Source: Actinopolyspora xinjiangensis (GTDB taxonomy: Bacteria > Actinomycetota > Actinomycetes > Mycobacteriales > Pseudonocardiaceae). From it: DNA of 64,000 nt. The DNA lies in assembly GCF_900104475.1 (NCBI RefSeq), contig NZ_FNJR01000002.1, positions 310,001 to 374,000 on the forward strand. The letters run 5' to 3'. The stretch's first letter is position 1. The number at the start of each line of letters is the position of its first letter. The position numbers were made by a program, and so were the translations under genes. Under the pieces are notes generated by a model. It was not told the origin of the DNA. It did not search any database and was given only the letters and a program-made list of their open reading frames with translations. Positions 1 to 64,000 of the stretch are shown one piece after another.

Positions 1-1791
<1,791 letters not shown>

Positions 1792-1794
1792 GTC

Positions 1795-2337
1795 ATGCCG
1801 ACCGGGCGACCGGCTCAGCGCGACCGGAAGAACGGGGCGGACGCGGCGCGCCGCACCCGGGAACCGGCGCCTGCGCGGCGCCCGCGCGGTGACTCGGACG
1901 CCGGGTCCACGCGGCGCCGGAGGCCGGGTTCCGCCCGAACCCGGTCTCCGGCGGGCACGGGAGGCGCGTTCAAGCTCTCCTCCACGAGGCGGGCCGCCGT
2001 GCTGGCCATCCTCGTGTGCGCCATGGCGCTGAGCGTCTCGGTTCCGCTGCGCACCTACATCGGCCAGCGTGACGAGTTGGCCGAACTGGAGCGGCGGGAG
2101 CACCAGCTGAGCCAGGAGGTCCAGCGACTGGAGGAGCGCAAGGCGGAGCTGTCGGATCCGCAGCGGTTGGAGGCCGAGGCCCGCAGACGGCTCGGCTACG
2201 TCCGACCGGGTGAGACGCCCTACATCGTCGAGCTGCCCTCCCAGCAGGAGAAGGAGTCGGCGGAGAAGGCCGAGGCTTCGGAGACGAAGCCGTGGTACCA
2301 GCGGCTGTGGAACACGTTCACGGGAGAGGGGAAGTGA
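1795..2337 (+). CDS. FtsB/DivIC-family septum formation protein
   Basis: 180 residues with the FtsB/DivIC layout: an Arg/Pro-rich cytoplasmic tail (1-63), one membrane helix (about 67-85), and a coiled coil (about 90-120, RDELAELERREHQLSQEV) followed by the family motif RRLGYVRPGETPY. Such bitopic proteins link the late divisome components FtsQ and FtsL. The cytoplasmic tail is longer than in E. coli FtsB, as is common in actinobacteria. ATG is 3 bp after the eno stop. The 3' end overlaps the next start in a GTGA arrangement, so the genes are probably translationally coupled. It corresponds to M. tuberculosis Rv1024. Confidence 0.9.
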   Translation: MPTGRPAQRDRKNGADAARRTREPAPARRPRGDSDAGSTRRRRPGSARTRSPAGTGGAFKLSSTRRAAVLAILVCAMALSVSVPLRTYIGQRDELAELERREHQLSQEVQRLEERKAELSDPQRLEAEARRRLGYVRPGETPYIVELPSQQEKESAEKAEASETKPWYQRLWNTFTGEGK

Positions 2338-2861
2338 CAGTGTCGGGCGTGGACCCGAGCGGTGAGCCCACCGCTACCGAGACCGACCGGCTGGTCGTGC
2401 GGCGCCAACTGGGGCGTCCACCCAGGGGGATGCGGGACGTGGTCACCCGCGATTCCGCCGGGGAACCCACCGTGGTGCGCACCAACCCGCGACTGCCGGA
2501 CGGGACGCCGTTTCCGACGCTGTACTACCTCACCTCCCCGCGACTGGTCACTCTGGTGTCCACCCTGGAGTCGGAGGGGCTGATGCGGGAGATGACCGAC
2601 CGGTTGTCCACCGACACCGAGCTCGCCGAGCGGTACCGCCGTGCGCACCACGACTACCTCGCCGAACGCGACGCCCTGGAACCGCTCGGCACCGAGGTCA
2701 GCGCGGGCGGGATGCCCGGCAGGGTCAAGTGCCTGCACGTGCACGTGGCCCACGCGTTGGCCAAGGGACGTGGGGTGAATCCGTTCGGGGACGAGACGAT
2801 CGACGTGATCGCCCAGCGCTGGCCCGAGGAAGCACCGGAGCTCTTTCCCGAGTTTCGGTGA
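2334..2861 (+). CDS. DUF501 family protein
   Basis: 175 residues from GTG 2334, which overlaps the preceding stop; GGGAG at 2322-2326 gives a good spacing. A GTG at 2340 is an alternative. It contains RRQLGRPPRGMRDVVTR near the N-terminus, RLPDGTPFPTLYYLT and VKCLHVHVAHALAKG with GVNPFGDE, the typical DUF501 segments. Function is unknown. The conserved position between an FtsB-like gene and a Ppx/GppA gene in actinobacteria (Rv1025 in M. tuberculosis) is the main clue. Here the Ppx gene has been moved away by the aidB and lpqU-like genes. Confidence 0.9.
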   Translation: MTVSGVDPSGEPTATETDRLVVRRQLGRPPRGMRDVVTRDSAGEPTVVRTNPRLPDGTPFPTLYYLTSPRLVTLVSTLESEGLMREMTDRLSTDTELAERYRRAHHDYLAERDALEPLGTEVSAGGMPGRVKCLHVHVAHALAKGRGVNPFGDETIDVIAQRWPEEAPELFPEFR

Positions 2862-2879
2862 GCTCCGGCGCGGTTCGCC

Positions 2880-3033
2880 GGGGTGGTTGCGTGGCGGAAC
2901 CTCCCGTGCGGCTCTCGCTGCGGCCAGGCCCCGACATCGGGTAGCGACCTACACAACGTCGGGCCTTGCTCGCGAGAGCCGCACGGGAGAACCCGCGGCG
3001 GCGCCGACTGCGAGGGTGGTGGGAGTTCGGCAT
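2880..3033 (+). repeat. Dispersed hairpin repeat, copy 1
   Basis: The core 2894-2996 is a long imperfect hairpin. Arms 2894-2918 (GCGGAACCTCCCGTGCGGCTCTCGC on the left side) and 2972-2996 pair at 22 of 25 positions. The loop carries a second dyad around GACATCGGGTAGCGACCTACACAACGTC. Flanks extend the similarity to other copies to about 150 bp. It starts 33 bp after the DUF501 stop, in the same orientation relative to the gene as copies 3 and 4. The open frames crossing it are not protein-like. The 2862-3163 gap holds nothing else recognisable. Confidence 0.8.
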
Positions 3034-3163
3034 GAGTCCGCAGCCTGGAAGCGTTCGTGTTCTCGGTGCCGACCGGTTGCGGAAACCGACGTGACCGAGA
3101 ACGTCCCGGTACTGCGGTCGTTCACCGCTGTGAGTTCCCGACCGGGTGTTTCGGAACGCGGTT

Positions 3164-4837
3164 TCAGTCCTTCCGGGGCGTCACCCGGTCCAGCAGGACG
3201 TCGGAGCGGGTGCCGGTGGCGCCGAGGGTGTGCCCCTCACCGTCCAGCCTGGTCGTCAGGAAGGTCTCGGCCACCTCGGCCGGAGCGGTCCGCAGCAGCA
3301 GGCTCGCCTGCAGCGTGAGCACGAGCCGCTCCGACAGCGCGCGAGCTCGCTCCGGGCGTGGTTCGGTGAGTTCATCCCGCAGTCGCCGCAGCTGGTGGTC
3401 GTAGCGCTCGTCCTGTCCGGCCGCGCGGTCCAGCTCGGCCAGCAGTGGTTCGACGGTGTCGGGTCGCTTGTGCAGCGCGCGCAGGGTGTCCAGCGCGGTC
3501 ACGTTGCCCGAGCCCTCCCAGATGGACAGCAGCGGTGCCTCCCGGTACAGCCGGGGCAACCCCGACTCCTCCACGTAGCCGTTTCCGCCCAGGCACTCCA
3601 GTGCCTCGGCGATCACGGTGGGGGCCCGTTTGCAGACGTAGTACTTCGTGGCGGGCAGTGCGAGTCGCAGCAGGTCCAGTTCGGCCCGGTTACCGCGTTG
3701 TCCCCGGTCGATCGCGGCGGCCAGCCGCATGGCCAGGCCGACGGCGGCCTCGGACTCCACGGCCAGGTCCGAGATCACCGCGCGCATCAGCGGGGTCCGG
3801 TTCAGGGTGTCGCCGAAGGCGGCCCGGTGCGCCACGTGGTGCGCCGCCTCGGACAGCGCGGCGCGCATGTTGGCGGCGGAGCCGAGCACGCAGTCCATCC
3901 TGGTCATCGACACCATGTCGATGATGCTGCGCACCCCGCGCCCCTCCTCGCCGACGAGCCAGCCGATCGCCCCGGTGTACTCGAGTTCGGCCGAGGCGTT
4001 GGACTTGTTGCCCAGCTTGTCCTTGAGCCGTTGCAGCCGTACCGCGTTGCGCGTGCCGTCCGGCAGCACGCGGGGGACCAGCAGGCAGCTCAACCCGCCC
4101 GGGGTGTTCGCCAGGGTGAGGAACAGGTCGTTCATCGGGGCGGAGGTGAACCACTTGTGGCCGACGATCCGGTAGCTGCCGTCCGCCAGCGGTTCGGCCG
4201 TGGTGGTGTTGGCGCGGACGTCCGAGCCGCCCTGCTTCTCGGTCATCGACATGCCCGCCAGCAGACCGCTCTTCTCACCGGGCGGCCGGAGCCCGAAGTC
4301 GTAGTCCGTGGCGCGGAGACCGGGTTCGTATGCCTCGGCGAGGTCCGGGCTGTGCCGCAGGGCCGGTACGGCGGCGAACGTCATCGAGATCGGGCAGCCG
4401 TGACCGGCCTCGGCCTGCGACCACAGGTAGAACCCGGCGGCGCGGCGCAGGTGCGCGCCCTCCGGCGCGTCCGGAGCCCACGGCGCCGCGTGCAGCCCCT
4501 CGGAGACGGCCCGGTCCATCAGCCAGTGCCAGGAGGGGTGGAACTCCACCTCGTCGATGCGGTGCCCGTAGCGGTCGTGGCTGTGCAGCACCGGCGGGTG
4601 TTCGTTGGCGAGCCTGCCGTGCTCCCGCGCCGTGGCCGAGCCCGCCTGCCGCGCCAGCGGGCGCAGCAGCTCGGTCGCCTCCGACTGCCCGTGCTCGGCC
4701 AGCGCCTCCCGCAGCGCGGGGTCGCAGTCCAGCGGATCGAAGTCGTCCAGCGGTGGCGACTGGTTGCTGACCTCGTGGGTCACCGGGCTCACGACGTCGG
4801 ACTCTCCGGGCAGCGTCATGGACGCAGCGTAGGACAT
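3164..4837 (-). CDS. aidB: AidB-type acyl-CoA dehydrogenase family protein
   Basis: 557 residues, close to E. coli AidB (541). It has AidB features from end to end: the N-terminal HEVSNQSPPLDDFDPL, then GRLANEHPP, EVEFHPSWHWLMDRA, CPISMTFAAVPAL, GMSMTEKQGGSDVRANTT, VGHKWFTSAPMNDLFLT, RLKDKLGNKSNAS and IWEGSGNVTALDTLRAL. These cover the N-terminal, middle beta and C-terminal helical domains of the FAD-binding fold. In E. coli the protein belongs to the alkylation response and binds DNA; true dehydrogenase activity is weak. An ATG at 4819 is an alternative start; neither ATG has a clear Shine-Dalgarno. The gene interrupts an otherwise conserved eno-to-ppx gene order and has hairpin repeats on both sides. 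Confidence 0.92.
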   Translation of the reverse strand: MSYAASMTLPGESDVVSPVTHEVSNQSPPLDDFDPLDCDPALREALAEHGQSEATELLRPLARQAGSATAREHGRLANEHPPVLHSHDRYGHRIDEVEFHPSWHWLMDRAVSEGLHAAPWAPDAPEGAHLRRAAGFYLWSQAEAGHGCPISMTFAAVPALRHSPDLAEAYEPGLRATDYDFGLRPPGEKSGLLAGMSMTEKQGGSDVRANTTTAEPLADGSYRIVGHKWFTSAPMNDLFLTLANTPGGLSCLLVPRVLPDGTRNAVRLQRLKDKLGNKSNASAELEYTGAIGWLVGEEGRGVRSIIDMVSMTRMDCVLGSAANMRAALSEAAHHVAHRAAFGDTLNRTPLMRAVISDLAVESEAAVGLAMRLAAAIDRGQRGNRAELDLLRLALPATKYYVCKRAPTVIAEALECLGGNGYVEESGLPRLYREAPLLSIWEGSGNVTALDTLRALHKRPDTVEPLLAELDRAAGQDERYDHQLRRLRDELTEPRPERARALSERLVLTLQASLLLRTAPAEVAETFLTTRLDGEGHTLGATGTRSDVLLDRVTPRKD

Positions 4838-4964
4838 GAGGATTACCGAACAGTAGTGGTTGTCGCTCCCGATCGAGCGGCGCGACCGCGCGCGAGGGGA
4901 ACCGGGCCGGGGCCGTCAATTTCTCGCGTTCTCGCGAAATCGCCGGGTCGCTACGACACAGTGC

Positions 4965-5130
4965 CGAACCCCACCACTCCAGCAGGCCGCGCTCCGACCA
5001 GCCTCGCAGCTCGCACCGCCGCGGGTTCTCCCGTATGGCTATCGCGAGGACGGTCCCGACGTGGCGTAGGTGGCTACTCGATGTCGGGGCACCCGCAGCG
5101 AGAGCCGTGCGGGAGGTTCCGCCAAGCGAC
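4965..5130 (-). repeat. Dispersed hairpin repeat, copy 2
   Basis: The core 5021-5122 is the reverse orientation of copy 1. Arm 5021-5045 begins GCGGGTTCTCCCGTATGGC and pairs with 5098-5122. The central dyad includes GACGTGGCGTAGGTGGCTAC. It lies in the divergent gap between aidB and the lpqU-like gene, ending about 120 bp before the latter. The rest of 4838-5243 contains no gene that I can support. Confidence 0.78.
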
Positions 5131-5243
5131 GACCCCACAAGGCCGAGCCGTCGACCCTGCCTCCCTCATCGGGCGATCTGTGCGCCGATGGTGTGCAATC
5201 CGGGTGACGGCGATGCCGCGAGGAACCCCCGGGGAGGACGATC

Positions 5244-6545
5244 GTGCCGCGTCGGAGCAGACCCTCGCCATGGCGGCGACAGGCCCAACCGTCGTGGTGG
5301 CCGATCCCTCCATCACCCGAAGTGGATTCGCAACCAAGCGCGCGTCGTCGCGGTCCGCGCAGGTCTCCGGTCGGTTCGCTGCTGCTGCTGTTGGCGCTGC
5401 TGCTCCCCTTCGTGCTGGTCGGCGGGGCCAACGCGCTGACCTCGGCGCTGTTCGCCCCTTCGGGGGAAGGAGAGCGGGAGCGGCCGACTCCGAGAGGTCT
5501 GGGGGTCACCGGGCAGCTGCCCGAGCGGCGGGAACCCAGCGTGCGGCTGCTCCGGGACAGTCGCGCGCTGGGAAATCCCTCCGAACCGGACACCGGTGCC
5601 GGAGATGCGATCCGGGTGCCCAGTGGCCCGACCGGAATTCCGGAGCCGGTGCTGCGGGCCTACCGGGACGCGGCCGGGCGGATCTCCGGGACGGATCCGT
5701 CCTGCGGCCTGCACTGGTCGGTGCTGGCCGCGATCGGACGGGCCGAGTCCGGGCACGCGCGATCCGGCCGGGTGGACGAGTCCGGCACCACCGTGACCGC
5801 GATCCTCGGACCGAGGCTGACCGGGGGATCCGGGTTCGCGGCCGTTCCCGACACCGACTCCGGGGAGCTGGACGGTGATCCGGTCTGGGACCGCGCGGTG
5901 GGACCGATGCAGTTCCTGCCCGCCACCTGGAGCCGTTACGGCGCCGACGGCGACGACGACGGGGCGGCGAGCCCGCACAACGTGCGCGACGCGGCGCTGG
6001 CAGCCGGGAGGTACCTGTGCGAGGCGGGCGGTGACCTGGGACGCCACGATGAGCTGGCACGGGCGGTGTTCGCCTACAACCACTCGGAGCGCTACGTACG
6101 CGACGTGCTCGGCTGGGCCACCGCCTACCGCACCGGCGCTCACCCCACGCCCGCTCCGGAGATTCCCGAACTGGAAACGGCCGAGCCCGAACGATCCGGT
6201 GAGGCGGCGCACCCGCCGGCTCCCACCGACGTTCCGGAACCGAGTGGACGGCGGGAACCCGTCGAGTTCCCGCCGTTGTCACCGGCGCCCTCGGAGCCCG
6301 GCTCCTCTTTCGAACCGATCGTGCCCGACACGCGGCAACGCCCGGCGGGGCGCCCCTCCAGCGCCGGGAACGGGCCGGGGGAAACCACCGCCCCGTCGAG
6401 CGGTGTCCGGGGAGCTAAGCACTCGGAGCGGGGCGACGCGGGACGGGAACCGGAGCCGAACAACGCCCAGCGGCCCGGATCGTCGCCCGGTGGCGGGGCC
6501 GCCCCGAACGCGGAGCCCGGCGAGCCGCCGCGCCGCGGCGGCTGA
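5244..6545 (+). CDS. LpqU-like lytic transglycosylase, membrane-anchored
   Basis: 433 residues from GTG 5244, preceded by GGGGAGG at 5231-5237. Residues 43-66 form a membrane helix (SLLLLLALLLPFVLVGG) with Arg-rich positive-inside flanks. Residues about 135-295 form an SLT/MltB-like muramidase domain: GLHWSVLAAIGRAESGHA with likely catalytic Glu168, then VGPMQFLPATWSRYGADG, ALAAGRYLCEAGGDL and FAYNHSERYVRDVL. The tail after residue 300 is Pro/Glu/Ser-rich and disordered. The enzyme should cleave peptidoglycan outside the membrane. M. tuberculosis has lpqU next to eno, and here it lies on the other side of aidB. No lipobox is seen, so a signal anchor is more likely than lipidation. Confidence 0.85.
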   Translation: MPRRSRPSPWRRQAQPSWWPIPPSPEVDSQPSARRRGPRRSPVGSLLLLLALLLPFVLVGGANALTSALFAPSGEGERERPTPRGLGVTGQLPERREPSVRLLRDSRALGNPSEPDTGAGDAIRVPSGPTGIPEPVLRAYRDAAGRISGTDPSCGLHWSVLAAIGRAESGHARSGRVDESGTTVTAILGPRLTGGSGFAAVPDTDSGELDGDPVWDRAVGPMQFLPATWSRYGADGDDDGAASPHNVRDAALAAGRYLCEAGGDLGRHDELARAVFAYNHSERYVRDVLGWATAYRTGAHPTPAPEIPELETAEPERSGEAAHPPAPTDVPEPSGRREPVEFPPLSPAPSEPGSSFEPIVPDTRQRPAGRPSSAGNGPGETTAPSSGVRGAKHSERGDAGREPEPNNAQRPGSSPGGGAAPNAEPGEPPRRGG

Positions 6546-6604
6546 CGGGGGACCGCCGACCGCCGCTTACCGCGCCCGGAGCGCTCCGCGCGGGTGCGAC
6601 GCGG

Positions 6605-6955
6605 TCAGTTCGACTCCATCTGCCTGCTCATCTCCTGCTCGAACTCGTTCTGGAACTCGGGCGACTGGAAGACCGAGAGCGTGAAGACGACCCACAGCAC
6701 GCAGATGACCAGACCGACGCCGGACAGCACGGTCCCCACGATCGCGGACTTCTTGTTGGTTGCCCTGCCCTGCGAGACCTTCCGGATGCCGAGGATGCCG
6801 AGGATGATGCCGACGATGACCACCGGCCAGGCGATGATCCCGATGCCGGGGATCAGCGACAGCAGGACCCCGACGATGCCGAGCACGAGCGCGGCGGTTC
6901 CGAGTCCGTTGCTCGGCCGCTGTTCGGGGTACTGCTGGTAGTCCTGATAGGACAC
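6605..6955 (-). CDS. Small DUF4190-type membrane protein
   Basis: 116 residues from GTG 6955, chosen because GGAAGGA lies about 7 nt upstream; the frame stays open further upstream without protein character. It has a short Gln/Tyr/Pro-rich N-terminus, two hydrophobic helices (GTAALVLGIVGVLLSLIPGI and an IIAWPVVIVGIILGILGIRK segment), the linker KVSQGRATNKKSAIVGTVLSG, a third helix, and a charged C-terminus. This Gly-rich three-helix pattern is that of DUF4190 proteins, common actinobacterial envelope proteins of unknown function. It is convergent with the lpqU-like gene. Confidence 0.8.
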   Translation of the reverse strand: MSYQDYQQYPEQRPSNGLGTAALVLGIVGVLLSLIPGIGIIAWPVVIVGIILGILGIRKVSQGRATNKKSAIVGTVLSGVGLVICVLWVVFTLSVFQSPEFQNEFEQEMSRQMESN

Positions 6956-7409
6956 TGTGGATCCTTCCGTGACGTGTTCGGTGGGCTCTCCGCTGGTTGC
7001 CGGGACACCACGACCGCGGCAGTGGCCGCCGCCGTGGTCGTCACGAACCGAGCGCCGAGCGCGAAACCTTATAACGGGACAGTCCGTTCTCGAACGGTTT
7101 TGCCCGATCTGTTTCGCCTGTTCACCATTTCGTTGTAGGGGACATGATTTTCCGCACCAGGGCTTGCCGGAACGGGTGCCCCCCGTCCCGCGACAGCCGT
7201 GTCGTGACCGGTGCGGGGTGGCACCGGGAATCTCCGGACAGTCCCGGGTCGCCCGGACCGTGCGCACTGCGCTGCAATAGCGTGGGGCCGGCGGGGCGGC
7301 CGGAGATCGCCGTCCGGGGCCTCCGGCACCCGCTCACGATCCAGCGAGGGGCTCCGCGGGGCGAGCACCCCGCCGATTCGACCGAAGACCTCGATACCAG
7401 GAGGGAATC
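6956..7409. other. Divergent intergenic region (DUF4190 / ppx)
   Basis: About 450 bp lie between two divergently transcribed genes. It contains a short dyad CCGTTC-TC-GAACGG at 7083-7096 and an A/T-richer stretch around 7065-7140 that may hold the promoter of the minus-strand gene. No protein-like frame was found. Confidence 0.35.
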
Positions 7410-8363
7410 ATGTCACGGGTGGCCGCGATCGACTGCGGGACGAACTCGATCCGCCTGTTGATCGCCGAAGTGACCGTACACGAGGACGGCACGCGCGAGC
7501 TGCGCGACCTGCACCGCGAGATGCGGATCGTGCGGCTGGGGCAGGGGGTGGACGCCACCGGTCGGTTGTCGGAGGAGGCGCTCGACCGGACCCGGCGGGC
7601 GCTGCACGACTACGACGAGCGCATCCGCGAGGAGTCGGTCGAGCGCATCAGGATGGTGGCCACCTCGGCGACCAGGGACGCGGCCAACCGCGAGGACTTC
7701 TTCGGCATGGTCCGCGAGACCCTCGGCGTGGACGCGGAGATCATCACCGGTGAGGAGGAGGCCAGACTCTCGTTCGTCGGTGCGGTGGGGGACCTCGATC
7801 CCGCGGACGGCCCGTTCCTGGTGGCCGACGTCGGCGGCGGTTCCACCGAGCTGGTGCTGGGGCACTGGGACGGCAAGGAGGCGGAGATCCTCGGATCCCA
7901 CTCAGCGGACATCGGATGCGTGCGTCTCACGGAGCGTTGCCTGCACACCGATCCCGCTACCGCCGATGAGGTGAAAAGTGCCGGCGAACTGACCAGGGAG
8001 ATCCTGGACGAGGCGTTCGCGGCGGTCGACGTCTCGACGGCGCGCCGCTGGGTGGGGGTCGCGGGCACCGTCACCACGTTGTCGGCGATCGCCCACGGGT
8101 TGTCCGAGTACGACCCCGCCGCGATCCACCTGTCCCGCGTGTCCCGGGCCGGTGTCGACGAGACCGCCCGCGAGCTGCTGGCGATGGACCACGACCGGCG
8201 CGCCGCGCTGGGGCCCATGCACCCGGGGCGGGTGGACGTCATCGGGGGCGGCGCGTTGGTCGTCAGCGTGCTCGCCGCCGAGCTGGCCGAGCGCGCCGGG
8301 ATCACCGACATCACTGTCAGTGAGCATGACATCCTGGACGGTATCGCCCTTTCGATCGGTTGA
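7410..8363 (+). CDS. Ppx/GppA-family exopolyphosphatase
   Basis: 317 residues from ATG 7410, with AGGAGGG at about 7399-7405. The ASKHA-fold phosphate motifs are visible: VAAIDCGTNSIRLLIAEV, VRLGQGVDATGRLSEEALDR, ATSATRDAANREDFF, ITGEEEARLSF, VADVGGGSTELVLG, GVAGTVTTLSAI and IGGGALVVSVL. The family hydrolyses polyphosphate and/or guanosine pentaphosphate. The short, HD-less form matches actinobacterial Ppx proteins such as Rv1026, whose locus also contains eno and DUF501. It is monocistronic; the next gene starts 207 bp downstream. Confidence 0.93.
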   Translation: MSRVAAIDCGTNSIRLLIAEVTVHEDGTRELRDLHREMRIVRLGQGVDATGRLSEEALDRTRRALHDYDERIREESVERIRMVATSATRDAANREDFFGMVRETLGVDAEIITGEEEARLSFVGAVGDLDPADGPFLVADVGGGSTELVLGHWDGKEAEILGSHSADIGCVRLTERCLHTDPATADEVKSAGELTREILDEAFAAVDVSTARRWVGVAGTVTTLSAIAHGLSEYDPAAIHLSRVSRAGVDETARELLAMDHDRRAALGPMHPGRVDVIGGGALVVSVLAAELAERAGITDITVSEHDILDGIALSIG

Positions 8364-8570
8364 TTCCCAAAATGTGGGACGAATCATTCCGCCAATTGGG
8401 TGAAAATCTAGCTGAATCGAGAAAGAAAGTGACGGCTTTGTGACAGCTCATTGTCGTGAACTGTGTCTCGCTTATGTTTACGCTCGCACTCATCCGACGA
8501 CCCGAGGTCGTCGGCGTGGCGACCCTCGTCCTCCCCGGCGAGGAGTCACGTAGACAGCGGGAGGAATTTG

Positions 8571-10229
8571 ATGCGCAAGCGACGCATGGTCGCGCCGGTC
8601 GCGGCATCGCTGTCGGCGGCCCTGCTGGCAGCGGGCTGCGGCGGCGGTGGCGGCAGCGCCGTCACCGAGGCAACCGGCACCCTGGAAGACCCGATCACGG
8701 TGGACTGGACCGAGCCGGAGAACCCGCTGGTTCCCGGCAACACCACGGAGGTCGGCGGCGGAAATGTCGTCGACGCCATGTTCACCGGCCTCGTCGAGTA
8801 CGACCCGAAGACCTTCGAGCCGTACAACGCCATGGCGAAGTCGATCGAGGCCTCCGACGACAAGAAGACCTACACGGTCAAGCTGAAGCAGGGCTGGAAG
8901 TTCCACAACGGTGAGGAAGTCACCGCCGACAACTTCGTGCGGGCCTGGAACTACACCGCCTACGCGCCCAACGGTCAGAAGACCGCCAGCTTCTTCGACA
9001 ACATCAAGGGCTTCGACGAGGTCAACCCGCCGGACCCGGACGGGGAAACCGGCCCGAAGGAAGCCCCCGACCCGAGCGCGGAGAAGATGTCCGGGCTCAA
9101 GGTCGTCGACGACCACACCTTCGAGGTCACCCTCAAGCAGCCCTTCACCATCTTCCCGACGACCCTGGGGTACTCGGCCTTCTCCCCGCTGCCGGAGAAG
9201 TTCTTCAACGACAAGGAAGCCTTCGAGAGCGAGCCGATCGGCAACGGCCCGTACAAGTTCGAGAAGCGCACCCCCAACCGCAGCCTCACCATGACTCGCT
9301 ACGAGGACTACAAGGGCGAGCACAAGGGTGAGGTCGAGGCCTTCAAGTTCAAGGTCTACCAGAAGCTCTCGACGGCCTACCGCGACCTGAAGTCGGGCAA
9401 CCTCGACTTCATGCGGCAGGTGCCCACTTCCGCGCTGGTCGACAACCGCTGGAAGGAGGAGCTCGGCGACAACGCGCTCACCCGTGAGGGAGCGCTGGTC
9501 ACCCCGCTGAGCTTCCCGCTCTACGACGAGAAGTTCCAGGATCCGAACCTGCGCAAGGCCATCTCGATGGCCATCGACCGCGAGAGCATCGTCAAGAACG
9601 TCTTCTCCGGGACGCGTGAGGCGCTCCGAGGATGGTCCGCCCCCGGTACCCCCGGCCGTGACGGCGAGGCCTGCGGCCAGTGGTGCGAGTACGATCCAGC
9701 CAAGGCCAAGGAGTACCTGAAGAAGGCGGGCGGCTTCGACGGCACGCTGACGATCTCCAGCAACGCCGACGGCGGCCACGAGGAGTGGATCAAGGCCGTG
9801 GCGGGCAGCATCCGCGACACCCTGGGCATCGAGGTCTCCTACAACCCGGTTCCCACGTTCAGCGAGTTCCGCTCCTCGATCGCCGCGAACCAGATGACCG
9901 GGATGTTCCGCAGCGGATGGGTCGCCGACTACCCGAGCATCCAGAACTACCTGGCCCCCATCTACACCAGGGGCGGTTCCTCCAACGACAGCGGTTACTA
10001 CAACCCCGAGTTCGAGAAACTGATGAGCCGGGCGGACCAGGCCCCCACGGTCGACAAAGCCAACGAGCTCTACGCTCAGGCGGAGAAGCTGCTGGCCGAG
10101 GAGATGCCGACCGTGCCGATCTACTCCCAGAACGTGCAGTCGGGCAAGTCGGATCGCCTCGCCGAGGCACAGGTGACCAAGCGCCGTTCGTTGTCGCTGA
10201 CATCGGTGAAGATCGCCCAGCCGAAGTGA
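8571..10229 (+). CDS. Oligopeptide ABC transporter substrate-binding lipoprotein
   Basis: 552 residues from ATG 8571, with GGGAGGAA immediately upstream; the longer open frame has no such site. The signal peptide MRKRRMVAPVAASLSAALLA ends in lipobox AAGC, so it is a lipid-anchored receptor. It is an SBP family 5 (OppA/DppA) protein: DPITVDWTEPENPLVPGNT, LEVTLKQPFTIFPTTLGY-like strand, IGNGPYKFEKRTPN, the helix NLRKAISMAIDRESIVKNV and MFRSGWVADYPSIQNYL. It has the extended length of peptide binders. First gene of a five-gene importer operon; ligand class (peptide) is inferred from family and operon. Confidence 0.93.
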   Translation: MRKRRMVAPVAASLSAALLAAGCGGGGGSAVTEATGTLEDPITVDWTEPENPLVPGNTTEVGGGNVVDAMFTGLVEYDPKTFEPYNAMAKSIEASDDKKTYTVKLKQGWKFHNGEEVTADNFVRAWNYTAYAPNGQKTASFFDNIKGFDEVNPPDPDGETGPKEAPDPSAEKMSGLKVVDDHTFEVTLKQPFTIFPTTLGYSAFSPLPEKFFNDKEAFESEPIGNGPYKFEKRTPNRSLTMTRYEDYKGEHKGEVEAFKFKVYQKLSTAYRDLKSGNLDFMRQVPTSALVDNRWKEELGDNALTREGALVTPLSFPLYDEKFQDPNLRKAISMAIDRESIVKNVFSGTREALRGWSAPGTPGRDGEACGQWCEYDPAKAKEYLKKAGGFDGTLTISSNADGGHEEWIKAVAGSIRDTLGIEVSYNPVPTFSEFRSSIAANQMTGMFRSGWVADYPSIQNYLAPIYTRGGSSNDSGYYNPEFEKLMSRADQAPTVDKANELYAQAEKLLAEEMPTVPIYSQNVQSGKSDRLAEAQVTKRRSLSLTSVKIAQPK

Positions 10230-10312
10230 GTGTGAGTCAGTAGGGCAGTCGCCCGGTTCGTCACCGCCAAAAGCGGCGGCGGGCCGGGCCTGTCCGTGTC
10301 GAAGGAGGTTCG

Positions 10313-11239
10313 GTGGGCCGATACATACTGCGGCGCCTGCTGCAGTTGATTCCGGTTTTCATCGGAACGACGTTCATCATCTATTCCCTCGTGTGGGCCC
10401 TGCCAGGGGATCCCTTCGCGGGCAAGTGCGGATCCCGAGCTTGCCCGGAGGCCTACGTCCAGATGATGACCGAGAAGTACAATCTCGACGAACCGTTGCC
10501 GGTGCAGTACGTGCTGTACCTGGGGCAGCTGTTCCAGGGCAACTTCGGAGAGACCTTCTCGGGACTCGAGGTCAGTACGCTGATCCAGAACGCGTACCCG
10601 GTCACCATCAAGCTCGCGGCGATCGCGCTGGTCTTCGAGGCCGTGATCGGTATCGCGGCGGGAATCCTGACCGCGCTGCGCGGCAACGGCTTCGTGGACA
10701 ACCTCGTGCTGGCCGCGACCCTGTTCCTGATCGCCGTGCCGGTCTTCGTCAGCGGTTTCGTGGTGCAGATCGTCTTCGGCGTCCAGCTGGGCTGGATGAA
10801 CCCCTCGGTCAGTACCGATCCGACCATCGGCGAGCTGGTGGTTCCCGGGCTGATTCTCGGCAGTCTGTCCATGGCCTACATCGCCAGGCTCACCCGCACG
10901 GCGATGTTCGAGAACAAGCGCGCGGACTACATCCGCACCGCCAACGCCAAGGGGCTCAAGCCGCGCCGGGTCGTCTCGGTGCACATGCTGCGCAACTCGC
11001 TGATCCCGGTGATCACCTTCATCGGCACCGACTTCGGTGCGCTGATGGGCGGGGCCATCGTGACCGAGGGCATCTTCAACATCCCCGGCATCGGCAACCT
11101 CGTCTTCCAGGCGATCGGCGGCCAGGAAGGAACAACCGTTACGGGCGTCGTCACCCTGCTAGTGATCGTCTACCTGCTGATGAACCTGCTGGTGGACATT
11201 CTCTACGCGGCTTTGGACCCGAGGATCCGATATGACTGA
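10313..11239 (+). CDS. Oligopeptide ABC transporter permease (OppB/DppB type)
   Basis: 308 residues from GTG 10313, with GAAGGAGG at 10301-10308. The N-terminal helix MGRYILRRLLQLIPVFIGTT is the DppB/OppB start, and the protein has about six membrane helices. The BPD_transp_1 segment ADYIRTANAKGLKPRRVVSV contains the EAA-like loop that contacts the ATPases. It ends with the family-typical DILYAALDPRIRYD. The stop overlaps the OppC start by 8 nt, indicating coupled translation. Confidence 0.94.
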   Translation: MGRYILRRLLQLIPVFIGTTFIIYSLVWALPGDPFAGKCGSRACPEAYVQMMTEKYNLDEPLPVQYVLYLGQLFQGNFGETFSGLEVSTLIQNAYPVTIKLAAIALVFEAVIGIAAGILTALRGNGFVDNLVLAATLFLIAVPVFVSGFVVQIVFGVQLGWMNPSVSTDPTIGELVVPGLILGSLSMAYIARLTRTAMFENKRADYIRTANAKGLKPRRVVSVHMLRNSLIPVITFIGTDFGALMGGAIVTEGIFNIPGIGNLVFQAIGGQEGTTVTGVVTLLVIVYLLMNLLVDILYAALDPRIRYD

Positions 11240-12200
11240 ATCAATCCGAGAGCAGGCGGATTCGACGGACACCGCGAACACCGGCGACCAGGATGTCTCG
11301 CGTTCCGGCGAGCAGAAGCCCAAGCTCGAAAAGCAAGTGGGACTCTGGGGCGACGCCTGGCGCGACCTGCGCAAGCGCCCGTTGTTCATCGTGGCCAGCA
11401 TCATCATCCTGCTGCTGGTGGTGATGTCGGCGTTCCCGTGGTTGTTCACCTCCGTCGATCCCAACGAACAGCTGCTCAGCAAGGCGAGGCAGGGGCCCTC
11501 GCCCGAAGCGTGGTTCGGCTACGATCACCTCGGCAGGGACGTCTACGCCCGGGTGATCTACGGCACCAGGTCCTCGATCCTCGTCGGAGTGCTCGCGACT
11601 TCCCTGACCGTGGTACTCGGTTCGATCTTCGGACTGATCTCCGGTTACTTCGGCAGGAAGACGGACGTACTGGTCTCCAGGTTCGCCGAGATATTCCTGG
11701 GGCTGCCGTTCGTGCTCGGCGCGATCGTCATCCTGTCGGTGTTCAACGCGGGGATCACCAGCCCCAGCGGAGTCCGGGTCATGAGCCAGGTGGTCCTGAC
11801 CATCGGCGTGCTGGCCTGGCCTATCTCGATGCGCATCATGCGTTCGGCGGCCATCGCGGCCAAGCAGCAGGACTACGTCAACGCCGCCAAGGCGCTGGGT
11901 GCCAGCCACAGCAGGATCATCTTCAAGCACGTGCTGCCGAACTGCATCGCTCCGGTGATGGTCTACGCCACCATCGCGCTGGGCCAGATGATCGGGCTGG
12001 AGGCGACGCTGTCCTACCTGGGGCTCGGGCTCAAGGCGCCGGTCGTCTCCTGGGGAATGATGATCTCGGTCTCGCAGCAGTACATCATCAGCACGCCGCA
12101 CATGCTGCTGTTCCCCGCGGGCTTCCTGGTGATCACGGTTCTGGCGTTCGTGATGCTCGGTGACGCGGTGCGCGACGCGCTGGACCCGAAACAACGGTAG
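11232..12200 (+). CDS. Oligopeptide ABC transporter permease (OppC/DppC type)
   Basis: 322 residues from ATG 11232. A polar N-terminal extension (about 45 residues) precedes the OppC_N helix (LFIVASIIILLLVVMSAFPW). Further hallmarks are HLGRDVYARVIYGTRSSILVG, GYFGRKTDVLVSRFAEIFLGL (split here only for naming), the EAA loop QDYVNAAKALGASHSRIIFKH and C-terminal GDAVRDALDPKQR. It partners OppB as the second half of the membrane channel. Confidence 0.93.
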   Translation: MTESIREQADSTDTANTGDQDVSRSGEQKPKLEKQVGLWGDAWRDLRKRPLFIVASIIILLLVVMSAFPWLFTSVDPNEQLLSKARQGPSPEAWFGYDHLGRDVYARVIYGTRSSILVGVLATSLTVVLGSIFGLISGYFGRKTDVLVSRFAEIFLGLPFVLGAIVILSVFNAGITSPSGVRVMSQVVLTIGVLAWPISMRIMRSAAIAAKQQDYVNAAKALGASHSRIIFKHVLPNCIAPVMVYATIALGQMIGLEATLSYLGLGLKAPVVSWGMMISVSQQYIISTPHMLLFPAGFLVITVLAFVMLGDAVRDALDPKQR

Positions 12201-12214
12201 TAAGGAGGGCCGCT

Positions 12215-13234
12215 GTGTCGGCTACCGACGAGAGCACGGGCGGCTCGACGAAGCCGCGGCTGCTCGAAGTGGAAGACCTGCACGTCGAGTTCCGCACCCG
12301 CGAGGCCACGGCCAACGTGCTCAACGGAGTGGGGTATCACGTCGACGCGGGGGAGACCCTCGCCGTGCTCGGCGAGTCCGGCTCCGGCAAGAGCGTCACG
12401 GCGCAGAGCGTGATGGGCATCCTGGACACTCCGCCGGGCTTCGTGACCAAGGGCGCCATCCGTTATCGCGGTGAGGAGCTCCTCGCCGCGACGGAGGACC
12501 GTCGCCGTGAGTTGCGGGGCGAGAACATGGCGATGATCTTCCAGGACGCGCTCTCCGCGCTCAACCCGGTTTACACCGTGGGATTCCAGATCGCCGAGCA
12601 GTTCCGATTCCGGCGGGGGATGTCGCGCAAGGACGCGATGGCCAAGGCCGCCGAGATGCTGGACATGGTCAAGATCCCCAACGCCAAGCAGCGCGTGAAG
12701 GAGTTCCCGCACCAGTTCTCCGGCGGTATGCGGCAGCGCGCCATGATCGCCATGTCGTTGGCGCTGGACCCGGACCTGCTCATCGCCGACGAGCCGACCA
12801 CCGCGCTGGACGTGACGGTGCAGGCCCAGATCATGGATCTGCTCGACGAGCTGCGCCGCGAACGCGGCATGGGAATGATCCTGATCACCCACGACCTCGG
12901 TGTGGTCGCCGAGGTCGCCGACCGCATCGCGGTGATGTACGCCGGTCGGGTGGTGGAGGAATCCGACGCGGAGTCGCTGTACGAGCGCCCCGCGCACCCC
13001 TACACCGAGGGGCTGATGGAGTCCATTCCCCGGCTGGACCAGAAGGGCGAGCAGCTGGCCAGCATCAAGGGGCTCCCGCCCAACCTCGCGAACATCCCGG
13101 AGGGGTGCCCGTTCCACCCGCGCTGCCACCGCGCCACGGACGAGTGCCGCCGGAAGGTTCCGGAATTGCTCGAACTCCGCCCCGGGCGCTACAGCGCCTG
13201 CCACTTCGCCGAGGAGTTGATCAGCAGTGAGTGA
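12215..13234 (+). CDS. Oligopeptide ABC transporter ATPase (OppD/DppD type)
   Basis: 339 residues from GTG 12215, behind AAGGAGG. Walker A is GESGSGKS, the Q-loop region is [17 protein letters not shown], the signature is FSGGMRQR, Walker B is [12 protein letters not shown] and the H-loop is [10 protein letters not shown]. The oligopeptide_HPY C-terminal domain is present, with its Cys cluster in [15 protein letters not shown] and again near the end. Its 3' end overlaps the next gene by 8 nt. Confidence 0.95.
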
Positions 13235-14261
13235 GCCGATCCTGCAAGTTCGCGACCTGGTCAAGCACTTCCCGGTGCAGCAGGGGATCGTGTTCAAAAA
13301 GACCATCGGCCACGTGCGGGCGGTGGACGGGGTCTCCTTCGACCTCAACCGGGGTGAGACGCTGGGCATCGTCGGCGAGTCCGGCTGTGGCAAGTCCACA
13401 CTGGCCCAGGTGCTGATGCGGCTGGAGCAGCCCACCAGCGGCAGCGCGCTGTTCGAGGGCGTGGACATGTTCGGCAAGAAGAGCGCCTCCCAGCTTCGTC
13501 AGCTGCGCAGGGACATGCAGATCGTGCTGCAGGACCCCTACACCTCGCTGAACCCCCGCAAGACGGTGGGCGACATCGTGGGGGAGCCGTTCGAGATCCA
13601 TCCCGAGGTGGCGCCGAAGGGCGACCGGCAGCGGCGGGTGCAGGAGCTGCTCGACACCGTCGGGCTCAACCCGGAGCACGTGCGGCGCTATCCGCACCAG
13701 TTCTCCGGTGGGCAGCGGCAGCGGATCGGCATCGCCCGCGCGCTGGCGCTCAAGCCCAAAGTGATCGTCTGCGACGAACCGGTGTCCGCGCTGGACGTCT
13801 CCATCCAGGCACAGGTGATGAACCTGCTGGGGGACCTGCAGTCCGAGTTCGGCCTGTCCTACATCTTCATCGCCCACGACCTCGGAGTGGTGCGCCACCT
13901 CTCCGACCGGGTGGGTGTGATGTACCTGGGCAAGATGGTCGAGAACGGCACCGAGGAGCAGATCTACGAGCACCCGCAGCATCCCTACACCCAGGCGCTG
14001 CTGTCCTCGGTTCCCGTCCCCGACCCTTCGGTGCGCGACCGCAGAGAGGCCATCCGGCTCACCGGCGACGTGCCCAGTCCGGCGAACCCGCCATCCGGCT
14101 GCCGGTTCCGCACCAGGTGCTGGAAGGCGCAGGACATCTGCGCCGAGCAGGAGCCCGAGCTGGCCGTGCGGCGCGACGGCGGCCGCATCGACCTCGAACT
14201 GGCCGACGGTCACCCCAGTGCCTGCCACTTCGCCGAACGGCACGAGCACGTCGTCTCCTGA
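13227..14261 (+). CDS. Oligopeptide ABC transporter ATPase (OppF/DppF type)
   Basis: 344 residues from GTG 13227. It starts with the OppF-like [20 protein letters not shown]. Walker [10 protein letters not shown]-loop [16 protein letters not shown], signature [15 protein letters not shown], Walker [14 protein letters not shown]-loop [10 protein letters not shown] and the C-terminal Cys-rich HPY region are all intact. With OppD it forms the nucleotide-binding heterodimer. Last gene of the operon, followed by a strong hairpin. Confidence 0.95.
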
Positions 14262-14302
14262 GGTGGGCGCTGCCTCCTCGAAGGTCACCTCTTCGTGGTG
14301 GT

Positions 14303-14334
14303 GGGGCGTCGATTTCGCGAGAAATCGACGCCCC
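14303..14334. terminator. Perfect 14-bp stem with GCGA tetraloop after oppF
   Basis: GGGGCGTCGATTTC at 14303-14316 pairs perfectly with 14321-14334 around GCGA, a stable GNRA-type loop. It lies 42 bp after the oppF stop and faces the convergent S10 peptidase gene. No U-run follows, as usual in high-GC actinobacteria. A second small hairpin (AGTAC/GTACT) follows directly. Confidence 0.75.
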
Positions 14335-14399
14335 AGTACGGCGGTACTCACCCCCTGACCCCGCCCACGAAATCGCGGCGCCGCTGTGGTTGGAACGTT

Positions 14400-14580
14400 G
14401 CTGAGCTCCGACCACCCTCGCAGGCCGAACCCCGACCACTCACGCGGCTCGCGCCGCCGCGGGTTCTCCGGGGAGTGCCTCGCGAGGACGCCGGAGACGT
14501 GGCGTAGTGCCTACTCGATGTCTCCGGACCCGCGGCGAGGCGCCCCGGAGGTTCCGCCGAGCGACCACTCAAGGCAGACC
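14400..14580 (-). repeat. Dispersed hairpin repeat, copy 3
   Basis: Core 14459-14557. The arms begin GCGGGTTCTCCGGGGAGTGC (left) and end CGCCCCGGAGGTTCCGC (right). Arm sequence differs from copy 1, but pairing is retained on both sides. The central dyad contains GACGTGGCGTAGTGCCTAC. It lies 40 bp beyond the stop codon of the minus-strand S10 peptidase gene, in the same gene-relative orientation as copies 1 and 4. Confidence 0.78.
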
Positions 14581-14596
14581 GGGCGGACGAACCGTT

Positions 14597-16075
14597 TCAC
14601 CGAGAGACGAACTCCGCGAGATCGGCGGACTGCTTGATCCGCGAGGGTTCGTGCACGTACATCATGTGTCCGGCGGGGTAGTAGCGGACCTCGATGTTGT
14701 CGCGCAGTTCCCTCGGGATCTCCAGCTGGGCCAGGGTGTGCTCGGCCGCGAAGTACGGCGTGGCGCCGTCGGTGTGACCGCATCCCACGTGCACCCGCAG
14801 GTGCGGATTGGTGCGCATCGCCTTGGCCAGCTTGTCCGTGGCGGTCACCGACATCCCCTCGAAGTCCTCGTAGGACCACGGGTGGACCCGTGCCGAGAGC
14901 ACCTCGTAGGGCAGGTCGCTGGCGTAGTCCAGTTCCTGCCGCAGGTAGTGGTTGATCCCCGCCGAGTAGGCCCCCATGACTCCCGAGACGCTGGGGTCGT
15001 CGGAGAGGTGCTCGCCGCCCGCGTCGGGTTCCCAGCCGGTGAAGCGGCCGTCCATCCGGCCGACGGTCAGGCGCTGGTCCCGCAGCAGCTCGGTGAAGAA
15101 CCGCAGGTGCTCGATCCGCAGGTTCACCCGGTCCACGTAGTCGTGGCTCAGCCCGGTCAGCTCGGCGGTGCGCCGGACCATCTCGGCGCGGTCCTCGTCC
15201 GACAGCCGGGCACCCTTCCGCAGCGCCCAGGGGTAGTCCCGCGAGGCGAACTCCTCGGCCTCGTCCAGCACCTCGCGCAGCGGCCGTTCCCCGTGCTTGC
15301 CGTGGTGGTGCGCGATCGCCGCGTAGGTAGGCAGGTACAGGCTGTAGGGCAGATCGTTGCCCTCGGTGAAGCGTATGGTCCCCATGTCCAGCACCGCCGA
15401 GATCAGCAGCAGCCCGTTCGGGTAGAGCCCGTGCTTGCTCTGCAGGTGCTCGGCCAGCGAAGCCGCCCGCAGCGTGCCGTAGGATTCCCCGGCCAGGTAC
15501 TTGGGGGACAGCCAACGGCCGTTGCGCGTGGTCCACAGCCTGATCAGCTCCGCCACCGACTCGATGTCGCGCCGGTAGCCGTGGAAGTCGCCCGGCTTGC
15601 CGCCCCGTACCGCTCGGGAGAACCCGGTGGAGACCGGGTCGATGAACACCAGGTCGCTGTGGGCCAGCAGCGTCTCCGGATTGTCCGCCAGGCCGTACGG
15701 GGGCGCGGCGAGCTGGCCGGCGTCCCCGGAGACCACCCTGCGCGGTCCGAGGAGCCCCAGGTGCAGGAAGGTGCTGGCCGCTCCCGGACCACCGTTGAAC
15801 GCGAACGTGACCGGTCGGTCCCCCGAGCCGGGGGAGTCGGCGACGTAGGAGGTCACGAACATCTCCGCGCCCGCGACGTGCCCGTCGAACTTGCCGTCGG
15901 TGTAGCTCTCCTCCCGCAGCACGTACCGGCCCGCCGTGGCGGTGTAGGAGAGCTGCTTGCCGTTGGCCGTGATCGTGTGGTGCGTGCTCACGAGCTCGTC
16001 GGTCGGCTCGGCGGTGGTCGTGCTCGATTGCCGGCTCGCTTCGCCGGTGTTGTCGGTTTCCTCACTGGCTGTCAT
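14597..16075 (-). CDS. S10-family serine carboxypeptidase-like protein
   Basis: 492 residues from ATG 16075 (MTASEETDNTGEAS), chosen because the upstream extension is low-quality sequence. It is an alpha/beta-hydrolase of the serine carboxypeptidase family: the oxyanion region FAFNGGPGAASTFLHLGLLG, nucleophile motif LAGESYGTLRAASLAEHL, a late Asp region (HVGCGHTDGATPYFAAEH) and the His motif YYPAGHMMYVHEPS. No signal peptide is seen, unlike secreted eukaryotic members; the N-terminal 30 residues are polar. Bacterial members are usually annotated as S10 peptidases without a known substrate. It is convergent with the oligopeptide transporter, so a role in peptide use is possible but unproven. 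Confidence 0.88.
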   Translation of the reverse strand: MTASEETDNTGEASRQSSTTTAEPTDELVSTHHTITANGKQLSYTATAGRYVLREESYTDGKFDGHVAGAEMFVTSYVADSPGSGDRPVTFAFNGGPGAASTFLHLGLLGPRRVVSGDAGQLAAPPYGLADNPETLLAHSDLVFIDPVSTGFSRAVRGGKPGDFHGYRRDIESVAELIRLWTTRNGRWLSPKYLAGESYGTLRAASLAEHLQSKHGLYPNGLLLISAVLDMGTIRFTEGNDLPYSLYLPTYAAIAHHHGKHGERPLREVLDEAEEFASRDYPWALRKGARLSDEDRAEMVRRTAELTGLSHDYVDRVNLRIEHLRFFTELLRDQRLTVGRMDGRFTGWEPDAGGEHLSDDPSVSGVMGAYSAGINHYLRQELDYASDLPYEVLSARVHPWSYEDFEGMSVTATDKLAKAMRTNPHLRVHVGCGHTDGATPYFAAEHTLAQLEIPRELRDNIEVRYYPAGHMMYVHEPSRIKQSADLAEFVSR

Positions 16076-16764
16076 AGGGCGCAGCCTAGTAGTGCGATGT
16101 TTCGTCCCGCTGCGCTCGGCCGCACGACGTTCCCTGCCGCCTCTTTGTGCTCTCGGTTCCGGCACGCGTACTCGACAGTTGGTACTTCGCTCGCTCCAAC
16201 GGAGCATCAAATCCGAAAGGGCGTTCCGAAGGGACTCCGTGAGGTTCGTCGGCGTGAGGTTCGTCGGCGCGGGGCCGAGAACCACGGCATGATGTGCGCT
16301 CTCGAGCAGGTATGCACCGACGGGGATCGAAGATCATCGAATGTGGGCTACGACCGTGGGGGTCAGGCTGCCGATCAGGAAAGTTCATCCGTCGGTGACG
16401 AAGAGGCGTCGCTACCGCCCGTTTCTGCCCAGGGGGTTCGTGTCCGTCGTGTCTGTTCTCCCGTGCCGTTGATGAATCGGACTTCGGGGTAGCACCGCGC
16501 GTTTCGTGCTGGTGCCGTGTCAACGCTGCGTAAGAGCCGTGTCAGTGAAGTGCGTCATGGTCGTTGTGACTTGCCTCGGCATGCGAAATGAGGGGGCACG
16601 GTGTTCGGACAGGTGGGTGGCGGAAGCGATATTGCTGACTACCTCCCGCGAGCTGTGAACACAGTCGCAGTACGTGCGATCGGAACAGCGATCGCACGGT
16701 CGCTGAAAACCCGATGATTACCAGGATGGATCAAGCTGACTTCGTGTGAGAGATGGACTGAAAT
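16076..16764. other. 690-bp gap upstream of the dehydrogenase cassette
   Basis: No protein-like frame is found in this gap; the open frames are Arg/Ser-rich noise on both strands. It is more A/T-rich than its surroundings towards the right. It contains a short direct duplication (GTGAGGTTCGTCGGC twice around 16239-16270) and the 10-bp inverted repeat described separately. It probably carries the control region of the operon that starts at 16765, or is a scar of insertion. Confidence 0.4.
16673..16698. promoter_or_regulatory. 10-bp perfect inverted repeat upstream of the cassette
   Basis: CGTGCGATCG at 16673-16682 and CGATCGCACG at 16689-16698 are exact inverted copies around a 6-nt spacer (GAACAG). 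The centre is about 80 bp before the ATG at 16765. This is the size and geometry of a dimeric-regulator operator. A leader hairpin is the alternative. The cognate regulator is not encoded in the cassette. Confidence 0.5.
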
Positions 16765-17838
16765 ATGGCCACGGATATGTCGGCACTCGCTTTTTTGGGA
16801 ACGAACAAGGTAGGAGTGGTCAACAAGGAAATCCCCTCTGCGGGGCCGTGCGACGTCGTGGTGCGTACCACCACGTCGATGATCTGTCCCACGGACGTGC
16901 ACACGGTCAGTGGTGTGTTCGCGATTCCTGAGGGGCGCACTCTCGGTCATGAGAGCGTAGGGGTGGTGCACGAGATCGGTGATCAGGTTACCGGATTCCG
17001 CGAGGGGGACAGGGTGGCGGTGTGCGCGATAACCCCTTGTGGAAAATGCGATTATTGCCAGCGAGGTCATTCGGCTCAGTGCAACGGAATGTTGGGCGGG
17101 TACAAATTTACTGCTCAAAAAGAGGGGGCGTTGGCCGAATATTTTCACGTGAGCGACGCCGACTTCAATCTCGTTCATGTTCCGGACGCGCTCTCCGATG
17201 AGCAGGCATTGTACGCCAGCGATGTTCTGACGACCGGGTTGGCCGGTGCGGAAGCCGCACAGGTCCCGCCCGGCGGCACCTTGGTCATCGTCGGCCAAGG
17301 TGCGGTGGGGCTGTGCGCGACGCTTTCCGCACGGCTCTTGGGGGCGGGGCTCGTCATCACCGTTGCCACGAAAGCCGACCGGGCGAGAATGTCCGAGAAG
17401 TTCGGTGCCGATGTTGTGCTGGATCCACGACACGGTGATCCGGTCGATCAGGTCAAGGACATCGTGGGACGGGACGGAGTCGATGCGGCGATCGAGGCGG
17501 TAGGATCGCGCTCCACTTTTGAAACATGTGTCCGGGTGACGAACGCGATGGGTACGATCGTGAATCTCGGATACCACGGGGAGGGAACCACCGCGCCGTT
17601 GACCGTCCCGGTCATTCCGTTCGGGCTCGGTATGAGCGACAAAACTATACGAGCGGTTCTCTGCCCCGGCGGGCGCGAGCGTATGCTGCGCCTTTTTCGG
17701 TTGTTGCGGAACGGTCGGGTCGACCCGACTCCCATGACTACGCATCGTTTTGGTTTCGATGATGTCGAGCGCGCCTACAAAATGATGTCGAACAAGAGTG
17801 ACGGAATAATTAAGCCGCTTGTCACGTACGCCTGGTGA
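16765..17838 (+). CDS. Zinc-dependent secondary alcohol dehydrogenase (MDR family)
   Basis: 357 residues. The alignment in memory is best to the clostridial/Thermoanaerobacter NADP-dependent secondary alcohol dehydrogenases: LGTNKVGVVNKEIPSAG, GHESVGVVHEIGDQV, GEYFHVND-like AEYFHVSDADFNLVHVP, DVLTTGLAGAE, VGQGAVGLCATLSARLLGAG and KTIRAVLCPGGRERM. Catalytic-zinc ligands are Cys41, His62/Glu63 and the Asp in ASDVLTTG. It also has a four-Cys structural-zinc loop (CGKCDYCQRGHSAQC) that those enzymes lack. It should interconvert a small ketone and a secondary alcohol; acetoin-like substrates fit the neighbourhood (inference). A weak GAGAGA lies upstream of the ATG. Codons with A/T third bases are clearly more frequent than in neighbouring genes. 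Confidence 0.88.
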   Translation: MATDMSALAFLGTNKVGVVNKEIPSAGPCDVVVRTTTSMICPTDVHTVSGVFAIPEGRTLGHESVGVVHEIGDQVTGFREGDRVAVCAITPCGKCDYCQRGHSAQCNGMLGGYKFTAQKEGALAEYFHVSDADFNLVHVPDALSDEQALYASDVLTTGLAGAEAAQVPPGGTLVIVGQGAVGLCATLSARLLGAGLVITVATKADRARMSEKFGADVVLDPRHGDPVDQVKDIVGRDGVDAAIEAVGSRSTFETCVRVTNAMGTIVNLGYHGEGTTAPLTVPVIPFGLGMSDKTIRAVLCPGGRERMLRLFRLLRNGRVDPTPMTTHRFGFDDVERAYKMMSNKSDGIIKPLVTYAW

Positions 17839-17874
17839 TCAGGTCGAAGCTCTGTTGAATCGAGGAAATGCTTG

Positions 17875-18909
17875 ATGGTTGATTATTTCGGTCGAGCTGG
17901 TGTGATAGGTTGTGGATACGATGTTCCGCGCCACGTTCGGCGCAACGACGATCCGGCCTACGATCAACTCAACAGATCCAGGAACAGGCACGGGTTGTTC
18001 GAGTCCGACATGTTCTACGGGCTGGACAGGAGACGTTTCCTCGAGGCGGATGAAACCGTTGAGGATTTGATGGAGAACGCATGTCTGAGAGCGCTCGACA
18101 GGGCGGGGGTGTCACCTGATTCCATCGACCGGCTGTACGGGTACGGAAGTGTGCCCGCCTACTACATGCCGAACGGGTTGTTCGCCGTTCACCAGCGGGT
18201 GGGGATTTCTGAGAATGCGATGGTGGTTCCGATCAACTCGGAGTACGCCAATTTTCTGCTTGGAATGATACACGCCGCTGAATTCGTTAACTCGGGAAGT
18301 GGTAGATACGCTCTCGTCGTATGCGGCTGCAACTGGACCGGGTACATGGACTATACGAGAGGCCACGCGTTCAGCATCGGTGACGGGGCCGGAGCCGCGG
18401 TCGTGGGGCCGTCCGATGATTTCGCTGTCGTCGACCATGAGGTGCGGACTTTCAGCGACCACTACCACGCGTTGACGATGGGGATGCGTACGACGAAGGT
18501 GACGGGGCGTACCCAGTTACCGGTGGATCCCCGCACCAACCTTCCGGTACCCACCTACGACATGACCGATTCCGGAGTCGAGATACTGGGAACGGTGATG
18601 CGGGACGGGATTCCGGATCTGGTTCACAGTGTGCTCGGGCGTCACGATATCGATCCGGGGAAAGTCGCGTTGATCACGCACCAGGGATCCAAGCTGCTGA
18701 TGGAGCACTGGGGAGAGCGTATCCAGCCCGGAGAATACTTGGAAACGCTCGCCGAGTACGGGAACATGACGCTGGCTACCTACCCCGTCAATCTGGCGCA
18801 CTTCTTCGACGAAATCAATTCGGATTACCTGGTGATCGCTGCTGTGGGGGCGGGAGTGTATCTTTCCGTTTTGCTTCTTTCCAGGAACAGCACGAAGAAG
18901 GAAGAGTAA
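17875..18909 (+). CDS. KAS III (FabH)-like thiolase-fold protein without catalytic Cys
   Basis: 344 residues from ATG 17875 (GAGGA 8 nt upstream; a TTG one codon earlier is less likely). The thiolase fold is clear: SIGDGAGAAVVGPSDDF, the nucleophile-elbow region, ITHQGSKLLMEHWG and EYGNMTLATYPVNLAHF. His269 and Asn297 occupy the KAS III catalytic His and Asn positions. At the nucleophile position the FabH AACAGF motif is replaced by SEYANF, so the Cys aligns with Tyr124. Classical Claisen condensation via an acyl-Cys intermediate is therefore unlikely. Acyl transfer, decarboxylation or a structural role remain possible. One in-frame TTA codon (18517-18519, Leu215) is present, rare in such genomes. 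It lies 36 bp after the dehydrogenase and 2 bp before the acetolactate synthase. Confidence 0.85.
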   Translation: MVDYFGRAGVIGCGYDVPRHVRRNDDPAYDQLNRSRNRHGLFESDMFYGLDRRRFLEADETVEDLMENACLRALDRAGVSPDSIDRLYGYGSVPAYYMPNGLFAVHQRVGISENAMVVPINSEYANFLLGMIHAAEFVNSGSGRYALVVCGCNWTGYMDYTRGHAFSIGDGAGAAVVGPSDDFAVVDHEVRTFSDHYHALTMGMRTTKVTGRTQLPVDPRTNLPVPTYDMTDSGVEILGTVMRDGIPDLVHSVLGRHDIDPGKVALITHQGSKLLMEHWGERIQPGEYLETLAEYGNMTLATYPVNLAHFFDEINSDYLVIAAVGAGVYLSVLLLSRNSTKKEE

Positions 18910-18911
18910 AA

Positions 18912-20696
18912 ATGTCCGAGCGTCGGAGTAAGTCGGACCGAGATACGGAGAACAGTTTGATTTCCGGTGCTTCCGCGCTCGTTCGGGCTCTTGAAGAGGA
19001 AGGTGTTGAGGAGATCTTCGGGATACCGGGAGGAGCGATTCTGCCCTTCTACGACGCGCTTTTCCGGTCGAGGAGAATTCGTCATGTTCTGACGCGTCAC
19101 GAACAAGCGGCGGGATATGCCGCTACCGGGTATGCCGCGGTGAGTGGGCGCGTCGGGGTTTGTGTCGCCACGTCCGGGCCCGGCGCGACCAACCTGATCA
19201 CGCCGATCGCCGACGCCTTCATGGATTCGGTTCCCGTGGTAGCCATAACCGGCCAAGTCCCCACCGATGCCATCGGAACCCAAGCATTCCAGGAGACGGA
19301 CGTCATCGGCATAACGAAGCCGATTACGAAGTGGAATCACCAGCCGCGAACGGTGCGCGAGATACCCGAGGTCGTGCGAGACGCCTTCGACACGGCCAGG
19401 TCCGGACGTCCGGGCCCGGTGCTCATCGACATCCCCAAGGATGTCCTCCAGAAAGAGGACCGAATCGAGGGTGCTCTTCGAGCGCCCCCCGAGCCTCGTT
19501 CCTCGACGGAACCTCCGAGCACGCAAGGAATCAACCACGCGGCTGAGCTGCTACTGCGAGCGCGCAGACCTGTCCTCTACGTGGGCGGTGGTGTGGTCCG
19601 AGCCAGCGCTCAGAAGGAGCTGGAGCGCTTGGCCGAGCTGACGAACGCACCGGTGACGACCACTTTGACGGCGCGTGGGGCGTTTCCGGACTCGCAGCCA
19701 CGATGCCTTGGTATGCCAGGTATGCACGGCTCGGTTGCCGCTGTGTACGCGTTGCAACGAAGCGATCTGCTGGTCGCGTTGGGAACCAGGTTCGACGACC
19801 GCGTCACGGGCGAACTCTCGAGTTTCGCTCCGAAGGCGAGAGTCGTTCATGCGGATATCGATCCCGATGAGATCGGTAGAAAGCGAGCCCCCGACGTAGG
19901 TCTGCTCGGTGATGTCGCGAACACCCTGAGGGAGCTGCTGGATGCCCTCCGGAAGTTGTGTAACCAAGGGGATGCATTTTACCTGGACTCGTGGTGGGAA
20001 GAGCTCGACGGCGTTCGTTCCCGTTTTCCGCTGGGCTGGGAAGAGCCCCTTGATGGAAAGCTCTCTCCGCAGCATGTGATCAAGCGGCTGGGCGAGCTCG
20101 CCCGGCAGGACACGATATTTACGTTGGGCGTTGGTCAGCACCAGATGTGGGCGGCACAGCTTCTGTCGCTCGACGAGCGGCGTCGTTTGATCACCTCCGG
20201 TGGCCTCGGGGCCATGGGTTATGCGATTCCGGCGGGTATAGGGGCGAAGCTCGCGAGCCCGCACAGGACAGTATGGGTTATAGACGGTGACGGGTGCCTG
20301 CAGATGACCGGTATGGAACTCATTACATGCGTGCTCGAGAAGATTCCGGTCAAGGTTGCCGTCATAGACAACGACAGCCTGGGTATGGTGCGTCAGTGGC
20401 AAAATCTTTTCTATGGAGAGCGCTACAGCGATACCGACCTGTACACGCACCAAGGTCAGGGGTTGCGCATCGCCGAGTTGGCCGAAGCCGTGGGATGCGT
20501 AGGGATCAAGTGTGAGACGCCGGCGGAAATCGACTCGGTGATAACGCGGGCCGAGGAGATCGTTGACAGGCCGGTGGTGATCGATTTTGTGGTAAGCAAG
20601 CAGGAGATGGTGTGGCCCATGGTGGAGCCCGGAAAGCCGAACGACGAAATCATGGTTTCCCGGGAATTCCGCCCGCGGTTCGACGCGGAAGAATAA
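18912..20696 (+). CDS. Acetolactate synthase, large (catalytic) subunit type
   Basis: 594 residues with all three ThDP-enzyme domains: PYR domain with the activating Glu in TRHEQAAGYAATGYAAVSG and the SGPGATNLITPIADA loop; central FAD/DHS-like domain (LVALGTRFDDRVTGEL, HADIDPDEIGRKR); PP domain with TSGGLGAMGYAIPAGIGAKL, the GDGCLQMTGMEL Mg-ThDP motif and IDNDSLGMVRQWQNLFY. This is the AHAS rather than the pyruvate oxidase pattern. It should join two 2-keto acids with loss of CO2 to an acetohydroxy acid. No regulatory subunit (ilvN) or ilvC is adjacent, so it is probably not the housekeeping valine/isoleucine enzyme. AAGGAAGAG lies before the ATG. It follows the KAS-like gene by 2 bp. Confidence 0.93.
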   Translation: MSERRSKSDRDTENSLISGASALVRALEEEGVEEIFGIPGGAILPFYDALFRSRRIRHVLTRHEQAAGYAATGYAAVSGRVGVCVATSGPGATNLITPIADAFMDSVPVVAITGQVPTDAIGTQAFQETDVIGITKPITKWNHQPRTVREIPEVVRDAFDTARSGRPGPVLIDIPKDVLQKEDRIEGALRAPPEPRSSTEPPSTQGINHAAELLLRARRPVLYVGGGVVRASAQKELERLAELTNAPVTTTLTARGAFPDSQPRCLGMPGMHGSVAAVYALQRSDLLVALGTRFDDRVTGELSSFAPKARVVHADIDPDEIGRKRAPDVGLLGDVANTLRELLDALRKLCNQGDAFYLDSWWEELDGVRSRFPLGWEEPLDGKLSPQHVIKRLGELARQDTIFTLGVGQHQMWAAQLLSLDERRRLITSGGLGAMGYAIPAGIGAKLASPHRTVWVIDGDGCLQMTGMELITCVLEKIPVKVAVIDNDSLGMVRQWQNLFYGERYSDTDLYTHQGQGLRIAELAEAVGCVGIKCETPAEIDSVITRAEEIVDRPVVIDFVVSKQEMVWPMVEPGKPNDEIMVSREFRPRFDAEE

Positions 20697-20872
20697 TTCC
20701 GTTTCCGTGTGTCGCTCAGGTGTACGGCGGTTCGCCGGGCGAGCCGGTGAATGATCCGTACCTCGCGGGTGGGGAAATCGTTGAACTTTCGTGACAGCAA
20801 CGATCATCGGGGCAACCGGCCCGGCGGCCCGCGTGAGCCCGCCCGGGACTCGGCCCGCACGGATGTGCCACC

Positions 20873-21658
20873 GTGAACGCGGTGAACGAGACGTATTCCC
20901 GGCCGCTCGTCCCGGCGGAGGTCGAGCCGGTCGGTTCGGCGGCCGGGGCCGCGACGTTGGCCGAGCTGGACGAGGCGGTCACCCACTGCTCCGCCTGTCC
21001 GAGGCTGGTGAACTGGCGCGAGCGGGTGGCCACGGAGAAACGCGCCGCCTTCCGGGAGCAGTCGTACTGGGTCAGGCCCGTGCCGGGATTCGGACCCGCG
21101 GACGCCTCGCTGGCACTCGTGGGGTTGGCCCCGGCCGCCCACGGCGCCAACCGCACGGGGCGCATGTTCACCGGGGACCGCTCCGGAGAGGTGCTCTACC
21201 GCGCGTTGTTCGACGTGGGCCTGGCCTCGGCACCGAACTCCGAGTCGGCCGACGACGGTCTTCGACTGTACGGTACGCGGATCACCGCCCCGGTGCGGTG
21301 CGCCCCTCCGGCGAACAAGCCGACCCCAGCCGAGCGCGACACCTGTTCTCCGTGGCTGGCGCGGGAGCTGGAGCTGCTGCGTCCGACCCTGCGGGTCGTG
21401 GTGGTGCTGGGCGGTTACGGCTGGCAGGCCCTGCTCCCGGTCCTGGCTGCGGCCGGGTGGGAAGTGCCCCGCCCGAAACCGAGGTTCGGGCACGGCGCGC
21501 GGGTCAAGCTGGGCGGTGCCGGAGGTGGTGCGCTGTTGCTGCTGGGCTGCTACCACGTCAGCCAGCAGAACACCTTCACCGGCAGGCTCACCCCGGAGAT
21601 GCTGCGTGCGGTGCTCACCGAGGCGAGAGACGCGGCTGGACTGGGCCCGGGCGGCTGA
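20873..21658 (+). CDS. Family-5 uracil-DNA glycosylase (UdgB type)
   Basis: 261 residues from GTG 20873; a GTG three codons later is also possible, and neither has a clear Shine-Dalgarno. The Fe-S Cys pattern CSACPRLVNWRE with a later C..C pair (RCAPPANKP, DTCSPWL) is present. Motif A is GLAPAAHGANRTGRMFTGD, in the family-5 form that lacks the usual Asp/Asn water activator. Motif B is HVSQQNTFTGRL. This matches M. tuberculosis UdgB (Rv1259), which removes uracil and other deaminated bases from DNA. It returns to high-GC codon use, unlike the cassette before it. Confidence 0.92.
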   Translation: MNAVNETYSRPLVPAEVEPVGSAAGAATLAELDEAVTHCSACPRLVNWRERVATEKRAAFREQSYWVRPVPGFGPADASLALVGLAPAAHGANRTGRMFTGDRSGEVLYRALFDVGLASAPNSESADDGLRLYGTRITAPVRCAPPANKPTPAERDTCSPWLARELELLRPTLRVVVVLGGYGWQALLPVLAAAGWEVPRPKPRFGHGARVKLGGAGGGALLLLGCYHVSQQNTFTGRLTPEMLRAVLTEARDAAGLGPGG

Positions 21659-22107
21659 GAAACATCCGGTTCGGCGTCGATTCCTCGCGAAACCGCAGGG
21701 CCCGAGGCTGGTGAACCGCGCCCGGCTACAGGTGTTCGAGTCCCCCGTGGTTCGCCGATGCGGTGTGACGGGAACCTCGTTATCCGTGTGACGGGCCTCT
21801 CCGCGCCGGAGATCCGGTATGGTGGGCGGGGATGATTCGAGATCGACTTCACCCGGCGTCCGCCCGCGCGGCGGCAGACCGCTAGCCACGCCGATCGTGC
21901 CCGTGCCCTCCCGGGGTCCCGGTCGTCTTTCGAGGGCGCGCGTGCCGCACGAACGGATCTCACGGCGGATGCGTACCGTGATCGCCACGGGCGCACCGCT
22001 CACACCCGTGCACGGGCTGTTCCTGTGATCAGGAACACCCGCGAGCGGTGTCACATTTGAGGGGGCCGCCGAGGCGACGGGTCGCGTATTGGTGTGACCA
22101 TAGAGGT
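21659..22107. other. Intergenic region with hairpin (udgB-ndh)
   Basis: About 450 bp without a supported gene. A hairpin TGTTCCTG-TGAT-CAGGAACA lies at 22018-22037, about 70 bp before ndh. It may be a leader structure or a regulator site for ndh. The remainder shows nothing recognisable. Confidence 0.4.
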
Positions 22108-23430
22108 ATGGCTGGTAAATCCGATCCCACCCGGATTCTCATCCTCGGCGGCGGCTACGTCGGTATGTACACCGCGTTGCGCCTGCAGTCCAAGCTCGGC
22201 CGCCGTGAGGCTTCGGTGACGGTCGTCGACCCTCAGCCGCATATGACCTACCAGCCCTTCCTTCCGGAAGCGGCGGCGGGCAACGTTGAGCCCCGTCACG
22301 TGGTAGCGCCGTTGCGACGAGTGTTGAAGCGGTGTCACGTTCTCACCGCGCGTGTCACGGAGGTCAACCACGAGAAGCGATCGGTCACGGTGGAGGATGC
22401 CGAGGGCATCTCCAGTGACCTGGGCTATGACGTGCTCGTTGTCGCACTCGGGTCCGTCTCTCGTCTGCTGCCGATTCCGGGTCTGGCCGAACAAGGCATA
22501 GGTCTCAAGACCGTGGGCGAAGCGATCTATCTGCGCAACCACGTGTTGGCGAAGATGGACGCCGCCGCGAACACCACCGATCCCGAGTTGCGCAAGCGCC
22601 TGCTGAACTTCACCTTCGTCGGTGGTGGTTACGCGGGTACCGAGGCGCTGGCCGAGCTGGAGGACATGGCCAGGTACGCCACCCGCTACTACGAGTCCAT
22701 CTCCCGCGAGGACATGAGCTGGTCGTTGATCGAGGCGGCCGGGCGGATCATGCCCGAGGTCAGCGAGAAGATGGGCGTCTACACCGTCAAAGCCCTCGAG
22801 GAGCGGGGGATCAAGGTCTACCTCAACACCTTCCTGAAGTCGGTGGAGAACGGCCACGCCGTGCTCTCGGACGGCACCGAGTTCGACACCGACACCCTGG
22901 TCTGGAACGCCGGTGTGAAGGCCAACCCCGTGCTCAAGAACAGCGATCTTCCGTTGGACGAGCGCGGCAGGGTCAAGGCGACCTCGCACCTGAGGGTCGA
23001 GGGACACCCCGAGGTCTGGGCCGCGGGTGACTGCTCGGCGGTGCCGGATCTCTCCAAGGCCGAGGAGGACCCCAACGCCACCTGCGCCCCATCGGCTCAG
23101 CACGCCGTCCGGCAGGCGAACCAGTTGGCGAAGAACCTCATCGCCGCGCTGCGTGGGCGCAAGACCGAGGCCTACCACCACCGCTACGCTGGATCGGTGG
23201 CCGGTCTGGGGCTGTACAAGGGTGTCGCCGACGTCTACGGCTTCAAGGCCAAGGGCTTCCTGGCGTGGTTCATGCACCGCACCTATCACGTGAGCAAGAT
23301 GCCGACCTTCAACCGCAAGGCACGCATCGTCATCGACTGGACGCTGGCGTTCCTGTTCCGTCGGGAGGTCGTCTCGATGGGGCAGATCCAGAACCCGCGC
23401 GCCGACTTCAAGCGCGCCGCTTCCAGCTGA
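22108..23430 (+). CDS. ndh: Type II NADH dehydrogenase (NDH-2)
   Basis: 440 residues from ATG 22108 (AGAGG just upstream; the frame is open further upstream without homology). Two Rossmann folds: ILILGGGYVGMYTALRLQSK binds FAD, and NFTFVGGGYAGTEALAELED binds NADH. Family signatures include MTYQPFLPEAAAGNVEPRHV, the LVWNAGVKANP strand, WAAGDCSAVPDL and the C-terminal quinone/membrane-association region (GFLAWFMHRTYHVSKMP). NDH-2 passes electrons from NADH to menaquinone without pumping protons. Monocistronic, with a strong hairpin 44 bp downstream. Confidence 0.93.
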   Translation: MAGKSDPTRILILGGGYVGMYTALRLQSKLGRREASVTVVDPQPHMTYQPFLPEAAAGNVEPRHVVAPLRRVLKRCHVLTARVTEVNHEKRSVTVEDAEGISSDLGYDVLVVALGSVSRLLPIPGLAEQGIGLKTVGEAIYLRNHVLAKMDAAANTTDPELRKRLLNFTFVGGGYAGTEALAELEDMARYATRYYESISREDMSWSLIEAAGRIMPEVSEKMGVYTVKALEERGIKVYLNTFLKSVENGHAVLSDGTEFDTDTLVWNAGVKANPVLKNSDLPLDERGRVKATSHLRVEGHPEVWAAGDCSAVPDLSKAEEDPNATCAPSAQHAVRQANQLAKNLIAALRGRKTEAYHHRYAGSVAGLGLYKGVADVYGFKAKGFLAWFMHRTYHVSKMPTFNRKARIVIDWTLAFLFRREVVSMGQIQNPRADFKRAASS

Positions 23431-23473
23431 GCGCCCAACCGAGCCGCTCGATCGGCGATCACGTGATCGGTAA

Positions 23474-23507
23474 CGGGCCGTGCGTCGGGAGACCGGCGCA
23501 CGGCCCG
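23474..23507 (+). terminator. 11-bp hairpin after ndh
   Basis: CGGGCCGTGCG at 23474-23484 pairs perfectly with 23497-23507 around a 12-nt loop. It is followed by CTGTGTGTG rather than a U-run. Likely the ndh terminator. Confidence 0.7.
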
Positions 23508-23763
23508 CTGTGTGTGATCTTCCGTTTGTGTTGACTTTCTGTGACTTCTTCACGAGTATTACGAGAACGATCTCACCCAAAAGGGTGGCTCTGACAGTGC
23601 GTATGGCGCGTCAGTGTTGCTGTTTTTTACGCGCTGTGATCGGGTTTGCTCCAGATGGCGGTTTCGTTTCTTCTGGAACCAACGGCAGCATTGGCACGTC
23701 CTATCAAGGGGCCCAGCGTGGGTGGGCCACCGCAAGGCGGGTCGATGACCTGTCCGAAGGTGC

Positions 23764-23837
23764 GCCCCCGTAGCCCAATCGGCAGAGGCGGACGACTTAA
23801 AATCGTCGTAGTGTCGGTTCGAGTCCGACCGGGGGCA
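23764..23837 (+). tRNA. tRNA-Leu, anticodon UAA, with short variable loop
   Basis: A full 74-nt cloverleaf can be drawn. The acceptor stem is 23764-23770/23830-23836 (GCCCCCG/CGGGGGC). The D arm is GCC...GGC with GG in the loop. The anticodon stem is GACGA/TCGTC around CTTAAAA, and the T arm GTCGG-TTCGAGT-CCGAC. The anticodon at 23798-23800 is TAA, which reads UUA (Leu). The variable loop is only GTAGT (5 nt), whereas leucine tRNAs normally have a long variable arm. A73 is present; CCA is not encoded. In actinomycetes UUA is a rare, often developmental codon (bldA). Confidence 0.88.
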
Positions 23838-24799
23838 CTGCTACTCACCTGGCGAAACTGACGGCGCGAGGGTTCACCGTCCCCCTCGTCCAACCGGTCC
23901 CCGTCAGGGTTTCGCGGCCGGTTCGAAGGTGTGCCGACGTCTCGGCGCCGCACCGAACCGCCCCACCGACTCCGCCGAGTCCACCGCGCCGCCGTCGAAG
24001 CCTCGTCATCGCGACCGGTCCCCACCGGCCGGAGCGTGCCTGACGAAGGCCGAAGCCCGTGTCGACGGAACCGGTGACCGTGGATTCGGCGAGGATTCCG
24101 CCACGCTGGTCGTGATGACGGCTCTGATGATTTCGGCGGAGGAGTCTCCCGCAGCGAGAGCGATCACAGCCTGAGCGCGGTACGAGATCGGCCCTTTACC
24201 TTCGCCGCACCGTGGCGAGCGCTCCGGGGCCGAACACGCTGATCGGTCCTGGTGGCCGAATCTGCTCGCGAGTACGTGACCGATCCCTACGGCAAAACGG
24301 ACCCCCTCAGTGGGTTCGAGGGGCCACAACCGCCTGCGGCGGAGGGATCGGTTTCCCGGTTCCGGCTCATCCTCGCAACCCCTGAGGGGCTCCGGTTCGT
24401 TGTCTCACTCGCCGACGAGGTTGGCTAATCCATTATGTCTCGCGGTGCGCCGGAGTGAACCCTCCCGGGCTCCGGCGGGTGAGCCGCACCTGGTCGAGGG
24501 AGCCGATGGCCTCTCCGGCGCTGCTCGGATCGATTAGCGCTCACCCGCGGTGGCCACACGCGCCTGACTCCGAGGATCCGTGCATGACCGGAGTACCGAC
24601 GAGAGCGGCAGCGGGGACGCCGGAAGCCCGGTGCTCGGCCACCGCCCAGCGGCCACGGCGACACCCGGTCCACCGGGCCCGCGACCGCCGGATCGGCCGC
24701 GAGCGGACCCGCTGTCGCTCGATCGTGTTCGGCCGATGACGTTGCGCTGCCCACACCGAGCGGAGTCGTTTCCGCCGGGATTGTTAGGTTCTCCTCCGC
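23838..24799. other. About 960-bp gene-free stretch after the tRNA
   Basis: No frame on either strand has recognisable protein character, and the open frames have low-complexity Arg/Pro/Ser composition. The stretch separates a tRNA from the cobalamin riboswitch. It could be a decayed insertion next to the tRNA. No tRNA 3'-end duplicate, integrase or terminal repeat was found. Confidence 0.4.
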
Positions 24800-24965
24800 C
24801 AGTCGACCCGCCCCGGCAGCGCGCCGGGCGGTACAGGGAATCCGGTGCGAATCCGGAGCTGACGCGCAGCGGTGAGAGGGACGCGCGGAGCATCGGCCAC
24901 TGAGACCAGCTCTCGGGAAGGCGCTCCACGCGGATGATCTCGAGCCCGAAGACCTGCTGGCAGCG
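24800..24965 (+). promoter_or_regulatory. Cobalamin (AdoCbl) riboswitch
   Basis: The conserved elements appear in order: GGGAATCCGGTGCGAATCCGG at 24836-24856 (L/J elements, 21 nt, quoted here by position), the B12-box-like GACGCGCAGCGGTGAGAG at about 24861-24878, GGCCACTGAGACC, CTCTCGGGAAGGCG, and the closing GAGCCCGAAGACCTGCTGG at 24942-24960. A small hairpin (GCGTCG/CGACGC, 24966-24984) follows and could be the switch toward the btuF ribosome binding site at about 25024-25034. B12 binding would repress the transporter. The location, 75 bp before a BtuF-like gene, fits. The exact 5' boundary is uncertain. Confidence 0.87.
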
Positions 24966-25037
24966 GCGTCGCCCCAGGCGACGCGCGGAAACCGCCCGCA
25001 CGGCTCTCGCGTACGGAGCCCCGACGGAGAAGGACTC

Positions 25038-26066
25038 ATGAAGAGATCGTCCCGTGTCTTATCCCTGACCTGCCTGATTCCGCTCGGTGTCGGACTGCTG
25101 ACCGCGTGCGGTGGCGGTTCTGAGACCTCCGCCGGTCAGGACAACGCCGCCGGATACCCCAGGACCGTCGAGAACTGCGGCAGGGAGATCACGATCGAAG
25201 CCCCGCCGGAGCGCGCGGTCTCGCTGAACCAGGGCTCGACCGAGATCCTGCTCTCTCTCGGTCTCGCCGACCGCATGGTAGGCACCGCCACCTGGACCGA
25301 CCCGGTTCTGAAGGAGCTGGAGGAAGCCAATTCGAAGGTTCCCAGGCTCGCGGACAACGCCCCCTCCTACGAGCGGGTGCTGGCCGAGGAACCGGACTTC
25401 GTCTCCGCGTCCTTCGAGAGCACCTTCCAGGAGGTCTCCTCGCGCGACGACTTCGCCGAGCTGGGCGTGCCCACCTATCTTTCCCCGGCCGACTGCGTCA
25501 AGAACAACGAGGGCGACGGGGACGGTTCCCGCGACCAGCCGTTGGAGATGAGCACCGTCTACCGGGAGATCGAGGAGCTCGCGCGGGTCTTCGACGTCCC
25601 CGAACGGGGTGAGGAGCTCGTCGAGGAGCTGCGCGGCAGGCTGGATAAGGCATCCGCCGACATCGACGCCTCCGGCGTGAGCATGCTCTACTGGTTCGCC
25701 AACAAGGAGTCGCCCTACATGGCCGGCTGCTGCGGCGCCCCCGGCATCATCACCGAGGAGATCGGCGCGAAGAACGTCTTCGACGACACGAAGAAGGAAT
25801 GGCCCCAGATCAACTGGGAGACCGTGGCCCAGCGCGATCCCGACGTGCTGGTCATCGGTGACCTGACCCGCGAGAGCCAGACCGCGGAGGAAGCCGCCCA
25901 GAAGATCGAGTTCCTGGAGAACAACCCGGTCACCAAGCACATGGACGCCGTGCGCGACGACCGCTACATCCGGCTCAGCGGTGCCGCCATGAACCCGTCG
26001 ATCCGCACCGTAGACGGGGTGGAACGGGTCGCGGCCAAACTGCGTGAGTTCGGGCTCGCCGAGTGA
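25038..26066 (+). CDS. btuF: Cobalamin/Fe-chelate ABC substrate-binding lipoprotein (BtuF-like)
   Basis: 342 residues from ATG 25038 with GAGAAGGA upstream. The signal peptide ends in lipobox LLTAC (Cys24 region), so the protein is a lipoprotein. It has the two-lobe periplasmic-binding fold III: NCGREITIEAPPERAVSLNQ, STEILLSLGLADRMVGT, ERVLAEEPDFVSAS and QINWETVAQRDPDVLVIGD. The family covers B12, haem and ferric siderophores; the riboswitch points to B12. It overlaps the permease start by 4 nt (GTGA). Confidence 0.9.
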   Translation: MKRSSRVLSLTCLIPLGVGLLTACGGGSETSAGQDNAAGYPRTVENCGREITIEAPPERAVSLNQGSTEILLSLGLADRMVGTATWTDPVLKELEEANSKVPRLADNAPSYERVLAEEPDFVSASFESTFQEVSSRDDFAELGVPTYLSPADCVKNNEGDGDGSRDQPLEMSTVYREIEELARVFDVPERGEELVEELRGRLDKASADIDASGVSMLYWFANKESPYMAGCCGAPGIITEEIGAKNVFDDTKKEWPQINWETVAQRDPDVLVIGDLTRESQTAEEAAQKIEFLENNPVTKHMDAVRDDRYIRLSGAAMNPSIRTVDGVERVAAKLREFGLAE

Positions 26067-27100
26067 GCGCTCCGCTGGTCCGGTCGCGCGGAGGTGCCGC
26101 CGCCGCTCTCTGGCTGGCCGGTCTGGTGCTGCTCGGGCTCTCCATCGCCCTCACCATCACGATCGGCCCGGCCGACATCGCCGTGACCGACGTGTGGGCG
26201 GTGGTGGGTGAGCGCCTCGGTTTCGGTGACGCCGGGCTCTCGTTGATCCGCGAAGGGATCATCTGGGACCTGCGGCTGCCTCGCACCGTGCTGGCGGCGG
26301 TGTGCGGGGCCGGGCTCGGGCTGTGCGGCGTGGTCATGCAGTCCCTGCTTCGCAACCCGCTGGCCGACCCCTACGTGCTGGGGATCTCCTCGGGGGCCTC
26401 CACCGGAGCGGTGCTGGTCGTGGTGCTGGGCATCGGCAGCGGGGTGCTCTCGTTGTCGCTCGGCGCGTTCCTCGGTTCGCTGGTCTCGTTCACGCTGGTG
26501 ATGCTGCTGAGCCACTTCGTGGGCGGTACCGCCGATCGCGTGATCCTCGCCGGTGTCGCGGCCATGCAGCTGTTCTCGGCGCTGACCTCGTTCATCGTGA
26601 TGTCGGTCGCCGACTCCCGGCAGACGCGCAGCGTGCTGTTCTGGCTACTCGGCTCGTTGAGCGGTACCGGCTGGTTCGAGGTGTGGTTGTGCCTGGGCGC
26701 GCTGTTGGCGGTGCTGGTGGTGTGCACCGCCAAGGCGAGTTCGCTGGACGCGTTCACCTTCGGCCAGGACGCGGCCGCCTCGCTCGGTGTCGCGGTGGCG
26801 CGCACCAGGATGCTGCTACTGGTGGTGACGGCACTGCTGACGGCCACGCTGGTCAGCTCCTCCGGGGCCATCGGTTTCGTGGGACTGGTGCTGCCGCACG
26901 CGGCCCGCGCCATCGTCGGCCCCGGACACCGCGGATTGCTGCCCACCACCGCGCTGGCGGGGGCGATCTTTCTGGTGTGGATCGACACGATCGCGCGGAC
27001 GGCACTCGACCCACAGGAGATCCCGGTGGGCGTCATGACCTCGTTGGTGGGGGTGCCCGCGTTCGTGGTCATCCTCTACCGCAGCCGCAAGGTGCACTAG
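26063..27100 (+). CDS. btuC: FecCD/BtuC-family ABC permease
   Basis: 345 residues from GTG 26063. About ten membrane helices of the FecCD family. Signatures: IIWDLRLPRTVLAAVCGAGL, VVMQSLLRNPLADPYVLGIS, GASTGAVLVVVLG, SGAIGFVGLVLPHAARAIVG and the C-terminal GVPAFVVILYRSRKV. It forms a homodimeric channel with the BtuD ATPase. The operon is interrupted after this gene by a hairpin repeat. Confidence 0.92.
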   Translation: MSAPLVRSRGGAAAALWLAGLVLLGLSIALTITIGPADIAVTDVWAVVGERLGFGDAGLSLIREGIIWDLRLPRTVLAAVCGAGLGLCGVVMQSLLRNPLADPYVLGISSGASTGAVLVVVLGIGSGVLSLSLGAFLGSLVSFTLVMLLSHFVGGTADRVILAGVAAMQLFSALTSFIVMSVADSRQTRSVLFWLLGSLSGTGWFEVWLCLGALLAVLVVCTAKASSLDAFTFGQDAAASLGVAVARTRMLLLVVTALLTATLVSSSGAIGFVGLVLPHAARAIVGPGHRGLLPTTALAGAIFLVWIDTIARTALDPQEIPVGVMTSLVGVPAFVVILYRSRKVH

Positions 27101-27129
27101 CTGGAATCCGTCGGCTCGGTTTCCGCGGC

Positions 27130-27275
27130 CGGTCGCGTGGCGGAACCTCTCGCGGGCTCTCGCTCCGGGAGGCCCGACATCGAGTAGGTACTACACGACG
27201 GGGCCTTCCTCGCGAGCGCACCACGAGAGGACCCGCGGCGGTGCCGATGGGAAGTGTGGTGGTTCGGTGCCGGGA
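27130..27275 (+). repeat. Dispersed hairpin repeat, copy 4, between btuC and btuD
   Basis: Core 27140-27236. Left arm 27140-27163 (GCGGAACCTCTCGCGGGCTC...) and right arm 27212-27236 (ending GAGAGGACCCGC). The loop dyad is GACATCGAGTAGGTACTACACGACG-like. It begins 40 bp after the btuC stop and fills most of the 295-bp gap before btuD. Pairing is poorer than in copy 1. Confidence 0.75.
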
Positions 27276-27395
27276 GCGCCGAAGCAGCCGGGGAACAGGC
27301 CGACTCCACGCGCTCCGTGACTGGAGAACGACCACACAGCCGGTGTCTCTACCGGAGAAGGCAAGTTTCGTTACGAATGGCGGGGAGCGACGCTC

Positions 27396-28160
27396 ATGAG
27401 TTTGTCGGCGGAGGAGGTCTCCTGGCGCACCGGTGGGAAGCTGATAGTCGACGGTGTCAGTATCGCCCCGGGTGAGGGGGAGACCGTCGGCCTGCTGGGC
27501 CCCAACGGGTCGGGCAAGTCGAGCCTGCTGCGACTGCTGTCGGGAGTGCGTCCGGTATCGGACGGTGTGGTCCGGCTCGACGGTTCCCCGATCGAGCGGT
27601 TCGGTCGGGGGAACGTGGCTCGCAGGGTGGCCGTGGTCGAACAGCACGCGGGAACCGAGGTGGACATGAGCGTGCTGGACGTGGTCCGCCTCGGCCGCAT
27701 CCCGCACCGGCGCGCGTGGTCGGCCGCGACGGCCGAGGACGAGGCGGCGGTGCGCTCGGCCGTGGAGTACACCAGGTTGGCGGACAAGGTCGACCGGTCC
27801 TGGCACACCCTCTCCGGCGGGGAGCGCCAGCGGGTCCAGATCGCGCGGGCACTCGCCCAGCAGCCGAAGGAGCTGCTGCTGGACGAACCCACGAACCACC
27901 TGGACATCCAGCACCAGCTGGAACTGCTGGGGCTGGTGGTCCGGATTCCGGTGACCAGCGTCATCGCGCTGCACGACCTCAACCTCGCAGCCATGTTCTG
28001 CGATCACCTGATGGTGCTCGCGCGGGGGCGTGCCGTGGCGGCGGGCTCCCCGGAAGAGGTGCTCACCGAGGAACTCATAGCCGAGGTCTACAACGTTCGT
28101 GCCCGCGTGGCCCCGGAGGGGCCGGGAGGACGTCCCGCCATCCGGTTCTTCCCGGACTGA
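27396..28160 (+). CDS. btuD: Cobalamin/Fe-chelate ABC transporter ATPase (BtuD-like)
   Basis: 254 residues. Walker A is GPNGSGKSSLLRLLSG, the Q-loop region is VAVVEQHAG, the signature is LSGGERQRVQIARALAQ, Walker B is LLLDEPTNHLD and the H-loop is IALHDLNLAAMFCDH. It matches FepC/BtuD ATPases and energises BtuC. The ATG at 27396 follows GGGGAGCG. Because copy 4 of the repeat lies between btuC and btuD, btuD may be differentially expressed within the operon. Confidence 0.92.
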   Translation: MSLSAEEVSWRTGGKLIVDGVSIAPGEGETVGLLGPNGSGKSSLLRLLSGVRPVSDGVVRLDGSPIERFGRGNVARRVAVVEQHAGTEVDMSVLDVVRLGRIPHRRAWSAATAEDEAAVRSAVEYTRLADKVDRSWHTLSGGERQRVQIARALAQQPKELLLDEPTNHLDIQHQLELLGLVVRIPVTSVIALHDLNLAAMFCDHLMVLARGRAVAAGSPEEVLTEELIAEVYNVRARVAPEGPGGRPAIRFFPD

Positions 28161-28202
28161 GCACGGTTCCTCCGCCTCTCCCGGCGGAGGCACCGGCTCG
28201 GT

Positions 28203-28241
28203 GAGGGCGCACCCCGGAGCTGGGGGTCGGGGTGCGCCCTC
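28203..28241. terminator. Bidirectional 14-bp hairpin between btuD and FMN reductase
   Basis: GAGGGCGCACCCCG at 28203-28216 pairs perfectly with 28228-28241 around an 11-nt loop. It lies between two converging genes, 43 bp after btuD and 4 bp beyond the reductase stop. Confidence 0.8.
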
Positions 28242-28244
28242 CGC

Positions 28245-28838
28245 TCAGCGCTTGTAGGGGCGCTTCTCCTTCGCCTCCTTGAGGGCCTTGGCCCACCAGG
28301 ACAGGTCGTCGAGCATCATCTTGGCCGCCGCGCTGCTGCCGGCCCTGTCCTTGGGCAGCCCCTCCTCGTCGAAGGCCTGCGCGGCCCACTGGAAACTCAC
28401 GGTGTCCCGGACGGTCATGGCTCGGACCTCGGCGAAGACCTGTCTGAGGTTCTCCACCGCGTGCAGTCCGCCCGCGATGCCGCCGTAGGAGACCAGCCCG
28501 ACCGGTTTCGCGTACCACTCGGACTTGTGGTGGTCGATCGCGTTCTTCAGCGCGGCGGGGAAACTGCGGTTGTACTCGGCGGTGACCACCACGAACGCGT
28601 CGGCGGCTTCGAGCCGCTCGTGCACCGGGCGTTTCGACGTCGCCGTGGCGGCGCCGGTCGCGGCCGGTGCTCGGCCCATGTCGATCGGAAGTTCCACCTC
28701 GGCCAGGTCCACCAGGTCCACCTCGAAGTCCCCGTGGCGCTCGGCCTCGGCGGCCACCCACTCGCCCACGGTGGGGCCGAAGCGTCCCTCCCGGACGCTG
28801 CCGATGATCACTGCCACGCGTAGCTTCTCGTCGGTCAT
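28245..28838 (-). CDS. NADPH-dependent FMN reductase family protein
   Basis: 197 residues from ATG 28838, with GAAGGGAACG upstream. Flavodoxin-like fold: VAVIIGSVREGRFGPTVGEW binds FMN phosphate; DAFVVVTAEYNRSFPAALKN and VGLVSYGGIAGGLHAVENLR are typical of the family (chromate/azo/quinone reductases). It probably supplies reduced flavin or reduces quinones in the cytosol. Its C-terminal 25 residues are Lys-rich. No operon partner. Confidence 0.88.
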   Translation of the reverse strand: MTDEKLRVAVIIGSVREGRFGPTVGEWVAAEAERHGDFEVDLVDLAEVELPIDMGRAPAATGAATATSKRPVHERLEAADAFVVVTAEYNRSFPAALKNAIDHHKSEWYAKPVGLVSYGGIAGGLHAVENLRQVFAEVRAMTVRDTVSFQWAAQAFDEEGLPKDRAGSSAAAKMMLDDLSWWAKALKEAKEKRPYKR

Positions 28839-29361
28839 CTCGTTCCCTTCGGGCCTCGGAACGGGGAAGCCCCGTTCCGCCTGTCGTCGTCGAGATCGAA
28901 ACTAAGAGTTCGAGATGACTCGAAGTCAACTCCCGATTTCGTGGAGTCGTGGTGATCCGCTCGGCACGGCCGGGGCGATCTCCCGTTCGGAAGCGCGAAC
29001 GGGTCGGGGCGCTCCGACGGGCGGCCGGAAGGCTCCGTCGTGGCCGCCCGTTTCGCGTACAATCCGGACCTGTCATACGACACGGTTCCGTCCGTGGCTG
29101 AACGTGTTCGCCGAGTGGGTGTGTGGCGCGAGTGATCGAGTAACCGAGCGGTGGTCGATCAGCGGTCGGTCAGCGATCCCGGCTTCGACTCGCCCCGGAC
29201 TCGGCTCTCGTGCCGGTCGGCTGGTTACCGGCTGTCCCGCCCTCCGTGATCGAATGCGCTCGTGGCACCCTGGCGGGGTTGAGCCCTGCGGTTCGTGTCG
29301 GGGTGCGGCTGTGCAGGTAGAGCCCGGGTAAGCGCGCCGGGCGACGACCAGGAGTGAACGC
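28839..29361. other. Divergent intergenic region (FMN reductase / yidC)
   Basis: About 520 bp without a supported gene. A TACAAT-like -10 hexamer lies at about 29058 on the plus strand, but no matching -35 is convincing. The yidC ribosome binding site CAGGAG is at about 29349-29354. Nothing else is recognised. Confidence 0.35.
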
Positions 29362-30576
29362 GTGGAGCAATTCTTCGGCTTTATCCTCTACCCGGTCTCC
29401 GGGCTCCTCTGGGTCTGGCACCAGATCTTCGGTGCCGTGTTCGGCCCGGACCACGGCATCAGTTGGGTGCTTTCGGTCTTCTTCCTGGTGTTCACGCTGC
29501 GCGTGCTGCTGCTCAAGCCCGCGTTGAGCCAGATCCGGGCGGGGCGCAAGATGCAGAAGTTCGCCCCGCAGATGCAGAAGATCCGGGAGAAGTACAAAAA
29601 CGACCGCCAGAAGATGGCGCAGGAGATGCAGCGGATGCAGTCCGAGCAGGGGGTCAACCCGCTCGGTGGCTGCCTTCCGGCGCTCGTGCAGATCCCGGTC
29701 TTCCTGAGCCTGTTCCACGTGCTGCGCGGGTTCGACCCCACCGAGGAGAGCGAGGGCAACTTCGTCTTCGGCCCGGAGGGTGTCCGGTCCTTCGTCAACG
29801 CCGACATCTTCGGCGCCAAGCTCTCCAACTGGATCACTCAGCCCGAGCAGCGGCTGGAGCAGTTCGGCACCACCCGTCCCGATATGATCGCGGTGGGCAT
29901 CCCGCTGATGATCGTCGCCTCGGTGGCCACCTACTTCACGATGCGGATGTCGATGAAGCGGCAGTCCGACGCCGCGATGGCCAATCCGCAGAGCGCGATG
30001 ATGGGCAAGGTCATGATGTACCTCGCTCCGATCGGTGCCCTGGTCTCCGGCTGGTTCCTGCCGCTGGCCGTGTTGTTCTACTGGCTCGCCAACAACGTCT
30101 GGACTCTGGGCCAGCAGCACTTCCTCACCAACAAGGTCGACCGGGAGGAAGAGCGCAGGAAGGAACAGGAGATCGCGGCCAAGAAGGAGGCCCCGCGCCC
30201 CAAGCCCGGTCAGAAGCCCAAGCGCGATCGGCAGGGATCCGGAGGCACGGCGACGGACGAGACCGTCGAGGCCGAGGCGGGAACCGGCGACCCGGAGGAG
30301 GAAGGCGGTTCCGTCGGGACGAAGAGCGGGTCTTCTTCGAAGAACGGGTCCACCGGCAAGAAGACCGCCCAGGGGGCCAACGGCTCCAAGACCGGCTCCG
30401 GTGGCTCGAAGTCGGCGGCGGGCGCCAAGTCCGGCGGTGGTTCGGGCGGCGCGGCCAAGGGCGGCGCCAAGTCCTCGGGTTCGGGCGGCGGCTCCGGGAA
30501 CAAGAAGGGGCAGCAGTCCAAGAACCGTTCGGGCAAGCAGACGCCCGCACAACGCAGCCAGAAGAAGCGACGCTGA
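29362..30576 (+). CDS. YidC/Oxa1-family membrane protein insertase (paralog)
   Basis: 404 residues from GTG 29362 with CAGGAG upstream. Inserts and folds membrane proteins. The short form without the large Gram-negative periplasmic domain. Features are an N-terminal helix (FFGFILYPVSGLLWVWHQI), a second (ISWVLSVFFLVFTLRVLLLK), the conserved cytoplasmic hairpin IREKYKNDRQKMAQEMQRM, GCLPALVQIPVFLSLF, and YLAPIGALVSGWFLPLAVLFYWL. Residues from about 260 on form a Lys/Gly/Ser-rich tail that could contact ribosomes. It is not in the rpmH-rnpA-yidC locus, so it is likely a second paralog. Confidence 0.92.
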   Translation: MEQFFGFILYPVSGLLWVWHQIFGAVFGPDHGISWVLSVFFLVFTLRVLLLKPALSQIRAGRKMQKFAPQMQKIREKYKNDRQKMAQEMQRMQSEQGVNPLGGCLPALVQIPVFLSLFHVLRGFDPTEESEGNFVFGPEGVRSFVNADIFGAKLSNWITQPEQRLEQFGTTRPDMIAVGIPLMIVASVATYFTMRMSMKRQSDAAMANPQSAMMGKVMMYLAPIGALVSGWFLPLAVLFYWLANNVWTLGQQHFLTNKVDREEERRKEQEIAAKKEAPRPKPGQKPKRDRQGSGGTATDETVEAEAGTGDPEEEGGSVGTKSGSSSKNGSTGKKTAQGANGSKTGSGGSKSAAGAKSGGGSGGAAKGGAKSSGSGGGSGNKKGQQSKNRSGKQTPAQRSQKKRR

Positions 30577-30717
30577 AACCGTGATGTTCCCGAAAGCGTG
30601 AGGCGCTGGGGAACGCACCGCGATTACGGGTAAAGTGCGTTTTACGTGACGCGGGAACCGATCAAGGTGCCCGATCGTTGTCACGGGTGACGGCGCACGC
30701 ACGCCCGGGAGGATGAC

Positions 30718-31518
30718 TTGCGCACAAGCAGCAACCCTGCGTTCAAGAACCTGCCCAAGGGTGGGGGGTACGCGAACTTCAACTACGGCCAGCCCGCCGG
30801 TGCCTTCGGCACCCAGGGGCAGGCCCCCACCGCTCCGCAGCAGACCGGACGGCCGCTGTCGATCGACGACATCGTGACCAAGACGGCGATCACGCTGGCG
30901 ATCACGATCGGCACCGCCGCGGCCACCTACATCATCGGCGGTGCCGCTTCCTGGGGTCTCGTATTCCCGGCGGCGATCGTCGGGTTCGTGCTGGCGATGG
31001 TCAACATCTTCAAGAAGAAGGTGAGTCCGGCACTGGTCATCGCCTACGCCGCCGTCGAGGGCGTGTTTCTCGGGGGAGTTAGCCACCTGTTCGCCACCAT
31101 GGTGAACCCCGGGATCATCATGCAGGCCATCGTGGGAACGATGGGCGTGTTCGCGGCCATGCTGGTGGTCTACAAGACCGGGGCGATCCGGGTGACCCCG
31201 AAGCTGACCAAGTGGGTCATCGGCGCCGCGGCCGGTGCCTTCACCCTCATGCTGGTCAACCTCATCGCCGGCTTCTTCGTCGAGGGCGGGATCGGAATCC
31301 GCAGCAGCGACGGAGGTCTGCTGGCCATCGGCTTCAGCCTGCTGTGCATCGGCATCGCCGCCTTCGTGTTCCTGTTGGACTTCGACGAGGCCGATCGGGC
31401 CATCAAGAGCGGCGTGGACGCCAGGTTCTCCTGGTACATCGCGTTCAGCCTGATGGTCACGCTGGTGTGGCTGTACCTGGAGATCCTGCGACTGCTGTCC
31501 TACCTGCAGAACGACTAG
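30718..31518 (+). CDS. Bax inhibitor-1/YccA family membrane protein
   Basis: 266 residues from TTG 30718, behind GGGAGGA (30708-30714). A polar N-terminus with FNYGQPAGAFGTQGQ precedes seven predicted helices. Typical BI-1/YccA segments are TAITLAITIGTAAATYIIGG, the EGVFLGGVSHLFATMVNPGI loop, GAIRVTPKLTKW, and the Asp-containing C-terminal helices (VFLLDFDEADRAIKSG). Family members are proton- or calcium-linked channels or modulators of membrane proteases; the bacterial role is not settled. It opens the backbone that parallels the Rv107x region of M. tuberculosis. Confidence 0.88.
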   Translation: MRTSSNPAFKNLPKGGGYANFNYGQPAGAFGTQGQAPTAPQQTGRPLSIDDIVTKTAITLAITIGTAAATYIIGGAASWGLVFPAAIVGFVLAMVNIFKKKVSPALVIAYAAVEGVFLGGVSHLFATMVNPGIIMQAIVGTMGVFAAMLVVYKTGAIRVTPKLTKWVIGAAAGAFTLMLVNLIAGFFVEGGIGIRSSDGGLLAIGFSLLCIGIAAFVFLLDFDEADRAIKSGVDARFSWYIAFSLMVTLVWLYLEILRLLSYLQND

Positions 31519-31616
31519 TGGCAGCACGCCCGCGGTTCGCGGGAGTCCCGGAACGGGGCCTCCCGGCCGCTCGCACTCCGGTGTGAGCGGCCGAACCGGG
31601 TGACGCGGACCAATCG

Positions 31617-31657
31617 AAGCGGCGCCCGCCCTCCACGACGGAGAGCGGGCGCCGCTT
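31617..31657. terminator. 13-bp hairpin between BI-1 gene and thiolase
   Basis: AAGCGGCGCCCGC at 31617-31629 pairs perfectly with 31645-31657 around a 15-nt loop. It lies between converging genes. On the plus strand it ends in CTT, so only a trace of a U-tract is present. Confidence 0.78.
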
Positions 31658-31736
31658 CTGCTGCTCCGGGGGCGCCGCGTGGCGGTGCCCGGCGATCACG
31701 ACCCGCCCCGCGGCGAGCCGTGACCGGCTCCGGAAT

Positions 31737-32957
31737 TCAGCTGAGTCGCTCCAGCACCATGGCCATTCCCTGGCCACCACCGACGCACATCGTCTCCAGG
31801 CCGAACTGCTTGTCGTGGGTCCGCAGCGAGTTCAGCAGCGTGTTCGTGATCCGCGCACCGGTCATGCCGAACGGGTGACCGACCGCGATGGCGCCGCCGT
31901 TGACGTTGAGCTTCTCCAGCGGGATGCCCAGTTCCCGGTAGGAGGGGATCACCTGGGCGGCGAAGGCCTCGTTGATCTCCACCAGGTCCATGTCGCCGAT
32001 GCTCATCCCGGCGCGGTCGAGCGCCTGCCGTGATGCCTCCACCGGGCCGAGCCCCATGATCTCCGGCGAGAGGGCCGTCACCCCGGTGGAGACGATCCGT
32101 GCCAGCGGGGTGAGTCCCAGCTGCTCGGCCTTGCGGTCGCTCATGATGACCAGCGCTGCCGCGCCGTCGTTGAGCGGGCACGCGTTGCCCGCTGTCACCC
32201 GCCCGTCGGGGCGGAACACCGGCTTGAGGCCGGAGACCGCCTCCTTGGTGACCCCGGCGCGGGGGCTGTCGTCGGTATCCACGACCGTGCCGGACGGGGT
32301 GGTGACCGGGGTGATCTCCCTGGCCCAGAACCCGTTCGCCGCCGCCTTCTCGGCGAGGTTCTGGGAGCGCACCCCGAACTCGTCCATCTCCTCCCTGCCG
32401 ATGCCCTTGGCCAGCGCCAGGTTCTCGGCCGTCTGGCCCATCGGGATGTAGACGTCGGGGATCGCCCCTGACGCGCGCGGATCGATCCACTCGTCCGCCC
32501 CGTTCTCGGCGGCGTGCTGGGTGCGTCGTTGCGCCTCGTCGAACACCGGGTTCGCGGTGTCCGGCAGCGAGTCGGAGTTCCCCTTGGCGAAGCGGGAGAC
32601 CGTCTCGACACCGGCGCTGATGAACACGTCGCCCTCGCCCGCCTTGATGGCGTGCATGGCCATGCGGGTGGTCTGCAGGCTGGAGGAGCAGTAGCGGGTG
32701 ATCGTCGTGCCGGGGAGGTGGTCGTGACCGAGCAGCGTGGCGACCACGCGCCCCATGTTGTAGCCCTGCTCACCCCCGGGCAGTCCGCACCCGAGCATCA
32801 GGTCGTCGATCTCACGGGGGTCGAGCTCGGGCACCTTGTCCAGCGCGGCCCGCACGATCTGCGCGGAGAGATCGTCCGGTCGCATGTCCACCAGCGATCC
32901 CTTGCCCGCGCGTCCGATGGGGGAACGGGCGGTCGCGACGATGACTGCTTCGGTCAT
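31737..32957 (-). CDS. fadA: Acetyl-CoA C-acyltransferase (thiolase, FadA-type)
   Basis: 406 residues from ATG 32957, preceded by GAAGGAG; the frame upstream lacks homology. The N-terminus is MTEAVIVATARSPIGRAGKG. The active-site Cys is in TRYCSSSLQTTRMAMHAIK. The C-terminal catalytic motifs are NEAFAAQVIPSYRELG, NVNGGAIAVGHPFGMTGAR (His) and MCVGGGQGMAMVLERL (Cys). The biosynthetic-type GHP motif is complete. It cleaves 3-ketoacyl-CoA in beta-oxidation or makes acetoacetyl-CoA. The M. tuberculosis counterpart in the same position is fadA3 (Rv1074c). Confidence 0.93.
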   Translation of the reverse strand: MTEAVIVATARSPIGRAGKGSLVDMRPDDLSAQIVRAALDKVPELDPREIDDLMLGCGLPGGEQGYNMGRVVATLLGHDHLPGTTITRYCSSSLQTTRMAMHAIKAGEGDVFISAGVETVSRFAKGNSDSLPDTANPVFDEAQRRTQHAAENGADEWIDPRASGAIPDVYIPMGQTAENLALAKGIGREEMDEFGVRSQNLAEKAAANGFWAREITPVTTPSGTVVDTDDSPRAGVTKEAVSGLKPVFRPDGRVTAGNACPLNDGAAALVIMSDRKAEQLGLTPLARIVSTGVTALSPEIMGLGPVEASRQALDRAGMSIGDMDLVEINEAFAAQVIPSYRELGIPLEKLNVNGGAIAVGHPFGMTGARITNTLLNSLRTHDKQFGLETMCVGGGQGMAMVLERLS

Positions 32958-33159
32958 GTCGGGAACTCCTTCGCGGTTGCTGCGTGTTCTCGGGTGAATT
33001 CCCGCGGTCCCCCGCCGGGGGCACACACGGTGGAATGTGCTCACCCTAGGCGTCGAGCCGCTGTTGTCGCGGTGATCGTGCTCACGATAACGTCATACCG
33101 ACTGGATGGTACGCCTGCACATTCCCTGAAAACAGGGAGATGAGGTTGTGTCGGTGCGG

Positions 33160-33322
33160 TTTGCCGGGGTGGTGCTGTGGCGGAACCTCCGGGGGCGCCT
33201 CGCCGCGGGATCCTCGACATCGAGTAGTTACTACGCCACGTCGAGGCTGTCCTCGCGAGACGACCCGTGAGAACCCGCGGCGGTGCCGACTGCGTGAGTG
33301 GTCGGGGTTCGGCCCGCGTCGA
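33160..33322 (+). repeat. Dispersed hairpin repeat, copy 5
   Basis: Core 33180-33278. Left arm GCGGAACCTCCGGGGGCGCC... and right arm ...CCCGTGAGAACCCGC. The central dyad CGACATCGAGTAG-TTA-CTACGCCACGTCG is the clearest of all copies (33213-33242). The flank CGGTTTGCCGGGGTGGT matches that of copy 1. It sits in the 620-bp gap 32958-33576 between the thiolase start and the SGNH hydrolase stop. The rest of that gap holds no supported gene. Confidence 0.8.
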
Positions 33323-33576
33323 TGTCCCGGTGATGTCGCGAGGAATCGACGGAGCCGGGCCCGACCGTCTCACCGACCAGCATGCCGCTCCACAGCCGAG
33401 GACACCCGCCACACCTCCACCAAAAACATTCCAGGAGTGTTGCAGCCACCCCTGAAACCACCCGAGAAATCGCCGCCGCTCGGACGGGAACAGGCCCACA
33501 CCTCCGGATCCGCCGCGCGAGCCGCCTCGGAGAAGGCTTTCCGGGGGTGAGGCTCGCGAGCCGGTGAGCATCGCTC

Positions 33577-34482
33577 TCAGTCGTCCGCGCGGTGGCCCCA
33601 TCGCAGGTTCAGTCTGGCGACGAGTCGCCGCGTCGGCCTGCGCGCCTCGACCGTCTCCGAGCGCACCGGAGCACTGGGGACCGGCGCGCCCGTCCAGGCG
33701 CCGATCGCGTCGCACAGCGTCGGCAGCAGCAGGTCCGCGGCCATCTCGTACCCCGCGGCCGAGGGGTGGAAGCGATCCGGCCCGAACAGCTCCACCGGGC
33801 GTGTCAGGAACTCGGGGGAGAGCAGGTCGGCCACCGGCACGGCGTGCCCACCGGCACGTTCCACAGCCCGGCGCTGTTCGCGCGCCAGAGTGAGACTCCG
33901 TCTGCGGGCGATCGAGCGCAACGGCTGGGGGATGGGCCGAATCACCCCGAGATCAGGGCAGGTCCCCACGACCACCGCCACTCCCGCGTCGGTCATCCGC
34001 GCCACGCCCCGTTCCAGCAGTCGTGTGCTGGTGCTCACCGGTAGCCGGGTGGTCACGTCGTTGGCACCGATCAGCACCAGTGCCAGCCTCGGGGGATCGC
34101 GAAGCACCACGTCGATCTGCGCGTCCAGCCGCCTGGTGGTCGATCCCACGACGGCGTGGGTGCTCAGCCGCACCGGACGTTCCAACTCGTCGGCCAGGCC
34201 GGTGGCCAGTCGTACCCCCGGCAGCTCCGAGGCCACCTCCACCCCGAGCCCGGCCGCGGAGGAGTCCCCCAGCACGGCGAAGTCCAGCGGGGAGTCCGTG
34301 CCGGACTCACCGCCGGTGGGCGAGTACGTGCCGTCCGCGTGCAGCGGCCCGTCGTCGGGTGCGCCGATGACGCGCCTGGCGTACCTGGACTGCTCGTTGA
34401 GCAGGCCGTAGGCCGCGCCGGAGAGTCCACCGAGCGAAGCGGTGCCGATGGCGGCCAACCGCAGCAGCCGTGCAGCGATCAT
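33577..34482 (-). CDS. Exported SGNH/GDSL-family hydrolase
   Basis: 301 residues from ATG 34482, chosen for the GGGGAGG just upstream. The N-terminal segment MIAARLLRLAAIGTASLGGL is a signal peptide or anchor. SGNH blocks: I, FAVLGDSSAAGLGV (nucleophile Ser); II/III, VLIGANDVTTRL (Gly, Asn); V, DRFHPSAAGYEMAA (Asp-x-x-His). It is an esterase/lipase-type enzyme acting outside the membrane on an unknown ester. The M. tuberculosis counterpart Rv1075c sits in the same place, between fadA3 and cbs. Confidence 0.87.
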   Translation of the reverse strand: MIAARLLRLAAIGTASLGGLSGAAYGLLNEQSRYARRVIGAPDDGPLHADGTYSPTGGESGTDSPLDFAVLGDSSAAGLGVEVASELPGVRLATGLADELERPVRLSTHAVVGSTTRRLDAQIDVVLRDPPRLALVLIGANDVTTRLPVSTSTRLLERGVARMTDAGVAVVVGTCPDLGVIRPIPQPLRSIARRRSLTLAREQRRAVERAGGHAVPVADLLSPEFLTRPVELFGPDRFHPSAAGYEMAADLLLPTLCDAIGAWTGAPVPSAPVRSETVEARRPTRRLVARLNLRWGHRADD

Positions 34483-34843
34483 CGTTGCCTCCCCGAGTCT
34501 CGCGGACGCCTCGGACACCGCTACGACGAATGGTCACGCCCCACGGGCGAAGTCGCATGTGCGGCGAGTCCCAACCGCGTTCGGTCGGACGTCCTGAACC
34601 GGTCGAAGGTCTCGTACCCGAATATCGTTTACCCGGCTCGCGTGGTTAACGGGTGTAGCGCGGGCGAACGGGTGAAAAACGCCGCTGAACAGTCGGTTCG
34701 TTTCGCTCGACAACACTCCACCCCGCCGGGAGTGTCGCGACGTCGATGGGGAGACTGCTTGGTGGGCAGTGTTTGCCCGGAGGAGTTCGTGCGGATCCGT
34801 GGCGGCCGCACGGCACACGGCCGAGACGAGGAGAGGACCCGCC
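34483..34843. other. Divergent intergenic region (SGNH hydrolase / cbs)
   Basis: About 360 bp with an A/T-richer centre (34610-34690, including AATATCGTTTACCC), likely holding promoters for both genes. The cbs frame is open through part of it, but the cbs start is set by GAGGAGAGGA at 34828-34837. Confidence 0.4.
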
Positions 34844-36211
34844 GTGGACTACGTGGAGCACGTGGCCGATCTTGTCGGTGACACACCGCTGGTGAAGCTG
34901 AACGAGTTGACGCAGGGGTTGAGCCCCTCGGTGCTGGCCAAGGTCGAGTACTTCAACCCCGGCGGCAGTGTGAAGGACCGGATCGCCGAGCGCATGATCG
35001 AGGCCGCCGAGGCCTCGGGTGAACTGCCTCCCGGAGGCACCATCGTGGAGCCGACCTCGGGCAACACCGGAGTCGGACTGGCGATGATCGCCCAGCGCAA
35101 GGGTTACCGTTGCGTGTTCGTCTGCCCGGACAAGGTCAGCGAGGACAAGCGCAACGTCCTGGAGGCATACGGGGCCGAGGTCGTCGTGTGCCCCACCGCG
35201 GTCCCTCCCGAGCACGAGGACTCCTACTACAGTGTCTCCGACAGGCTGGCCGCCAAGGAGGGGCACTGGAAGCCCAACCAGTACAACAACTTCGCCAATC
35301 CGGAATCGCACTACCACTCGACCGGACCGGAGATCTGGGAGCAGACCGAGGGGCGTGTGACCCACTTCGTGGCGGGAATCGGCACCGGCGGCACGATCTC
35401 CGGCGTCGGGCGCTACCTCAAGGAGGTCTCGAACGGCCGGGTCCGCATCGTCGGCGCCGATCCGGAGGGCTCGGTCTACTCCGGTGGGCACGGGCGTCCC
35501 TACCTGGTCGAGGGTGTCGGGGAGGACTTCTGGCCGACCACCTACGACCGCGAGATCTGCGACGAGATCATCTCCGTCTCGGACGCGGACTCCTTCCGGA
35601 TGACCAGGGAACTGGCGAGGCAGGAGGCACTGCTGGTCGGTGGCTCCTGCGGGATGGCCGTGGTCGCGGCGCTGCGGCTGGCAGAACGAGTCGATCCCGA
35701 CGACGTGATCGTGGTGCTGCTGCCCGACAGCGGGCGCGGATACCTCACCAAGGTCTTCAACGACTCGTGGATGGCCTCGTACGGCTTCCTCTCCCCGGAC
35801 CACGGCGGTGGCACGATCGGCGACGTGCTCCGTCGCAAGGACGGCACGATGCCCGAGCTGGTGCACGTCCACCCGAGCGAGACGGTCGCCGAGGCCGTGG
35901 CGATCCTGCGTGAGTTCAGCGTTTCCCAGATGCCGGTCGTCAACGCCGAGCCCCCGGTCATGGCGGCTGAGGTCGCGGGCGCGATCAACGAGCGCGATCT
36001 GCTGGACGAGCTGTTCGCGGGGAGGGCCAACTTGGCCGATCGGGTCGAGACCCACATGTCGCCGCGCCTGCCCACGATCGGTGCCGGGGAGGACATCACC
36101 TCCGCCATGCGGGCGCTCAAGAACGATGACGGGGCGCTGGTGCTGGTGGACGGCAAACCCGCCGGAGTCGTCACCCGCCAGGACGTGCTCGCCTTCATCG
36201 CGGGCCGTTGA
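34844..36211 (+). CDS. cbs: Cystathionine beta-synthase
   Basis: 455 residues from GTG 34844. PLP domain (about 1-320): DLVGDTPLVKLNEL, PLP-Lys in FNPGGSVKDRIAERMI, the substrate loop EPTSGNTGVGLAMIAQRKGY, the PLP-phosphate loop GIGTGGTISGVGRYLKE and GGSCGMAVVAALRLA. Two C-terminal CBS domains (about 335-455) end in VLVDGKPAGVVTRQDVLAFI. It joins serine (or O-acetylserine) and homocysteine to cystathionine in reverse transsulfuration. There is no N-terminal haem domain, as in other bacteria. With metB 1.8 kb downstream it matches Rv1077/Rv1079 of M. tuberculosis. Confidence 0.94.
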   Translation: MDYVEHVADLVGDTPLVKLNELTQGLSPSVLAKVEYFNPGGSVKDRIAERMIEAAEASGELPPGGTIVEPTSGNTGVGLAMIAQRKGYRCVFVCPDKVSEDKRNVLEAYGAEVVVCPTAVPPEHEDSYYSVSDRLAAKEGHWKPNQYNNFANPESHYHSTGPEIWEQTEGRVTHFVAGIGTGGTISGVGRYLKEVSNGRVRIVGADPEGSVYSGGHGRPYLVEGVGEDFWPTTYDREICDEIISVSDADSFRMTRELARQEALLVGGSCGMAVVAALRLAERVDPDDVIVVLLPDSGRGYLTKVFNDSWMASYGFLSPDHGGGTIGDVLRRKDGTMPELVHVHPSETVAEAVAILREFSVSQMPVVNAEPPVMAAEVAGAINERDLLDELFAGRANLADRVETHMSPRLPTIGAGEDITSAMRALKNDDGALVLVDGKPAGVVTRQDVLAFIAGR

Positions 36212-36357
36212 GCGGAATCGACCGCCCCACCGCTCGGTGCCCCGTTGTACAGGGACTCCCGAGGAGCTGTTACAGGCTGGCCCCAGCGGTGGGTGTCGTC
36301 GGATACCGTAGGCCGCGTACACGCCCAGGTTCACGCCCAAGGGGGTAGGAAAACCCG

Positions 36358-37809
36358 ATGAGCTCTCCGCAATCACCCGAAGGTGGTAACCAGGAGCAGC
36401 AGCCGGACTCGTCCGCCGAACAGTGGTCCGGCACCGCTGAGTCCGACGCGTCCACCCCGGACTCGACGCAGACGATCTCCTCGCGGATGAATCCGCCGGA
36501 GTCGGAGCAGCCGGAGAGCGGGCAGCAGGGCGATCGGAGTTCCGGCGCGGATTCGACACAGGTCGTCAACCCCGCGCAGGCCATGCGACAGATGGAGCAG
36601 TCCACACCGCAGCAGCCTCCGCAGGAGGGCGGGACCACGCAGGTCGTTCCGCCGTCGATGCAGCAGCCGCAGCCGATGTACGAACAGCCCGGGCTGAGCG
36701 GGCAGCAGTCGGGCGGTTTCGCCGCCCAACCGCCCGGAACCCCGCCGCCCCAGATGCCCGGCCAGCCGCAGCAGCCCGGCATGCAGGGACCGGGCATGCA
36801 GGGACCGGGTATGCAGGGACCGGGTATGCAGGGACCGGGTATGCAGGGCCAGCCGCCCCAGATGCCGGGACAGCCCTACGGTCAGCCCGGTACTCCCAGC
36901 GGTGGGTTCCCGGTGCAGCAACCGCCTCCGGGCCAGCCCGGCCCGTTCGGTGCGCCGCAGCAGCCGCCGCAGCAGCCGCCGCAGCAGGGCGGCCAGCAGT
37001 CCGGAGCGGTCGCCCCGGCCGGACCCCCGGTGGAGTGGGGCGCTCGCGCGAAAAGCTTTCTCATCGACGGCATCGCTCCCGGCGTGGTTTACGGCATCAT
37101 CTACATGATCGCCATGGCTCTGCTGTTCGGTGGTGCCGCCAGCAGCGTTTCCAGTGGCGGGACGAGTGGCGGTGGTGCCGCCCTGTTCGGCGGGATACTG
37201 ATGTTTCTGGCCGTGGTCGCCCTGATCGGCTTCCTGGTCTGGAACTACGGCTACAAGCAGGGAACCACCGGCCAGTCCCTCGGTCGCGGCTTCGCCAAGA
37301 CCATGCTGATCAGCGAGACCACCGGCAGGCCGGTCGGGTTCGGCTACGCCTTCCTGCGCCACCTCTGCCACATCCTCGACGCCCTTCCGGTCTGCGTCGG
37401 CTTCCTGGCGCCGCTGTGGGACCCCAAGAAGCAGACGTGGGCCGACAAGATCATGGGAACCGTCGTCGTCCCGGCGGTCCCCGCCGGTCCCGGTGGTGGA
37501 CCGGGCGGACAGCCTGGAATGCCCGGCCCTCCCGGGATGCCCGGTCAGCAGGGCCAGCCCGGCATGGCTCCGGGCCAGCAGTACGCCCAGCCCTACGGCC
37601 AGCCCCATCCCGGGCAGCCGATGCCGGGGCAACCCATGCCCGGACAGCCCATGCCCGGACAGCCCATGCCCGGGCAACCGCCCCAGATGCCGGGTCAGCC
37701 CCCGCAGGGGCCGCCGCAGCAGGGCCAGCCGGGAATGCCGGGACAGCCCTATGGTCAGCAGTCCGGGGGATACCCGCCCCAGCAGCCCGGTCAGCCACCG
37801 CAGTGGTGA
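36358..37809 (+). CDS. Proline-rich RDD-family membrane protein (Pra-like)
   Basis: 483 residues. The N-terminal 220 residues are Gln/Pro/Gly-rich with MQGPG repeats. An RDD domain follows (about 226-375): Arg-containing VEWGARAKSFLIDGIAPG, several membrane helices, GYKQGTTGQSLGRGFAKTM and WDPKKQTWADKIMGT. The C-terminal 110 residues are MPGQP-rich. M. tuberculosis Pra (Rv1078, proline-rich antigen) has the same place between cbs and metB and the same N-terminal Pro-rich plus RDD layout. The second Pro-rich tail after the RDD domain is an elaboration here. Function unknown; the disordered tails may act as cytoplasmic interaction surfaces. Confidence 0.85.
   Translation: MSSPQSPEGGNQEQQPDSSAEQWSGTAESDASTPDSTQTISSRMNPPESEQPESGQQGDRSSGADSTQVVNPAQAMRQMEQSTPQQPPQEGGTTQVVPPSMQQPQPMYEQPGLSGQQSGGFAAQPPGTPPPQMPGQPQQPGMQGPGMQGPGMQGPGMQGPGMQGQPPQMPGQPYGQPGTPSGGFPVQQPPPGQPGPFGAPQQPPQQPPQQGGQQSGAVAPAGPPVEWGARAKSFLIDGIAPGVVYGIIYMIAMALLFGGAASSVSSGGTSGGGAALFGGILMFLAVVALIGFLVWNYGYKQGTTGQSLGRGFAKTMLISETTGRPVGFGYAFLRHLCHILDALPVCVGFLAPLWDPKKQTWADKIMGTVVVPAVPAGPGGGPGGQPGMPGPPGMPGQQGQPGMAPGQQYAQPYGQPHPGQPMPGQPMPGQPMPGQPMPGQPPQMPGQPPQGPPQQGQPGMPGQPYGQQSGGYPPQQPGQPPQW
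36781..36849 (+). repeat. 15-bp tandem repeat (MQGPG) inside the Pra-like gene
   Basis: The unit ATGCAGGGACCGGGY occurs four times in a row (36781-36840) plus a partial copy. It encodes (MQGPG)x4. The near-identity of the units suggests recent slippage, so the copy number may vary between strains. Confidence 0.9.
37621..37680 (+). repeat. 15-bp tandem repeat (MPGQP) inside the Pra-like gene
   Basis: Four 15-bp units of the form ATGCCCGGACARCCC encode (MPGQP)x4 in the C-terminal tail. As with the first array, in-frame expansion or contraction would not break the gene. Confidence 0.88.
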
Positions 37810-38010
37810 CCGCCACGACCGCGTCCGCGGCAGGGACGTTCCCCGGTATCCCGTGAGGCTCGCGGGCGGGCTCACTTCCAGTGAGCGAGCCCGCCCGCGA
37901 ACTTCGTCCGCGTCCCGGTTTCCCGAAGGGCGAAGCCAGCACGTGTCCGGGTGGTCTTTCCGTCCGAGCTCGTTCCGAGCCCCGACCGGGGGACGAGTAG
38001 GGTTTCCGAC

Positions 38011-39150
38011 ATGACCGACGGTTTCGCCACCCGCGCCATCCACGCGGGTCAGCACCCCGACAGTTCGACCGGCTCGGTGATTCCGCCGATCCACGCGACA
38101 TCGACCTACGTCCAGGACGGCGTCGGAAACCAGCGAGCCGGATACGAGTACTCCCGCACCGGCAACCCCACCCGCACCACACTCGAGGAGTGCCTGGCCG
38201 CGCTGGAGTCGGGGCACTACGGGCGGGCGTTCGCCTCGGGCATGGCCGCGACCGACGCCGTGCTGCGCAGTGTCCTTCGTCCGGGCGATCACCTGGTCAT
38301 TCCCGACGACGCCTACGGCGGCACGTTCCGGCTCATCGACAAGGTGCTGACCGGCTGGGGCGTGGAGTACACCCCGGCCCGTGTCTCCGATGTGGACGAG
38401 GTGCGCGCGGCGATCCGCCACAACACCAAGGTGCTGTGGGTCGAGTCGCCCACCAACCCGCTGCTCAACATCGCCGACCTGGCGGCCCTGGCCGAGCTGG
38501 CCGCCGAGACCTCCACCCGGCTCGTGGTGGACAACACCTTCGCCTCCCCCTACCTGCAGCAACCGTTGGAGCTGGGTGCCGACGTGGTCGTGCACTCCAC
38601 CACGAAGTACCTCGGTGGCCACTCCGACGTGGTCGGCGGGGCGGTGGTCACCTCCGATGAGGAGATCGCCTCCGGGGTCGCCTTCCTGCAGAACACCGCC
38701 GGTGCCGTCCCCGGCCCGTTCGACGCGTGGCTGACCCTGCGCGGCGTCAAGACCCTCGCCGCGCGGATGGAGCAGCACAGCTCCAACGCGGCCAGGATCG
38801 CCGAGGCGTTGCGGGAGCATCCCAAGGTCACGAGGGTGTTCTATCCGGGACTGCCGGAACACCCCGGGCACGAGGTGGCCGCGCGGCAGATGCGCCGGTT
38901 CGGCGGCATGGTCTCGTTCACCCATGCCGACGGGGAGCGGGCCGCCGTGGACGTCTGCGCCCGCACCCGGTTGTTCACCCTGGCCGAGTCGCTGGGTGGG
39001 GTCGAGTCGCTGATCGAGCACCCCGGCAGGATGACCCACGCGAGCACGGCGGGATCGCTGTTGCAGGTGCCGGCCGAGCTGGTCCGGGTCTCCGCCGGTA
39101 TCGAGGACGTCGACGACCTGCTGGATGACCTGCTCGCGGCCCTGGAGTGA
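38011..39150 (+). CDS. metB: Cystathionine gamma-synthase / Cys-Met PLP enzyme
   Basis: 379 residues from ATG 38011 (the open frame extends 60 bp upstream without homology). MTDGFATRAIHAGQHPDS is the MetB start. YEYSRTGNPTRTTLEECLAAL, FASGMAATDAVLR, ESPTNPLLNI and VVDNTFASPYLQQPLELGAD are family motifs. The PLP-Lys is in VVHSTTKYLGGHSDVVGG, and the end is GGVESLIEHPGRMTHA. It forms cystathionine from an activated homoserine and cysteine; gamma-lyase activity is an alternative that cannot be excluded. Same position as Rv1079. Confidence 0.92.
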   Translation: MTDGFATRAIHAGQHPDSSTGSVIPPIHATSTYVQDGVGNQRAGYEYSRTGNPTRTTLEECLAALESGHYGRAFASGMAATDAVLRSVLRPGDHLVIPDDAYGGTFRLIDKVLTGWGVEYTPARVSDVDEVRAAIRHNTKVLWVESPTNPLLNIADLAALAELAAETSTRLVVDNTFASPYLQQPLELGADVVVHSTTKYLGGHSDVVGGAVVTSDEEIASGVAFLQNTAGAVPGPFDAWLTLRGVKTLAARMEQHSSNAARIAEALREHPKVTRVFYPGLPEHPGHEVAARQMRRFGGMVSFTHADGERAAVDVCARTRLFTLAESLGGVESLIEHPGRMTHASTAGSLLQVPAELVRVSAGIEDVDDLLDDLLAALE

Positions 39151-39349
39151 CCTCTCGGGCTCCGGCCGCGGTTTCCCGAGCCACCGGGTGGTGGCCCGAC
39201 GCGGTCTTCGGGTTCGCCGTGGCCGCCGGCGACTCCGCGAGAGATCACCGCGCCGGTGAACGGGGCTCGCGGCGGCTGCCGCGATGGCATGGGAAATTCG
39301 CCGCGCACCGGGTGTCCGAGACCGTCCGGACGGTTTCCGAGCTCGGTGC

Positions 39350-39625
39350 TCAGGGGCGCAGTCCGGGAGGGCTACCGGCTCCCTCCACCTTCCAGGAAGG
39401 GGCCGGTGCTTCGCGAGCGGGACGTTCCGCCGGGTCCACGGGCAGGTCCTCGCGGCTCACGCAGCCGCCCACCAGCCGCACCACGTCCCCTTCCGCCTCG
39501 TAGCTGCCGGGGTCCTCGCAGCCGGAGCGGACCACGGTGAACACGGCGACAGCGCACAGCACGGCCGCTGTGGCGATACCCGCGACCAGGGGAAAGGCTC
39601 CCTGGACGGTGCTAAGCCGTGGCAT
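39350..39625 (-). CDS. Small single-helix membrane protein
   Basis: 91 residues from ATG 39625. A membrane helix (about 10-32, AFPLVAGIATAAVLCAVAVF) is followed by an outward-facing domain with two Cys in SGCEDPGSYEAEGDVVRLVG and GCVSREDLPV, then a Pro/Glu-rich tail. The paired Cys and the compact VVRLVGGCVSREDLP motif look selected rather than random. I do not recognise the family. It is convergent with metB. Confidence 0.6.
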   Translation of the reverse strand: MPRLSTVQGAFPLVAGIATAAVLCAVAVFTVVRSGCEDPGSYEAEGDVVRLVGGCVSREDLPVDPAERPAREAPAPSWKVEGAGSPPGLRP

Positions 39626-40387
39626 GGGGCCTCCAGGCGCGGTGACGGTGGGGCGGTCGACGATCCGGTTCGACGGGACGCGTCACCGAGCTTACCGAAA
39701 CCGTTTTCCGCTCACGCGGTGTCGGTAACAGAACACGAAATGTCTTCTGGTGTCTGGCGCGCGGTGGGGGCTCCCACCATCCGCGGGCGGAAACCGAGTG
39801 GTGGCGTCCCGCGGGACACCACCACCTCGTGCTTCGCGGGCACCGACGGGATCACGGCTGGTTCGGGGCGTAGCTCGTTCGTCGGTAGCGCGAATCGACC
39901 TTCAGAGAGGTTCCCCGCCGGCAGGCCGGTCCAACTGACCGCTGGTCGACCGGCACGCGAAGTTACGCGGACCTCGGGGAGAGCGGAGGATGAGCCGGTC
40001 CGGGAGCGACTGTCCGGTTCGGCCCCGGACCGGCCGTCCCGTTCGGACTCGGACCGGGGCGGTCCCGGAATCACCGATGCCCGCCCCCGACTCGCCGTCG
40101 AGGACGGGCGGTTTCGGTCATCACCCGACCTGAACCGATGCTACCCACCGGTCCCCGCGCTACCGGCAGTGTCGATCTCGAAGCACTCGGTCGAGTGGAA
40201 ACTTCGGCACTTCCGAGTGAAGTCGCTCGACTCGTCGTGTTCTGTTTCGAATTCCTCCGAAACGGCACCGCAGCAAGCGCGCCCGGAACGCGGCCGCGTC
40301 CCGGGCACCTCGGGTGTTCCGTGACGCGGCGGGGCACCGGATCGGCCCGAACTCCACGGACGCCCGAGGTTCCGGTGCGTTCTCCGG
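39626..40387. other. 760-bp gap between small membrane gene and hppD
   Basis: Several frames are open, but none has convincing composition (mostly Ser/Arg/Pro). An A/T-richer patch with ACAGAACACGAAATG lies near 39728. I see no gene, RNA or repeat that I can support. Confidence 0.4.
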
Positions 40388-41760
<1,373 letters not shown>

Positions 41761-42249
41761 TTGAACACTACAAGGGGTGACGATCCCCTCGACGAGTTGG
41801 ACGCGCGGCTGCTGCTGTTGCTCTCCGACGAACCTCGCCTGCCCGTGCTGGAGTGCTCCCGCAGGCTCGGAGTGGCGCGCGGCACCGTGCAGGCACGCAT
41901 GGACCGGATGATCCGCCACGGCATACTGCGCGGTTTTCCCCCGGAGCTCGACCTCGCCGCCGTGGGATACGGGCTGACCGCCTTCGCGGTGCTGGAGATC
42001 GCCCAGGGGCAGCGGGGCGTCGTGGCCGATCAGCTCGCCGCGATAGACGAAGTTTGCGAGGTGCACGCCACCACCGGTCAGGGCGATCTGTTCGTGCGGA
42101 TGGTCGCGCGCTCCAACGATGACCTGCAGCGCGTCATCGACCGAGTGGTGGCGGTCCCCGGCGTGCGGCGCACTTCCACTTCCATCGCACTGTCCACACC
42201 GGTGCCTCCCCGGGTACGTCCACTGCTGGAGCGGCTGGCCGCCGAATGA
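41761..42249 (+). CDS. Lrp/AsnC-family transcriptional regulator
   Basis: 162 residues from TTG 41761, chosen for GGAG six nt upstream; the frame is open to 41698. N-terminal HTH: LDELDARLLLLLSDEPRLPV, then CSRRLGVARGTVQARMDRM. The C-terminal RAM (ligand) domain includes FAVLEIAQGQRGVVADQLAA, VCEVHATTGQGDLFVRMVA and GVRRTSTSIALSTPV. Such proteins form octamers that sense amino acids or related acids. Being divergent from hppD, it likely controls tyrosine catabolism (inference). Confidence 0.9.
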   Translation: MNTTRGDDPLDELDARLLLLLSDEPRLPVLECSRRLGVARGTVQARMDRMIRHGILRGFPPELDLAAVGYGLTAFAVLEIAQGQRGVVADQLAAIDEVCEVHATTGQGDLFVRMVARSNDDLQRVIDRVVAVPGVRRTSTSIALSTPVPPRVRPLLERLAAE

Positions 42250-42473
42250 GGTTCCGAACTCCGTAAGGTGGGAAGCGGGCCGGGGCTTCGCGGCGGGCCC
42301 CGGCGAACCGCTCCGGGGGTCTCGGGCCGCTCACGAGCTCGAACGGTGTCGGAGCCGTACGGCCGCGGACGCGCTGATTCCGGTGGGAAACGCGTGAGCC
42401 GGGAGAACTCCCTCGGGCCGGAGCCGGACGACTCCGGGTGACCGGATCGGGAGGGCGGTCCCGACGGGAAACA

Positions 42474-42498
42474 CCGGCGGTGTGGGACGCACCGCCGG
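42474..42498. terminator. 9-bp hairpin between lrp and greA
   Basis: CCGGCGGTG at 42474-42482 pairs perfectly with CACCGCCGG at 42490-42498. It lies 10 bp beyond the greA stop, between converging genes. Confidence 0.65.
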
Positions 42499-42507
42499 GC
42501 TGGGGCC

Positions 42508-42996
42508 TCAGCCTTGGAACGGCTCCGCTTTGAGCAGGGTCACCTGCATCTTGCCGCCGTTCGGGAGGTCGTACTCGCACACGTCGCCCTCGGCGGCGTC
42601 CAGCAGGGCCTTGCCGAGCGGCGAGCTGGGGGAGTAGACCTCCAGGTCGCCGTGGGCGCCTTCCTCGCGGTTGGCGAGCAGGAACTTCTCCTCCTCGTCC
42701 TCACCCTCGAACCGGACGGTGAGCACCGAGCCGGGGCGCGCCACTCCGGACTCCGTGGGAACGTCACCGACCTTGGCGTTGCGCAGCAACTCCTGCAGTT
42801 GGCGGATTCGCCCCTCCAACTGGCCCTGCTCCTCGCGCGCGGCGTGGTATCCGCCGTTCTCCTTGAGATCGCCCTCTTCACGAGCTTCGTTGATCTTCGC
42901 AGCGATCACCGGGCGCTCGGCCACGAGCTCGTCCAGCTCACCCTTGAGCCGGTCGTAAGCGTCTTGGGTCAGCCAGGTCGCCTGGGTATCGCTCAC
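42508..42996 (-). CDS. greA: Transcription elongation factor GreA
   Basis: 162 residues from GTG 42996 (GAGGAG 8 nt upstream; GTGs two and three codons earlier are alternatives). The N-terminal coiled coil [20 protein letters not shown] has the tip acidic pair in [20 protein letters not shown] (Asp/Glu that coordinate Mg at the polymerase site). The C-terminal FKBP-like domain ends [19 protein letters not shown]. It rescues backtracked RNA polymerase by stimulating transcript cleavage. A small dyad (CACGGCC/GGCCGTG, 43079-43099) lies in its 5' region. Counterpart of Rv1080c. Confidence 0.95.
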
Positions 42997-43173
42997 GGTC
43001 ACCACTCCTCGTCGACTGCGGTTCCGCGCTCCGCGGACCGATAGCTTTCGCACTCCGAAGAGCTCGGAATGGAAAAACACGGCCCGTGCGGGGCCGTGCT
43101 GGTAACGACAATAACACGAGTAAAGGGGTGCTGTGGGGGATTTGATCGGTACCACCGGAGTGCTGTGGCGAGT

Positions 43174-43641
43174 TCACCCGGATGGCCGTGTTCGATCACG
43201 GAGATAATTCGGCACATCGTAGGAACAGCCGAAAACCTCACCGGTTACCGGAGACTCGGAAGTGGTCAGTACCGTTTCGCGGTAGGTGGTCGTCTCGCCC
43301 GGTGGGATGTAGACCTCCTTGCGGCCGGCCTCCTTGCCGGAGACCCCGCGCGAGCGGACCACGCACTCGGCGGGCCTGGCGGGCTCGTCGCGTCGGACCT
43401 CCAGGGTGATGTGCACGGAGTTCTCGCCGCGGATGTCGAACCGGGAGGCCTTGCCCTCGATGGGAGCGCTGCCGAAGTTGCGGTAGGCGAGGACCGAGAG
43501 CGCGACTCCGAGCACGATCACCAGCGCGATGGCCGGCCACGCCGGCCACCGTCCGCCGCGTCCGGAACCGCGCGCGCCGTACCTGCCTTCGGGGATTCCG
43601 GATCCCCTTCCGGGGGAACCTCCCTCGGGTGAACTCGTCAA
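43174..43641 (-). CDS. DUF4307 family membrane protein
   Basis: 155 residues from TTG 43641 (GGGAGG 7 nt upstream); the longer frame to 43824 has no homology-like sequence and would abut the mca start. A Gly/Arg-rich cytoplasmic N-terminus, one membrane helix ([18 protein letters not shown]), then an extracytoplasmic beta domain with [26 protein letters not shown] and two Cys ([13 protein letters not shown]). Corresponds to Rv1081c, which lies between greA and mca. Function unknown. Confidence 0.82.
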
Positions 43642-43822
43642 GGTCTCCGCCTCCCGACACCTCCGGTGGCTCGTTCCACCCACATCGGGGGCTGCCGCCG
43701 GTCGGCATCGACGTTCGGGAACAATGGAAAGCGACCTGCGGTTGAGTATCCCTGGGGTGTGCCGCCCGGAGTCGGCGGGGGCGGTACAGGTGTCGACAGC
43801 CAGACGGGAAGGATTACCGGAC

Positions 43823-44704
43823 ATGGCGGAGAAACTTCGCCTGATGACTGTGCACGCTCATCCGGACGACGAGTCCAGCAAAGGAGCGGCCAGCACGGCT
43901 CGTTATGTGGCGGAAGGCCACGACGTGATGGTCGTCACCTGCACCGGAGGTGAGGCGGGCAGTATCCTGAACCCGGCCATGGACCGGCCGGGAGTGGTCG
44001 AGAACATGCCGGAGATCAGGCGGCGGGAGATGGCCGAGGCGGCGGAGATCCTCGGCGTGCGTCACCGGTGGATGGGATTCGTCGACTCCGGGCTCCCCGA
44101 GGGAGACCCGCCACCGCCGTTGCCCGAGGGGTGCTTCGCCAAGCAACCTCTCGAGGTGCCCACCGAGGAGCTGGTGCGGATCGTGCGCGAGTTCCGGCCG
44201 CACGTACTGGTGACCTACGACGAGAACGGCGGTTATCCGCATCCGGACCACGTGAAGTGCCACGAGGTCTCTATGGCGGCCTTCGACGCGGCCGGGGATC
44301 CGGACAGATTCCCCGGGGCGGGTGAACCCTGGCAGCCGCTCAAGCTGTACTACGGCCACGGGTTCTCCCGGAAGCGGATGCAGCTGTTCCACGACGCGCT
44401 GCTGGAACGTGGCATGGAGTCGCCCTACGGCGAGTGGCTGCGCAAGTGGGACAGCTCACGGCCGGACCCCTACGAACGGGTGACCACCCAGGTCGAGTGC
44501 GCCGACTACTTCGAGGTGCGCGACGACGCGCTGCGGGCCCACGCCACGCAGATCGACCCGAACAGCCGGTGGTTCGCCGTTCCGCTGGAGATCCAGCGTG
44601 CGATCTGGCCCACCGAGGAGTACGAACTGGTGCGATCGTTGGTGGACACGACGCTTCCGGAAGACGACCTGTTCACCGGGGTGCAGGAGCGGGTGCACGC
44701 ATGA
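43823..44704 (+). CDS. mca: Mycothiol S-conjugate amidase
   Basis: 293 residues from ATG 43823 (GGAAGGA upstream). LmbE/PIG-L fold: zinc ligands in [19 protein letters not shown] and in [18 protein letters not shown]. Other Mca/MshB signatures are [18 protein letters not shown] and [15 protein letters not shown]. It hydrolyses mycothiol conjugates of toxins to a mercapturic acid and GlcN-Ins. Length and the [20 protein letters not shown] segment favour Mca over MshB. Same order as Rv1080c-Rv1083. Its stop overlaps the next start (ATGA). Confidence 0.94.
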
Positions 44705-45162
44705 CAGTGCTCGGTTGCGCGGGGGTGCTCGCGGCGGAGTCACACCCGTTGACCACGGTGGTCGCGCAGGATTCGGGACCGGGGGTGCAGGACGAGGGGT
44801 TCGGCAAGTCCACCCCGCTGGCGCTGTTCCTGATCCTGGTGCTGCTGATCGCGGTGGTCCTGCTGGCCCGCTCCATGAGCAGGCACCTCGGCAAGGTCAC
44901 CAGCCGGTTCGACGAGGAACGGGCCGCTGCCGCCGCGCCGAAGCGCGTCAAACGCGCCGAGGCCGCCCGGCGGCGGGCCGAGGCCGACTCCGCCGGAGCC
45001 GACACCTCCGCCGAGCGCGCCGGCGCTTCCGAGGACCCGCCCGGGGCCGATGAGGCCGCCGAGCCCACCGGCACCGGCGATTCCGGTGCCGAGGGAGCGG
45101 AGAGCACTCCCGGCGGGGAGGACGAGTCGCGGGAACGCGAGGAGCGGCCCCGCCGAGAGTGA
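44701..45162 (+). CDS. Small membrane protein downstream of mca
   Basis: 153 residues from ATG 44701. An N-terminal export-like segment ([20 protein letters not shown]) is followed by a clear helix ([20 protein letters not shown]). The rest is a cytoplasmic, charged coiled-coil-like stretch ([20 protein letters not shown]) and an Ala/Glu/Gly-rich disordered tail. Its partner position (translationally coupled to mca) equals Rv1083 in M. tuberculosis, also a small membrane protein of unknown role. Confidence 0.8.
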
Positions 45163-45263
45163 GTACGCCGCACCTCCGGACGCTCTCCACGACGGGACCG
45201 ACGCGGGGCTCGGACGGTCGTTCCGGCGCTGCCCTCGGGCCTCGTGGTCGAGGGCGCTCGTCC

Positions 45264-45297
45264 CCCTCTTCCCGGAAGAGGACTCCCGGGAAGAGGG
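45264..45297. terminator. 12-bp hairpin between the mca operon and pnkp
   Basis: CCCTCTTCCCGG at 45264-45275 pairs perfectly with CCGGGAAGAGGG at 45286-45297. It lies between converging genes, 14 bp beyond the pnkp stop. Confidence 0.75.
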
Positions 45298-45310
45298 TGG
45301 GGAGCCGGTC

Positions 45311-47941
45311 TCACAGTCGGGGATCGACCGGGTCCGACTCCAGCGCCAGCACGGCCGAGACGCATTCGTGCAGCCGCCACAGCGGCTCCCCCTCGGCGAG
45401 CCGGTCGAGCGCTTCCAGGCCGAGGCCGTGCTCCCGCAGCGCGAGCGACCGCTTCCGCCCCAGCGAGCGCTTCCGAAGCCGTTCGAGGTTGTCCGGCTCG
45501 GTGTACTCGGGTCCGTAGACCAGCCGCAGGTACTCCCGTCCCCGCACCTTGACACCGGGCTGGACCAGGCCGTCGCGGCCGCGCGAGGCCGCCGTGCGCG
45601 GTTTGACGACCATACCCTCGCCACCTTCGGCGGTCAGCTCTTCCCACCACCGGGTGGCCGCCGCCACTGATTCGGCGTCATCGAGGTCGACCGAGCGGCG
45701 ACGGGTCACCCGGAAGAGGGTCGGATCGGCCTCGGCGAGCCGGTCGGCCGTGGTCAGGTGCCACTCGTGGTCGGTGCCGTGATACGTCCTCCCTTCACTG
45801 GCCAGGAGCTGGAACGGCGCGAACCGCATCCCCTCGGTGCCGCTGATGGGGTGGCAGTGCTCGCGGTAGGCCGAGCGGAAGCGTTCGACATCGGTGTGCT
45901 TGGCGCCGAAGCGATTCTCCAGCTCGGCGACGTCGAGGCCGCGCCGTCCCGCCTCCCGCAGGCTGTGCAGCGCTCCGGCCAGCGAGCTCTCGGCGGCCGT
46001 GGCGGTGGCTGCGTAGTGATCCCCGATCAGTCCGGCGGCCTTGGCGTTCCAGGGCAGCAACTCGGTGTCCAGCAGCAGCCAGTCGGTGTCGAGCTCGTCC
46101 CACAGCCCGATCCGCTCCACCGCCCCACGCAGCCCGGTCAGCAGGGTGTTCGAGGTCGCGGCGTCGAAGAACGCGCGACCGGTGCGCGTGTACACGGTGC
46201 CGGGCGTTCCCACCGGATCGGTGGCCGTGCCGAATCGCTCCCGAGCGGTGCGGGCGTCCCGGCAGAGCAGCACCACGGCGCGCGAGCCCATGTGTTTCTC
46301 CTGGCACACCAATTCCCGCACGCCCTGGCGCCGGTAGTCGGCGAACGCCCGCTCGGGGTGCTCCAGCAGCTGCCCCTCGGGCACCGTGCCGCAGGGAGCC
46401 ATCGTCGGCGGCAGGTAGGGCAGCACGCGCGGGTCCACCGCGAACCTGCTGAGTACTTCGAGGGCGGCGGCGGACTGCTCGGCTCCGATCGTCACCCGGC
46501 CGTGGTGTCTGGTGCGCACCACCCGGCGGCCGGTCACGTCGCCCAGGTCGAGGGTGCCGGGCTCGCGCCGCGGCGTCCGCTCGGGTGAGTTCTCCCGAGC
46601 CTCCCCGCCCCGCTCGTCCTGAGGGGCCGGGCGCAGCGGGTGGGCGGGTTCGCTGTACGTCCGTTCCGCCGGTACGGACACCGTCTCGCGCTCCGGATAG
46701 CGCAACGCCGTGAGTTCACCGCCGAACACGCATCCGGTGTCCAGGCACATGGTGTTGTTGACCCACTCCGCCTCGGGGACGGGTGTGTGCCCGTACAGCA
46801 CCATCGCCCTGCCCCGGTAGTCCTTCGCCCAGGGGTAGCGCACCGGCAGCCCCCGCTCGTCGGTCTCGCCGGTGGTGTCGCCGTACATCGCGAAGGCGCG
46901 CACCCGGCCGGACGCCCTGCCGTGGTAGCGCTCCGGCAGCCCGGCGTGCGCCACCACGAGGTCGCCCCCGTCGAGCACGTAGTGGGCCGTCAACCCGTCG
47001 CAGAAGTCACGGGCGCGCCGCCGGAACCCCTCGCCCTGCTCGGCGAGCTGGTCCAGCGTCTCCCGCAGTTCCTCCGAGACCCGTACCTTGCGGCCGTTCA
47101 GCGCCCTGACGAGCTTGTGCTCGTGGTTGCCGATCACCGCCAGCGCGTTGCCCGACTCCGCCATACCCATCGCCAGCCGGAGCACGCCCGCGCTGTCCGG
47201 TCCTCGGTCCACCAGGTCCCCGAGCAGGATCGCGCGTCTGCCCGCCGGGTGCTCGGCGTCGACCGCGCGCCCGGCCTCGTCGCGGCGCAGCCGGTAACCG
47301 AGCTTGTCCAGCAGCGCCTCCAGCTCGGCGCGGCAACCGTGCACGTCCCCGATCACGTCGAACGGGCCGGTGTCGGCGCGGCGGTTGTTGAACAACCGGG
47401 TCCACCGCGGCGTCGCGGAATCCACTTCGGACTCCTGTCGCAGCACGTGCACCCGGCGGAAGCCCTCCTTGCGTAGTCCTTTCAGCGACCTGCGCAGTTC
47501 CCGGTGCTGGCTCCGCACCACACCGGGATCGGGGGCCCCGACACGTTCGGCGTTGCGCCGCAGGCAAACCCCTTCGGGCAGGTCGAGCACCACCGCCACC
47601 GGCAGCACGTCGTGCTCGCGGGCGAGCCGGATCAGCGACTGCCTGGCATGCGCGCGCACGTTCGTGGCGTCCACCACCGTCACCCGTCCCGCGGCCAGTC
47701 GCTTGCCCGCGATGTAGTGCAGCACGTCGAAGGCGTCGGCGGTAGCGTCCTGGTCGCCCGGATCGTCTGCCACCATCGCCCGGCACCGGTCGCTCGACAG
47801 CACCTGGGTCGGCGAGAAGTGCCTGGCAGCGAAAGTGGACTTGCCGGAGCCGGAGGCGCCGATGAGCACGACCAGCGCCAGCTCCGGCAGGTCCAGTTCG
47901 ACCCCGCCCGTGTCGGTGGTCCCGTCCTCGGTCTCGGTCAT
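45311..47941 (-). CDS. pnkp: Bacterial Pnkp: RNA 5'-kinase / 2',3'-phosphatase / adenylyltransferase
   Basis: 876 residues from ATG 47941; a GTG one codon earlier has slightly better spacing to AAGGA. Three domains. (1) Kinase, about 22-180: P-loop LIGASGSGKSTFAARHF. (2) Calcineurin-like phosphatase, about 193-420: FDVIGDVHGC, LLGDLVDRGPDS, VIGNHEHKLV, VVAHAGLPERY and YGHTPVPE. (3) Ligase-like nucleotidyltransferase, about 470-876: nucleophile Lys549 in CQEKHMGSRAVVL, and EGMVVKPRT. Bacterial Pnkp heals cleaved RNA ends and, with Hen1, seals them after 3'-ribose methylation. It follows hen1 on the same strand by 84 bp. Confidence 0.95.
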   Translation of the reverse strand: MTETEDGTTDTGGVELDLPELALVVLIGASGSGKSTFAARHFSPTQVLSSDRCRAMVADDPGDQDATADAFDVLHYIAGKRLAAGRVTVVDATNVRAHARQSLIRLAREHDVLPVAVVLDLPEGVCLRRNAERVGAPDPGVVRSQHRELRRSLKGLRKEGFRRVHVLRQESEVDSATPRWTRLFNNRRADTGPFDVIGDVHGCRAELEALLDKLGYRLRRDEAGRAVDAEHPAGRRAILLGDLVDRGPDSAGVLRLAMGMAESGNALAVIGNHEHKLVRALNGRKVRVSEELRETLDQLAEQGEGFRRRARDFCDGLTAHYVLDGGDLVVAHAGLPERYHGRASGRVRAFAMYGDTTGETDERGLPVRYPWAKDYRGRAMVLYGHTPVPEAEWVNNTMCLDTGCVFGGELTALRYPERETVSVPAERTYSEPAHPLRPAPQDERGGEARENSPERTPRREPGTLDLGDVTGRRVVRTRHHGRVTIGAEQSAAALEVLSRFAVDPRVLPYLPPTMAPCGTVPEGQLLEHPERAFADYRRQGVRELVCQEKHMGSRAVVLLCRDARTARERFGTATDPVGTPGTVYTRTGRAFFDAATSNTLLTGLRGAVERIGLWDELDTDWLLLDTELLPWNAKAAGLIGDHYAATATAAESSLAGALHSLREAGRRGLDVAELENRFGAKHTDVERFRSAYREHCHPISGTEGMRFAPFQLLASEGRTYHGTDHEWHLTTADRLAEADPTLFRVTRRRSVDLDDAESVAAATRWWEELTAEGGEGMVVKPRTAASRGRDGLVQPGVKVRGREYLRLVYGPEYTEPDNLERLRKRSLGRKRSLALREHGLGLEALDRLAEGEPLWRLHECVSAVLALESDPVDPRL

Positions 47942-48025
47942 CACGCTGTGTCCTTGTCGGTGAGGGTGTTGGGGAGTCCTCGGAGCGCGGCTCCGACCCG
48001 GTGGCCGGTCCGCCGCTCGGCGGTG

Positions 48026-49420
48026 TCAGGGCTCCGCGGTGGGGCTCGGGGCGTCGGAACGGGTGAACACCGCCAGCTGGGTGGGCTGGCCGAGGCGCCG
48101 GTCGTGCTCGCCGATACCGCTCGACGTCACGGTGTAGCCGTGCTCTTCAGCGACCCGGCTGATCCATTCCTCGAACCCGGCGCGGTCGAACTCGAACCGG
48201 TGATCGGGGTGGCGCACCGTTCCCGCGAGGTCCGGGTAGCGCTCGTTGTACTCCGAGTTCGGTGTGGTGAGCACGACCTGGGCGGGGCGGGCGTGCCCGA
48301 ACACCGCGTGTTCCAGCGCGGGAAGCCGCTCCCGGTCGAGGTGCTCGACCACCTCCATGAGCACGACCGCCTCGTAGCCGAGCAGGCCGGAGTCGGTGTA
48401 GGTCAGCGCGGACTGCCGCAACCGGATCCGTTGCCGCTCCCGTTCCGAACGCCGCTCCAGTCCCAGGGTGCGCTCGGCCGCGCGCAGCGCTCGGCTGGAG
48501 ACGTCGACCCCCAGCACGTCGGTGAACTCCGGGTCGTCCAGCAGGTCCCGCAGCAACCTGCCGTCGCCGCAGCCCAGATCGGCCACCGTCCGAACTCCCC
48601 GGGAGCGCAGCACTTCCAGCACGGTGGCCCGGCGTTGCGCCGCCAACGGCCGCGTTCCGCCGGTTCGCTCCTCGGGTTCGGCCCCGTCACCGGTCAGTCG
48701 ACGCAGCGCCTCGTCCACCAGCGGCCGCGCGTGCACCAGGTAGCGCCCGCTGATCAGCTCCCGCTCGGGGTGACCGGCCAGCCAGGCGCCGCCCGCCCGC
48801 AGCAGCTTGTCGATCTCCTCCTGGCCGACCCAGTAGTGTTTGGCGTCGTCGAGCACGGGAAGCAGCACGTAGAGCTGGTTCAGTGTCTCGGAGACGGTGT
48901 GCTCGCCGCGCAGGAGCAAGCGTCCGTGGCGGGTCCCGCCCCAGTCGGGGTCGCGCAGCACCTCGTACTCGACCTCCCAGCCCAGCGGCTCGAACAGGCG
49001 GCGCGGCAGTTCCGGCTCACCGCCGTGCGGCACGGCGGGCAGCTCGATGCGCAGCGGCACCGCTCGAGTGACCAGGTCGGGGCGTGCCTCGCAGCGTGCG
49101 GCCAGCGCGGTTCGGAACACCCTGCCCAGCGCCACCGCCAGCAGTGAGGAGGCCACGTAGGGGCGGTCGTTGACGTAGGGCCCCAGCGCCCACGAACCTC
49201 CTTGGCGGGCCTGCCGCGCCAGTTCGATCGGGTCGGTCTCCAGCAGCAACGCCACGGTGCACTCGTGCTCGTCGGCGCGCGGGTAGAACACGTGCGCCTC
49301 ACCGGCGGTCACGCCGAACGACCGCACCCGGTCCGGGTGCTTGTGCAGCAGGAACCCCAGGTCGCTGGCCGGTCGCTCCCCCATGGTGGTGCTCAACGTC
49401 AACAACACGGGTACCAGCAT
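48026..49420 (-). CDS. hen1: Hen1 RNA 3'-terminal 2'-O-methyltransferase
   Basis: 464 residues from ATG 49420 (MLVPVLLTLSTTMGE; the frame is open to 49585 but unlike the family). The N-terminal Pnkp-activating region has the conserved opening PASDLGFLLHKHPDRV and GPYVNDRPYVASSLLAVALG. The C-terminal methyltransferase has SAM-binding VADLGCGDGRLLRDLL and the Hen1 metal motif MEVVEHLDRERLPALE (Glu-x-x-Glu-His). It methylates the 2'-OH at a cleavage site before ligation, which immunises the repaired RNA against the same ribotoxin. It forms a heterotetramer with Pnkp in characterised species. The pair is inserted between the Rv1083 and Rv1084 counterparts. Confidence 0.94.
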   Translation of the reverse strand: MLVPVLLTLSTTMGERPASDLGFLLHKHPDRVRSFGVTAGEAHVFYPRADEHECTVALLLETDPIELARQARQGGSWALGPYVNDRPYVASSLLAVALGRVFRTALAARCEARPDLVTRAVPLRIELPAVPHGGEPELPRRLFEPLGWEVEYEVLRDPDWGGTRHGRLLLRGEHTVSETLNQLYVLLPVLDDAKHYWVGQEEIDKLLRAGGAWLAGHPERELISGRYLVHARPLVDEALRRLTGDGAEPEERTGGTRPLAAQRRATVLEVLRSRGVRTVADLGCGDGRLLRDLLDDPEFTDVLGVDVSSRALRAAERTLGLERRSERERQRIRLRQSALTYTDSGLLGYEAVVLMEVVEHLDRERLPALEHAVFGHARPAQVVLTTPNSEYNERYPDLAGTVRHPDHRFEFDRAGFEEWISRVAEEHGYTVTSSGIGEHDRRLGQPTQLAVFTRSDAPSPTAEP

Positions 49421-49612
49421 GCCTCGCGGCGCGTGTCGCACGCAGCCGATTTCCGACGCGAACCGGCCGTTGTCCCCGGCCGGCAAGGGGCCGCCGGAAG
49501 CCGGAGCGAAGAGGCCCGATCCGCCGGAACTCGGTGCCGGTCCCGAGCTCCGGGTTTTACTGTGGGGCCGTTGAAGATCGAACACCTCTCCGGTCCCGGT
49601 GACAGGCTCGGT

Positions 49613-50616
49613 ATGTGGGGGCGACGGCTGCGAACGGCGCTCTACCTGTGCGGGGTCGCCGGGGTGGCTTCGGTGCTGTGGGCGGGCAGCCTCGGGATCG
49701 ACCTGTTAACCCCGTGGGCGCAGCTGTCGGCGTTGCGGCCGCAGTTGAACGTGCTGGTCCTGCTGTTCGCCGTGGTGCCGTTGTGGCGGCGACGCTTCGT
49801 GATCTCGGCGCTGACGCTGGTCACCGCGCTGATTTCCACGATCGGGATGCTGCCCCCGACCTGGGGGACGAGCGGTTCGGTTTCCTCCGGTTCCGGCTCG
49901 GTCGGGATAGCCGTCTTCAACGTTTCCGCCGACGGTGCCGACCCGGCCGAGATCGCCCGGGAGATCCGGCGCGCCGATCCGGAGGTGGTCTCACTGCCCG
50001 AGGCCTCCAGGGACTATGCGGGAAAGCTGGTCCTACTGCTCGCCCGCACCGGGGACGAGTACGTATACGAGACACACGCTCCCCTGGTTGGCGACGTCGA
50101 GCACCCGACGCGCAGGCGGACCGGTCCTTACCCCACCTCGTTGCTGGTGAAACCGGAGCTGCGGCCGGAGTTCGGCACCGAAAAAGTCACGGGCTTGCTG
50201 GGCACCATCGACGCGAAGATCAGGGGTTCGGCGGTGACCTGGCACGTGGCCGCCGTGCACCCCCCCCGCCGCCGCTTCCGGGAGGAACGTCGGGATGGCG
50301 GGTCGGTCACGATCTGCTCGAGGAGTACTGTGATTTCGAGCGGCCGTTCGTGCTCGCCGGGGACTTCAACTCCACGCTGAACCAGGGGCCGATGCGGCGA
50401 CTGACCTCCAACGGATGCACGGACGTCGGCCGCACCGCGGGTACCGGGTTGAGCACGACCTGGCCGTCCTCCCTGCCCGAGTTCCTCGGGATCACGATCG
50501 ACCACGTGCTCGTCGGCGGCAGCGAGGTCGGCGCCGCCGACTACCGGACGGTCGACATCAGCGGAACCGACCACAGGGGACTGATCACCGAGGTGGAACT
50601 GCCCGGAGTGGACTGA
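49613..50616 (+). pseudogene. EEP-superfamily (endonuclease/exonuclease/phosphatase) gene with frameshift
   Basis: The first part starts at ATG 49613 with three hydrophobic helices (YLCGVAGVASVLWAG and following), then an EEP domain: VGIAVFNVSADGADPAEIAR, DPEVVSLPEASRDYAG and VTWHVAAVHPP. Just after that, at a run of eight C (50260-50267), the frame is lost. The conserved remainder continues in another frame: EEYCDFERPFVLAGDFNSTL, GITIDHVLVGGS and the DISGTDHRGLITEVEL end. One extra C or two fewer would restore a 333-334-residue protein. A rare TTA codon lies at 49706-49708. It is either a pseudogene, a slippage-switchable gene or a sequence error. Product if intact: a membrane-anchored phosphodiesterase-like protein. 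Confidence 0.85.
50260..50267 (+). repeat. C8 homopolymer at the EEP frameshift
   Basis: Eight consecutive C at the exact position where the EEP reading frame changes from one phase to the other. Nine or six C would keep His-Pro-Pro...Leu-Pro-Gly-Gly in one frame. Confidence 0.9.
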
Positions 50617-50714
50617 TCCGGTTCCGGTGACCGCCTTCGGCCGTTCCGAGGGGAGAGCGACGTCACGTCGCAGCCGCTCAGGAGCGCTCCGGCTACCCGG
50701 CGTCGCCCCGGCCG

Positions 50715-50742
50715 CTCACGAGCTCGTGAGAGGTTCCGCCAC
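50715..50742. repeat. Terminal fragment of the hairpin repeat family
   Basis: The perfect palindrome CTCACGAGCTCGTGAG (50715-50730) runs directly into AGGTTCCGCCAC, the conserved outer end of the dispersed repeat. Only this end is recognisable, so it is a remnant or a related smaller element. Confidence 0.5.
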
Positions 50743-50830
50743 CCGCACGACCCTGCGGATCGAGCCGATGAAGTCCCAGTGACTACGGGGCTTCTCGGCG
50801 CCGGGACCGTCGGCGTGGGACGCTGCGGGT

Positions 50831-52876
<2,046 letters not shown>

Positions 52877-52918
52877 GCGCGCCCGGCCGACGTGGGGTTT
52901 CTCCCGAGGTGAGGGCTC

Positions 52919-52949
52919 CGGGAGGCGATTCCGGTGGACTCGCCTCCCG
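52919..52949. terminator. 10-bp hairpin between the YyaL-type gene and hemolysin III
   Basis: CGGGAGGCGA at 52919-52928 pairs perfectly with TCGCCTCCCG at 52940-52949, between converging genes. Confidence 0.75.
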
Positions 52950-52991
52950 TGGTCCGCGGGCTCGGCAGGCCCTTCGGAAGTACCGGGCTCC

Positions 52992-53672
52992 TCAGGAGTA
53001 CAGCGCCAGCCAGATGGCGATGTGGTGGCAGATCGCCGCCGCCGAGACCGCCGCGTGGAAGAACTCGTGGTAACCGAACACCTTCGGCCACGGGTCGGGA
53101 CGGCGCAGCGCGTAGCAGATCGCACCGCCGGTATAGAGCACGCCGCCGACCAGCAGCAGTACCAGCGCCGCGACGCCCGCGTTGCTCAGCAGGTCGGGCA
53201 GCACGAAGACCGCGACCCAGCCGAGGGCGATGTAGACGGGCACCCCCACCCAGCGCGGGGCGTGCGGCCAGGCCAGTTTGAGCACCACACCACCCAGCGC
53301 GCCGCCCCACACCACCGCCAGCACCACGGTGGCGGTGGTGGGACGCATCGCCAGCATCGCCAGCGGCGTGTAGGTACCGGCGATGAACAGGAAGATCATC
53401 GAGTGGTCGAGGCGGCGCATCGTGGTTCGCGCGCCGTCGGTTCGCCAGGTCCTGCGGTGGTAGAGCGCGCTGACCCCGAACAGCCCGAGCACCGTCACGA
53501 CGTAGACGGAGGTCCCCAGCGCGGCCCGCGCGGACACGGTGGCGCCCGCCAGCGCTATCAGGGCCGCTCCCGAGGCCAGGGCGCCGAGCGCGGACCACAG
53601 GTGGATCCAGCCGCGCAGCTTGGGTTTGGTCTGGGCCGAGGGCTCTCGTTTGGTGAGGCTCGCTGGTGGCAC
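52992..53672 (-). CDS. Hemolysin III / PAQR-family membrane protein
   Basis: 226 residues from GTG 53672; a GTG at 53729 would give 245, and neither has a Shine-Dalgarno, so the start is open. Seven membrane helices with the family's metal motifs: GLFGVSALYHRRTW, MRRLDHSMIFLFIAGTYTP and VFGYHEFFHAAVSAAAICHH (His cluster). PAQR proteins are ceramidase-like zinc hydrolases or membrane-lipid sensors; haemolytic activity should not be assumed. Counterpart of Rv1085c. Divergent from the prenyl synthase. Confidence 0.88.
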   Translation of the reverse strand: MPPASLTKREPSAQTKPKLRGWIHLWSALGALASGAALIALAGATVSARAALGTSVYVVTVLGLFGVSALYHRRTWRTDGARTTMRRLDHSMIFLFIAGTYTPLAMLAMRPTTATVVLAVVWGGALGGVVLKLAWPHAPRWVGVPVYIALGWVAVFVLPDLLSNAGVAALVLLLVGGVLYTGGAICYALRRPDPWPKVFGYHEFFHAAVSAAAICHHIAIWLALYS

Positions 53673-53836
53673 GGTTCGAGCGTACTGGAAGGAGGTTTCG
53701 CGCTCGGTCCGAGAGGTCTTCGTCCTCACCTCGGTCGGGGCGGTTCGTGCCGGGCCGGACGAGCACGGGAGTCGGGTCGGATGGATGCTGTGGTCGCTTG
53801 TCGGCGTTGTCGAGCCTCCGCGTAGTCTCGTGGAAC

Positions 53837-54613
53837 GTGGCGTTGAGACTTCGGCTGCGGGAACTCGTCTACGATCTCTACGAGCGGCGGTTGCGTCGTC
53901 AGCTGGCGGGGGCGCAGCGCCCCAGACATGTCGGCGTGATCCTGGACGGCAATCGTCGGTGGGCGAGAGAGGCCGGTTTCGACGCCGATTACGGTCACCG
54001 CGCCGGAGCGCGCAAGATCTCGGACTTCCTCGGTTGGTGCAGGGAGAGCGAGGTGGAGGTGGTCACGCTGTGGCTGCTGTCCACCGACAACCTCCGGCGT
54101 GCCAGCAAGGAGGTCGACTCGCTGCTGGAGATCATCGCCGGTGTGGTGGAGGAGATCACCCAGCCCGGCACGCCGTGGCGAGTGCGCATCGTGGGGGCGA
54201 TGGAGCTGTTGCCGACCGAGATCGCCGCCAGGATCTCGGCGGCCGCGCTGCGGACCGAGAACCGGGGCGGGATGCAGGTCAATGTGGCGGTCGGTTACGG
54301 CGGCAGGCAGGAGATCGCCGACGCGGTGCGCAAGATGCTGCAACGGCACGCCGAGGCGGGAACCACCATCGAGGAGTTGGCCGAGGTGCTCGATGTCGAC
54401 CACATCGCCGAACACCTCTACACTTCCGGCCAGCCCGATCCGGAGCTGTTGATCCGCACCTCGGGCGAGCAGCGGTTGTCCGGTTTCATGCTCTGGCAGT
54501 CGGCCCACTCGGAGTTCTGGTTCTGCGAGACCTACTGGCCCGCTTTCCGGCGGGTGGACTTCCTCCGCGCCTTGCGGAACTTCGCGGCTCGGCACCGCCG
54601 GTTCGGTAACTGA
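53837..54613 (+). CDS. Short-chain (Z)-prenyl diphosphate synthase (UppS family)
   Basis: 258 residues from GTG 53837, chosen because homology begins there (MALRLRLRELVYDLYERR); the Shine-Dalgarno is weak. Catalytic Asp in HVGVILDGNRRWAREAGFDA; YGHRAGARKISDFLGWC; TLWLLSTDNLRRASKEV; and the C-terminal LLIRTSGEQRLSGFMLWQSA with EFWFCETYWPAFRRVDFL. It is the counterpart of Rv1086, which makes the short omega,E,Z-farnesyl diphosphate that primes decaprenyl phosphate synthesis. A longer-chain product is possible, since product length is not readable here with certainty. Confidence 0.9.
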   Translation: MALRLRLRELVYDLYERRLRRQLAGAQRPRHVGVILDGNRRWAREAGFDADYGHRAGARKISDFLGWCRESEVEVVTLWLLSTDNLRRASKEVDSLLEIIAGVVEEITQPGTPWRVRIVGAMELLPTEIAARISAAALRTENRGGMQVNVAVGYGGRQEIADAVRKMLQRHAEAGTTIEELAEVLDVDHIAEHLYTSGQPDPELLIRTSGEQRLSGFMLWQSAHSEFWFCETYWPAFRRVDFLRALRNFAARHRRFGN

Positions 54614-54699
54614 CGCGTTGGTCTCCGGGCGAGTGCGCCGGGCTTCGACTCGCGTTGTGTCGATGTCCGAGCACCTAAGGCGATCCCGCCGAACGCGAA

Positions 54700-54733
54700 G
54701 AGCGGGGCCGGACCGCGGTGTCCGACCCCGCTC
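54700..54733. terminator. Bidirectional hairpin between prenyl synthase and chaplin-like gene
   Basis: GAGCGGGGCCGGAC (54700-54713) pairs with GTCCGACCCCGCTC (54720-54733) with a single mismatch and a 6-nt loop. Converging genes lie on either side. Confidence 0.75.
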
Positions 54734-54775
54734 CTGTCATCCCGTGACTTCGGGACCAACCGGGTTCACCCGAGT

Positions 54776-55033
54776 TCAGCTGTGGTGACCGGCCTTGGGG
54801 TGGTCCACGACCGGGGCGTTGACGCACTGGGAGGGCTGCGCGTGCAGCAGGTTGACGACCGCGCCCAGCACGGCGACGTTGTTGCCGCACAGCTGGACCG
54901 GCAGCACGCTCAGGTTGTTGTCGTTGAGCACGTTGATGCCGTCGTTGTCCTTGGAGTCGGCACTGGCGACGGGGGCCATGGCCATCATTCCGGCGGCGGC
55001 GATGCCAGTGGCCGCGACGGTCTTCTTCAGCAT
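54776..55033 (-). CDS. Chaplin-like secreted surface peptide 1
   Basis: 85 residues from ATG 55033, with AAGGAGAA upstream. The signal peptide (about 1-26, MLKKTVAATGIAAAGMMAMA, cleavage after ASA) gives a mature peptide of about 59 residues. The hydrophobic core NLSVLPVQLCGNNVAVLGAV with the CGNxVxVLG pattern and a second Cys in SQCVN is that of chaplin domains. Streptomyces chaplins assemble into amyloid films on aerial hyphae. A His/Lys tail (APVVDHPKAGHHS) follows. Missing are the repeated GN motifs of typical chaplins, so chaplin-like is the safe label. It is 85% or more alike, by eye, to the next gene in the signal and C-terminal halves. Confidence 0.8.
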   Translation of the reverse strand: MLKKTVAATGIAAAGMMAMAPVASADSKDNDGINVLNDNNLSVLPVQLCGNNVAVLGAVVNLLHAQPSQCVNAPVVDHPKAGHHS

Positions 55034-55305
55034 GGGAGGTTCTCCTTCGATTCGCACGTCGTTTTCCGACGATTCCCACCGGATCGGGCGGCGAGCGCCT
55101 CTACCGTAGGGGAGTGTTTCGTTGTGGCGTGAACCGGAACGAATCCGCCGATTCGTTCGTCGGATTCGCCTTCGCGTCCACGTGAAAGAAACGCAACCGG
55201 TACTACCCGGAATGTTTGCGTTCGGGTCGCCGCCGAATCCGCAATGGACGGCTTCCCGTCCGGGGCCGTCCATTCCGGATCATCCGCTTCGCGACTGAGA
55301 GGTGA

Positions 55306-55557
55306 TCAGCTGCCCGCCTTGGGGTGGTCCACGACCGGGGCGTTGACGCACTGGGAGGGCTGTGCGGCCAGGATGTTGGCGACCACGCCGAGCACGGCGA
55401 TGTTGTTGCCGCACGCCTGGATCGGAACGGCGCTGATGTTGTTGTCGTTCAGGAGGTTGATGCCGTCGTTGTCCTTGGAGTCGGCACTGGCGACGGGGGC
55501 CATGGCCATCATTCCGGCGGCGGCGATGCCGGTGGCCGCGACGGTCTTCTTCAGCAC
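55306..55557 (-). CDS. Chaplin-like secreted surface peptide 2
   Basis: 83 residues from GTG 55557, with AAGGAG upstream. Signal peptide identical in the first 25 residues or so to paralog 1. The mature part DNDGINLLNDNNISAVPIQA continues with CGNNIAVLGVVANIL and SQCVNAPVVDHPKAGS. The two Cys positions are conserved; substitutions are conservative hydrophobic changes. A tandem duplicate of the previous gene with a different start codon. It probably has its own promoter in the A/T-rich stretch at 55690-55750. Confidence 0.8.
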   Translation of the reverse strand: MLKKTVAATGIAAAGMMAMAPVASADSKDNDGINLLNDNNISAVPIQACGNNIAVLGVVANILAAQPSQCVNAPVVDHPKAGS

Positions 55558-55894
55558 TTTACTCGCTCCTTGTCGGTACGGGTGATTCGTGGAACGCGAT
55601 CCACGCGACGGAACCCCAGCAAATTCCGCCGTGGGCGCGCACACGAGAGAAACCTATCGAGTGCATGATCGCGAGGAAAGCTCCGTAACACCATCGTGTA
55701 AATATCTAATCGGGGGTATAAAGGTATCTTTCGGGTGATACAAGAAAAGGGAACCCGTTGCCGAGCATTGTTCGTCCAGCCGCTTCCTCGGCGACACCGC
55801 CGTTCGAAGGACACACCGCCGGAGTCTCCCGCTCCACGGGGCGCGCCGCGCGGAAGTCCGCCCCCGGAGCCGTTGTGTCCGCTATCCTGCGACT
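55558..55894. other. Intergenic region upstream of chaplin-like 2, A/T-rich
   Basis: About 340 bp. The stretch 55690-55750 (including GTGTAAATATCTAATC and GGGTATAAAGGTATC) is the most A/T-rich sequence nearby and a plausible promoter/regulator zone for the chaplin-like genes or the divergent DUF885 gene. No coding frame supported. Confidence 0.45.
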
Positions 55895-57088
55895 GTGGTC
55901 GGGGAAGCCTTGATCGCCGAGTACCTCAGGATCGGCCTGCGCTTCGGGCGGGTGTCCCCGGGCCTCGTGCAGAGTTACACCGGTGACCCGAGGCTGCGCG
56001 ACCAGGTCAACCGGGAACCCCCACCGGCTCCCGAGGAGCTGGCGTCGCAGGCCCGCCGGCTGCGCCGCGCCGTGCGGCACGCCGAACTGGACAATGACCG
56101 GGGAGAGTTCCTGCTCGGGCAGCTCACCGCGCTGGACTGCGTCGCCCGGCGGCTCGCGGGATCGCCGATGCCCTTCGCCGAGCGGCTGCGTCGCTGCTTC
56201 CAGGTCGAGGTGGAACGGGGCCACCCCGAGGTGTACGCCGCCGCGCACGCCGAACTGGCCCACTGGTTGCCCAACGGCGGGACGCTGGCCGAACGGATGG
56301 CGGAGTTCCGGCGGTGGGAGCTGGTGCCGGTGGAATCACTGCCCGGCCGCGTCCACGCGCTCTCCGAGGCCCTGCGGCGGCGGACCCGCGAGACCTTCCG
56401 GCTTCCCTCCCACGAGGGAGTCACCTACCGCTTCGACGATGATCCCTCCTTCGGAGGACTGCAGCACTTCCTCGGCGTCGGCCGCTCCCGCGTGACCATC
56501 AGTACCGCCACCCCGCACCGGCTCAGTGAGCTCCCCCGGCTGCTGGCACACGAGACCTACCCCGGCCACCACACCCAGCACTGCCGCAGCACCCTTCCCG
56601 AGCACGACATCGCGCTGGCCGAGACCCCGCAGTGCGTGGTCTCGGAAGGGATGGCCGAGCGGGCGCTGGACGTGCTGGTCGGTCCGGGTTGGGGAGAGTG
56701 GACGCTGGGGGTGTTGGGCGGGCCGCCGTCCGTCCCGGAGGGAGCGGAACTGGAGCTGATGGACGCGGCACGGCGCGTGCTGACCGGGGTCCGGCGCGAC
56801 GCGGCCCTGATGCTGCACGAGCACGGCACCGACCCCCGGCAGGTGCGGCAGTACCTGCGGCGCTGGTTGCTGCTGGACGACTCGCGCGCCGGGGTGCTGC
56901 TCGACCTGCTCTCCGATCCCTCGGCGGCCGCTCACGCCGCCGTCCATCCCGCCGGGTACGAGCTGCTGGGGGGCTGGGTGGGCTGCCGGGGCGCGGTGGA
57001 GAGCTCCCGCCGCTACGGGCTGCTGCTGGACCGGCCGCTGCCGCCGCGAACTCTGCGGTCCGAGCTCTCCGGCAGAATCGCCGCATGA
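55895..57088 (+). CDS. DUF885-type putative metallopeptidase
   Basis: 397 residues from GTG 55895. An all-helical N-terminal half is followed by the zinc-like motif RLLAHETYPGHHTQHCRS (His-Glu...His-His), the form seen in DUF885 proteins, then VVSEGMAERALDVLVG (second Glu) and QYLRRWLLLDDSRAGVLLD. Cytosolic; no signal peptide. Substrate unknown. The stop overlaps the PfkB start (ATGA), implying co-expression. Confidence 0.78.
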   Translation: MVGEALIAEYLRIGLRFGRVSPGLVQSYTGDPRLRDQVNREPPPAPEELASQARRLRRAVRHAELDNDRGEFLLGQLTALDCVARRLAGSPMPFAERLRRCFQVEVERGHPEVYAAAHAELAHWLPNGGTLAERMAEFRRWELVPVESLPGRVHALSEALRRRTRETFRLPSHEGVTYRFDDDPSFGGLQHFLGVGRSRVTISTATPHRLSELPRLLAHETYPGHHTQHCRSTLPEHDIALAETPQCVVSEGMAERALDVLVGPGWGEWTLGVLGGPPSVPEGAELELMDAARRVLTGVRRDAALMLHEHGTDPRQVRQYLRRWLLLDDSRAGVLLDLLSDPSAAAHAAVHPAGYELLGGWVGCRGAVESSRRYGLLLDRPLPPRTLRSELSGRIAA

Positions 57089-57963
57089 GCGGACGCGCCG
57101 TGCTGTGTGCCGGAATGGCCACCCTCGACCTGCTGCAGCGGGTGGCCGAGTTCCCCGGGCCGAACGAGAAGGTGACCGCCGAGCGGGCCGAGCTCGACGC
57201 GGGTGGGCCCGCCACCGGCGCCGCCGTCACCGCCGCCGCGCTCGGTTCCACGACCAGCCTGTTGACGGCCCTGGGAGCCCACCCGATGGCGGGGCTCGTC
57301 GCGGCCGAGCTGTCGCGGTGCGGTGTCGAACTGCTCGACGTCACCCCGGACGATCCCACCCCGCCGGTCGTCTCCGCCGTGACGATCCACAGCGCTACCG
57401 GCAGCCGCAGCGTGGTTTCGCGGGCGGCGGCGGGTGACGACCCCGATCCGGGTGAGTTGCCGCGTGGTGATCACGACGCGGTGCTCGTGGACGGTCACCG
57501 TCCCGCGCTGGCCCGGGCGGCGGTGGCGCACGCCGAACGGATCGGCGCGCCCGTGGTACTCGATGGCGGCAGCTGGAAACCCGTGCTCAGCGAGATCCTG
57601 TCCAGGGTGGACCTCGCGGTCTGCTCCGCCGACTTCCGGGTGCCGGGCACCGCCGGGGCCGACGAGCAGCCAGCGGCGCTGTTCGAGCGCGGAGTAGGGG
57701 CGGTGGCCGTCACCCGGGGGCCCGAGGACGTGCTCTGGTGGCTCCCGGACGGGCAGTGGGGCAGCGTCGCGGTCCCGGAGGTCGAGGCGGTCGACACGCT
57801 CGGCGCGGGCGACGTGTTCCACGGCGCGGTGCTGCACGCCGTGGCCGGTGGCTACGAGCCGTCCGAACTGTCGGGGACGCTGGCGTTCGCGGCCGAGGTC
57901 GCCGCCGACCGGGTGCGCCATCCCGGCCGTTCCGTCTGGCTGCGGGAGTCGCGGCGCCGCTGA
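57085..57963 (+). CDS. PfkB-family sugar/nucleoside kinase
   Basis: 292 residues from ATG 57085. PfkB fold: LCAGMATLDLLQRVAEFPGP, the substrate-lid Gly region AGGPATGAAVTAAALGSTTS, and the catalytic signature VEAVDTLGAGDVFHGAVLHA with Asp as base. A GGSWKP segment resembles ketohexokinase/ribokinase-like members. The phosphate acceptor cannot be named. Coupled to the DUF885 gene. Confidence 0.88.
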   Translation: MSGRAVLCAGMATLDLLQRVAEFPGPNEKVTAERAELDAGGPATGAAVTAAALGSTTSLLTALGAHPMAGLVAAELSRCGVELLDVTPDDPTPPVVSAVTIHSATGSRSVVSRAAAGDDPDPGELPRGDHDAVLVDGHRPALARAAVAHAERIGAPVVLDGGSWKPVLSEILSRVDLAVCSADFRVPGTAGADEQPAALFERGVGAVAVTRGPEDVLWWLPDGQWGSVAVPEVEAVDTLGAGDVFHGAVLHAVAGGYEPSELSGTLAFAAEVAADRVRHPGRSVWLRESRRR

Positions 57964-58252
57964 ACCCGCCCCGGAGCCGTCCTCCGAACGGGGTCACCGA
58001 GTGTGCACGTTCTGGCTTTCGGGTGACGATTCGTTTAATCACCTGTGTGGCTGCCTGCCAACGGCCGATCACACGGGTAGCGTCCGCGGTGACGGGCCGT
58101 GTAATTGCGGTCCGTCCGGGGAGGCCCCTCACCCGCGGCGAAGGTCGGATCGGGCTCCACCGGGTGGCGCCCACGGCCTTGCCTCGGTGCGGGGCGGCCC
58201 GGCCCGCCGACGAACGGGTGCGAGGCATCGTGCCCGTTAGGGAGTAGCCGTG

Positions 58253-59644
58253 ATGACACGACGTTCCCAGCAAGCGGAGCCCCTGTCCGGTTCCGAAAGC
58301 GTGAATCCCTCGGATCCTGCGCGGCGTCTCGCGGACGCGTCCGAAGGAAGGGGAGTGCGTAGCTACGTCCTGGACACTTCTGTGCTGCTGTCGGACCCCT
58401 GGGCGTTCACCAGGTTCGCCGAGCACAGCGTCGTCCTGCCGCTGGTCGTGATCAGCGAGTTGGAAGGCAAGCGCCACCACCCCGAGCTGGGCTGGTTCGC
58501 GCGGGAGGCCTTGCGCGGGCTCGACGACCTGCGGCTGCGGCACGGCAAGCTGGACGAGCCGGTACCGGTCGGCGACTCGGGTGGGCAGCTGCACGTCGAG
58601 CTGAACCACTCCGACCCGCAGGTGCTGCCTCCGGGTTTCCGCACCGAGTCCAACGACGCCCGCATCCTGGCGTGCGCGTTGAACCTCGCGGCCGAGGGCA
58701 ACCGCGTGACGTTGATCAGCAAGGACATGCCGCTGCGGGTGAAGGCGGCGGCGGTCGCGCTGGACGCCGACGAGTACCGGGCGCAGGACGTGATCTCCAC
58801 CGGATGGTCCGGCATGGCGGATCTGGACGTGCCGCCGGGTGAGGTGGACACGCTGTTCAAGACCGGTTCTGTGGAGCTGGACGGGGCCGCCGAGCTGCCG
58901 GTCAACACCGGGTTGCGGCTGCTCGCGGGAACGAAGAACGCGCTGGGTCGGGTCACCCCGGACAAGACGGTGCGCCTGGTGCGCGGCGAGCGCGAGGCCT
59001 TCGGCCTGCACGGTCGCTCCGCGGAGCAACGGATCGCGCTGGACCTGCTGATGGACCCCGAGGTCGGCATCGTCTCGTTGGGTGGTCGCGCCGGGACCGG
59101 CAAGTCGGCGCTGGCGCTGTGCGCCGGGCTGGAGTCGGTGATGGAGCAGCACAGGCACCGCAAGGTGATGGTGTTCCGCCCGCTGTACGCGGTGGGCGGT
59201 CAGCAGCTCGGCTACCTGCCCGGCAGCGAGGACGACAAGATGCAGCCCTGGGGCCAGGCGGTCTACGACACGCTGGGTGCGCTCGCGGGGCAGAACGTCA
59301 TCGACGAGGTCATCGACCGGGAGATGCTGGAGGTGCTGCCGCTGACCCACATCAGGGGGCGTTCGCTGCACGACTCCTTCGTGATCGTCGACGAGGCGCA
59401 GTCGTTGGAGCGCAACGTGCTGCTGACGGTGCTGTCGCGGTTGGGCACCAATTCGCGGGTGGTGCTGACCCACGACGTGGCGCAGCGGGACAACCTGCGG
59501 GTCGGCAGGCACGACGGCGTGGCGGCCGTGATCGAGAAGCTCAAGGGGCATCCACTGTTCGCGCACGTCACGCTGACCCGGTCCGAGCGTTCCCCGGTGG
59601 CCGCCCTGGTCACCGAGATGCTGGAGGGTGAGTTCATGAGCTGA
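58253..59644 (+). CDS. phoH2: PhoH2: PIN-domain/PhoH-ATPase fusion (RNA helicase/RNase)
   Basis: 463 residues from ATG 58253; a GTG directly before (58250) is the alternative, both behind AGGGAG. The PIN domain (about 35-180) has acidic residues in [31 protein letters not shown] and [11 protein letters not shown]. The PhoH ATPase (about 235-460) has Walker [17 protein letters not shown], Walker [16 protein letters not shown] and [19 protein letters not shown]. Characterised mycobacterial PhoH2 (Rv1095) unwinds and cleaves RNA. A 53-codon frame ends 2 bp before this gene (see findings). Confidence 0.93.
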
Positions 59645-59697
59645 CGCCTCCGGCACCCGCCCGCGTGCGCCGTGGCGGGCGCGCCGGGAAGATGCCG

Positions 59698-59736
59698 CCG
59701 GTCGTGCCCTCCGGCGTGGTCGGAGGGCACGACCGG
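59698..59736. terminator. 16-bp perfect hairpin between phoH2 and the secreted-protein gene
   Basis: CCGGTCGTGCCCTCCG (59698-59713) pairs perfectly with 59721-59736 around a 7-nt loop. The strongest stem in the window, between converging genes. Confidence 0.82.
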
Positions 59737-59760
59737 GTCGGAAACGGTGTCGAGGAGACT

Positions 59761-60405
59761 TCAGTAGTAGACGCAGGTGCCGTACAGCGGCTCGGTCGGT
59801 GCCGGTGAGGGGTGTTGCTCCGGCGCGCCGCAACCGGTCCGCACGAACTCGCCCTCGAACTCCAGGTAGGTCTCCCAGTATTGGGGAGCGTCCGCGTAGT
59901 TCGGGTCGAAGGTGCTCTGCCGGATCGCCACGTCAGGACGACCGTTGCCGTCCAACCGGCGCAGCGTCGCCCCCGGGGCCGCGCCCACCACGTCGTCGGT
60001 CCGCTCGATGCCCCGGTCGGCGGTTAGCAGCACCGACAGTGCTCCGCTGCTGTGCGCCCCGGTGTAGTAGGTCACCGCGCACCGCTGGGCGTCGCCCTCC
60101 CAACCGCAACCGGCGTCCAGCACGCCCCTGTCGGACAGTTCGGTGCTGTCGTGCAGCTCGTCGCCGATGTAGTAGGCGAGTACGCTGCGGCCACCGGGAA
60201 CCGAGTCGTCCCGCCAGCCGGTGAAGCGGACGTCGTAGGGCAACGACAGGTCGAAGACCCGCTCACACCCCGTCCCGCAGCCGGGCGGTTGTTGTCGAGC
60301 CGGTTCCGCCGTTGCCGTGGCGGGCAGCATCGCTCCGGAAACCGCCGCGGCCAGCGCCGCCGCGCCGATCCCGGCCGCCGCCGTGCGGGTTCGCCGAAAA
60401 CGCAA
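59761..60405 (-). CDS. Secreted protein of unknown family
   Basis: 214 residues from TTG 60405, chosen for GAGGAGG six nt upstream; the frame is open to 60483. Signal peptide with Arg-rich n-region, hydrophobic AAAGIGAAALAAAVSGAML and cleavage near ATATA-EPA. Mature domain has six or so Cys (PGCGTGCERVF, AGCGWEGDAQRCAVTYY, RTGCGAPE, GTCVYY), probably disulfide-bonded. Segments such as RRLDGNGRPDVAIRQSTFDP suggest a FG-GAP/VCBS-like beta strand, but that is tentative. I do not recognise the family. Confidence 0.7.
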   Translation of the reverse strand: MRFRRTRTAAAGIGAAALAAAVSGAMLPATATAEPARQQPPGCGTGCERVFDLSLPYDVRFTGWRDDSVPGGRSVLAYYIGDELHDSTELSDRGVLDAGCGWEGDAQRCAVTYYTGAHSSGALSVLLTADRGIERTDDVVGAAPGATLRRLDGNGRPDVAIRQSTFDPNYADAPQYWETYLEFEGEFVRTGCGAPEQHPSPAPTEPLYGTCVYY

Positions 60406-60608
60406 TGTGGACCTCCTCGAAGCCGTGGTTCCCTCCGTTCCCGCGGTCTCGCGGGAACGCGTCCGGGAGAGCGAGGCGATCACTCTCCGCGCTCGGTTGT
60501 ACTACAACCGGCAACGAAGGGTCGGCCTCGGTGTGTGGGAGGCGGGTTCACTCGAACCGATCGTGTCACTTCGTCCGCTTCGACGGTGTTAACGCTTTCC
60601 GGCGGTGC

Positions 60609-60794
60609 TCAGTGCTCGTCGGTGGTGAGGGTGTGGCGGAAGGCGCGCCAGGCGTGGTGGGTGAAGGTGTGGACGGGGCCGTGGGGGTTCTTGGAGTCGC
60701 GGACTCCCACGGTGGTGTCGGTGATGCGCACCTCCACGCAGTTGTCGCTACCTCCCGAACTGCGAGCGCTCTTGATCCAGCCGGTGTCGTACAT
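60609..60794 (-). CDS. DUF397 protein (partner of the XRE regulator)
   Basis: 61 residues from ATG 60794 with AAGGAGG upstream. It has the standard DUF397 pattern: WIKSARSSGGSDNCVEVRIT, then VGVRDSKNPHGPVHTF and HHAWRAFRHTL. Such short proteins accompany XRE/DUF5753 regulators across filamentous actinobacteria (WhiJ-type systems) and are thought to modulate them. Start and the preceding stop overlap (TGATG). Confidence 0.93.
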   Translation of the reverse strand: MYDTGWIKSARSSGGSDNCVEVRITDTTVGVRDSKNPHGPVHTFTHHAWRAFRHTLTTDEH

Positions 60795-61660
60795 CAGACC
60801 TCCTTGAGGGTTCGTTCCAGGAAAGCCCGAGATTCGTCGGAAGTGAGCGTCAGCTCGCGCACCCGGTCGAAAATTCTGGTGAGCACTCCCACGTCTTCCG
60901 TGTCGTCGAGGTAGACGGACGGGCCATGTACAACCGAGGAGAAAGCTATCGGTGAACCTCGGTCACCGAAACCGAATATCGTGAATCCGCCGCCACAAGC
61001 GGGATTCGACACCGATCCCACCGGGAGCACTCGAACCGTCAGGTTTTCACACTGGTCCAGCAAGGACAGTACGTGTTCGAGTTGGTCTCGTAGCAGGGAG
61101 CCGGTGCTTTTCATGTCCAGGATCGCGTGTTCCGCGAGCACGATGTCGAGTTCCTTGGAGCGCTCGCCGTGCAGTGTTCTGGACTGGCGATTCATCCGGT
61201 AGTCGATGCGCTGTTCGATCTCCGCCGGTGCCGAGTTCGTGAAGATGCCTTCCCAGGAGCTTATGACGGAGCGTAGGTAGGAAGGCGATTGCAGCAGCCC
61301 TGGAACGATGCTCGGTTCGAACGCCCTGATCTCGCTCGCGTTGCTCTCCAGGTCGGCGAACCGCTGGTAGGCGTCGGGCAGCGTGTCCACGTAAGCCCTG
61401 CGCTTCTGGCGTTTCCGGGCCGAGTTGGCGAGCGCTCGGACTGTTTCCCGCTCCGGGGCGTCCACCTCGTAGAGGTCGAGCAGCAGTTCGAGGCTCTCGG
61501 GTGGCAGCGTTCCCTCGCCGTCCTCGATCTGGACCACGCGCGAGCGCGCCTTGTCGATCGCCGCAGCGGCGGCGTGCTGTGACCTGCCCGCTTGTTCCCG
61601 GAGCCGACGCAGGGTGAGCCCCAACTGCCGTCGCTCGAATGTCTGGCGGGCTCGGCCCAT
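60794..61660 (-). CDS. XRE-family regulator with DUF5753 (WhiJ-like)
   Basis: 288 residues from ATG 61660 (GAGGGGAAG upstream; a GTG at 61681 is less likely). N-terminal HTH: QLGLTLRRLREQAGRSQHAA and AIDKARSRVVQIEDGEGTLP. The C-terminal DUF5753 sensor-like domain has AFEPSIVPGLLQSPSYLRSV, LDIVLAEHAILDMKSTG and VRVLPVGS. WhiJ in Streptomyces represses development until relieved by a DUF397-type partner. Here the DUF397 gene is cotranscribed, and a perfect palindrome lies 40 bp upstream of the start. Confidence 0.92.
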   Translation of the reverse strand: MGRARQTFERRQLGLTLRRLREQAGRSQHAAAAAIDKARSRVVQIEDGEGTLPPESLELLLDLYEVDAPERETVRALANSARKRQKRRAYVDTLPDAYQRFADLESNASEIRAFEPSIVPGLLQSPSYLRSVISSWEGIFTNSAPAEIEQRIDYRMNRQSRTLHGERSKELDIVLAEHAILDMKSTGSLLRDQLEHVLSLLDQCENLTVRVLPVGSVSNPACGGGFTIFGFGDRGSPIAFSSVVHGPSVYLDDTEDVGVLTRIFDRVRELTLTSDESRAFLERTLKEV

Positions 61661-61699
61661 GCGCTTCCCCTCGTAACTCACCCGATCAGATGGCTGTCA

Positions 61700-61718
61700 A
61701 AGACTGACAGTCAGTCTT
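61700..61718. promoter_or_regulatory. 19-bp perfect palindrome between XRE gene and divergent small gene
   Basis: AAGACTGAC-A-GTCAGTCTT has 9-bp perfect arms. A second overlapping dyad, CTGTCA-5-TGACAG, covers 61694-61710. It lies 40 bp before the XRE start and 73 bp before the divergent gene, so it is a likely operator for the XRE protein, controlling both directions. Confidence 0.72.
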
Positions 61719-61790
61719 ATTTTGGTTCTGGTGGCCACCATCCCTGTCAACTCGGACAACCATCGTATCGACCAGCGAGGAGCGTGGATC

Positions 61791-62024
61791 ATGAGTCTTT
61801 GCGGGCACACCGGGGTTTCGGTCGAGTCCTACGTGGAGATGGGCAGCGGGGTGGCGGTGCGCTGTGAGGTGGACCGGCTCAACGAGCAGGCCAGTCTGGC
61901 CTTCGGTTCCTCGGAGACCTTCGTGCTGAGCCTGGACCGGCAGGCGCTGGAGCGGGTGGTCTCGCTGGGCAGTCGTGCCATCGCCGAACTCGACGTCGAG
62001 GGCGAGCCGCTGACGGTGATGTGA
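61791..62024 (+). CDS. Small protein divergent from the XRE/DUF397 pair
   Basis: 77 residues from ATG 61791 with GCGAGGAG upstream. Acidic beta-rich sequence: VSVESYVEMGSGVAVRCEVD, ASLAFGSSETFVLSLDR and ALERVVSLGSRAIAELDVEG. No signal peptide or helix span. It has the look of a small cytosolic protein regulated by the XRE system, as third members of WhiJ-type loci often are, but I do not recognise the family. Confidence 0.7.
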   Translation: MSLCGHTGVSVESYVEMGSGVAVRCEVDRLNEQASLAFGSSETFVLSLDRQALERVVSLGSRAIAELDVEGEPLTVM

Positions 62025-62041
62025 GCGCGGTAGCAGCCGCG

Positions 62042-62085
62042 ATCGGTCGGGCGTGGATTCCTCGCGGGATCCATGCCCGACCGAT
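62042..62085. terminator. 17-bp hairpin between the small gene and guaB1
   Basis: ATCGGTCGGGCGTGGAT (62042-62058) pairs with ATCCATGCCCGACCGAT (62069-62085) with one G-T. It lies 18 bp after the small gene's stop. Confidence 0.78.
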
Positions 62086-62100
62086 GATGTCGCCTCCCGA

Positions 62101-62122
62101 CGGTGCTCAGTGCTCGTCGGTG
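62101..62122. repeat. 22-bp exact copy of the DUF397 gene's 3' end
   Basis: CGGTGCTCAGTGCTCGTCGG plus TG is identical to 60603-60624, which spans the stop codon and last residues (TDEH) of the DUF397 gene. Upstream of it, the same frame reads GPPIVTDEH and then loses DUF397 character, so only the tail is preserved. Confidence 0.75.
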
Positions 62123-62207
62123 ACGATCGGTGGACCCACCGCACGGCGAGCGCACCGCCTCCCGACCCCGGCGCCCGTGAACCGGACGAACGAGCGGTGT
62201 GGAAACG

Positions 62208-63680
<1,473 letters not shown>

Positions 63681-63822
63681 TCACCGCTCCGGTGACCGAG
63701 CTCGCCCGCGTTGTGCGCGACCGCCAACCGCGTGAACGCACCGCCGGTCGCCGTTCGTGCGAAGACACCACCCACGGCCCCCGCCTCGCGCCGCCGCGCT
63801 CGTCGCGGAACGGCCCCCGCGG

Positions 63823-64000
63823 TCAGGGCTCCTCGCCCTCCAGGGTCGGCTCGAAGGAGCGGTAACGCGCGTAGTCGCGGAAGAACCTGCTGTAGAGCTC
63901 GGAACCGTCGTCGAAGGTCGCGTCCTCGACCTGCTTGACCTCCACGACGTGCTTGAGCCGCCAGGTGACCAGCTGCTGGTGCTCGTTGTGATAGCTGATC
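63823..64000 (-). CDS. C-terminal end of an unidentified protein (cut by window edge)
   Basis: A minus-strand frame from the window edge to a stop at 63823-63825 gives 58 residues: ISYHNEHQQLVTWRLKHVVE, then VKQVEDATFDDGSELYSRFF and RDYARYRSFEPTLEGEEP. Composition and codon use are those of a real gene. The DGSELYSRF segment reminds me of DUF4288, but this is weak. It is transcribed toward guaB1, possibly in the same unit as guaB1. Confidence 0.65.
   Translation of the reverse strand, partial: ISYHNEHQQLVTWRLKHVVEVKQVEDATFDDGSELYSRFFRDYARYRSFEPTLEGEEP

Follow-up and report, generated by a model that had tools for sequence, protein, structure and literature searches.

KAS III enzymes are regarded as Cys-His-Asn catalysts that work through an acyl-enzyme, and in FabH the His/Asn pair drives the decarboxylation of malonyl-ACP, while Trp32, Arg36 and Arg249 contact CoA or ACP. 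Some KAS III-like subunits, PqsB among them, are known to be inactive. Acetolactate synthases, for their part, feed the alsS-alsD-bdhA route to acetoin and butanediol. As far as the accessible parts of two reports go, actinomycete carbazole biosynthesis combines a KAS III-like enzyme (CqsB1 or NzsJ) with an acetolactate synthase (ALS)-like ThDP enzyme (CqsB3 or NzsH), and uses in addition the CqsB2 cyclase, an ACP and indolepyruvate; CqsB1 is presented there as a condensing enzyme that keeps its Cys, and enzymes of its kind use acyl-ACP (PMC7466098, PMC10100901). The KAS III-like fold has also been reused in secondary metabolism by the ester-forming enzymes CerJ, Pau29 and XclB/XclC, the last two from xenocyloin biosynthesis, according to the portion of the source available to us (PMC4425429).

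We analysed a 64,000-nucleotide stretch of the Actinopolyspora xinjiangensis genome (hereafter, the window), in which a KAS III-like gene (17875..18909, + strand) runs from an ATG at 17875 to a stop at 18909 and encodes 344 amino acids. Residues are counted from this ATG, which lies three bases 3′ of the mechanical TTG start. The protein matched PF08545 (43.7 bits, cut-off 24) and PF08541 (28.9 bits, cut-off 26.6), and its score with the fabH model TIGR00747, 77.4 bits, was far below the cut-off of 292.1. Alignment with E. coli FabH placed Tyr124 (codon TAC, 18244-18246) on Cys112, His269 (CAC, 18679-18681) on His244 and Asn297 (AAC, 18763-18765) on Asn274. Among the alignments listed from 56 matches to solved structures, three out of four set a Cys opposite Tyr124 and the remaining one, with the PqsD chain 3h78, an Ala.

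A first scan of the genome collection with this single protein as query found no relative. A second scan of the genome contigs, using a five-row alignment as profile, returned 22 loci. Two plasmid records, the window itself and 11 loci added from Bacteroidota and the class of Thermosporothrix extended the family set to 36 loci, 35 of which (window included, four phyla) span the nucleophile column. This column held Phe in 29 and Tyr in 6 members (the window, three Saccharopolyspora, Flavisolibacter and Cnuella) and Cys in none, versus Cys in all 24 other KAS III-type proteins of a comparison set taken from the same 11 genomes, some of them distant. When both sets were aligned together, the triad His and Asn were kept in 35 out of 35 family members. 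The position of FabH Leu142 was invariably Trp in the family, and that of Phe157, which is Phe in 24/24 comparison proteins, was Ala, Ile, Val or Leu in 35/35. Likewise, Trp32, Arg36, Asn247 and Arg249 were absent from every member, with Lys at the Arg249 position in seven, versus their retention in 15, 14, 21 and 18 of the 24 comparison proteins, respectively. At Arg151 the family alignment had no Arg, and the pairwise FabH alignment paired Arg162 of the window protein with this residue.

The initial annotation had proposed a KAS III-like protein that keeps the fold, the His and the Asn and in which Tyr124 replaces the nucleophile. At the level of sequence comparison this was confirmed: the FabH alignment and the joint alignment of 35 family and 24 comparison proteins both put Tyr124 on Cys112, both Pfam domains are above their cut-offs, and the His/Asn pair is invariant. 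Cys150 and Cys152, which had been named as residues that might occupy the nucleophile position instead, lie 26 and 28 residues C-terminal of Tyr124, and their columns are Cys in only 18/35 and 2/35 members; they were discarded as the true nucleophile. The same column in the homologs, devoid of Cys, indicated that the Tyr was not a sequencing error. Two other ideas had to be revised. The nucleophile was not the only residue lost, given the changes at Leu142, Phe157, Trp32, Arg36, Asn247 and Arg249 in 35/35 members; since Leu142 became Trp and Phe157 a smaller residue throughout, the pocket seems to have been rebuilt and not merely emptied. Moreover, a reactive role for the Tyr itself was at odds with the Phe found in 29 of the 35 members.

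Two bases 3′ of the KAS III-like gene lies an acetolactate synthase large-subunit paralog, a ThDP enzyme (18912..20696, + strand) that scored 680.6 bits with TIGR00118 (cut-off 538.35); an ilvB elsewhere in the genome (G000:C11:386144-387838) scored higher, with 751 bits. The paralog reached 880.4 with NF005860, just below the cut-off of 881, and contains the catalytic Glu64 and the ALS Trp496. The linkage to an acetolactate synthase noted initially proved to be a property of the whole family, as 35 of the 36 loci, all gathered by searching with the KAS-like protein alone and without a ThDP query, had a gene for an ALS-family ThDP enzyme within the cluster. The sole locus without a nearby ThDP gene (L116 7385-8473) comes from a Ktedonobacteria genome that carries three copies of the KAS-like gene. 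In Flammeovirga (L007), about 7 kb separate the ThDP gene from the KAS III-like gene, and in the clusters with an amine oxidase described below one gene stands between the two. The catalytic Glu was kept in 35/35 ThDP partners, and the cofactor motif GDG read GDA in two of them. The ALS Trp was present in the partners of the window and the three Saccharopolyspora, and the other 31 had Gly (30) or Leu (1). Park et al. reportedly described a Thermosporothrix acyloin synthase in 2014 (cited in PMC6497799), which may correspond to the Thermosporothrix ThDP gene of L015. The ALS partners of Saccharopolyspora (L014 5830-7899, L012 5803-7899 and L013 5568-7664) are about 100 amino acids longer than that of the window, with a C-terminal tail that resembles, by eye, an ilvN-like ACT domain.

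Phylogenetic analyses distributed these partners over two lineages. In a smaller ThDP tree, whose control set was 13 rows chosen by a motif filter, 23 partners formed one clade (100/98) and three window/Saccharopolyspora rows fell among ilvB; adding the eight other ThDP loci outside the filter left the main result unchanged. A wider tree, with 18 + 3 partner rows and, from the same genomes, 20 further ThDP enzymes, again joined the 18 sampled partners in one clade (99/97) and placed the window and two Saccharopolyspora partners among ilvB (100/99). With the rows of the smaller tree, a single clade for all partners was rejected (p-AU 1.95e-7). The KAS III-like proteins of the window and Saccharopolyspora nest inside their own family, adjoining Nocardioides, while their partners sit among ilvB; hence, the ThDP partner appears, from the trees, to have been replaced by an ilvB copy while the KAS III-like gene remained. 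We also considered two separate ALS recruitments, one in the window lineage and one in Saccharopolyspora. The starred forks of the smaller tree suggested them, yet a single clade for the window and Saccharopolyspora partners was not rejected (p-AU 0.07) and the fork was unsettled in the wider tree with more rows. Thus, the wider tree supported the replacement and weakened only the idea of two recruitments. What both partner lineages have in common is ALS-type chemistry.

The first gene of the window cassette encodes a zinc-type medium-chain alcohol dehydrogenase (16765..17838, + strand; PF08240, 86.1 bits; PF00107, 82 bits) that is 57.6-58.4% identical to the alcohol dehydrogenases of the three Saccharopolyspora cassettes. 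The three genes occupy an island (16094..20803) between an S10-like peptidase gene (- strand) and a UDG-family gene (+ strand). By BLAST, the corresponding site of one congener aligned to window positions 15901-16093 and 20804-21011, the two matches overlapping by 4 bases where they meet, so that 16094-20803 are 4.7 kb that are extra in the window. Peptidase and UDG genes were adjacent, without the cassette, in the five congeners examined, drawn from a genus sample of nine, and no KAS-like gene was found in any of the nine at E 1e-40. The G+C content of 16700-20720 was 59.4%, versus 68.4% for the window, whose lowest-G+C 4-kb step begins at 16501. Acquisition of the island by transfer is likelier than its loss in the other congeners. 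Outside the island, the window carries transporter genes at 8463-14261, by eye an oligopeptide-type ABC system with one ATPase confirmed, and at 25038-28160, by eye an iron-siderophore-type ABC system.

Compared with the alsS-alsD-bdhA route, the window cassette likewise joins an acetolactate synthase to a zinc alcohol dehydrogenase, but a KAS III-like gene lies where the decarboxylase gene would be, as a putative stand-in. Its product resembles FabH in fold family, His244/Asn274 equivalents and Pfam domains and differs from it in having an aromatic residue for Cys112 and in the residues lost across the family. The closest described parallel is the carbazole system, with which the family shares its clustering with an ALS-like ThDP enzyme. 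Closer CqsB1 homologs were sought in 386 Actinomycetota genomes, of which 54 gave a match, at 25-31% identity. On plasmid NZ_CP108777.1 of Embleya sp. NBC_00896, a candidate carbazole-type cluster (L125 3824-9528, record 1087823-1093527) was recognised by its gene content and order: a ThDP enzyme, a 235-aa protein in the CqsB2 position that gave no Pfam match, a KAS III-like protein, a prenyltransferase-type (squalene/phytoene synthase-like) protein and a classical KAS III. This region is without protein genes in the PLSDB table. The Embleya KAS III-like protein retains the catalytic Cys (DNGCCAW) as well as the His and Asn, in contrast to the Tyr/Phe of the Cys-less family. It also lacks Trp32, Arg36, Arg151 and Arg249 of FabH; the Phe in place of Arg36 is common to it and the family, and a Met after the triad Asn is common to it and the window protein. 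In the trees it joined the Cys-less family at 91/88 (branch 2.5) and its ThDP enzyme fell in the partner clade at 100/98, the program flagging long branches in both cases. Unlike the carbazole pathway, the window island showed, besides the three cassette genes, neither an ACP-like nor a CqsB2-type-cyclase-like ORF when ORFs of at least 40 aa in its margins were inspected by eye.

Judging from these sequence comparisons, the reading that we favour, tentatively and at somewhat less than even confidence, is that the family are KAS III-fold enzymes that act without an acyl-enzyme on the product of the ThDP partner by means of the His/Asn pair, most simply as decarboxylases. The KAS III-like protein would bind the free beta-keto acid released by its partner, and His269 and Asn297 would remove CO2. 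The resulting enediolate would then be protonated to an acyloin or, less likely, be trapped by a second substrate, and in the window and Saccharopolyspora only, the zinc alcohol dehydrogenase would interconvert the hydroxyketone with a diol or diketone. The window route would therefore parallel that from acetolactate through acetoin to butanediol, the KAS III-like protein replacing acetolactate decarboxylase. The Tyr or Phe would fill the vacated Cys place and shape the pocket without being a nucleophile; in the simplest case, the family retained the decarboxylation of beta-keto acids and gave up the part of the reaction that needs an acyl-enzyme.

The invariant His/Asn pair, the complete lack of Cys and the coherent change of the pocket support a decarboxylase free of a nucleophile. 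Action on the partner's product is supported by the ThDP enzyme at 35/36 loci with its catalytic Glu in 35/35 partners, and by the ALS-type chemistry common to two partner lineages. We also counted in favour of decarboxylation the joining of the Embleya pair to both the KAS family and the ThDP clade, albeit on long branches, and the keto-acid supply genes of some clusters. Acetolactate decarboxylase (PF03306) was found in none of the 16 genomes searched and in 3 of 14 controls; this absence says little, since 11 of the 14 controls also lack it. Against a decarboxylase, we counted the GDA motif of two partners. In addition, acetolactate slowly loses CO2 unaided, so that an enzyme is not strictly required, and CqsB1, a condensing enzyme with its Cys, is a precedent for condensation and not for bare decarboxylation.

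That precedent, as outlined in the parts of the carbazole reports that we could consult, speaks for a decarboxylative C-C coupling, the main competitor. By analogy, the enediolate would attack a non-covalently bound acyl thioester or aldehyde, as in CqsB1 minus its Cys. The shared Phe at Arg36, the Met after the Asn and the 91/88 grouping, with its flagged long branches, are consistent with it. We nonetheless consider it unlikely, as no ACP- or cyclase-like ORF was seen by eye in the window island and those KAS III-like enzymes that the available portions of the literature describe have Cys or Ser at the nucleophile place. A non-covalent acyltransferase that would esterify the hydroxyl of the ThDP product, in analogy to CerJ and XclB/XclC, is improbable to a greater degree. 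Ester formation by KAS III-like enzymes is documented, with XclB/XclC in xenocyloin biosynthesis, but within the part of that source available CerJ and Pau29 have Cys or Ser where 35/35 family members have Phe or Tyr (PMC4425429). Most FabH CoA residues are also lost, a point weakened by the same loss in the CqsB1 homolog: as this homolog is without most of them too, their absence is weak evidence against thioester use, and we dropped it as a proof.

The linkage to a ThDP gene and the loss of the nucleophile could also denote a pseudo-enzyme, a non-catalytic partner or regulatory subunit controlling the activity or stability of the ThDP enzyme, for which inactive KAS III-like proteins, PqsB for example, offer a precedent. 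His, Asn and the Trp at position 142 are, however, invariant in 35/35 members, which points to a working pocket, and the association of one family with two ThDP lineages is easier to reconcile with a shared product than with a conserved subunit interface; we regard such a role as rather unlikely, a little less so than acyl transfer. A decayed or mis-sequenced FabH, which the loss of the Cys by itself might suggest, has next to no probability given the aromatic column in 35/35 members of four phyla, the open frame and the recurrent clusters. In this respect the early proposal of a changed chemistry rather than decay held up, as far as conservation of the aromatic residue, His and Asn and the recurring ALS-type linkage can tell. 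If the decarboxylase reading is true, the decarboxylation half of the KAS III reaction would be able to proceed by itself with a free beta-keto acid, and a Cys-less clade linked to one type of partner enzyme would be a compact, testable two-enzyme system. The location beside a ThDP enzyme that joins carbons also hints at an unfamiliar route that processes the keto-acid product of this partner.

The clusters were of three types: (a) alcohol dehydrogenase, KAS-like and ALS genes in the window and three Saccharopolyspora; (b) ThDP and KAS-like genes in Ktedonobacteria, Nocardioides and Microvirga; and (c) ThDP, amine oxidase and KAS-like genes at 17 loci, counting Flammeovirga, the amine oxidase being called by similarity in the 17, with Pfam matches for four proteins at three loci. 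In Ktedonobacteria, a membrane protein gene adjoins the pair at 12/13 loci (L015 5950-7110, L016 4030-5172, L018 5936-7036 and L113-L122 except L116); three of its products were examined and have four or five hydrophobic segments, and the two that were scanned gave no Pfam match above cut-off. Three of these loci contain a prephenate dehydratase gene (L015 by Pfam, L016 and L115 by similarity), and a Nocardioides locus contains an isopropylmalate synthase-like gene. From these extra enzymes we infer alpha-keto acid supply as a common theme. In Microvirga, a PAS histidine kinase and a response regulator are encoded upstream. At 15/17 type (c) loci, from Pseudomonadota and Bacteroidota, the genes are followed by a convergent cyclase-AAA gene (by similarity, with Pfam on two) whose product has about 1,300-1,400 aa (L008 10993-14946; L020-L032 and L124, adjoining the KAS-like gene). 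Flammeovirga has a kinase-AAA-GAF-SpoIIE gene instead, and one type (c) locus stops at the contig end.

A nucleophile-free KAS III-like protein and an ALS-type enzyme might be the central pair of an undescribed alpha-hydroxyketone pathway in four phyla whose product, in several lineages, would be a signal for a sensor encoded alongside: the cyclase-AAA protein in Rhizobiaceae, Rhodobacteraceae and Chitinophagaceae, the kinase-AAA-GAF-SpoIIE protein in Flammeovirga, the PAS histidine kinase with its response regulator in Microvirga and the membrane protein in Ktedonobacteria. We consider this picture speculative and doubtful as a whole, and any signalling role of the clusters is one that we infer. 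The recurrent clusters point to metabolites not described in the literature searched. Searches on the gene combination, Cys-less KAS III and the signal idea, with subscription journals mostly outside their coverage, gave no description of the family among the matches listed.

In a tree of 28 family members and 25 other rows, the family was one side of a single branch (support 100/100, stem 2.7). It is also rare. At a threshold of E 1e-40, the KAS III-like gene was present in 4 of 297 genomes of the window's taxonomic family, its own counted, and in 1 of 396 genomes of its phylum sample, its own. The class of Thermosporothrix yielded matches in 10 of 47 genomes, three of them already in the set. 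In the phylum samples centred on Microvirga and on Flavisolibacter, 2/299 and 2/296 genomes matched, counting the centre genome in each, and one more match corresponded to L024, already in the set. A search of a phage collection returned nine records, with 24-25% identity among the five matches listed.
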